Part shown: one piece after another, positions 1 through 33,419 of the stretch
Position numbering within the stretch: the stretch's first letter is position 1
How the letters are laid out: each line of letters starts with the position of its first letter
Source: Desulfotignum sp.
Lineage (GTDB): Bacteria > Desulfobacterota > Desulfobacteria > Desulfobacterales > Desulfobacteraceae
Direction of reading: 5' to 3'
NCBI GenBank assembly: GCA_011389555.1
Contig: JAABUD010000058.1
Location: 1-33,419, forward strand
DNA length: 33,419 nucleotides
Program-made: the position numbers and the translations under genes
Notes under the pieces: model-generated
Database searches by the model: none
The model's input: the letters and a program-made list of their open reading frames with translations, nothing else
What the model was told of the DNA's origin: nothing

Positions 1-278
1 ATGTCCGGGTCATCCTGTTCGTGAAGCTGGCACCGGGGTATGATCTCACCGAGGACCTGGAAGCAAAGATCCGGGCCGACATCCGGGCCAATGCCTCGCC
101 CCGGCACGTGCCGGCCAAGATCATTACCTGTCCGGACGTGCCCTATACATTGAACATGAAAAAAGTGGAACTGGCCGTTAAAAAAGTGATCGAAGGCAAG
201 GAAGTCAAAAACAAGGATGCCCTGAAAAATCCGGAAGCCCTGGATTTCTTTGACGGGCTGCCGGAACTTCAATCCTGA
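1..278 (+). CDS. Acetoacetyl-CoA synthetase, C-terminal part (5' end outside window)
   Basis: Only the last ~92 codons are present, and the frame is open to the left edge of the window. The protein matches the C-terminal lid domain of acetoacetate-CoA ligases of the ANL superfamily, which make acetoacetyl-CoA from acetoacetate, ATP and CoA. Visible signatures are SPRHVPAKI and VPYTLNMKKVELAVKK; the second is the A10-type motif whose lysine is the adenylation catalytic residue. The NKDALKNPEALD tail is characteristic of this subfamily rather than of acetyl-CoA synthetase. The frame reads through position 21, so the GTG there is not a real start. A strong terminator follows directly. Family assignment comes from recognised motifs; the rest of the gene cannot be seen. 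Confidence 0.85.
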   Translation, partial: VRVILFVKLAPGYDLTEDLEAKIRADIRANASPRHVPAKIITCPDVPYTLNMKKVELAVKKVIEGKEVKNKDALKNPEALDFFDGLPELQS

Positions 279-291
279 CACACTCACCTGG

Positions 292-332
292 GGGCGGTGT
301 GGATACAATCAGCCACACCGCCCGTTTTTTTT
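292..332 (+). terminator. Rho-independent terminator after the acetoacetyl-CoA synthetase gene
   Basis: A perfect 11-bp stem (292-302 with 313-323), a 10-nt loop and a run of eight T form a textbook intrinsic terminator. It starts 14 nt after the upstream stop codon. It also lies immediately before the next gene, which leaves no room for a promoter between them. Confidence 0.9.
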
Positions 333-346
333 CGAAAGTATTTGCC

Positions 347-1201
347 ATGGAATCCAGTGTCCGCAACCATTACCAGGCCAGCAACCTGATGGAAAAAATC
401 GATGCCGGGCTGACCGCAGCCGGAAAACATCCGCAACAGATCGATATCCGGGATCTGGCCCCCGTGGATCAGCTTCACACCGGCGGGATCCGGGGTACGC
501 AGGCGCTGCTGGAAAAACTGGAGATCCCCGCACATTTTCATGTCCTGGATGCCGGATGCGGCCTGGGCGGTGCCAGCCGCCTGATGGCAGACACCTTCGG
601 GTGCCGGGTGACCGGCATCGATCTGTCCCCGGATTACATTGAAGCGGCCCGGGTGCTGACCCATCGCACGGGGCTTTCCGGCCGGGTGCAGTTCGAGACC
701 GGCTCGATCCTGGCTTTGCCGGAAACCCCCGGTCCCTTTGACGTGATCCTGTGCCAGCACATCCTGATGAACATTTCAGACAAACAGGCAGCGGTTCAGC
801 AGTTTGTCCGGCACCTCAAGCCGGGCGGCAGGGTGGTGCTGCACGAAATTGTCGCAGGCAGCCATCCAGACCTGGCTTTGCCGGTGCCCTGGGCCGCCTC
901 GGCCGACATCTCGTTTCTGGAACCTTTGGAATCGATGCTGGCCTGTTTCACTGACAACGGGTTCACACTGGAACAGATCTTCGATGCCACGGCCCTCGGG
1001 ACCCGATACTGGCAGAAAGCCGGGGAATTCGCCCGGAAAAATCAACAAAATATGGACTGGCCCCCTCCGTTGGGACCTCACCTGGTGTTTGGCGACACGG
1101 CGGACCGGTTCCCTTTTACCATGTCACAAAATTTTGAGGCCCACGCCATCGAGTTGATCGAAGCCGTGTTGCGATTCAGCGGACCACCGGTCACGCGCTG
1201 A
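347..1201 (+). CDS. Class I SAM-dependent methyltransferase
   Basis: A 284-residue Rossmann-fold methyltransferase. Motif I is VLDAGCGLGG at about residue 65, followed by the acidic strand-2 end VTGIDLSPDYIEAA. The post-motif LKPGGRVVLHEI is also clear. The overall look (N-terminal helical cap, QHILMNISD) resembles small-molecule methyltransferases such as glycine/sarcosine or ubiquinone-type enzymes; the substrate cannot be told. The frame is open from 299, but that lies inside the terminator hairpin, so the ATG at 347 is preferred, although its ribosome binding site is weak. An ATG at 389 is an alternative. The 3' end overlaps the convergent CoA-transferase gene by 11 bp. Confidence 0.8.
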   Translation: MESSVRNHYQASNLMEKIDAGLTAAGKHPQQIDIRDLAPVDQLHTGGIRGTQALLEKLEIPAHFHVLDAGCGLGGASRLMADTFGCRVTGIDLSPDYIEAARVLTHRTGLSGRVQFETGSILALPETPGPFDVILCQHILMNISDKQAAVQQFVRHLKPGGRVVLHEIVAGSHPDLALPVPWAASADISFLEPLESMLACFTDNGFTLEQIFDATALGTRYWQKAGEFARKNQQNMDWPPPLGPHLVFGDTADRFPFTMSQNFEAHAIELIEAVLRFSGPPVTR

Positions 1202-3050
1202 AATTGAGTTTCACGTAATAGATGCCGCTGTTCAGACTCGCTTCCATGGGCAGGCCTGATTTTTCAAACACCTTGATCATGGGCTGATTGTCCGCGAGCA
1301 CCTGGGCGCTGACCCCTTTGAACCCCAGTTCCTTTGCCTGCTCGATCAGGCGGGACAAAAGGTACGATCCCACCCCGATCCCCTGGAACCGCTCGTCGAT
1401 GAGAAACGCCACCTCGCCGCAATAGGTGCGCTCCTCTCTGACCATCCGGGCTTCGGCAATGATTTTCTGGTTGCCGTTCTCCTCATACAGGCCCACAATG
1501 GAAAACTCCTTGTGATAGTCCAGGTTCACATAGGCCTGCATCTTGTCATGGTCCATGGTTTTGACCGAATAAAAAAACCGGTAGAAAATCATCTCTTTGG
1601 AACACCGGTAGAAAAACCGGCGCATCATCTCTTCATCCGACGGTTTCATGGCCCTGAACCGGATGGAAACGCCCCCTTTGAACCGTTTGGTCTCCTCGAT
1701 ATGGGATGGATACAGGTGCACCGATTCCGGCAGAAAAATCTGATTGGCATAAATGAGCCGGCGGTCTCTGGCCTGGGTGATCAATGCCTGGCGGTCATCA
1801 GGATGGGCAATATCGATCAATGCCTGGGCCCGCTCTCTCAGAGACCGCCATTTCAGATTGGCCACCCCGTATTCCGTGACGATCATGTGGACCGACTCCC
1901 GCAGACGCAGCTGATTGCCGTATTTCTGGAGACTGAGCAGAATATTGGGTTTGCCGTTTTCATCCCGGCTGGGCAGACCGATGATGGTGGTCCCGTCCGT
2001 GGAGGCTTCCGCGCCTCTGAAAAAATCGATGGCCTCCCCGGGTCCGGTAATCACCGCACCCTGAAGTGGAAAGGCCACACTGCCCAAAAGGTCCACTTTC
2101 CGGCCTTCATACAACGCCACAAACTGGGGATTGTTGGCGATGAGCCGGGAGTTGCACACCCAGTCGATCCCCTGAAATTCCACCAGGGGATTCCGGTGCA
2201 GCCAGCAATGCAGCTCCTTGGTGCCCAGAGCATACGAGACCAGTGATTTTCCCCGGAACGGGGATTTGCGGGAATTGGTCACGGCCCCGGATTTCACCAG
2301 TTCCGCCAGAGCATCCGTAAAAAAAAGAGAATGAATTCCCAGATCCTTTTTCTTGGACAGATGGGCCGCCAGGGCCTCGAACAGGGGGCCGAATGAAAAA
2401 CTCAAGCAGTCCCCGTCCTTGATCACCGAGGCCACATTGGCAGCCACCTGATCGATGGTCACTGTCACATCCGGCAGTTCATACACCACGGGTTCCCGTT
2501 TGGATTGCACCAGCAGGTCGAATTCATCGATGGACACAAAGGTATCCCCATACGTATAGGGCATGGCCGTGTTGATTTCCCCCACCACCAGAGAAGCCCG
2601 ATGGATGGCTTCCCTGGCCACATCCACGGCCACGCCCAGGCTGCAGTATCCGGTATCGTCCGGTGGCGTAATCTGGATCAGGGCCACATCGATATCCAGT
2701 TTCCCGGACTTGATGACCCGGGGAATCTCGGAATAAAATGCGGGAATCAGGTCCACCTGGCCGGATGAAATGGTGTCCCAGGCCACATACCCCGAAAAAA
2801 ACGTTTTCAGCCGGTGGTTGGGTGCATTGAGCCGGTCCACGGACAGGAATGTATCCCCGAGCAGGGCCAGCTGCACCAGCTCCAGGTCCCGGATATTATG
2901 GCTGTCCACGTCCAGCAGGGTTTTGACCAGGGTCCCGGGGGCTGCCGGTCCGGTGCCGATGAAAATGGTCATGCCTGGTTTGATATGATTCAACACATTT
3001 CTGGGTGAAATCAGCCGATCCTCCCAGCTGGATTGATTTGAGTCCGCCAT
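1191..3050 (-). CDS. Acetyl-CoA hydrolase/CoA-transferase fused to a GNAT acetyltransferase
   Basis: A 619-residue two-domain protein. Residues ~1-450 are an acetyl-CoA hydrolase/transferase (4-hydroxybutyrate CoA-transferase-like) module. It contains the GxGPAAPG segment near the N terminus and VTEYGVANL near residue 393, where the family carries its catalytic glutamate. Residues ~462-619 form a GNAT domain with the acetyl-CoA motif A ERFQGIGVGSYLL. The start at 3050 is set by AAGGAG five bases upstream; the open frame runs further up to 3173 but without support. The pairing suggests either CoA transfer between short-chain acids with regulation by acetylation, or acetyl transfer fed by the CoA-transferase. 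The first domain is firm; the physiological role is inferred. Confidence 0.85.
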   Translation of the reverse strand: MADSNQSSWEDRLISPRNVLNHIKPGMTIFIGTGPAAPGTLVKTLLDVDSHNIRDLELVQLALLGDTFLSVDRLNAPNHRLKTFFSGYVAWDTISSGQVDLIPAFYSEIPRVIKSGKLDIDVALIQITPPDDTGYCSLGVAVDVAREAIHRASLVVGEINTAMPYTYGDTFVSIDEFDLLVQSKREPVVYELPDVTVTIDQVAANVASVIKDGDCLSFSFGPLFEALAAHLSKKKDLGIHSLFFTDALAELVKSGAVTNSRKSPFRGKSLVSYALGTKELHCWLHRNPLVEFQGIDWVCNSRLIANNPQFVALYEGRKVDLLGSVAFPLQGAVITGPGEAIDFFRGAEASTDGTTIIGLPSRDENGKPNILLSLQKYGNQLRLRESVHMIVTEYGVANLKWRSLRERAQALIDIAHPDDRQALITQARDRRLIYANQIFLPESVHLYPSHIEETKRFKGGVSIRFRAMKPSDEEMMRRFFYRCSKEMIFYRFFYSVKTMDHDKMQAYVNLDYHKEFSIVGLYEENGNQKIIAEARMVREERTYCGEVAFLIDERFQGIGVGSYLLSRLIEQAKELGFKGVSAQVLADNQPMIKVFEKSGLPMEASLNSGIYYVKLNFSA

Positions 3051-3203
3051 GGCCGCTCCTTGTCGAGATGATGGGTGGTTAACAGATCCTGACATACGTC
3101 TGTTCATATCAACTTCTGCCCGGACAGGCAAGCAGAAGTACACTGCCGGCCGGGCACGGGATGAAAAACGCAATTTGCCATGCAGAAAAATACCGGTTTA
3201 TCC

Positions 3204-3232
3204 TTGAATTTACCGGCCTGCCATTATATATG
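3204..3232 (+). promoter_or_regulatory. Predicted sigma-70 promoter for the Na/Pi cotransporter gene
   Basis: TTGAAT (3204-3209), a 17-bp spacer and TATATG (3227-3232) lie ~65 bp upstream of the gene start, in the divergent intergenic region. Predicted from consensus match only. Confidence 0.45.
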
Positions 3233-3298
3233 ACACGCAACAAATATGAGCGTATGGTTAGATGGTGATCAGGCGCTTTACATGATGAAAGGTGTATT

Positions 3299-4972
3299 TT
3301 GCAGTTCCTGGGAATTTTGATCCACACCCTGGGCGGCCTGGGCATGTTCATTCTGGGCATGAAGATGATGACCGAAGGGCTCCAGGCCACTGCCGGCCAG
3401 AGGATCCGGCGGATTCTGGAGGCCATGTCCTCCAACCGGTTCATGGGCTGCGCCACCGGTGCGGGCGTGGCCGCACTCATTCAATCATCCTCCGCCACCA
3501 CCGTGATGCTGATCGGGTTTGCCAGCGCCGGCATCATGACGTTGCAGCAGGCTGTCGGGGTGGTCATCGGCGCCAATATCGGCACCACTATCACGGGCCA
3601 GATGATCGCGTTCAAACTCACGGAAGCCGCCCTTCCGGCCATCGCCATCGGAGTGGGCCTGAAATATTTTTCCAAAAAAAGAACATACCGGTATATCGGA
3701 GACATCGTTTTGGGGTTCGGACTGTTGTTTTTCGGCATGATGGTGATGAAAGAAGGCCTGTCTCCCATCAAATCCGATCCCCAGTTTGTGGCCTTTTTCA
3801 CCCTGTTCAACACCGAAACCGTCATGGGACTGCTGCTGTGTGTGTTCATGGGCGCTGTTTTGACCGTGGCGGTGCAGTCATCCTCGGCCACGGTGGGACT
3901 GACCATGACCCTGGCCGGGTCCGGGCTCCTGGACTATTCCACGGCCCTGGGACTGGTGCTGGGAGAAAACATCGGTACCACCATCACGGCCCAGCTGGCC
4001 ACCCTTGGGTCCAACAATGTGGAAGCCCACCGGACCGCCAATGCCCATACCATTTTCAACACCGTCGGCGTCGGCATCGTACTGCTGACGTTCCCCTGGT
4101 TTACCGACATTGTCCAGCTGCTCACCCTCAAGATGGGGGCCGGTGCCGTCACCCACACCGTCAACGGGGAATATGTGAATGTCGCCCGGTACATTGCCAA
4201 TGGACACACGTTGTTCAATGTCATCAATGCCGTCATTTTCCTGATGTTGCTGCCCCGGCTGGTGCAGCTGACCCTCTGGATTTCCCCCAAACCCCGCAAG
4301 ACCCAAGAACGGTATGGACTGCCGGAATTCGACGCCGGATTCATCGACTCCCCCATCGGTGCCCTGGCCCGGGTCAAGGGGGAGATCATCCGGATTACCG
4401 AGTTTGCCCACACAAACCTGAAAAAACTGTCTTTGTGCCTGAAAATCCGGGACGATGACATTCTGGGAGAAAGAGAGCCGGTGGAAGAATTTCTGGATGA
4501 CAGCCAGAAGGTCATCATCTCGTATCTGACCACCATCTATCAGGGAGATGTGAACGAGCCCGAAGCCAAGGAAATCTCTGAAATGATGCGGATCACCAAC
4601 AATATCGAACGGCTGGGGGATTCCATGGAAAACGTCTCCAAAATCCTGGAAAAAATGTATGACAACCGCATCGAATTCAGCGACCAGGCCAGAAAAGATC
4701 TGATCGATATCTCTGACAAAGTAATTGAATTTTTAGGCCTGATTGTCGATGAAATGCAGGAAAAATCAGGCGATTTCTACCAGACAGCCCTGGCCTGCGA
4801 AGACATGATCGACCAGATGAGAGAACAGATGCGGTACCACCACATCGACCGGCTCCGGTGCGGAGAATGCTCGGTGGATGCCGGGGTTTTGTTCATCACC
4901 CTGGTGTCCAACTATGAAAAAATGGGCGATTACTGCTTCAACATCGCCACCGGCGTGGACCGGATTATCTGA
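3299..4972 (+). CDS. Na/Pi cotransporter family protein with PhoU-like C-terminal domain
   Basis: A 557-residue inner-membrane protein of the NptA/YjbB type. It carries two inverted Na/Pi-cotransporter repeats, each with the diagnostic QSSSAT motif (QSSSATTVM near residue 62 and QSSSATVGL near 200) and the following GANIGTTIT / GENIGTTIT segments. Hydrophobic segments fill residues ~1-330. From ~340 on it is soluble and helical, with PhoU-like heptads (MMRITNNIERLGDSMENVSKI). It presumably moves phosphate, in either direction, coupled to sodium. The start is a TTG preceded by AAAGGTG at 3289-3295; no ATG fits. It is convergent with the MFS remnant downstream. Confidence 0.88.
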   Translation: MQFLGILIHTLGGLGMFILGMKMMTEGLQATAGQRIRRILEAMSSNRFMGCATGAGVAALIQSSSATTVMLIGFASAGIMTLQQAVGVVIGANIGTTITGQMIAFKLTEAALPAIAIGVGLKYFSKKRTYRYIGDIVLGFGLLFFGMMVMKEGLSPIKSDPQFVAFFTLFNTETVMGLLLCVFMGAVLTVAVQSSSATVGLTMTLAGSGLLDYSTALGLVLGENIGTTITAQLATLGSNNVEAHRTANAHTIFNTVGVGIVLLTFPWFTDIVQLLTLKMGAGAVTHTVNGEYVNVARYIANGHTLFNVINAVIFLMLLPRLVQLTLWISPKPRKTQERYGLPEFDAGFIDSPIGALARVKGEIIRITEFAHTNLKKLSLCLKIRDDDILGEREPVEEFLDDSQKVIISYLTTIYQGDVNEPEAKEISEMMRITNNIERLGDSMENVSKILEKMYDNRIEFSDQARKDLIDISDKVIEFLGLIVDEMQEKSGDFYQTALACEDMIDQMREQMRYHHIDRLRCGECSVDAGVLFITLVSNYEKMGDYCFNIATGVDRII

Positions 4973-4988
4973 CCCGGACTGATCTGTT

Positions 4989-6053
4989 TTACACTTTTGG
5001 CGGCTCTGGTGATGGGGCTGCTTCCCGGGCTTCCTCTTCTGCGGTTTTCAGTCGGGGTTCCATGTGCATGGCCACAGCTGAAGTGGTTTCCATGATGACG
5101 AAATCCACCTGGTCTTCCACCGGAACAATCTTTACCGATTCTTTGCGCCGCAGCATCAGGGTTACGACAGCATACAGACTGCTGATGCTGATCAGATAAA
5201 AATACAGCCCATAGGGGGTGCTTGAAACTGTCATGACAAAAGAGGACAGCACAGGCCCGAACAGGGCGGTGCCCCCCAAAAGCATGACCAGAGAATACCG
5301 GGCCGACAGCAGGATAACGATGGAAATCACAACCAGAAGAATGCCCGGGCCGGGCAGAACCAGGGTTCGGTCCAGCCGGTCCGACATCATCCCCACCGGC
5401 CACTGGAACACCAGTCCGCCGAAAACCGTCAGGGTCATGAACCAGGAAATCTGAGCCACGCTCAAATGGATCTGGTGGGCAAACACCGGACCCATGGCGT
5501 AAAACGCGCTGTGAAGCATGCCGGAGGCAAAACACCCCAGTATTCCGATGGGTGCTTTTTTGAATATGATTCTCATGTCGATCTGTTCCATCTTGGGCAG
5601 TTTCGGCCGGATGGTATGGGTCACTGCCACGGGAATGATGCTCGACACCACAAACATTCCTGCCACCATAAACAGGGTCTGACTGTGTACATCACCGACG
5701 TTCAGCAATTGCTGCCCCACGCTGCTGCCCATGTAGGTCACGATCATGTAAATGGAAAAAATCCGTCCCCGGACGGCGGGTTCTGCACATTCATTGAGCC
5801 AGCTTTCAATGACCATAAACAGCCCCATATTCGACACTCCAGCGGCAAAACGCAGCACGGCCCACAACAGCGGGGAAGTGTAAAATCCATGAGTCATCAC
5901 CACAGCAGTGGTCACGGCGGCAAAAACGGAAAACCCCCGGATATGCCCTACACTCCGGATGGCAAAGAGATGGGACATGCCAGAGAAGTAAACAGTGATC
6001 ATTTGGCGGAAATGGCAGTATTGCCAAATCCGCCAAATGCCGTTCATCCGCAA
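4989..6053 (-). pseudogene. Truncated MFS transporter (YcaD-like), probable pseudogene
   Basis: The readable 354 residues match the YcaD-like MFS family: RSVGHIRGF, ESWLNECAEPAVRGRIFSIY, QWPVGMMSDRLDR and the soluble tail with PVEDQVDFVIME. Two defects are visible. The first two membrane helices are missing: the frame begins at a TTG inside or just above a 40-bp palindrome and joins the family only at about YFSGM. Near the C terminus, GGTALFG runs straight into GPVLSSFVM, skipping ~35-40 residues that normally hold the following helix and the SSGLLL...GIGAxxGP segment. The frame stays open across both, so decay is recent or the protein has a residual role. Upstream frames do not supply the missing N terminus. 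Confidence 0.65.
6000..6039. repeat. 40-bp imperfect palindrome
   Basis: Outer arms catttggcgga / tccgccaaatg are perfect over 11 bp. Inner arms tggca / tgcca continue the symmetry, so 17 of 20 positions pair. It lies at the broken 5' end of the MFS remnant and would be translated as GIWRIWQYCHF in that frame. It looks like a REP/MITE-type hairpin or a scar of insertion or deletion. No second copy was seen in the window. Confidence 0.7.
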
Positions 6054-6088
6054 CTGTTGTGGCTGTATACCGTGGCTGCGCCATGGGT

Positions 6089-7132
6089 TTATTTCTTCCA
6101 GCGATGATAACTCATCAGCCCGGCCAGCACGGCTGCGGCAGGTATTTGAATCCAGGCCGGCACGATTTCCGCTGCCTGCCCCACCACGGCGCTGGCGCGA
6201 ATGTCCATCACCTCATATACCGCATCCACACAGCCTCCCATGGCCAGGGAGATGACGGTGATCATGGACAGGTAGATCACCAGGGTCCGGGTATTGAAAA
6301 TCGTTCTCACCAGATTGAGGGTGGCGGCATTGGTGGCCGGGCCGGCCAGCAGAAACACCAGGGCGGCACCGGGATTGAGTCCCTTGAGAATCAGTGCGGC
6401 CGCAATGGGGGTGGAGGCAGTGGCGCACACATACATCGGGATCCCGGCAGCCAGCATGATCAGCATTGAGACGAACCGGTGGTCATTGGCCCAGAGCGTG
6501 AGATCTTCCGGGAAAAAAAATGTGATGACGCCGGCAATGAGAATCCCCACGGCAAAGGGTTTTGCAATATCGCTCACCAGTTCGCCAAAGGCATAGTTCA
6601 TTCCTGTGACAAACCGGGAAAAAAAAGAAGCGGAGTTTGGAGGTGCACCGGCACGGGTACCCGGGGAACACCCTCACCCGCCGGCGGGTTTGGGTTCAAT
6701 TCTGTCCGCCTGGGGACTGTCCTTTCCAAAAAAATTCTGGACGATCCCTGTGGAGACGGCCGTGATAAACGCTGCCACAGGCCGGATCACCGTCATGACC
6801 GGATCCAGCATGGCCCAGGACACGGCAACCGAATCCACACCGGTCTCAGGCGTGGATATCATGAACGACAGCGCAGCCCCGCTGTTGGCCCCCTGTTTTT
6901 TCAACCCCGTGGCCACCGGCACCACGCCACAGGAACACAACGGCAAAGGGATGCCGAAAAGTGCCGCAAGGAACACCGGTTTGATCCTGCCGTTTCCCAG
7001 GTACGCTTTGATTTTTTCCGCCTTGAAAAACACATGCAGGAGCCCGGCAATAAAAAAACCGAACAGCATGTACACGGCCACATCCAGGTACAGATGCCAA
7101 GCCACCTTCAATATATCATATAGGATAAACAT
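6089..7132 (-). CDS. Metal-efflux permease (SO_0444/YraQ-like) with in-frame TGA, candidate selenoprotein
   Basis: One reading frame of 348 codons holds both halves of an SO_0444-type (UPF0718/DUF318) heavy-metal efflux permease, interrupted by a single TGA at 6674-6676 (codon 153). The first half has the repeat signature PLPLCSCGVVPVA (Cys66, Cys68) and ISTPETGVDS. The second half has VCATASTPIAAAL (Cys236) and LLAGPATNAATL. The TGA sits in the inter-repeat linker as GG-TGA-GCS, where homologues carry cysteine-rich metal-binding segments, so a U-x-C pair is plausible. A hairpin begins directly after the TGA. If the TGA is a plain stop, the second half could restart at ATG 6601. The ArsR repressor gene lies 12 bp upstream in the same direction and probably controls it. 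The permease family is firm; Sec is inferred. Confidence 0.65.
6640..6673 (-). promoter_or_regulatory. Possible SECIS-like hairpin after the permease TGA
   Basis: Directly 3' of the TGA the transcript can fold: a lower stem pairing the first ~9 nt with nt 25-34, a U-U mismatch, an asymmetric internal loop, and an upper stem CGG/CCG closing a GUAC loop (6654-6663). The loop begins with G-U about 14 nt after the TGA, slightly closer than in most bacterial SECIS elements. Pairing was worked out by eye, without energy calculation. Confidence 0.4.
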
Positions 7133-7144
7133 CTTGCCAAACCC

Positions 7145-7495
7145 TTATCCGCAGGGAGTCACATGATCCAGGCTCATCTGGATCAATGACACCACATGGT
7201 CATCGTTGATGGAATAATACATAATTTTGCCTTCCCTTCGGTTCTTCACGATTTTCATGGTCCGCAGGATCCGCAGCTGGTGAGACACAGCTGAATCCGA
7301 CTGATGGCACAACACCGCGATGTCACAGACACAGTGTTCCCGGTTCAGCAAAGCCAGAACGATTTTCAGGCGGGTCGGGTCGCTTAACGCCTTGAATATG
7401 TCGACCATCCAGGTGATGGTCTCATCGGATGGCAGAGACTGCTGGGTCTTTCTTACCCTTTTTCCATCAATGCATCTGATGTCACAGATCTCCAT
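7145..7495 (-). CDS. ArsR/SmtB-family metal-responsive repressor
   Basis: A 116-residue winged-helix repressor. The alpha-3 metal motif CVCD is at 55-58, and N-terminal cysteines C4 and C8 could complete a CadC-like alpha-3N site. D99, H100, D110 and H111 near the C terminus could form an alpha-5 site. The recognition helix is SDSAVSHQLRILR. Such proteins repress metal-efflux genes and release DNA on binding Zn, Cd, Pb or arsenite. It is followed 12 bp later by the efflux permease, so the two form an operon. Its promoter carries a palindrome overlapping the -10 box, fitting autoregulation. The metal cannot be named from sequence; the cysteine set favours a soft metal. Confidence 0.88.
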   Translation of the reverse strand: MEICDIRCIDGKRVRKTQQSLPSDETITWMVDIFKALSDPTRLKIVLALLNREHCVCDIAVLCHQSDSAVSHQLRILRTMKIVKNRREGKIMYYSINDDHVVSLIQMSLDHVTPCG

Positions 7496-7508
7496 TTAAC
7501 ACCTCAAT

Positions 7509-7555
7509 ATATGAACAATTTATCATATGATAAATCAAAGCATCTTTGGTGTCAA
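7509..7555 (-). promoter_or_regulatory. Promoter and ArsR-type operator of the repressor-permease operon
   Basis: On the minus strand: TTGACA (7550-7555), a 17-bp spacer and TATCAT (7527-7532). The -10 box is inside a perfect 16-bp palindrome, TTTATCATATGATAAA. A second imperfect symmetry, ATATGA-N8-TCATAT (7509-7528), resembles 12-2-12 SmtB/CadC operators. Binding here would block RNA polymerase. Confidence 0.7.
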
Positions 7556-7636
7556 CCCGGTTTTCGGAAAATTCAGGCGGCCGGGGTCTGTGGCATCTAC
7601 TCCCATACCCGGAATGATCCACAGATCAGATCCGGG

Positions 7637-7664
7637 TTGACAGAAAGTTATGAAACCTGTATCT
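7637..7664 (+). promoter_or_regulatory. Possible promoter for the MFS carrier gene
   Basis: TTGACA at 7637-7642 is followed 17-19 bp later by TATCTAAT, ~40 bp before the start codon. The -35 box is perfect; the -10 box is weak or at long spacing. Confidence 0.4.
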
Positions 7665-7704
7665 AATCCGTTCAACCTGTCTGAAAAGATTAGGAAACCG
7701 CCCC

Positions 7705-9021
7705 ATGAAACAACATGCACTACATACTCCCGGATCCCCGGATCTCCGGTTCGAGCTGGCCAGATGGTCCATATTCGCCATTCTCATCCTCACTTATATT
7801 CTGGTGTATTTTCACCGCATGGCCCCGGGGGTAGTGTCTGAATATCTCATGGCGGACTTCGGCATCAGCGGGGCCCGGCTGGGGTCCCTGGCCGCCGTCT
7901 ATTTTGCCGTGTATGCGGTCATGCAGATTCCGTCCGGCGTGATCGCCGATACCCTCGGCACCCGGACATCCATCATCTTCGGGAACCTGGTGGCCGGCAC
8001 CGGCTCGATCCTGTTCGGGCTGGCACCTGGTTTTGAAATCGCCCTGGCCGGCCGGTTTCTGGTGGGGGTCGGGGTCTCTGTGGTCTTTATCTCCATTATG
8101 AAAAACAACGCGGTGTGGTTCCACGAAAAGGTGTTCGGCATCATGAGCGGCCTGACCTTGTTTTTCGGCAATCTCGGCTCGGTACTGGCGGCCGGACCCC
8201 TGGCACAGGTACTCACAATTTTTCAGTGGCGGACGGTATTCACGGGAATCGGTTCCCTTTCTCTGATACTGGCTTTGGCCGGATTTCTGCTGGTCAGAAA
8301 CAAACCCCAGGACATGGGATTTGATCCGCCCAACACCTATGGTGCCCATCTGGACATCCACACCCGCCACTGGGTGACCAACCTCAAGAATGTGGCCATG
8401 ACTTTGCAGGTCTGGCCCGGATTCTGGGTCCAGCTGGGCATGATCGGCAGCGGCTATGCGTTTATGGGACTGTGGGGCATCCGGTATCTGCAGGATGTTC
8501 ATCAACTGAGCCGGGGGGCTTCCGCCAACCTCATGACGGCCCAGCTGCTCAGCTTTGCCCTGGGGGCTTTGTTCTGGGGATGGATTTCTGACAGAATCGG
8601 CAGACGAAAACCGTTTCTGATTGCAGCGGCCGCCGCGTTCCTCCTGTCCTGGCCCATGCTGATGTACCTGCCCTGGACACCGGGCATCAGCGGCTATCTA
8701 TTGTTTGCCTTTATGGGATTTGCCGCATCCGGGTTTGTCATCACTTTTGCCGCGGCCAAGGAGATTGTCCATCCCAACCTGTCCGGCATGGGGGTCAGCG
8801 TCGTCAACACCGGCTGTTTCGTGGGCACGGCACTGGCCCAGCCCCTGGTGGGCTACATTGCGGACCTGACCTGGGACGGTACCATGGCGGACGGGGTCCG
8901 GGTTTACAGCGCCGCCGACTACCAGAACGGGTTCATCTCCATGATCCTGCTCTGCATACTGGCACTGATTGCCGCATTCCGGGTCAGGGAAACCTATTGC
9001 CGGAACAGCTTCAAAGAATAA
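7705..9021 (+). CDS. MFS transporter (anion/sugar-phosphate antiporter-like)
   Basis: A full-length 438-residue major-facilitator protein with about 12 hydrophobic segments. The conserved loop 2-3 region ends in GVIADTLGTRTS, and the loop 8-9 counterpart is WGWISDRIGRRKPF. The opening YFHRMAPGVVSEYLMADFGIS is typical of the ACS/UhpC-like branch, which carries organic anions or sugar phosphates. The ATG at 7705 has AGGA nine bases upstream. The APH-type kinase gene starts right at or just after its stop codon, so the two are probably co-transcribed, and the kinase may act on the imported compound. Family is clear, substrate unknown. Confidence 0.82.
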   Translation: MKQHALHTPGSPDLRFELARWSIFAILILTYILVYFHRMAPGVVSEYLMADFGISGARLGSLAAVYFAVYAVMQIPSGVIADTLGTRTSIIFGNLVAGTGSILFGLAPGFEIALAGRFLVGVGVSVVFISIMKNNAVWFHEKVFGIMSGLTLFFGNLGSVLAAGPLAQVLTIFQWRTVFTGIGSLSLILALAGFLLVRNKPQDMGFDPPNTYGAHLDIHTRHWVTNLKNVAMTLQVWPGFWVQLGMIGSGYAFMGLWGIRYLQDVHQLSRGASANLMTAQLLSFALGALFWGWISDRIGRRKPFLIAAAAAFLLSWPMLMYLPWTPGISGYLLFAFMGFAASGFVITFAAAKEIVHPNLSGMGVSVVNTGCFVGTALAQPLVGYIADLTWDGTMADGVRVYSAADYQNGFISMILLCILALIAAFRVRETYCRNSFKE

Positions 9022-9029
9022 AAAAACCC

Positions 9030-9998
9030 ATGGTGAACTGGTCAAACCCATTGTTTCACCAGTGGATTCGTGATCAATGGCACATCGATATCCACTGTGT
9101 CCAGACCGATATCGAGATTCAGGGCAGCCCGGAGCGGACGTTGTCCCGGGTAGTAATGGCGGATACACAGGGCCGGCGGTTTCTGGTTGAACAGTTTGAT
9201 CAAAAAAAATGGGCGCTCCGGGACCGGGTGGCCCGGGCCATGGATTTTTTATTCATCCGTGGCCTCACTCAGGTACTGCCATACCAGATGTCAGTCAATG
9301 GAAAATTTCTGCCGTTTTTTGAGGGGACCTGTTTTCAGGTAACTGAATTTCTTGACGGCACCCCCTTGAAACGGCCGGATTATCTGTCATCATCAGCCAT
9401 GGGAAAAAACACGGCCCGGTTCCTGAGCCGACTGGCTGGATCCGCCACCGGCATGGAACCACACATATCCTTTCCCCGGTTTTCCATCAAAAATTACATT
9501 CATGAGCTGTTCAGAACCATGAAGATCCATGACCGGCCCGTGCATGACCGGTTTCTGCCCGTGCTCAATTTTCTGGAATCTGATTTCATGCCGGCCCATG
9601 ATCATCTTCCCCTGGTGTTCTGCCACGGAGATCTGCATCCGCTGAACATCATCTGGGACCATGAAACGATCAAGGCGGTGATTGACTGGGAATTCGCCGG
9701 CATCAAGCCCGATATCTATGATGCCGCCAATTTTGTGGGGTGTGCCGGAATCGAGAACCCCAACGGTCTGGGCATGGACATGGTCATGACTTTTGTGGCG
9801 GAACTGCACAAAACCGGTGTGATCAGTGAAACCGGGTGGCGGTTTTTCCCGGAATATGTGCTGGCCCTGCGGTTTGCCTGGCTGTCGGAATGGCTCAGGA
9901 AAAAAGATGACGAAATGATCGACCTGGAACATGCGTTCATGCACATTCTGGTTGACCACATGACCGAAATAAGAGACGCATTTCACCGGAGCGCATGA
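9030..9998 (+). CDS. Aminoglycoside phosphotransferase (APH)-family kinase
   Basis: A 322-residue protein with an APH/choline-kinase fold. The catalytic loop is FCHGDLHPLNIIW (Brenner-type HxDxxxxN) and the metal-binding motif is VIDWEFAGIKPDIYDAANF. The N-terminal lobe contains a VEQF segment and an EFLDG hinge. Members phosphorylate small hydroxylated compounds (choline, homoserine, methylthioribose, sugars) and are not necessarily resistance enzymes. The ATG at 9030 lacks a good ribosome binding site; a TTG at 8997, with AGGG upstream and overlapping the MFS gene by 25 bp, is an alternative that adds 11 residues. The end is convergent with the DMT permease gene. Confidence 0.75.
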   Translation: MVNWSNPLFHQWIRDQWHIDIHCVQTDIEIQGSPERTLSRVVMADTQGRRFLVEQFDQKKWALRDRVARAMDFLFIRGLTQVLPYQMSVNGKFLPFFEGTCFQVTEFLDGTPLKRPDYLSSSAMGKNTARFLSRLAGSATGMEPHISFPRFSIKNYIHELFRTMKIHDRPVHDRFLPVLNFLESDFMPAHDHLPLVFCHGDLHPLNIIWDHETIKAVIDWEFAGIKPDIYDAANFVGCAGIENPNGLGMDMVMTFVAELHKTGVISETGWRFFPEYVLALRFAWLSEWLRKKDDEMIDLEHAFMHILVDHMTEIRDAFHRSA

Positions 9999-10002
9999 CG
10001 TC

Positions 10003-10896
10003 TTACCCCGGTTTGGCCGGCACCGGTTCATGCCTGGCTCCCAGGCTGTTCAGAACAATGGCCCCGGAAACAATACAGCCGCCCACCACGGTCAGCAGAC
10101 TGGGCACCTCATGGATACCGAAGACGGGCAGATAGACCCAGATGACCCCGCCCACCACCTCGAACAAAGACAGCAGATTCAGTTCCGCTGCCGGAAAATA
10201 TCCGGCCCCTAAAGAAAACAGGATCAACCCGACACCCACCAAAGACCCATGAATCATGCTCAGCAAAATGTTTCGAACGGGCATCATCATGGGATCGTTT
10301 TGAACCTGCATGATAACAGCGGTGATCACGGCACACAGGATACCGGCCAGCGCGACCGTGGCAAACTGGGGGGTTTCCTTGCGCATCCGCAAAGAGATCG
10401 AAAACGTGGCAAACCCGCAAGCCGAGACAAATCCGGTGACGATTCCCAGCAGACTGCCCGCTTCCAGTCCTTCAATCACCATCACTCCGATTCCGATAAA
10501 CGCGATGCCCATGGAAATCCAGGTAATGGGGCGAAGCGTTTCCTTGAGAATGACAATCCCCAGAAATGCCGCAATAAAGGGGATGGTGGAAAACAGAAAC
10601 AATGTATTGGCCGCCGTGGTCAACGTGATGGACCAGATAAAAAAGATAAACGCCCCCACCAGGCCCAGGGCGCCCACAATTCCGGACACCCCGATTTTCT
10701 GAAAATTTTCCACAAACCGGTGCCGGTCTCTGACCATCAGGTAAACGCATAAAATGGCCGCCACGGTCAGGCCCCTGAAAAACAGATACTGCCACCGGTA
10801 ATCCTGGGGATCCACCATGTACCGGATGGTCAGGGCACCGAACGACCACAGGGTGCCTGCGGTCAGCACGGCAAACAACGCTTTGGAATGGGTCAT
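10003..10896 (-). CDS. EamA/DMT-family permease
   Basis: A 297-residue membrane protein with ten predicted helices in two EamA repeats. The first repeat ends with FSTIPFIAAFLGIVILKETLRP and the second with AAELNLLSLFEVVGGVIWVYLPVFGIHE; the E-x-x-x-P type segments at the end of helix 4/9 are typical of drug/metabolite exporters. It begins at the stop of the acyl-CoA synthetase gene: the TGA overlaps an ATG at 10896, with a GTG three bases upstream at 10899. Translation is therefore probably coupled. It may export a product of, or import a substrate for, the synthetase; that link is inference from gene order only. Confidence 0.8.
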   Translation of the reverse strand: MTHSKALFAVLTAGTLWSFGALTIRYMVDPQDYRWQYLFFRGLTVAAILCVYLMVRDRHRFVENFQKIGVSGIVGALGLVGAFIFFIWSITLTTAANTLFLFSTIPFIAAFLGIVILKETLRPITWISMGIAFIGIGVMVIEGLEAGSLLGIVTGFVSACGFATFSISLRMRKETPQFATVALAGILCAVITAVIMQVQNDPMMMPVRNILLSMIHGSLVGVGLILFSLGAGYFPAAELNLLSLFEVVGGVIWVYLPVFGIHEVPSLLTVVGGCIVSGAIVLNSLGARHEPVPAKPG

Positions 10897-13001
10897 CACC
10901 GGTTCTCTCCCTCCAGCACCACCAGCGCGTCCACGGCAACCGGCCGGCCCTGGTGAATGATCAATGGATTGATATCAATTTCCCGGATGTCCGGATACGC
11001 GCATCCCAGATGGCCCAGAGTCTTCAGGATACCCGCCAGGACGTCTCTGTCCACAGGCCCCATTCCCCGGAACCCGTCCAGCATGGGCCGGCATTTGAGC
11101 CGGTCGATCATGTTCAGGGCATCTGTCAGGGTCAGTGGGGCCACCCCGAACACCGTGTCGTTGAGGGCTTCGGCAAACACACCGCCCAGTCCGCACATAA
11201 CACAGGGACCCAGCCGGGGATCACGGACAAACCCGGCCATCAGTTCCCTGTTTCCGCTGACCTGTTTCTGAATCAGGATACGGCCGCGGCCCGCCATGGT
11301 CTGTTGAAGCGTTGTCACAGCAGCTTCAAGGTCCTGCTCAGATGCGATGCCCAGGTAAACCAGGTTGGATTCGGTCTTGTGTGATACGCCGGGAACCATG
11401 CCTTTGGCCACCAGGGGAAACCCGAAACCCGCGGCCACCAGCCGCGCTTCCTTGACAGAAGTCACGCAGGTTTCTTCCACCACCGGAATGCCGCAGGCTT
11501 CCAGCACCTGTTTGGACACCCCCTCATCCAGAAAGCCTTTTTTTGATGTGAGCATACCCAGACGGGGATCTTGTTTCAACCGGCGGATCTGTTCATCCGC
11601 CTCGGTTTCCGGATCTGTTTCAATCGCCCGGGAAGAGCGGTTCAGCAGCATGCCCATGCATTCCACGGCCCGCATCACTTCCCTGAAAACCGGCACCCCC
11701 AGCTGTTGCGCCGACTTCTGGAAGTCATACGTCCGGTCCCGTTCCCCCGATATCCAGCAGAACAGCGGTTTTCCCGCTTCTCTGGCTGTTTTTGCCATCC
11801 GTTCCAGATCGACATCCAGGCTGAACCCGCCGGCAAAACAATGGACAAACACCGCATCCACCGAAGGATCGGCGCACACCGACATCATGGCGGTATCATA
11901 GGTTTTTTTGGATCCGTTCAATATGATCCCGGGCCACATATCCACGGGATTGGAAGGCGGCATCCATTCCGGGAAAACCGTTTGCAGGGTTTCCAGGGTG
12001 GCATCACTGAATGTGGACAATGCCAGGCCGTGCCGGTGCATGAGATCGGCCGACACGATCCCGGCGGCCCCGGTGTAGGTAAGCACGGCCACCCGGTTCC
12101 CGCTCCGGTCCGGCAAAGAGGGATACATGCCCAGGGTCCGGCAGAAGTCGACCAGCTGGTAGAACCCGTCGGCCGTCACAATCCCGGCCTGGGCCATGGC
12201 ACCGGTAACCAGGGCCCCGCCGGCGGAAAGACTGGCCGTGTGACTCCGGGCCGCGGCTGCGCCCCCAGCGGTTTTCCCGCCATTGAGGATCACCACGGGT
12301 TTGGTGGTACTGCGGCACAAGGCCATGAACCGACGGCAGTCGGTCAGCGATTCCAGGTACAGCCCGATGGCGGCGGTGTCTGGATCATGGATCAGATATC
12401 CCAGCAGATCGTTTTCATCCACATCCATTTTGTTGCCGATGGAACAGACTTTGGCGATCCCCATGGTGCCGTGGGACATGAGATCGATGAGAAACGCACC
12501 GGCAAGCATCCCGCTCTGGGCGATCAAAGACACATTGCCGGAAGGCAGGCCCGTATCCCAAATCGCCGGGGTGACCGTGGAAAACACGAACCGCTGGTGC
12601 GTGTCCACCAGTCCCATGCAGTTGGGTCCCCACAACCGGATGCCGGTCTTTTCGGCAATCTGTCGTGTCTCCTGCTGCAAGGCCTCTCCTGTGGTTCCGG
12701 TTTCCGCAAAACCGGCGGACTGGATCATGACACCGGGAATATGTCTTTGGGCACACGCCTCAATCACCTGCGGCACCATGCGGGCGGCCACGAACACGAT
12801 GGCCAGATCCACGGGATCCGGCACGTCCGAAACGGACGGGTAGCAGGTAACCCCTTCGATCTCCTTATATCGGGGATTGACCGGATACACCTGTCCTGAA
12901 TATCCGGTTTTCAGATTTGAAACAATGATGTTCCCCCCCTTCTGCCTGCTGGGGGTAGCCCCGATGACCGCAATGCCTTTCGGCCTGAAAAAAAACTCCA
13001 T
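10896..13001 (-). CDS. Acetate/acyl-CoA ligase (ADP-forming), fused alpha-beta subunits
   Basis: A 701-residue NDP-forming acyl-CoA synthetase. The order is a CoA-binding domain (GIAVIGATPSRQKGGNIIVSNL), a succinyl-CoA-ligase-like domain with WGPNCMGL and the loop RSHTASLSAGG carrying the phosphohistidine-type histidine, then a C-terminal ATP-grasp domain (GFPLVAKGMVPGVSHKTE, and REIDINPLI at the end). The enzyme converts acyl-CoA, ADP and Pi to acid, ATP and CoA, or the reverse. The ATG at 13001 follows GGAGAGGG; the frame extends to 13043 without better support. It is the first gene of a two-gene unit with the DMT permease. Confidence 0.88.
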   Translation of the reverse strand: MEFFFRPKGIAVIGATPSRQKGGNIIVSNLKTGYSGQVYPVNPRYKEIEGVTCYPSVSDVPDPVDLAIVFVAARMVPQVIEACAQRHIPGVMIQSAGFAETGTTGEALQQETRQIAEKTGIRLWGPNCMGLVDTHQRFVFSTVTPAIWDTGLPSGNVSLIAQSGMLAGAFLIDLMSHGTMGIAKVCSIGNKMDVDENDLLGYLIHDPDTAAIGLYLESLTDCRRFMALCRSTTKPVVILNGGKTAGGAAAARSHTASLSAGGALVTGAMAQAGIVTADGFYQLVDFCRTLGMYPSLPDRSGNRVAVLTYTGAAGIVSADLMHRHGLALSTFSDATLETLQTVFPEWMPPSNPVDMWPGIILNGSKKTYDTAMMSVCADPSVDAVFVHCFAGGFSLDVDLERMAKTAREAGKPLFCWISGERDRTYDFQKSAQQLGVPVFREVMRAVECMGMLLNRSSRAIETDPETEADEQIRRLKQDPRLGMLTSKKGFLDEGVSKQVLEACGIPVVEETCVTSVKEARLVAAGFGFPLVAKGMVPGVSHKTESNLVYLGIASEQDLEAAVTTLQQTMAGRGRILIQKQVSGNRELMAGFVRDPRLGPCVMCGLGGVFAEALNDTVFGVAPLTLTDALNMIDRLKCRPMLDGFRGMGPVDRDVLAGILKTLGHLGCAYPDIREIDINPLIIHQGRPVAVDALVVLEGENR

Positions 13002-13028
13002 GGATCCCTCTCCTGTGATTGCCTGAAA

Positions 13029-13056
13029 AATATATTGGCGCATTTCTTTGTATCAA
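13029..13056 (-). promoter_or_regulatory. Predicted promoter of the acyl-CoA ligase gene
   Basis: On the minus strand TTGATA (13051-13056), a 16-bp spacer and TATATT (13029-13034) lie ~30 bp before the start codon. Confidence 0.5.
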
Positions 13057-13123
13057 AAAAACACAGTATCGCCTTTTTCCTTCAAAGTTTCAAATACCTT
13101 TGTCGAAATTCTTTCAGACCATC

Positions 13124-13152
13124 TTGACAGCCCGCTCATAATCGTTACATAT
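13124..13152 (+). promoter_or_regulatory. Predicted promoter of tRNA-Ser
   Basis: A perfect TTGACA (13124-13129) is followed 16-18 bp later by an AT-rich tacatata segment, ~35 bp before the mature 5' end of the tRNA. The -10 box is imperfect. Confidence 0.5.
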
Positions 13153-13186
13153 ATATGAAAATCGCCCAATGACCGGTTCTGGATTT

Positions 13187-13279
13187 GGAGAGGTGGCCGA
13201 GCGGCTGAAGGCCCTGCTCTCGAAAAGCAGTATCCCGGCAAAACCGGGATCGTGGGTTCGAATCCCACCCTCTCCGCCA
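13187..13279 (+). tRNA. tRNA-Ser (anticodon CGA)
   Basis: A 93-nt class II tRNA with acceptor stem ggagagg / cctctcc, discriminator G and an encoded CCA. The anticodon stem ctgct/agcag closes loop CTCGAAA, giving anticodon CGA (reads UCG). The long variable arm tcccgg...ccggga is diagnostic of serine, and the T arm has GGTTCGAATCC. Confidence 0.97.
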
Positions 13280-13348
13280 TACATGGCATGATTTGTGCTT
13301 TTTATTTTCCTGTGAAATCATGTTACCCGATGACAGGAAAATGATGTT

Positions 13349-14032
13349 ATGGCCCGACCCTACGGCAGAAAAATCCGGCAGCAGGTTAAAGAACTCCTCA
13401 ATACGCCGGACCGGCAGACAGTGCTGGACCGGCTGGCTCAAATTCCGGACAACCAGTTGAAAGGCGCTCTGTTCTCTCATTTTTACTCCCTTGATGCGCT
13501 GATCCGGTTCCGCAGCGTGACCGCCATGGGGCACTTAGGGGGCCGCATGGCTGACAATCATATGGAAACGGCCCGGGATCTGATGCGGCGGCTCATGTGG
13601 AACCTCAATGATGAATCCGGAGGAATCGGCTGGGGATCGGCCGAAGCCATGGGAGAAATGATGAGCCGTCACCCGGGCCTGGCTGCGGAGTTTGACTCCA
13701 TCCTGTTTTCCTTTCTGGATCCAGAAGCCAACTACATTGACAATCCCCGGCTGCAGCAGGGTATTTTATGGGGCATCGGCACCTATGCCGGGACCGCCTG
13801 TGACCGAATCAGCGATGACAGGGCCGCAGTGATTTCTCCATTTTTAACCGACAAGGATCCGGTCAAAAGAGCCTATGCCGTCCGGGCACTGACCTGCGCC
13901 GGGCGCTTGAATCCGGAGCTTATGTCCGGACATTTGAAAAACGATGACACACAAATTGTGCTGTATACCGGGTGGCATTTTAAAACCATGCGCGTCCGTG
14001 ATCTGGTTTGTGCCGTCACACCGGGCCAGTGA
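13349..14032 (+). CDS. DVU0298-family HEAT-repeat-like protein
   Basis: A 227-residue soluble protein resembling the DVU0298 family of sulfate reducers, whose role is unknown. It is made of helical repeats with HEAT-like character (IRFRSVTAMGHLG, GIGWGSAEAMGEMM, VKRAYAVRALTCAG), suggesting a protein-protein scaffold. The segment DESGGIGWGSAEAMGE is a conserved-looking centre. The start at 13349 has AGGA ~10 bp upstream. It is followed at short distance by a small unknown gene and a ferredoxin gene, likely one operon. The name rests on recollection of the family. Confidence 0.7.
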   Translation: MARPYGRKIRQQVKELLNTPDRQTVLDRLAQIPDNQLKGALFSHFYSLDALIRFRSVTAMGHLGGRMADNHMETARDLMRRLMWNLNDESGGIGWGSAEAMGEMMSRHPGLAAEFDSILFSFLDPEANYIDNPRLQQGILWGIGTYAGTACDRISDDRAAVISPFLTDKDPVKRAYAVRALTCAGRLNPELMSGHLKNDDTQIVLYTGWHFKTMRVRDLVCAVTPGQ

Positions 14033-14063
14033 GCAACCAAAGGAATGCCGAAAGGAATACCGG

Positions 14064-14321
14064 ATGACTGTTAAAAAATGTGATGAAAATATCGCCCGCA
14101 CCATTGTCCTGGCAAAAGAGATGATCGATCTGGCACACCTGGGTTATGATCACCATGAAGATCCCGGTTGCGGTGTTCTGTACGGCATTCTGCTGGATAC
14201 CGGATACCGGATTCTGGATCTGGCATTGAAAGAAAAACAGGCCCATATCAAAAAGGGATGGTGGCTGGACACGGTACATCCGCCGGATATTTCCAAAACA
14301 AAGGATGGCAGCCGATCATGA
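14064..14321 (+). CDS. Small conserved-looking protein of unknown function
   Basis: An 85-residue soluble protein that I do not recognise. It has an acidic/histidine stretch (LGYDHHEDPGCGVLYGILLDTGYRI) and a Lys-rich C-terminal part. The ATG at 14064 has AAAGGA upstream with good spacing. Its stop overlaps the ferredoxin start as ATGA (14318-14321), so the two are translationally coupled. The His/Asp/Cys cluster could bind metal, but nothing proves it. Confidence 0.65.
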   Translation: MTVKKCDENIARTIVLAKEMIDLAHLGYDHHEDPGCGVLYGILLDTGYRILDLALKEKQAHIKKGWWLDTVHPPDISKTKDGSRS

Positions 14322-14509
14322 AACGACCGGCCATTGACCCGGGAGCCTGTATCTTGTGTGAAATCTGTGTGGAGCTGGCTCCCCATGCTTTTGACATCAG
14401 CGACTCCGGTTTTGTTCAGGTACGAACACTGGAAGATTACCAGGATGAAGATATCCTTGAAGCCGTGAAAAACTGTCCCAAAGACTGTATTTCATGGGAA
14501 GAGGATTGA
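14318..14509 (+). CDS. Ferredoxin, single-cluster type
   Basis: A 63-residue small ferredoxin. Cysteines C-ILC-EIC followed by VELAPHAFDI, plus a distal NCPKDCISW, give the CxxCxxC...C pattern for one [4Fe-4S] cluster. The acidic surface (EDYQDEDILEAV) is usual for an electron carrier. It starts inside the stop of the preceding gene by an ATGA overlap. The partner enzyme is unknown; the neighbouring sigma-54 activator gene begins 111 bp downstream. Confidence 0.85.
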   Translation: MKRPAIDPGACILCEICVELAPHAFDISDSGFVQVRTLEDYQDEDILEAVKNCPKDCISWEED

Positions 14510-14620
14510 ACGGTTTTTCCAGGGAGTGTAAAAAAAGGATTGCGCTTGATACATAAACGTGTCATTTAAGGCATCAGACTTGTGCCATAAACCCTTTTTT
14601 GCCGCCAAAGATGACATGTT

Positions 14621-16009
14621 ATGAAAAATCCTGCCCACAGTCTGCTGGATCGTGACAACCTGAACCTGGTACTGGACAATCTCAAACAGGGTGTCATAGC
14701 CCACACACCGGAACGGATTATCACCGTATTCAACAAAGAAGCGGAAACCATCACCGGATACAGCAAAGAAGAAGCGCTGGGAAAAGACTGTCACCAGGTA
14801 TTTGCCGCCCCTTTCTGCGGCAGCAAATGCTCTTTTTGCAATGAGACACCCGATTTTTTTTCCGATACCAAGGAATATCCCGTCACCTTTGTCACGCGCC
14901 AGGGCAATACCCGGCAACTGGAAATGACCGTATCTGCCGTCATTGACAATCAAGGAGACTTCAAAGGGGTGATTGCCTCGTTCCGGGATCTGACCGACGT
15001 CATCAACCTGTCCTTGAAAGCAAAAAGTCTGTCCAGCTTTAACGGGATTATCGGCAAAGACCGTTCCATGCAGGAAATTTTCCAGCAGATCCGGGATGTG
15101 GCCCTGTATAACTATCCGGTGTATGTTTCCGGAGAAACCGGTACCGGCAAAGAACGGGTCGCCAATGCCATTCATGATATCTCCGCATACGGCAACGGCG
15201 CGTTTGTACCGGTCAACTGCGGGGCCATCCCGGAAGGTATTGTGGAAAGCGAGCTGTTCGGCCATGTCAAAGGCGCGTTCACAGGGGCGGTCAAAGAGAG
15301 AAAAGGCCGGTTTGAACTGGCGCATCAAGGCACGCTGTTTCTGGATGAGGTCACGGAACTGCCCCTGAAGATCCAGGTCAAGCTGCTGCGGTTTCTCCAG
15401 GAAGGCACGTTTGAAAAAGTGGGTGGAGAAAAAAAGGTGTCTGTGGATGTCCGCATCATTTCCGCTGCCAACAAATCCCTTAAAGACGCAGTCCGGGCCG
15501 GGCGGTTTCGAGAAGACCTGTATTACCGTCTCAACGTCATCCCCATCCATCTGCCCCCTCTGCGGGAACGGAAAAACGACATTCCCCTGCTGGCAACCCA
15601 TTTTCTCAAACAGGCGGAACAGGAAAACGACACTGCCATGCCATCTTTGGCCGGGGAAGCATTGAACCTGCTTCTGGACTATGACTGGCCCGGCAATGTC
15701 CGGGAACTGAAAAACGTGATTCAGTTTTCCGTGGTGCGGTGCCGGGGCACACAGATCCTGCCCTCAGATCTGCCCCCGGAAATCACCCGGGGATCCGGCA
15801 TGCCGGTGTCATCCTCCTTGCCGCCCGATTTTCCCCTGGATCAGGAATCTGTCAAAGGCAAGCTGGATGCCGCATCGGTCAAGGCGGCTTTGACCAAAAC
15901 CGGGGGAAACAAATCAAAAGCGGCCCGGGTCCTCGGGGTCGGCCGGGCCACCTTGTATCGGTTCCTGACCCACAACACGGAGGCCAGAGAATTCAGCCAG
16001 CGGTTTTAA
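14621..16009 (+). CDS. Sigma-54-dependent activator with Cys-rich PAS sensor
   Basis: A 462-residue NtrC-family enhancer-binding protein. A PAS domain (~10-125) contains four cysteines, C57, C66, C70 and C73 (FCGSKCSFC). The AAA+ domain (~145-385) has Walker A GETGTGKE, the sigma-54 contact loop GAFTGA, Walker B GTLFLDE and the arginine-finger region FREDLYYRLNVIP. A Fis-type helix-turn-helix (NKSKAARVLGVGRATLYRFL) ends the protein. There is no receiver domain, so the signal is sensed directly, plausibly redox or metal through the PAS cysteines. Targets are unknown; no convincing -24/-12 promoter was found nearby. It is convergent with clpB. Confidence 0.9.
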   Translation: MKNPAHSLLDRDNLNLVLDNLKQGVIAHTPERIITVFNKEAETITGYSKEEALGKDCHQVFAAPFCGSKCSFCNETPDFFSDTKEYPVTFVTRQGNTRQLEMTVSAVIDNQGDFKGVIASFRDLTDVINLSLKAKSLSSFNGIIGKDRSMQEIFQQIRDVALYNYPVYVSGETGTGKERVANAIHDISAYGNGAFVPVNCGAIPEGIVESELFGHVKGAFTGAVKERKGRFELAHQGTLFLDEVTELPLKIQVKLLRFLQEGTFEKVGGEKKVSVDVRIISAANKSLKDAVRAGRFREDLYYRLNVIPIHLPPLRERKNDIPLLATHFLKQAEQENDTAMPSLAGEALNLLLDYDWPGNVRELKNVIQFSVVRCRGTQILPSDLPPEITRGSGMPVSSSLPPDFPLDQESVKGKLDAASVKAALTKTGGNKSKAARVLGVGRATLYRFLTHNTEAREFSQRF

Positions 16010-16037
16010 CCTCCGGTTCTGACATCCGTTTCAGCCG

Positions 16038-18629
16038 TCAATGGCCGAACACCAGCCCCTGTCCAGCATCATCCACTGTAAATTGAATCGTATCACCCTT
16101 GACAAAGTCTCCTTTCAACAGGGCCAGTGACAGCGGATTTTCAATTTCCCGCTGAATCACCCGTTTCAGGGGCCTTGCCCCGAAGCTGGGGTCATATCCC
16201 TTTTTCGCCAGATGGGCCATGGCCGCCTCATCCATGTGAATGGCCAGACCCCGGTCTGCCAGGCGCCGGTTGAGATCCTGGATCTGGATGGCGCCAATCT
16301 GTTCGATATGGTGGCGATCCAGTGCGTGGAAAGTGATAATCTCATCGATCCGGTTCAAAAACTCGGGCCGGAACACCTCTTTCAGCGCCCGGGCAATGCC
16401 CTGGTCCACCTCATCTTTTGAAAATCCGCCGCTGGTACCCGCATCCTGAAGAATCCGGGAGCCGACGTTGGAAGTCATGATGATGATGGTGTTCCGAAAA
16501 TCCACGGTGCGGCCGTGCCCGTCGGTCATGCGCCCGTCATCCAGGACCTGGAGCAGGATGTTGAACACATCCGGATGGGCTTTTTCAATCTCGTCGAACA
16601 GCAGCACACAATAGGGCCGGCGGCGCACGGTTTCGGTCAGAAAACCGCCCTCGTCATACCCCACATATCCGGGAGGGGCGCCAATGAGCCGGGCCACGGA
16701 ATGTTTTTCCATATATTCGGACATGTCCAGCCGGACCATGGCCTGTTCGCTGTCAAACATGAACTCGGCCAGGGATTTGGCCAGCTCGGTCTTGCCCACC
16801 CCGGTGGGTCCCATGAAAATAAACGTGCCGATGGGCCGGTCTTCGGGGGACAACCCGGACCGGGCCCGGCGCACCGCGTTGGATACCGCGTCAATGGCCT
16901 GGGTCTGGCCGATGACCCGGTGTTTGATATAGTCTTCCATGTGCACCAGTTTTTCCTGTTCCGCCTCCAGCATCTTGGATACCGGGATGCCGGTCCAGGC
17001 AGATACCACTTCCGCCACATCGGTTTCGTCCACATCTTCCTTGAGCATCCGGCTGGTCTGCTGCAAGTCATCCAGTTCTTTCTTTCTGGCTTCCAGATCC
17101 CGTTGCAGCTGCGTCATGGTGCCATACCGGATCTGGGCCACTTTTTCCAGGTCTCCGGCACGTTCCGCCACCTGGGCTTCGGTCTGGCATCGGTCCAGGT
17201 CTTCGCGAATGCCTGAAATCTGCTGAATCAGACTTTTTTCATTGTCCCAGTGCATCTTCATGGGCCCGATCTCCTCGGACATGGCGGCGATATCTTTTTC
17301 CAGTTTTTCCAGACGCTCCCTGGATGCCGAATCCTTTTCCTTGAGCAGGGCCTGGCGCTCGATCTGGGCCTGGGTGATTTTTCGCTGCACCTCGTCTATG
17401 GCCCGGGGCATGGAATCGATCTCGATGCGCAGTCTCGATGCACACTCATCGATCAGGTCCACGGCCTTGTCGGGTAAAAACCGGTCCGCGATGTACCGGT
17501 TGGACAATGTGGCCGCCGCTACCAGCGCACCATCCTTGATGCGGATGCCGTGATGGACCTCATATTTTTCCTTGAGCCCCCTCAAAATGGAAATGGTGTC
17601 CGCCACACTGGGCTCCCTGGCCATGACCGGCTGAAACCGGCGCTCCAGGGCTGCATCCTTTTCTATGTATTTGCGGTATTCGTTCAACGTGGTGGCACCC
17701 ACACACCGAAGGGTACCCCGGGCCAGGGCCGGCTTGAGCATGTTGGACGCATCCACGGACCCCTCGGAAGCCCCGGCACCCACCACGGTGTGCAGCTCGT
17801 CGATGAACAGGACGATCTCGCCTTCCGCTGCCTCCACTTCCTTGAGCACCGCCTTGAGCCGTTCCTCGAATTCGCCTCTGAACTTGGCCCCGGCCAGCAG
17901 GGCTCCCATGTCCAGGGCCACCACCCGCCGGTTTTTCAGGGAATCGGACACATCCCCTTCCACGATGCGCTGGGCCAGGCCTTCCACAATGGCGGTCTTT
18001 CCCACCCCGGGTTCACCAATGAGCACGGGGTTGTTCTTGCGCCGCCGGGACAGGACCTGGACGATCCGCCGAATCTCCTCGTCCCGGCCGATCACGGGAT
18101 CCAGCTTGCCGGTGCGGGCCAGCTGGGTCAGGTCCCGGCCGTACTTTTCCAGGGCCTGGTACCGCTCTTCCGGATTCGGATCGGTCACGCTCTGATTGCC
18201 CCGGATATCTTTCAACACGGACAGGATGGCATCCCGGGTCACCCCCTGACGGGTCAGTATCTCCCCGGCTTTGCCTTTGGCACGGGTCAACGCCAGCATC
18301 AGATGCTCCAGGCTGATGTACTGGTCTTTCATCTTGTCCGCTTCTTTGAATGCGGTATCCAGAACCTGCTGACTGTCCCGGGACAGATAGATGTCCGCCG
18401 GATTCGACATTTGCGGCAGATTTTCCACGGCCTGATTCACTTCCGCGGACAGAGACGGCAGATCCGCACCGATTTTTTTCAAAATCGCCACCCCCACGCC
18501 CTGAGTGTCCGACAGCATACCGGCCAGAAAATGTATCGGCTCGATGGCGGTATGATTTTTCCGGCGGGCGGATTCCAGGGCGGATTGCACCAGTTCCTGG
18601 GATTTCATTGTCAATTTATCCAGTTTCAT
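16038..18629 (-). CDS. clpB: ATP-dependent disaggregase ClpB
   Basis: A full-length 863-residue Hsp100 chaperone. The Clp N-terminal repeat domain (~1-145) is followed by AAA+ domain 1 with Walker A GEPGVGKT (~206). Then comes the middle coiled-coil domain (~400-525, rich in Lys/Glu, [15 protein letters not shown]), which distinguishes ClpB from ClpA/ClpC. AAA+ domain 2 has Walker A GPTGVGKT (~605) and [10 protein letters not shown]. It works with DnaK to rescue aggregated proteins in the cytoplasm. The ATG at 18629 has AAGGTG upstream. No ClpP-binding IGF loop was noticed, as expected for ClpB. It is transcribed divergently from the cysteine operon. Confidence 0.97.
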
Positions 18630-18695
18630 ATGTCACCTTGAGTTCCTTTCATTATTAATCTGATTTTGAATATAAAGTAATGCCGCAAACATGTT

Positions 18696-18712
18696 CGTCA
18701 ACAAGGTTGACG
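18696..18712. promoter_or_regulatory. Inverted repeat upstream of clpB
   Basis: A perfect 7-bp inverted repeat, CGTCAAC-aag-GTTGACG, overlaps a TTGACG that could serve as the clpB -35 box on the minus strand. It could be an operator; the bound factor is unknown, and it does not match the CIRCE element. Confidence 0.4.
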
Positions 18713-18741
18713 TAATTTTCCACATCTCACCGATTTCTTCG

Positions 18742-18770
18742 TTGACACCCACCACTCTGTGGTATATATT
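18742..18770 (+). promoter_or_regulatory. Promoter of the cysteine operon with central palindromic operator
   Basis: TTGACA (18742-18747), a 17-bp spacer and TATATT (18765-18770) make a strong promoter. The spacer contains ACCAC-tct-GTGGT (18751-18763). The same element, differing only by transitions, sits in the same place in the nifU promoter. Confidence 0.8.
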
Positions 18771-18833
18771 CTGACTAAAATATACAACGTGGTTTTGCCC
18801 AATTCATATGAACTGATTTCTTGAAGGATGCAC

Positions 18834-19229
18834 ATGAACCCGGAACATTTCAAATACCTGCGAACCCGGCTGGGCAAAACCCAGAAAGAGCTGGCACAGC
18901 TTCTGGGAATTTCCATCAAAGCGATCCACAGTTATGAGCAGGGATGGAGAAAAATTCCTCACCATGTGGAACGGCAGATCCTGTTTCTGCTGTACAAGAC
19001 CGTGAATCCGGACCAGGATGCCCCGAACTGCTGGGATATCAACCAGTGCTCCGGCACCCGCCTTGAAAACTGCCCGGCATGGGAATTCAAATCCGGTGAT
19101 CTGTGCTGGTTCATCAACGGCACCCGATGCAATGGAAAACCCTGTCAATCCTGGGAAAAAAAAATGGAAGCCTGCCGGATATGTCCGGTATTCATCCAGT
19201 TTTTCGAACCAGACAAAGGATGTGTGTGA
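18834..19229 (+). CDS. XRE-type HTH protein with Cys-rich two-CW domain
   Basis: A 131-residue protein. Residues ~5-55 are an XRE helix-turn-helix (LGKTQKELAQLLGISIKAIHSY). The C-terminal half has nine cysteines in a repeated C-W/C-P pattern (NCWDINQC, NCPAW, LCWFINGTRC, ACRICPVF), as in two-CW domain proteins, and may bind zinc or a cluster or act as a thiol switch. The ATG at 18834 has AAGGA five bases upstream; the ATG at 18828 is too close to that site. It is the first gene of the operon with cysE and cysK, so it may be an autoregulator responding to cysteine, sulfide or redox. The regulatory role is inferred. Confidence 0.78.
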   Translation: MNPEHFKYLRTRLGKTQKELAQLLGISIKAIHSYEQGWRKIPHHVERQILFLLYKTVNPDQDAPNCWDINQCSGTRLENCPAWEFKSGDLCWFINGTRCNGKPCQSWEKKMEACRICPVFIQFFEPDKGCV

Positions 19230-19230
19230 A

Positions 19231-20220
19231 ATGAATGATTCCTTACACCCCCCGACCATCTGCCGGGTCGGCGGAGATCATATGCCTGATCCACGTAACG
19301 CTTTGCCAAAAGCCATTGAAGAAATCATCGCCTCCCTGGATGATGACGACTGTTTTGCCCATATCGGTGACGAACCCATTCATTTTTCCATCTCTGTAAG
19401 GGATATGATTGAAAAATTCAGGGAAGTACTGTTCCCCGGATATTTTTCCAGGGAAAAAGTGGACTGCGCCAACCTGATCTACCACATGGGGCAGTCGATA
19501 TCCCAGCTGTACGACATCTTATCTGAACAGATCGTTCATGTCCTTCGCCATGACTGCCACCGATATGACCTGCAGTGCACGGAATGCGAACCCCGGGGGC
19601 ATGATGCCGCTTTGACCATGATCAAGGCCATCCCGGATCTGCGCCGGGAACTGGCCGGGGATGTCAACGGGGCGTATGCAGGGGATCCGGCCGCCAAAAG
19701 CCATGATGAAGTGATTTTTTCCTATCCCGGGTTGTATGCCACCATGGTGTACCGGATTGCCAACCGGCTCTACAGACTTCAGATACCTCAACTGCCACGA
19801 ATCATGTCCGAACAGGCCCACAGCCTCACAGGCATCGATATCCATCCCGGCGCCACCATCGGCCGGCGGTTTGTCATCGATCACGGCACCGGCATTGTCA
19901 TCGGTGAAACATCGGAGATCGGCGACAATGTCCGAATCTATCAAAACGTCACCATCGGCGCGCTGTCCCTGCCACCGGATGCCGGAGAAAAACTCAGGGG
20001 CGCCAAACGCCATCCCACCATCGAAGATGACGTGATTATTTATTCCGGAGCCACGATCCTGGGCGGAGACACCGTGATCGGAACCCGGTCCGTGGTAGGG
20101 GGCAATGTATGGCTCACCTCCTCCATTCCACCGGATACCAAAGTGTTCATGGAATCTCCCCGCCTGGTTTACAAACACCCCCCTTCACACAAGGAATATC
20201 GAAATGAAGAAACTGCCTGA
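19231..20220 (+). CDS. cysE: Serine O-acetyltransferase
   Basis: A 329-residue SAT of the long EpsC-like type. The helical N-terminal domain is followed by left-handed beta-helix hexapeptide repeats (GIDIHPGATIGRRFVIDHGTGIVIG-type, cut here for brevity), with the catalytic His in the DHGTGIVIGET motif. It acetylates L-serine with acetyl-CoA to give O-acetylserine, the substrate of the next gene's product. The ATG at 19231 is one base after the upstream stop. A second ATG at 19282 has a better placed GGAG and would shorten the N terminus by 17 residues. It overlaps cysK by 17 bp. Confidence 0.9.
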   Translation: MNDSLHPPTICRVGGDHMPDPRNALPKAIEEIIASLDDDDCFAHIGDEPIHFSISVRDMIEKFREVLFPGYFSREKVDCANLIYHMGQSISQLYDILSEQIVHVLRHDCHRYDLQCTECEPRGHDAALTMIKAIPDLRRELAGDVNGAYAGDPAAKSHDEVIFSYPGLYATMVYRIANRLYRLQIPQLPRIMSEQAHSLTGIDIHPGATIGRRFVIDHGTGIVIGETSEIGDNVRIYQNVTIGALSLPPDAGEKLRGAKRHPTIEDDVIIYSGATILGGDTVIGTRSVVGGNVWLTSSIPPDTKVFMESPRLVYKHPPSHKEYRNEETA

Positions 20221-21121
20221 TCTCACAGCGGCCTGCGGCAACACCCCCCTGGTCTACCTGGAAAAAGCCAGCCAGGCCTGCGGGGCGGGCATCTATGGAA
20301 AACTGGAATATTTCAATCCATTGTCCTCGGTCAAGGACCGCATCGGCCTGGCCATGATCCAGGACGGGCTGGACACCGGAAAAATCACCCGGAATACAAC
20401 GATTGTCGAGCCCACCTCCGGCAACACCGGCATCGCCCTGGCATTTGTGTGCCGGGTCAAGGGACTGAAGCTGATTCTGACCATGCCGGAAACCATGAGC
20501 ATTGAGCGCCGGCAGCTGCTGGCCCACCTGGGGGCACAACTGCATCTCACCGAAGGGAAAAAGGGCATGAAAGGCGCCATCGAGACGGCCAAATCTCTTG
20601 TGGAAAGCAGGGCCGATGCCTATATGCCGGACCAGTTCTCCAACCCGGCCAACCCCGCGATCCATCGCACCACCACCGGCCCGGAGATCTGGGATGCCCT
20701 GGATGGAACGATCGATATCTTTGTGGCCGGCGTGGGCACGGGCGGCACCATCACCGGGGTATCCGAGATGATTAAACACAACAACCCCCATCTTTTGTCC
20801 GTGGCTGTGGAGCCGGAAAACTCCCCTGTATTGTCCGGGGGCAGCCCGGGTCCCCACAAGATTCAGGGCATCGGTGCCGGGTTTGTTCCCGCCAACCTGA
20901 ACCGGGAGATCATTGATGAAATCATCCCCGTGTCCGAGGACCATGCCTTTGCGAATGCCAAGAAACTGGCAAACGATTACGGTATTTTGTGCGGAATTTC
21001 ATCGGGTGCCAATTTTCATGCAGCAAAACAGATGGCGCAGCAGCACCCGGGAAAGACCGTGGTATTCATTGTGTGTGACACCGGGGAACGCTATATCAGT
21101 ACCCCGCTGTTTCAGGCATGA
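20204..21121 (+). CDS. cysK: Cysteine synthase (O-acetylserine sulfhydrylase)
   Basis: A 305-residue PLP enzyme of fold type II. PLP lysine is in NPLSSVKDRIG (~residue 44), the substrate loop is PTSGNTGIALAF, and the phosphate-binding glycine loop is GVGTGGTITG. CGISSGAN is near the C terminus. It combines O-acetylserine with sulfide to form cysteine, fitting a sulfide-producing anaerobe. The ATG at 20204 has AAGGA upstream and lies inside the end of cysE. No clear terminator follows; the structured repeat begins ~80 bp downstream. Confidence 0.93.
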   Translation: MKKLPDLTAACGNTPLVYLEKASQACGAGIYGKLEYFNPLSSVKDRIGLAMIQDGLDTGKITRNTTIVEPTSGNTGIALAFVCRVKGLKLILTMPETMSIERRQLLAHLGAQLHLTEGKKGMKGAIETAKSLVESRADAYMPDQFSNPANPAIHRTTTGPEIWDALDGTIDIFVAGVGTGGTITGVSEMIKHNNPHLLSVAVEPENSPVLSGGSPGPHKIQGIGAGFVPANLNREIIDEIIPVSEDHAFANAKKLANDYGILCGISSGANFHAAKQMAQQHPGKTVVFIVCDTGERYISTPLFQA

Positions 21122-21201
21122 TGGCGGGGGCGGCTTTTTGAGTTGCTGTCTTGCGATTTTAATGAATCATCTCTGGAAACTCGTGAAGTCTTCTGCTGGA
21201 C

Positions 21202-21625
21202 CCGTGCCGCGAGGGCTGTGTGGATCTCACCCGTCTGCCGCGTTTGACCGGCTGTAGGGCATGGCTACGCTAAACGTCAAAAACTGCGGGCAGGTATGTC
21301 CTCAAACAGTTTGCCGTTCTTACCGCTTCGCATGCCCAACAGCCTGTAACAACCGCGGCAGAATGGGATTCGACCCACACAGCCCCCGGCACTCGTCGCT
21401 GATGAATGAACAAACCCGGGGATCACGTGTATCGCGAAGCCTCCGATACACGTCGGTAACAGCAGCGGGAAACACCAATGGAACCCGGGGGCAGGGTCCT
21501 GCCTGCTCAGCGGGAGCCCCTGGTGGGGGGTGCCTTGCTGACGGACTGTCGGAGCCACTCCGTGGATTCCAGTCCGGCAGTAAGGTACCCCCACCAGGGG
21601 CGGCATCCTGCCGAAAAGGTTCACT
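21202..21625 (+). repeat. Structured repeat element, copy A (two long hairpins)
   Basis: This fills most of the 574-bp gap between cysK and the SLC13 gene and has no credible gene. Hairpin 1 is a ~190-bp imperfect palindrome: arms 21202-21264 and 21330-21394 are ~80% complementary, with an inner stem and the apical loop gcgggcaggtatgtcctca. Hairpin 2 has arms 21516-21547 and 21571-21601 with ~28 of 32 positions paired. Between them lies a third small hairpin, perfect 10-bp arms ACGTGTATCG/CGATACACGT (21425-21453), absent from copy B. The same arrangement recurs inverted at the window end. It may be a transposase-less mobile element or a structured RNA. Confidence 0.8.
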
Positions 21626-21695
21626 CATCTGCAGCAGGCAGACCCTTTCAGGGACGGAACCGGTTGCAAAAAAACGCATCGCCTTTGGGAAGGGG

Positions 21696-23495
21696 TCAAT
21701 TGCCGGACACGGGAACCATGGGCCAGAAAATCAGGATCAGGGGGATGGCCACCAGGGTCACGATAATGGAGAGCGGCAGTCCCAGGCGCCAGTAATCACC
21801 GAATTCATACCCCCCCGGTCCCATGACCAGGGCGTTGGACTGGTGGCCCACCGGCGTCAGAAACGCACACGAAGCCCCCACGGCCACCGCCATCAGGAAC
21901 GGATCAGAAGAAACCCCCATTTCTTTTGCCAGGGTCATGGCGATGGGTGCCATCAGAACTGCGGCGGCCGCGTTGTTCACTACGTTGGACAGCAGCATGG
22001 TGCCCGCCAGAAGCACTGCCAGGGTGCCGGCATTGGAAAAGAAACCGGACAGCATCAGCAGTTTTTCCGCGATCAGACCGGCACCGCCGGAACTTTCCAG
22101 GGCATGCCCCAAAGGAAACATGGCCCCGAGCAGCACGATCACCGGCCAGTCGATGTGCTCATAGATTTCTCCCAAAGGAACGACCCCCGCCAGAACCATG
22201 ATCACCGCCGCTGCCACAAACGCAATCTGAACCGGCAACAAGCCTGTGGCGGACAACACCATGGCGGCCCCGAAAATGCCCACGGACAACGCCACTTTTT
22301 GGGGCTGACCAATGCGGATTTCCCGTTCTGCCAGAGGAAGGCAGGTAAACTTTTTGACCACTGTCTGCAACGACTCGTCCGTGCCCTGGAACAAAAGAAT
22401 ATCACCGGTCATGAATTTGGTCTGCCCCAAAGGACGGGTGATGCGCCGTCCGCGCCGGGCGATGGCCAGCAGGTTGACCCCGTAGAGTCGACGCAGGTAA
22501 AGACCGGCGGAGGTTTTGCCCGGCAACGTGGATTCCGTGGTGATGACCGCTTCCATCAGCCGGATATCCTTTGAACCCAGCGTGGCCCGGCAATCTCCCT
22601 TGCATTCGGCCAGCTCCAGTCCCAGTCCGTCCATCAGGGCCTTGAGATCGTCGGGTGCGGCTTCCACCATCAGCACATCCCCGGGTTCAAGGATTTCATA
22701 CCAGGAGGGGGCCGGCTGGTGGATCTCTTGCCGGGTAAGACTCACCACGGTGGCTTCGGTTTCCTTTTCCATGGCATCGGTCAGATGAAAAATGGTCTGA
22801 CCCACAAATTTCGACCCTTCCGGAACAATGATTTCAGTAATGTAATTTTCGATTTCAAACAATTCTTCCGGTGATGACTGGGCTTCCCGCCTGGGTGTCA
22901 GGCGCCAGCCGAACAGGGAAATAAACACCATGCCCGCCAGGGCCACACCGATGCCCACGGGCGCAAAATCAAACATACGAAACGCCGGCAGTCCGGTGTC
23001 CGCCCGGTACAACGCGATAATGATATTGGGTGGCGTGCCGATCAGGGTGACCAGTCCTCCCAGCAGGGAGCCGAATGCCAGGGGCATGAGCAGCAGAGAA
23101 GGCGACCGGCCGCTTTTGCGGGACATCCATATGGCCACCGGCATCAACAGGGCCAGGGCCCCGACATTGTTCATCACACTGGAACAGACCACCACAAGTC
23201 CGGCCAGAGCTGTCACCTGAACCGTGGGAACGGTTCCCACTTTTGCCATGTGCCGGGACAACAGGTCCACGGCCCCGGCGTTGAACAGTCCCCGGCTGAG
23301 CACCAGCACTGCAGCGACCGTGATCACCGCCGGATGACCAAACCCCAGAAACACCTGGTCCATGGGCACCAGCCCGGTAACCGATACCAGCAGCAGGGCC
23401 GTCAGGGCCACCAGATCATACCTGAATTTACCCCAGACAAACAACATCAGGGTGGCGGAAAGAATGCCGAATACCAGTGCCTGGTCCGTGGTCAT
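21696..23495 (-). CDS. SLC13/DASS-family permease with TrkA-C domains
   Basis: A 599-residue membrane protein. Membrane helices at ~1-200 and ~410-599 flank two soluble RCK_C/TrkA-C-type domains (~205-385; IIVPEGSKFVGQTI and the matching ITTESTLPGKTSAGLYL segment). The DASS signatures are VMNNVGALALLMPVA, GTPPNIIIA and SNVVNNAAAAVLMAP. Relatives transport sulfate, di/tricarboxylates or other anions with sodium. It starts six bases after the nifS stop codon, so it belongs to the nifU-nifS operon, which hints at supply of a sulfur-containing or metal-chelating anion. The substrate is not determinable. There is no strong Shine-Dalgarno, consistent with coupling to nifS. Confidence 0.85.
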   Translation of the reverse strand: MTTDQALVFGILSATLMLFVWGKFRYDLVALTALLLVSVTGLVPMDQVFLGFGHPAVITVAAVLVLSRGLFNAGAVDLLSRHMAKVGTVPTVQVTALAGLVVVCSSVMNNVGALALLMPVAIWMSRKSGRSPSLLLMPLAFGSLLGGLVTLIGTPPNIIIALYRADTGLPAFRMFDFAPVGIGVALAGMVFISLFGWRLTPRREAQSSPEELFEIENYITEIIVPEGSKFVGQTIFHLTDAMEKETEATVVSLTRQEIHQPAPSWYEILEPGDVLMVEAAPDDLKALMDGLGLELAECKGDCRATLGSKDIRLMEAVITTESTLPGKTSAGLYLRRLYGVNLLAIARRGRRITRPLGQTKFMTGDILLFQGTDESLQTVVKKFTCLPLAEREIRIGQPQKVALSVGIFGAAMVLSATGLLPVQIAFVAAAVIMVLAGVVPLGEIYEHIDWPVIVLLGAMFPLGHALESSGGAGLIAEKLLMLSGFFSNAGTLAVLLAGTMLLSNVVNNAAAAVLMAPIAMTLAKEMGVSSDPFLMAVAVGASCAFLTPVGHQSNALVMGPGGYEFGDYWRLGLPLSIIVTLVAIPLILIFWPMVPVSGN

Positions 23496-23501
23496 GTTTT
23501 T

Positions 23502-24674
23502 TTATACCATTTTACCATCTTTCCAGAAAGGAGACATGGCCCGGAGGGTTTCAATGGCCGGAACCAGGGTCTTCACGATATGATCCATCTCCTCTTTGGT
23601 ATTGTAATGGGACAGGGAAAACCGGAGGGTCCCGTGGGCGGATTTGAACGGCACCTTCATGGCCATGAGCACATGGGAAGGGTCCAGGGAACCCGAGGTA
23701 CAGGCTGATCCAGATGAAGCACAGATCCCTTCCCTGTCCAGCATCATCAAAATCGATTCTCCTTCCACCGCGTCAAACCCGATGGACAGGGTATTGGGCA
23801 GCCGGGTTTCCCATTCGCCGTTCACAGAAACTCCGGGTATTTTTTCCAGCAGCTGACTCTGCAGATAATCCCGCAGTTCTTTCACCTGAGTGCCCACGAG
23901 CGGCAGGTGCTGAGCCGCCAGTTCGCAGGCTTTTCCCAGACCGATGATGGACACCGTGTTTTCCGTACCGCCCCGGCGGCCCTTTTCCTGGTGACCGCCG
24001 ATGAGATAGGGATGAAACTTGATCCCTTTTTTCACGTACAGCACACCGATGCCCTTGGGCGCGTGAATCTTGTGGCCGGACAGAGACAGCAGGTCCACTC
24101 CGGCCGCTGTCACGTCAATGGGGACCTTGCCGGCCGCCTGCACCGCATCGGTGTGAAACAAAATCCCTTTTTCCGTGACCTTTTTTGCGATTTCAGGTAT
24201 GGGAAACATCACACCGGTTTCATTGTTGGCCCACATCAGGGAGACAATGGCGGTATCGTCGGTCAGGCTGTCATAGAGCATATCCAGGTCCAGGCGCCCT
24301 TTTTTGTCCACCGGCACGAACACCGCCTCATACCCTTTTTTGTCTTGCAGATACGTAAACAGGTTCAATATGGCCGGATGCTCCACATTGGAGGTGATGA
24401 TCCGTTTTTTGTCCGGATTCGCGTTCAGGGCTGAAAAAACGGCACTGTTGTCACTTTCCGTGCCGCAGGAGGTGAACACGATCTCCCCCGGGTCGGCATG
24501 AATCAGATCTGCCACCTTTTGCCTGGACTGTATGAGTTTTTTGCCCACCTGGTCCCCGAAAGTATGCATGGAAGACGGGTTCCCATAGTATTCCCCGAAA
24601 TAGGGCACCATCTCTTCAATGACTTCATCCGCCACTTTTGTGGTGGCGTTGTTGTCTGTATAGATCACTTTCAT
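23502..24674 (-). CDS. nifS: Cysteine desulfurase, NifS type
   Basis: A 390-residue PLP enzyme of class V aminotransferase fold, group I desulfurase. PLP-binding SLSGHKIHAPKG carries the Schiff-base lysine. HTDAVQAAG and GGTENTVSI are conserved, and the flexible catalytic loop has SSGSACTSGS with the persulfide cysteine. It transfers sulfur from cysteine to the scaffold encoded immediately upstream. The start at 24674 (MKVIYTDNNATT) has AAAGGA eight bases ahead; the frame runs open to 24740 without meaning because it overlaps nifU. In a selenocysteine-using cell it may also mobilise selenium, which is speculation. Confidence 0.93.
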   Translation of the reverse strand: MKVIYTDNNATTKVADEVIEEMVPYFGEYYGNPSSMHTFGDQVGKKLIQSRQKVADLIHADPGEIVFTSCGTESDNSAVFSALNANPDKKRIITSNVEHPAILNLFTYLQDKKGYEAVFVPVDKKGRLDLDMLYDSLTDDTAIVSLMWANNETGVMFPIPEIAKKVTEKGILFHTDAVQAAGKVPIDVTAAGVDLLSLSGHKIHAPKGIGVLYVKKGIKFHPYLIGGHQEKGRRGGTENTVSIIGLGKACELAAQHLPLVGTQVKELRDYLQSQLLEKIPGVSVNGEWETRLPNTLSIGFDAVEGESILMMLDREGICASSGSACTSGSLDPSHVLMAMKVPFKSAHGTLRFSLSHYNTKEEMDHIVKTLVPAIETLRAMSPFWKDGKMV

Positions 24675-24679
24675 TTGGA

Positions 24680-25243
24680 TTATCCTTTGGCTTTGACAGA
24701 GTCGATCACCTCTTCGATCCGGTCCAGGCATTTGCCGCATCCGCCGCCGGCTTTCAGATAATGGGTGACATCCTCGGTGGTTTCCAGGCCGTTGGCCTTG
24801 ACCGCGTCAATGATTTCCAGATCGGTCACTTCAAAACATTCACACACCAGTTCTCCGGGTTTTTCCATAATCTGTACCCCCCGGTAATCGGCAATGGCTT
24901 TTTTCAAAGCAGACTTGCCCATGACGGAACAATGCATTTTTTCCTTGGGCAGTCCCCCCAGAAAATCGGCAATATCCTCATTGGTGACTTTGGCTGCCTC
25001 ATCCAGGGTCATGCCCTTGATGATCTCGGTCAGGGCGGAAGAAGATGCCACGGCACTGGCACAGCCGAATGTCATGAAAGACGCGTCCACAATCCGCTCG
25101 TTCTCATTCACTTTCAAGTACAGCTTCAATGCATCCCCGCAGTTCAGGGACCCGGTTTCTCCAATGGCATTGGCATCCTTGAGCTCCCCCACGTTTCGAG
25201 GGTGCAGAAAATGTTCCTTGACTTTGTCTGTATAATCCCACAT
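24680..25243 (-). CDS. nifU: NifU-like Fe-S scaffold (IscU domain plus BFD-type [2Fe-2S] domain)
   Basis: A 187-residue protein. Its IscU-type domain has ligand cysteines C35, C61 and C105, and its central BFD-like domain has C134, C136, C169 and C172 for a permanent [2Fe-2S] cluster. The third, C-terminal NfU domain of classical NifU is absent, as in many anaerobes. It builds nascent clusters with sulfur from the neighbouring desulfurase. AAGGAG lies seven bases before the ATG at 25243. It is first in the operon nifU-nifS-SLC13, and its promoter carries the palindrome shared with the cysteine operon. Confidence 0.92.
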   Translation of the reverse strand: MWDYTDKVKEHFLHPRNVGELKDANAIGETGSLNCGDALKLYLKVNENERIVDASFMTFGCASAVASSSALTEIIKGMTLDEAAKVTNEDIADFLGGLPKEKMHCSVMGKSALKKAIADYRGVQIMEKPGELVCECFEVTDLEIIDAVKANGLETTEDVTHYLKAGGGCGKCLDRIEEVIDSVKAKG

Positions 25244-25301
25244 CTGTTTTCTCCTTCAGATGAAATTTTTTGTTTTTCTTTTGATCTCGATGCCTGGATG
25301 T

Positions 25302-25329
25302 AAAATACTACAAAGTAGTAGATTGTCAA
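25302..25329 (-). promoter_or_regulatory. Promoter of the nifU operon with central palindromic operator
   Basis: On the minus strand TTGACA (25324-25329), a 16-bp spacer and TATTTT (25302-25307). A perfect 6-bp inverted repeat, TACTAC-ttt-GTAGTA (25306-25320), fills the spacer. A repressor bound here would exclude RNA polymerase. The site aligns with the cysteine-operon operator over 18 bp with 13 identities, all differences being transitions. Confidence 0.8.
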
Positions 25330-25356
25330 GAGTTGTTCCACCTGGAACGAACAGGG

Positions 25357-25506
25357 TCACAATTGAACCGGCACGCGCCGGTGGATACGGATCCGCTCCA
25401 GGTCGATGTCCACATCCCGGGTGATGATTTCCACTCCATGTTCCTTTGCCTGCACCAGTTTCCGGGCATAGGCCGGATCAGATACCCCAGAATCAGCGGC
25501 GGCAGT
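25357..25506 (-). pseudogene. C-terminal remnant of sfsA-like gene
   Basis: A 49-codon open stretch, closed upstream by TAA at 25507-25509, reads DPAYARKLVQAKEHGVEIIT...IRIHRRVPVQL. This matches the last ~45 residues of SfsA (sugar fermentation stimulation/nuclease family, ~230 residues). The rest of the gene is missing and no usable start or ribosome binding site is present, so this is a fragment. It lies between the DUF2400 gene and the nifU promoter. Confidence 0.65.
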
Positions 25507-25550
25507 TTATATGCATGGGAGGCCATGGTTTCTCCTGTAACGCAGGTCAG

Positions 25551-26339
25551 TCAATCAGCCAGCATCCCGGCCAGATCGGTCATTTCCAGACTCCGCCGGA
25601 TGCCGAAACGGGTCAGGCAGAAATCGTATTTCACCGGGTCCTTCGGCTGGATCCGCCTGAATCCGTCTGTAACCTCCAGGCAGGCGGCCCGGTCCGGGGT
25701 GCTGCGCCGGGTAAACCCCAGGATACGTCCGGCAGAAAACATGTGCCGGTCCAGCGGCACCAGAAGCCGGTCCGGCCCCACCGATTCCCACCCGCCCGGG
25801 TCCACCCGGTCGCATCGCACCATCCACCGGAGAAACAGGTGGCTGCGCTTGCAGGCACTGTTCTTGGCCGGATCGGCCAGCAGATGACCGCAGGCACCGT
25901 CGGGGTCGATTTTCCGGCACAGAAAAATCAACCCCGGCATCACCGTGGTATCGGCGGGTGCGGCACCGGCCATGAAACAGGCTTGCAGGGACCCGTATTC
26001 CCGGATCACCTGCTGGATACCGGTCATCAGGTGCACCAAATGAGTTTGCCGGGCAAACCGGTACGTGAACCCGGCCAGGCCCTGATCCATTTCCGCCGCA
26101 GTCAGGCCGGCCACCCGTGTTGCCGGAAACGGTCCCAGAAATGCCAGGACCTGTTCCACCGCCCGCAGGATCATCTCCACCCGGCCATAGGCCAGGCAGG
26201 CCGCCACCAGGGCCGCAATCTCCCGATCCCGGACATCCGGATACCGGTACAGGAACAGCAATGGATCCGGATCCACGAACGACCGGCGGGTGTAGGTATC
26301 GTAAAGGACTTCCAGTTTCTGTATCAATTGTCGGGGCAT
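25551..26339 (-). CDS. TIGR02757/DUF2400 family protein
   Basis: A 262-residue protein matching the TIGR02757 (DUF2400) family, whose function is unproven and whose fold is thought to be related to helix-hairpin-helix DNA glycosylases. Recognisable parts are YTRRSFVDPDPLLFLYRYPDVRDREIA (shortened), SACKRSHLFLRWMVRCD and the segment LLVPLDRHMFSAGRILG. The segment VDPDPLLFLYRY near the N terminus is diagnostic. A good promoter lies 70-100 bp upstream. The sfsA remnant follows downstream, so the gene may once have been in an operon with sfsA. Confidence 0.8.
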   Translation of the reverse strand: MPRQLIQKLEVLYDTYTRRSFVDPDPLLFLYRYPDVRDREIAALVAACLAYGRVEMILRAVEQVLAFLGPFPATRVAGLTAAEMDQGLAGFTYRFARQTHLVHLMTGIQQVIREYGSLQACFMAGAAPADTTVMPGLIFLCRKIDPDGACGHLLADPAKNSACKRSHLFLRWMVRCDRVDPGGWESVGPDRLLVPLDRHMFSAGRILGFTRRSTPDRAACLEVTDGFRRIQPKDPVKYDFCLTRFGIRRSLEMTDLAGMLAD

Positions 26340-26407
26340 GGTTGTCTCACTGTCTCACTCATTTCAGGTGGCTCTTTTCAATGGCGGCAAGCGGTACCCG
26401 CCGGTTG

Positions 26408-26436
26408 AATATAATCTTGTTCACTTGCAAATGCAA
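26408..26436 (-). promoter_or_regulatory. Predicted promoter of the DUF2400 gene
   Basis: On the minus strand TTGCAT (26431-26436), a 17-bp spacer and TATATT (26408-26413). A small palindrome, TTGCATTTGCAA, overlaps the -35 box. Confidence 0.6.
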
Positions 26437-26560
26437 CGGCTGGCTGTGACCCGGGGGCGACGGCACTGCCAGACCAGTTCCATAATTTTTACCTTGACTC
26501 TGCCGGATGGATGGGCGTAACATGGCTGTTTTCAAACGATCCAATCAAGGAGTTACATAC

Positions 26561-27418
26561 ATGCTGCGGGCAAAAAAAATCGGCTTCATCGGCAGCGGAA
26601 ACATGGGAGAGGCCCTGGTGTCCGGACTCGTACTTTCCGAGGCCAGCCGTCCGGAAAACATTGTCTGTTCTGACGTCGATCCGGAGCTGCTGGAAACCAT
26701 ACAGAAAAAATACGGCGTGACCACCACTTTTGACAACCTGGAACTGGTAAAACAATCCGATATCATTGTCTATGCCGTCAAACCCCAGATTCTGGGCATG
26801 GTGCTCAAACAGACCGCCCCGGTCCTGGACGAATCCAAACTGGTCATTTCCATTGCCGCGGGCGTGCCTCTGGCCGCCATCGCCATCGGTCTTCAGAAAA
26901 AACTGCGCCTGATCCGGGCCATGCCCAACATCTGCGCATTTGTCAAGGAAAGTGCCACGGCCATTGCCGCAGGCGAATATGTACTGGAAAACGACGTGCC
27001 CCAAGCCCGGGCGATTTTCAATTCCGTGGGCAAAACCGTGTTTATCCATGAAAATGTTCTCATGGACGCGTTTACAGGCCTGAGCGGCAGCGGGCCGGCG
27101 TATATATTCACCATCGTGGATGCCATGGCCGATGCCGGGGTGAAGATGGGGCTGTCCCGCAAGGACGCGTTGTTTCTGTCCACCCAGACCGTGCTGGGCT
27201 CTGCCCGGCTCCTTCTGGAATCCGGGGAACACCCCGGACAGCTCAAGGACCGCGTCGCCTCTCCCGGCGGCACTGCCATTGCCGGGATCCACACCCTGGA
27301 GCAGGGGGGGCTGCGCACCACCCTGATCAATGCGGTGGAATCCGCCACCCATCGATCCAAAGAACTGGGGGAACTGATGGTCAAAGATTTTATCGAAAAC
27401 AACCAAAACGACAAATAA
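26561..27418 (+). CDS. proC: Pyrroline-5-carboxylate reductase
   Basis: A 285-residue enzyme for the last step of proline synthesis, reducing pyrroline-5-carboxylate with NAD(P)H. The N-terminal Rossmann motif is IGFIGSGNMGEALVSGL. The conserved RAMPNICAFVKESATAI and the substrate-binding C-terminal signature SGSGPAYIF...VASPGGTAIAGI are both present. The start is the ATG at 26561, with AAGGAG eight bases upstream; the open frame from 26507 has no support. It stands alone, with a hairpin downstream that mainly serves the opposite strand. Confidence 0.95.
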   Translation: MLRAKKIGFIGSGNMGEALVSGLVLSEASRPENIVCSDVDPELLETIQKKYGVTTTFDNLELVKQSDIIVYAVKPQILGMVLKQTAPVLDESKLVISIAAGVPLAAIAIGLQKKLRLIRAMPNICAFVKESATAIAAGEYVLENDVPQARAIFNSVGKTVFIHENVLMDAFTGLSGSGPAYIFTIVDAMADAGVKMGLSRKDALFLSTQTVLGSARLLLESGEHPGQLKDRVASPGGTAIAGIHTLEQGGLRTTLINAVESATHRSKELGELMVKDFIENNQNDK

Positions 27419-27425
27419 ACCGCCA

Positions 27426-27470
27426 TAAAAAAACCGGGTGTCTTTTGCAAATTGTCAAAAAACACCCGGT
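27426..27470 (-). terminator. Terminator of the DVU0772-like gene
   Basis: A 9-bp stem (27433-27441 with 27462-27470, ACCGGGTGT/ACACCCGGT) is followed on the minus strand by seven T. It lies just past the proC stop and may slow transcription from that side too, but lacks a T tract there. Confidence 0.8.
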
Positions 27471-27506
27471 CCCCGGCAGAGGAACTTTACAGGAGGCGGT
27501 TATGGG

Positions 27507-27860
27507 TTACACTTCAAGTTCCTTTCTCAGCCAGTCTCGCACATTTCCTTCCACGGCATATACCCCTTTGTATTTGCCGATACCTTGTAAAAATTCGGTT
27601 TCCAGCGGTTTGGGCAGTGAAAAATTACCCAGTTCTTCGGAATCAAACCCTTTCCTTCGCACCAGCGTCAGGATCGGCGGATTTTTCCAGGTGTTGATCA
27701 CAAAATAAACCGTTTCATTGTCGTTGTCCCTGGAATTGTAATAGGATTGAGATCGTAACGGTCCCCATTCCAGATGCAATGCAATCGCTTCTTCCGGTGT
27801 CATTTCCCAGTCCACTGAATTCAGCAGATTGTGATTTTTCTTTATATCGCCAAGTCTCAT
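27507..27860 (-). CDS. DVU0772-family protein
   Basis: A 117-residue soluble protein similar in pattern to the DVU0772 family of sulfate reducers, function unknown. Conserved-looking parts are VDWEMTPEEAIALHLEWG, the aromatic strand ETVYFVINTWKNPPILTLVRR and a C-terminal YKGVYAVEGNVRDWL. The frame is open from 27950, but the ATG at 27860 has GGGAGGG six bases upstream and begins at the family-like start. It is the last gene of the redox-defence cluster, but a terminator separates it from the rubrerythrin gene, so it probably has its own promoter. Confidence 0.72.
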   Translation of the reverse strand: MRLGDIKKNHNLLNSVDWEMTPEEAIALHLEWGPLRSQSYYNSRDNDNETVYFVINTWKNPPILTLVRRKGFDSEELGNFSLPKPLETEFLQGIGKYKGVYAVEGNVRDWLRKELEV

Positions 27861-28023
27861 TTCATACCCTCCCGTTTCAGGATTGATTTCTGGATGTACC
27901 GTTGTTTGTTCGGTTACATAAGTAGCCTTGCAAACCATGTGCCGGGACAAAACAAAAATATAAATACGCCTTGATTACAGGAAGTTGAAACGAAGTAAAA
28001 TCGAAATGAATTACGACAGAACA

Positions 28024-28083
28024 AAAAATGATACAAAAATGATTTCCCGGTTTTGATACAGATTTGTTTCAGAACCGGGAAAT
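28024..28083 (-). terminator. Terminator of the redox-defence operon
   Basis: A perfect 11-bp stem (28042-28052 with 28073-28083, ATTTCCCGGTT/AACCGGGAAAT) lies directly after the rubrerythrin stop codon. On the minus strand it is followed by T-rich catttttg and cattttttg. Confidence 0.7.
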
Positions 28084-28086
28084 GGA

Positions 28087-28662
28087 TCAATAATTTTCAC
28101 ACAGCCGCTCAAACCAGCCGGTCGCTCGCACACAGGCCGGACATTTATCCGGCGCTTTTTCTCCGGTATGGATATATCCGCACCCCAGGCACCGCCACTG
28201 AATCGGCACCTCATCCTGAAAAATCCGTGTGGATGCGATATTTTCAGCCAAATGCCGGAACAGTTTTTCATGATGGTTTTCCGCCACAATAATGGCATCC
28301 AACGTATCCGCAGCCCGGATAAACCCTTCCTCCCGGGCGGTTTGAGCAAATTTTGCATACATGTCGTTGCCCACGTAATTTTCCAGCTCTGCAGATGAGA
28401 GCAGGTTGGAGCGGGTATCTTCGATCACGCCTGCCGGAAAATGCCAGTGGATGGTCAACTCGCCGCCGTTGAAAAACTTGAAAAACCGCAGGGCATGCTC
28501 AAATTCCTGGGCAGCGGTTTCATCGAACAGTTTGCCGATCTGAACATACCCTTCATCCCTGGCCTTGTTGGCAAAAAAATTGTACCGGGTTCTGGCCTGG
28601 GCTTCTGCGGCAAAAGAGGTATGCAGGTTCACCGCGGTCCTGCTTTCCCGGAATTTTCCCAT
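28087..28662 (-). CDS. rbr: Rubrerythrin
   Basis: A 191-residue protein with an N-terminal ferritin-like diiron domain (first helix EAQARTRYNFFA, then ETAAQEFEHALRFF and IIVAENHHEKLFRHL supplying Glu/His ligands). A C-terminal rubredoxin-like domain has CLGC and CPAC for one FeS4 site. It reduces hydrogen peroxide in anaerobes, taking electrons from rubredoxin-like carriers. It is the last gene of the redox operon, 30 bp after the ferredoxin gene. Confidence 0.95.
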   Translation of the reverse strand: MGKFRESRTAVNLHTSFAAEAQARTRYNFFANKARDEGYVQIGKLFDETAAQEFEHALRFFKFFNGGELTIHWHFPAGVIEDTRSNLLSSAELENYVGNDMYAKFAQTAREEGFIRAADTLDAIIVAENHHEKLFRHLAENIASTRIFQDEVPIQWRCLGCGYIHTGEKAPDKCPACVRATGWFERLCENY

Positions 28663-28692
28663 GAAAACACCTTTTATCCCTGTTGTTCGGTT

Positions 28693-28884
28693 TTATTCCT
28701 CGATAATGATGGCTTCAGCACCGCATTCGGCAGCAGCCTGGCGGACCTTGTCCTTGAGATGATCCGGAATGGGATCGACCTGAATGGTGGATTTCAGTTC
28801 ATCTTCATCATATTTGAACACTTCCGGACACAGATCGTTACAGTTTCTGTCACCCATACACTGCTCAGTAATGGTCACTTTCAT
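28693..28884 (-). CDS. Ferredoxin, single-cluster (CX5CX3CP type)
   Basis: A 63-residue acidic ferredoxin. Cys9, Cys15 and Cys19 (EQCMGDRNCNDLCPEVF) plus Cys54 (AAAECGAEAI) bind one cluster. The position of the usual second cysteine is Asp12, as in ferredoxins that hold a [3Fe-4S] or convertible cluster. It probably carries electrons between the flavoprotein encoded upstream and rubrerythrin. The start has a GGAGG-containing sequence at good spacing. It is separated from the flavoprotein gene by 94 bp containing GC-rich inverted segments but no clear promoter. Confidence 0.9.
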   Translation of the reverse strand: MKVTITEQCMGDRNCNDLCPEVFKYDEDELKSTIQVDPIPDHLKDKVRQAAAECGAEAIIIEE

Positions 28885-28978
28885 ATATTCCTCCCTGTTA
28901 AATAATGTGTTATGCCGGAATCCATACCAACCCGGATTTCCAGGGCATGGTGCTGTACTTTCAGGCCGGGATCCGGGG

Positions 28979-30112
28979 TTATTGTCCGGTTTCCCCCGCC
29001 TGGAATCGTTTCATGAATTTTGTATCAATATAATCCTTGATTGTAAAGGCAAGCCTGCCGCTGAACACGATATTTTTTTTCTTGAGCACGCCCTGCCCCC
29101 CGCCCAGGTTGAACACCAGCAGGTAATCCGGTCCGGGGTCAAACGACTTGAGTGGCCGGCCGTCCAGGGCTGCCATCAGATTATGGAGCAGCACCGGATT
29201 CTGCCGGACCGCATACACCCCGACCTTGTCCAGAGGCTGCGGCTCAAAAAAGATACAATCACCGCCCCCGAAGATCTGCGGGTCTGTCACACTCTGAAGA
29301 TACGGGTTTACCCGCAGCCCTTTGTCCGGCCCCACGGCCAGACCGGAATCCTCAAAAATCGGGGACGGAATGACGCCGGATGCCATAAAGGTAAAATCCG
29401 TGTCAACCCGCTGCCCGGATTCCAGGGTGATATCAGATCGCGTCACTGACCGCACCCGGGCATTTTCCTGGATAACGATACCCCGTTTCTCCAGGATCCG
29501 CTTCACCCGGGACCGGATCTTTTCCCCGAACCGGCCCATGAACCCGGAACCGCATAAAATGCGGATTTCAGGCATGTGCCCGCCCCTGTCCCGGGCCAGC
29601 TGCCACACATTGCCGGCCACCTCGGCGGAAGACGGTCCCCCGCCCACCACGTTCACCCGGGCCGGTTTTTCGTCAAAAAGGACCTGCAGTGCGGCCGAGG
29701 CATCCATCAGCTGTTCAATGGGCTTGACCGGATACAGATTGGCCGGCCGGTCTTGTTCAGGGATTTCCGTTTCCGGCAAAGGAATATAGGAGCCGGCATT
29801 CAAGGAAACCACATCATACCCGATCCGGGTGCCGGACCGGGTCTTGACCTGGCGGTCCCCGGGCATGATCTGCGTCACCCGGTCTGTGACAAACTCGCCG
29901 CCCCGGCTTTCCACCTCCTTTCGGGTGGCAAACCGGATCCGCTCCGGAGAATAGGTCCCTCCCAGCATGCCCGGCCCCATACCCGAATAATAATGAAAAT
30001 CCGACGGACCGATCACCGTGACCCGGTACCCTTTTTCAACGAATTTGTCTATATTGGCCAGGGTGACCATATGGGCATGGCCGCCCCCCACCAGAACCAG
30101 ATGTTTTTTCAT
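28979..30112 (-). CDS. FAD-dependent pyridine nucleotide-disulfide oxidoreductase, related to SelD-associated family
   Basis: A 377-residue flavoprotein of the NDH-2/sulfide:quinone-reductase fold. The FAD-binding motif is VLVGGGHAHM (residues 6-15) and a second Rossmann motif is VNVVGGGPSSAEVAG (153-167). FGGGDCIFFE precedes the C-terminal FAD contact. GGGHAH with YYSGMGPGML is the hallmark of the family found fused N-terminally to selenide-water dikinase (TIGR03169-like); here it stands alone. It probably oxidises NAD(P)H or a sulfur/selenium compound and feeds the adjacent ferredoxin. The gene lies 27 bp after the rhodanese-ferritin gene. Family placement relies on motifs; the substrate is unknown. 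Confidence 0.8.
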   Translation of the reverse strand: MKKHLVLVGGGHAHMVTLANIDKFVEKGYRVTVIGPSDFHYYSGMGPGMLGGTYSPERIRFATRKEVESRGGEFVTDRVTQIMPGDRQVKTRSGTRIGYDVVSLNAGSYIPLPETEIPEQDRPANLYPVKPIEQLMDASAALQVLFDEKPARVNVVGGGPSSAEVAGNVWQLARDRGGHMPEIRILCGSGFMGRFGEKIRSRVKRILEKRGIVIQENARVRSVTRSDITLESGQRVDTDFTFMASGVIPSPIFEDSGLAVGPDKGLRVNPYLQSVTDPQIFGGGDCIFFEPQPLDKVGVYAVRQNPVLLHNLMAALDGRPLKSFDPGPDYLLVFNLGGGQGVLKKKNIVFSGRLAFTIKDYIDTKFMKRFQAGETGQ

Positions 30113-30139
30113 GACCCTTGCTCCAGCATTTTTTTTGAA

Positions 30140-30982
30140 TTATACCGGCCCTTTCAGGCGGTCCATCAGTTTTCCCAGACGCGCCAGATGATGGTTTTCC
30201 TCTCCGGCGATCTGCAGGACAACCGCTCTGGCATCCGGATCCGTCACCTGTCCGGCAACCCGCTGATACAGATCCAGGGCCTGGGCCTCGATGGACATCG
30301 CCATGGAAACCACTTCGGTTTCCACAGACAGGTCCGGGTCGAACAGATCCAGATACTGTTTTGTGGTCAAGCCACCTTCCAGGGCCGACATGGTGACCAT
30401 GGCTTCAAACCCTTCCCGGGATATTGCCGGGTCCACCATCTTCTGATACCGGTCAAACACCTGATCCTGGTGTTTCACCTCGATGTCGGCCAGCCTGCCG
30501 AACAGGTCTTTGACTGCATCGTTTCGGGCCTGGCCCGCCATATCCTGGTAAAACCGCTGCAATCCCTGCTCCATGGAATAGGCGATGACAAGAAAATCTG
30601 TGACTGATTCCCGGCCCTCGAACAGATCCATGCCCAGGGTCTGAGGTCCCACAGCGGTTTTGAATTTCCATGCCTTGATCCCGCCGGACACATTGTATAC
30701 CTGTTTGAACCCTTTGCCTGCAAGCATCTGGGCAGCCACCCGGCTGCGCCCGCCCACGGCTCAGTAAACCAGGGTGGGTTTGTCCGGATCCAGCTCCGCT
30801 GCCCGGTCCGACAGTTCGGGCAGCGGAATCAGCACTGCGCCCGGAATATGGGACTCTTTGTATTCACCGGACTGCCGCACATCCAGAATGGTAATCTCAT
30901 CTGGATCATGATCTGAAATCATCTGTTGCGTTTCAATGACATCTTTGGATTTGACCGGGGTCAAAAACTGCATCCATTTCAT
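30140..30982 (-). CDS. Selenocysteine-containing rhodanese fused to a ferritin-like diiron domain
   Basis: One frame of 281 codons with TGA at 30761-30763 (codon 74). Residues 1-110 are a rhodanese domain (ITILDVRQSGEYKESHIPGAV, then LVY-U-AVGGRSRVAAQML). The TGA falls exactly on the catalytic cysteine of the VYCxxGxRS active-site loop, which argues for selenocysteine rather than mutation. Residues ~125-280 are a ferritin-like four-helix domain (AYSMEQGLQRFYQDMA, DIEVKHQDQVF, MSIEAQALDLYQRVA, AGEENHHLARL) with diiron-type Glu/His ligands. The start at 30982 has AAGGAG upstream. It sits between SagB-like and FAD-oxidoreductase genes in the redox operon. An automated caller would split it or lose its first 74 residues. 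Confidence 0.88.
30730..30760 (-). promoter_or_regulatory. Bacterial SECIS hairpin of the rhodanese-ferritin mRNA
   Basis: Just downstream of the TGA, GCAGCC-GGGU-GGCUGC (30732-30747) forms a perfect 6-bp stem with a GGGU loop. It is extended by two G-C pairs past a bulged C. The loop starts 20 nt after the UGA and opens with GG, as in known bacterial SECIS elements recognised by SelB. Folding was done by eye. Confidence 0.75.
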
Positions 30983-31000
30983 ACATTCACACTCCTTTAT

Positions 31001-32527
31001 CTATTTGACAGGTCCTGCCGATACCGCGTAAAGCAATACACTGCCCGGGCTCAAACCCAGCAGGGCCGCCGCTTCTTTGTCATACATGGCTCCGATACCG
31101 CAGCATCCCAGCCCCAGCTCCTGGGCCGCGATATACAGGCGCTGGCCGATTCGGCCGGCATGCATCATCACATACCGGTACCCTCTGGCACCCAGGGCTG
31201 CTTCCACTGCGGTCAGGTCCGCTGCAAACAAGAAATTCATGGCTGCCCGGCCGATCCATGCCTGGTCCAGGCATACCCGGGCCAGGTCGTCTGCCAGGTC
31301 CCCCGTCTGCCGGCAGGCCAGGGCAGCCCCATCCCGGGAAAACGAATACAGCCCCGGGGACAACCCTTCCATGTGCTGGCTGATCATTGCTACGGTAACA
31401 AATCGATCGGCTGCGGCCCCGGTTTCATCCGGGGCCGGTCCGGTAAACATGCGGGTGAACACCCGGTAAAAAAAAGCGGACCACACCGATTCCGGCAGGT
31501 TTCGGGAAGAAAAGTTGCGGCGGGAACGCCGGCGGGTGACGGCATGAAGAAAAGACATGGTCTCAAATTGTCCCGGTTCGGGCACCGACAGCATCGGGTC
31601 CGGTTTTTGAGTGAAAACCTCCGGATCCTGTTCAACCGCCCGGGGCTGCGCAATCGGGATGCCTGCCTGATACGCGGTTTTCAGTATGTCATAAACCACC
31701 GGAGTCACCTGTTCAGGTCCGGATTCGGCCGGCTGAAACGGTTTCGCATCATCCTTCTTGTCCAGGGCGGTTTCTGGACCCAGAAAAATACATGCCAGGG
31801 GCACTTCCAGAGAATCATCCAGATTCAGGCCCTCAACCAACCCCTGATCATTGAAATCGTAACAGAGCCGGGCACAGACCCCCGCGGCCCGGGCCGCCTG
31901 CAACACAGCTTCGGCCAGATGCCCGGCATCCAGCAGCAGGTACCGGAAGGCCCGCTCCCGGTATTTCCAGGCGGAATGGTAAAAAATCCCGGTGATGACC
32001 AGGCAGGCACCTGCCGGGTCCCGGTCCGGACCAATGGTTTCCTGGTCCAGAGGCCGGGCATTGATCCTGCCCAGAAATCCCTGGACCGTATCACAATAAT
32101 ACAAACCTGTCTCAACATCATCGACCTGTTGCGCCGACAGATACACCTGACACGGATACAATCCCCCTGCGGAAGGCACACTCCGGAATAAAACACCCCG
32201 GGCCCTGTCCGCCAGGGTCACGCCATAAGACAGGGCCAAAATCCGGGAGACCGTTTCCAGGTCCATTTTTTCCTGATCCGGAACCTCCCCGGCCATCACC
32301 TGTCCCACCGAAACATTCAGGTCGGTAAGGTCCTGATTGCCGCTCCGGTCCCCGCGAAAGCCGCCCCCCTGGTTCAAGGGAATCCGGGCCGGATATTCAT
32401 AGGTCTTGAAAGGCACCGGGTATCTGGAAAAATCCAGGGAATGAGGCGTAATCCGGTGCCGGATATGACTGGTGCGGTCATGGTATCGGACCGCCGACAC
32501 CATCGGATCAGGTATTGTCCGGCCCAT
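31001..32527 (-). CDS. SagB-type dehydrogenase (double nitroreductase-fold flavoprotein)
   Basis: A 508-residue protein of two nitroreductase-like halves. The first contains RSVPSAGGLYPCQVYL and YHSAWKYRERAFRYLLLDAGHLAEA. The second starts with the FMN-phosphate motif RRRSRRNFS and ends with GLGCCGIGAMYDKEAAALLGL. SagB/ThcOx relatives oxidise azolines in peptide synthesis, but stand-alone double-domain forms are common in anaerobes with no precursor peptide; none is seen here. AGGAGG lies three bases before the ATG at 32527; starts at 32530 or 32542 are possible. The start region overlaps the end of the preceding zinc-ribbon gene. A general NAD(P)H:flavin redox role is likely. Confidence 0.82.
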   Translation of the reverse strand: MGRTIPDPMVSAVRYHDRTSHIRHRITPHSLDFSRYPVPFKTYEYPARIPLNQGGGFRGDRSGNQDLTDLNVSVGQVMAGEVPDQEKMDLETVSRILALSYGVTLADRARGVLFRSVPSAGGLYPCQVYLSAQQVDDVETGLYYCDTVQGFLGRINARPLDQETIGPDRDPAGACLVITGIFYHSAWKYRERAFRYLLLDAGHLAEAVLQAARAAGVCARLCYDFNDQGLVEGLNLDDSLEVPLACIFLGPETALDKKDDAKPFQPAESGPEQVTPVVYDILKTAYQAGIPIAQPRAVEQDPEVFTQKPDPMLSVPEPGQFETMSFLHAVTRRRSRRNFSSRNLPESVWSAFFYRVFTRMFTGPAPDETGAAADRFVTVAMISQHMEGLSPGLYSFSRDGAALACRQTGDLADDLARVCLDQAWIGRAAMNFLFAADLTAVEAALGARGYRYVMMHAGRIGQRLYIAAQELGLGCCGIGAMYDKEAAALLGLSPGSVLLYAVSAGPVK

Positions 32528-32693
32528 CATCCTCCTGGACATCCGCTTCCATCTTCATCATGCACTCATGACATTCCAGCTCGATATTGGGCACATCCCC
32601 ATATTTTTCCTTGATCTCCTCTTCGGTCATAGCGGCTGTGCCGGTACATCCGCACCGGGGGCAGGACGTGCTGATTCGGTATTTTTTGCCCAT
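32508..32693 (-). CDS. Small zinc-ribbon-like protein
   Basis: A 61-residue protein with CPRCGC near the N terminus and CHEC near the C terminus, giving two CxxC pairs, plus acidic tail residues. This fits a zinc ribbon or rubredoxin-like metal knuckle. The spacing between pairs (~25 residues, EEIKEKYGDVPNIE) is typical. AGGAGG lies five bases before the ATG. It is encoded between the rubredoxin-like and SagB-like genes with overlap at its 3' end. Function unknown. Confidence 0.75.
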   Translation of the reverse strand: MGKKYRISTSCPRCGCTGTAAMTEEEIKEKYGDVPNIELECHECMMKMEADVQEDDGPDNT

Positions 32694-32704
32694 GACGTCC
32701 TCCT

Positions 32705-32869
32705 TTACTCTTTTCCTGTAATTCTCGGGTCATTGGGTGTTCCCGCACAATCCGGTGTATAGCAGGAATTATCCACAAACGAACAATCCTTCTTACAGCT
32801 CGGGCATTTTTCCGGCGGGGTGTCCGCTTCCAGGTTGTATCCGCATTGATCACAAATCCAGCTGGTCAT
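32705..32869 (-). CDS. Rubredoxin-like small protein
   Basis: A 54-residue protein starting MTSWICDQCGYNLEAD, with a second pair KCPSCKKDC and two further cysteines in NSCYTPDC. CxxCGY and CPxC are the rubredoxin/rubrerythrin-type iron ligands, but the central rubredoxin part is shortened. It is likely an iron or zinc FeS4-type electron carrier. It is the first gene of the redox-defence operon; AAGGAGG lies seven bases before the ATG at 32869. The next gene starts 11 bp after its stop. Confidence 0.8.
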   Translation of the reverse strand: MTSWICDQCGYNLEADTPPEKCPSCKKDCSFVDNSCYTPDCAGTPNDPRITGKE

Positions 32870-33099
32870 AACAGCCTCCTTACATGGTTTTGGGTATGTT
32901 TTTGTTTAATCACCGGCGTACTGTTTCAATCAATCAAGATACACTTTCAAAAAGTATGCCGGAAATCTCTTTTCAATCTGCAATCCAAGATCTTTTCTCC
33001 AAAATATCACATTACCGGCAATCGTCAAACATATATCCTGAATACCCGGCAATCCTTTTTGCCCAACCGCTTCCCAGTTACACCCATGCCATTTTAAAG
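32870..33099. other. Intergenic upstream region of the redox-defence operon
   Basis: No gene is seen in these 230 bp, which must hold the operon promoter. On the minus strand several TTGA-T/A -35-like sequences occur near 32930-32945, but none has a convincing -10 box at proper spacing. A short imperfect symmetry, ATACaCTTT-caa-AAAGTAT (about 32939-32957), could be a regulator site. Confidence 0.4.
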
Positions 33100-33419
33100 A
33101 TGAACTGTTTCGGCAGCAGCCCGCACCCGGTGAGGGCACCTTACTGCCGGCCTGGAATGCTTGGGGGCTCCGACAGTCCGGACAGCAAGGTACCCCCGCC
33201 GGGGGCTCTGCGGTGCCAAATAATGTCCGGAATTCCATCCCGGTTTTCCGCTGCCATCAGCGACGAGTGCCGGGCGGTGCCTGTGGGTGGAATCCCATTC
33301 TGACGCGTTTGCTACAGGGAGTTGGGCATGCGGAGCGGTCAAAACGGCAAACTGTCTGAGGACATACCTGCCCGCAGTTTTTGCCGTTCAGCGCAGCATG
33401 CCCTTACTCCCTGTCAGAC
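33100..33419 (-). repeat. Structured repeat element, copy B (inverted, cut by window end)
   Basis: The minus strand repeats the layout of copy A. Hairpin 1 (about 33300-33419, left arm cut by the window) has arms with ACAGGGAGT...ACTCCCTGT and GGGCATGC...GCATGCCC, and an inner stem around ACGGCAAA-type sequence. Its apical loop is identical to copy A at ~18 of 20 positions. The linker carries CCGGCACTCGTCGCTGATG, as in copy A. Hairpin 2 has arms 33123-33150 and 33178-33205. Stem bases differ from copy A yet stay paired, for example T-A there against C-G here. No coding frame is credible. Confidence 0.8.

Follow-up and report, generated by a model that had tools for sequence, protein, structure and literature searches.

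Does the single TGA inside a long minus-strand frame of this Desulfotignum contig end a gene, or is it read as selenocysteine in the active site of a two-domain protein, and what might such a protein do? The window, by which we mean the whole stretch of DNA analysed (33,419 nucleotides), is an entire contig from the draft genome (G000) of a sulfate reducer of the Desulfobacteraceae. A sequence-only reading had proposed that the TGA replaces the catalytic cysteine of a rhodanese fused to a diiron ferritin-like domain.

The frame and its two domains

The gene (30140-30982, minus strand) encodes a predicted protein of 280 aa: positions 30982-30143 make up 280 codons, among which codon 74 (30763-30761) is the sole in-frame TGA, and a TAA stop follows at 30142-30140. 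The TGA stands where the rhodanese loop U-A-V-G-G-R has its catalytic residue, within the motif VY-U-AVGGRSRVAA, just as the sequence-only reading had spelled it without naming a strand. Translation of the plus strand over 30140-30982 gave nothing recognisable, and a gene in that orientation was rejected in favour of the 280-codon minus-strand frame. The rhodanese domain spans residues 18-106 (30665-30931, minus strand; PF00581, 79.1 bits against a cut-off of 22.2) and the ferritin-like domain residues 129-273 (30164-30598, minus strand; PF02915, 49.2 bits against a cut-off of 22.8). With both Pfam domains above threshold and a full set of diiron ligands, the fusion itself is borne out. None of the NCBIfam models reached its own cut-off with the fusion protein, and standard annotation would therefore probably truncate it at the TGA. 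Each half has solved relatives, namely 3nta, 3icr and 8a56 for the rhodanese and TM1526 (1vjx) for the ferritin-like domain, and in the PDB sequence and profile comparison no listed best stretch spans both halves. The six-residue C/U-x4-R loop of the rhodanese is presumably of sulfurtransferase length, rather than that of a phosphatase or arsenate reductase.

By motif, the ligands of the ferritin-like half are E138, E168xxH171, E232 and E262xxH265, and these six residues are invariant in 114 of 114 aligned rows. Helix C reads E232-A-Q-A235, and no fewer than 90% of 63 rows have A235. Rubrerythrins are defined by a second helix-C glutamate (ExxE), and an E/ExxH/E/ExxH series that does without it is what we take to be the bacterioferritin-type ligand set. 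The ferritin-like half is predicted to be a diiron carboxylate domain with a ligand set of this type. The fusion resembles rubrerythrins in its match to PF02915 and in its pairs of diiron carboxylate motifs; it differs in having alanine where they have the second helix-C glutamate and in the absence of a rubredoxin domain, since profile searches of the fusion for such a domain or for PF21349 found none, though the neighbouring rubrerythrin has one. Lacking both the domain and the second glutamate, the fusion is therefore not a rubrerythrin. Profile comparison also linked the fusion weakly to encapsulated ferritin-like proteins.

Codon 74 across relatives and the sequence behind it

Relatives were gathered from 86 genomes of the family and from the best 80 of at least 548 loci in a named genome collection, with duplicates removed. 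Among 112 distinct relatives with the GGR loop, a set that includes those best 80 of at least 548 loci, codon 74 is TGA in 67, a cysteine codon (TGC or TGT) in 45 and nothing else in any, which upholds the proposal that selenocysteine takes the place of the catalytic cysteine. This set omits three Cys rows with a different loop (L076, L077 and L078, giving 45 instead of 48), as well as L161 and L164, removed earlier as duplicates, the copies common to both genome collections, removed by sequence, and L079, a 30%-identical paralogue. The best 80 of at least 548 loci in the named collection by themselves show 44 TGA and 36 Cys, and a wider sample of 46 loci, including that of the window (L170), shows 19 TGA, 26 Cys and one locus with no readable motif.

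The rhodanese residues D34, R36, R79 and Cys/Sec74 are invariant in 114 of 114 rows, and the median identity of the 113 other rows to the window protein is 58% over residues 10-73 and 54% over residues 75-274. Relatives that end at the TGA with an eroded frame beyond it were not seen; both domains are conserved past this codon. A mechanically called ORF of 205 aa does begin at a GTG just past the TGA, as would be expected if the codon were an ordinary stop, arising from a pseudogene, a sequencing error or a pair of genes (a 73-aa remnant and the 205-aa ORF). However, the same TGA recurs in 67 distinct genes, no other stop stands at this position among the 112, the second half of the rhodanese and the diiron ligands are conserved, and the Cys homologues run continuously through the site, all of which makes an ordinary stop extremely improbable. 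Judged by the Sec/Cys comparison and by the presence of selC, selB, selA and selD, the gene almost certainly encodes a genuine selenoprotein in which UGA74 (30761-30763, minus strand) is read as selenocysteine.

On a quick tree of 115 rows, in which many forks are weakly supported and some branches are long, at least 15 changes between Sec and Cys are counted, at least 9 of them forced by starred branches. Such repeated exchange among close relatives means that the benefit of selenium to a rhodanese can be tested with natural variants. Of 395 sampled genomes from the phylum of the window (Thermodesulfobacteriota, to judge by its named relatives), 83 contain a match at E<=1e-60. These matches number 84, and an in-frame TGA is present in 31 of them; its position was verified for the fetched loci only. 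The predicted selenoprotein is widespread in its phylum. Many genomes of the same family also encode a putative second family of rhodanese/ferritin-like fusions, about 25-31% identical and free of in-frame stops (for example L079, at G029:C1:1206441-1207205).

The coding sequence just 3' of the UGA is predicted to form a SECIS-like hairpin, GCAGCC-GGGT-GGCTGC (30732-30747, minus strand), which begins at the 14th nucleotide after the TGA. The 6-bp GC-rich stem with a GGGU loop that had been described 14 nt past the TGA was indeed found there (30747-30732). Counting the TGA as nt 1-3, the core pairs join nt 17-21 with nt 28-32, and all five are present in 65 of the 67 TGA genes versus 11 of the 45 Cys genes of the 112-relative set. 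The third base of the Ala83 codon must be T because it pairs with A19 to close the stem; this codon is GCT in 65 of 67 TGA genes versus 14 of 45 Cys genes, and GCT accounts for 15% of the other alanine codons in the TGA genes. Of the 11 conserved alanine columns of the TGA genes, Ala83 varies least (97% with one codon) and none but it has settled on GCT; the runner-up, at 87%, uses GCC, the commonest codon.

If a helix of at least 5 bp is accepted in any register, with its loop starting 18-28 nt in, 80 of 81 TGA genes contain one versus 36.4 (sd 4.3) expected from synonymous shuffles; the Cys genes also exceed their expectation (40 of 72 versus 29.3, sd 4.0). These 81 TGA and 72 Cys genes are those left after duplicate removal, the Cys set including loops left out of the 112-relative count. 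Covariation, scored on 63 of the 67 TGA segments with a structure derived from the same sequences, is reached by 0 or 1 of 500 shuffles, depending on the measure, and exceeds that of every slid version. In one gene (L133) two changes together preserve a stem pair and at the same time alter the protein, and six TGA genes (L165, L178, L188, L190, L195 and L197) form a register-shifted GAGCC/GGCTC stem at a similar distance from the TGA through other synonymous codons; the same shifted stem also occurs in one Cys gene (L127). Minimum-free-energy z-scores relative to synonymous shuffles, taken over stretches of 42 and 51 nt that start at the codon, did not differ significantly between Sec and Cys genes (p 0.21 and 0.08). 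A test of the Ala83 codon on phylogenetic pairs, which had too little power with just 8 pairs on starred branches, gave a median p of 0.25.

All four selenocysteine genes score over their cut-offs in the genome of the window (selA 592.8, selB 335.2, selC 76.9 and selD 373.4 bits), so that the objection of a missing selB or selC falls away. Its selD carries an in-frame TGA of its own and is located on another contig than the fusion. The window itself contains a tRNA gene (13187-13279, plus strand), its only match in an Rfam scan that returned no other family. This tRNA was rejected as selC: its score with the tRNA-Sec model, 36.4 bits, is under the cut-off, and ARAGORN assigns it as tRNA-Ser(CGA).

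More broadly, selA was found in 59 of 62 genomes of the family and 77 of 80 of the phylum sample, and in neither set does its presence separate Sec from Cys genomes. The family count covers 62 of 73 matching genomes, those with only paralogues or fragments being set aside (G003, G006, G008, G009, G010, G016, G018, G030, G035, G050 and G071), and the phylum count covers 80 of 83, with G000 counted in the family set and G224 and G363 left out. The three family genomes in which selA was not found (G065, G044 and G084) have the TGA form yet are drafts 78-92% complete, each with selD over the cut-off. In the phylum sample, G373 (98% complete; L199, G373:C144) has the Cys form and a broken hairpin, with selA absent and no selD over the cut-off; G448, a genome of the same genus (L200, G448:C221), has the TGA form, an intact hairpin, selA and selD. 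In G477 (90% complete), too, the Cys form goes with the absence of selA and of any selD over the cut-off, and the third phylum genome without selA is G163, which is 62% complete. From G373 and G477 it follows that the protein is retained, with cysteine, where the selenocysteine machinery was not found.

A flavoprotein partner and a proposed chemistry

Directly downstream of the fusion lies a gene for a 377-aa NDH-2-like FAD/NAD(P)H oxidoreductase (28979-30112, minus strand; PF07992), the best PDB sequence match of which is 9pxk YjlD, an NADH dehydrogenase-like protein. Of 101 distinct loci, 97 have 1 kb of downstream sequence, and in 79 of these 97 the flavoprotein gene is the first to follow on the same strand, no more than 400 nt away (48 of the 52 Sec loci and 31 of the 45 Cys loci); five loci (L064, L119, L132, L155 and L163) were scored as lacking it though tblastn shows one there. 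Of 45 further, mostly deeper loci, 15 have the flavoprotein next to the fusion, downstream in 7 and upstream in 8 (with partial matches in two of the latter); the other 30 do not, most of them with at least 1.5 kb of flank on each side. It is quite probable that fusion and flavoprotein are functionally paired in this branch of the family.

The partner belongs to the sequence family of the NDH-2 and TIGR03169 N-terminal-to-SelD flavoproteins, and TIGR03169 ('Nterm_to_SelD') is its best NCBIfam match, at 246.4 bits. This match would suit a role in selenium delivery, with the Sec rhodanese binding selenium as a perselenide and, together with a flavoprotein related to the domain that precedes SelD at its N-terminal side, supplying selenide to SelD. 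However, the score is under the cut-off of 310, the partner is not fused to SelD, and selD sits on that other contig; the idea is further weakened because genomes lacking selA and any selD over the cut-off (G373 and G477) keep the Cys form of the fusion, and we regard it as highly unlikely. No flavoprotein was found beside the fusion gene of G373; that of G477 is immediately preceded, at the contig edge, by a stretch that partly matches the flavoprotein (52.8 bits), and the pair may persist there too.

A parallel is offered by NADH-dependent persulfide reductase and the CoA-disulfide reductase-rhodanese fusions (3nta, 3icr and 8a56), in which a rhodanese is likewise paired with an FAD/NAD(P)H enzyme; the rhodanese half matches these structures by profile at 6e-13 to 6e-17. 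In those systems a single chain carries a redox cysteine on the flavin side, whereas here a separate NDH-2-like flavoprotein lacks a conserved one and the rhodanese shares its chain with a diiron domain. The sole invariant cysteine of the flavoprotein is Cys286, in GGGDC (80 of 80 rows), and its alignment contains no conserved redox disulfide, which sets it apart from the known persulfide reductases.

Overall, we lean towards a Sec-decoded fusion that combines sulfane-sulfur and diiron chemistry and is linked to NAD(P)H. By the comparative evidence, UGA74 is decoded as selenocysteine with the aid of the hairpin behind it; the rhodanese loop thus has a selenol where the catalytic thiol would otherwise stand, and the ribosome reads on into the ferritin-like domain with its complete E / ExxH / E / ExxH set. 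The selenol could then take sulfane sulfur from polysulfide or low-molecular persulfides as an Se-S(H) intermediate, and reduction of the Se-S bond would release the sulfur as sulfide, with electrons from NAD(P)H reaching the selenol site through the neighbouring NDH-2-like flavoprotein. The diiron domain might remove O2 or peroxide, or might act as the redox partner of the selenol, and in this manner a strict anaerobe that meets oxygen would dispose of it and of reactive sulfur with a single module. We advance this particular sulfane-sulfur and peroxide chemistry tentatively, and it may well prove to be otherwise. The sequence-only reading had suggested a selenol/persulfide peroxidase, or a sulfur-handling enzyme coupled to the reduction of oxygen or peroxide, and such activities are conceivable for this protein. 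Somewhat more doubtful is a selenium-iron enzyme in which the selenol and diiron sites of one chain cooperate, a dedicated flavoprotein feeds in NAD(P)H, and sulfane-sulfur reduction is coupled to the removal of O2 or peroxide in sulfate reducers. Should the two sites cooperate, defence against sulfur and oxygen would be linked in anaerobes, and a selenium-iron redox module of this kind, if real, is absent from the texts searched.

Rhodanese-like selenoproteins had been said to be known in Deltaproteobacteria, and the literature agrees: a 2026 review lists five forms, two of them with a UxxG motif, and its Table 1 credits form 2 to Zhang & Gladyshev 2005 (PMC13188914), while a rhodanese-like selenoprotein has been reported from a marine deltaproteobacterium (PMC8318568). 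Forms 2 and 4 (representatives MBM9537886.1 and MCY3690685.1) are like the fusion in having selenocysteine within a rhodanese domain and the UxxG motif, here UAVG; by their description in the table, which is the basis of this comparison, they differ in being given PF00581 alone, with no ferritin-like or rubrerythrin domain (PMC13188914). Form 2 or form 4 might nevertheless be identical to the fusion, under a one-domain label. Two other rhodanese selenoproteins are separated from it by score: against NF041203, the rhodanese-related (seleno)protein (form 3), the fusion reaches 45.7 with a cut-off of 115, and against NF045694, TsoB (form 5), 26.3 with a cut-off of 805, and it is a member of neither. 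The words 'ferritin' and 'rubrerythrin' are absent from the main texts of PMC13188914, PMC9312934, PMC2398784, PMC5029168 and PMC8318568, and the titles returned by a literature search for selenocysteine with rubrerythrin and rhodanese concern other subjects. Rhodanese selenoproteins are thus already known; no description of the fusion to a diiron domain or of the flavoprotein partner was found in the texts searched, and the fusion adds a well-supported, widespread selenoprotein architecture.

Other genes around the fusion

Further downstream on the same strand are nifU (24680-25243; TIGR02000, 286.7 bits against a cut-off of 273.3) and nifS (23502-24740; TIGR03402, 581.5 bits against 530.75), which lie 4.9 and 5.4 kb beyond the stop of the selenoprotein gene. 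Their position 5-6 kb away favours a different reading, in which the protein supplies iron and sulfur: the Sec/Cys rhodanese would give persulfide sulfur, the ferritin-like domain would store or oxidise iron, together aiding assembly or repair of Fe-S clusters, and the flavoprotein would reduce ferric iron or the persulfide. The same reading draws on the ligand set, which we take to be bacterioferritin-like, with its nearly invariant A235, and on the weak links to encapsulated ferritin-like proteins. However, among 101 loci, of which 51 extend 6 kb downstream, just 5 have a nifU-like cluster within that distance and four of the 5 are Desulfotignum-type, other genes intervene, and no further Fe-S assembly gene was recognised, as judged by eye, among the common neighbour clusters. 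We consider iron and sulfur supply unlikely, ranking it below the sulfane-sulfur and diiron chemistry that we prefer, and give the rest of our expectation, beyond the chemistries named here, to some other chemistry.

The rubrerythrin operon in which the fusion had been placed did not hold up, for the flavoprotein gene intervenes and is followed by a 316-nt gap. Beyond the gap, as the second gene downstream, is that for a rubrerythrin of 191 aa with a rubredoxin-like C-terminus (28087-28662, minus strand; NF045767, 218.2 bits against a cut-off of 200). Of 101 loci, 18 have a rubrerythrin gene no more than 6 kb away; the distance downstream is about 1.5 kb where the locus is of the Desulfotignum type and 3.6-4.1 kb elsewhere. 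Rubrerythrin was rejected as a constant operon partner, the NDH-2-like flavoprotein being the most constant neighbour. Classical rubrerythrins have the second helix-C glutamate within GExxExT. The neighbouring rubrerythrin has valine at this position, and of 19 aligned rows 17 lack the glutamate, which is present in L054 and L156 alone.

Upstream of the fusion by 18 nt, and in some loci only, is a gene for a SagB-type nitroreductase-fold protein with two nitroreductase stretches (31001-32542, minus strand). In 25 of 101 loci the flavoprotein gene is followed on the same strand by one for a fusion of a VTT membrane domain with a pyridine-nucleotide-disulfide oxidoreductase, the domains of which were checked in one locus (L048, 2195-4384, plus strand, 730 aa). 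A gene for a 1-Cys-type peroxiredoxin (PF00578 and PF10417) is adjacent upstream of the fusion gene in L174, and peroxiredoxin-related ORFs lie near L144 and L212.
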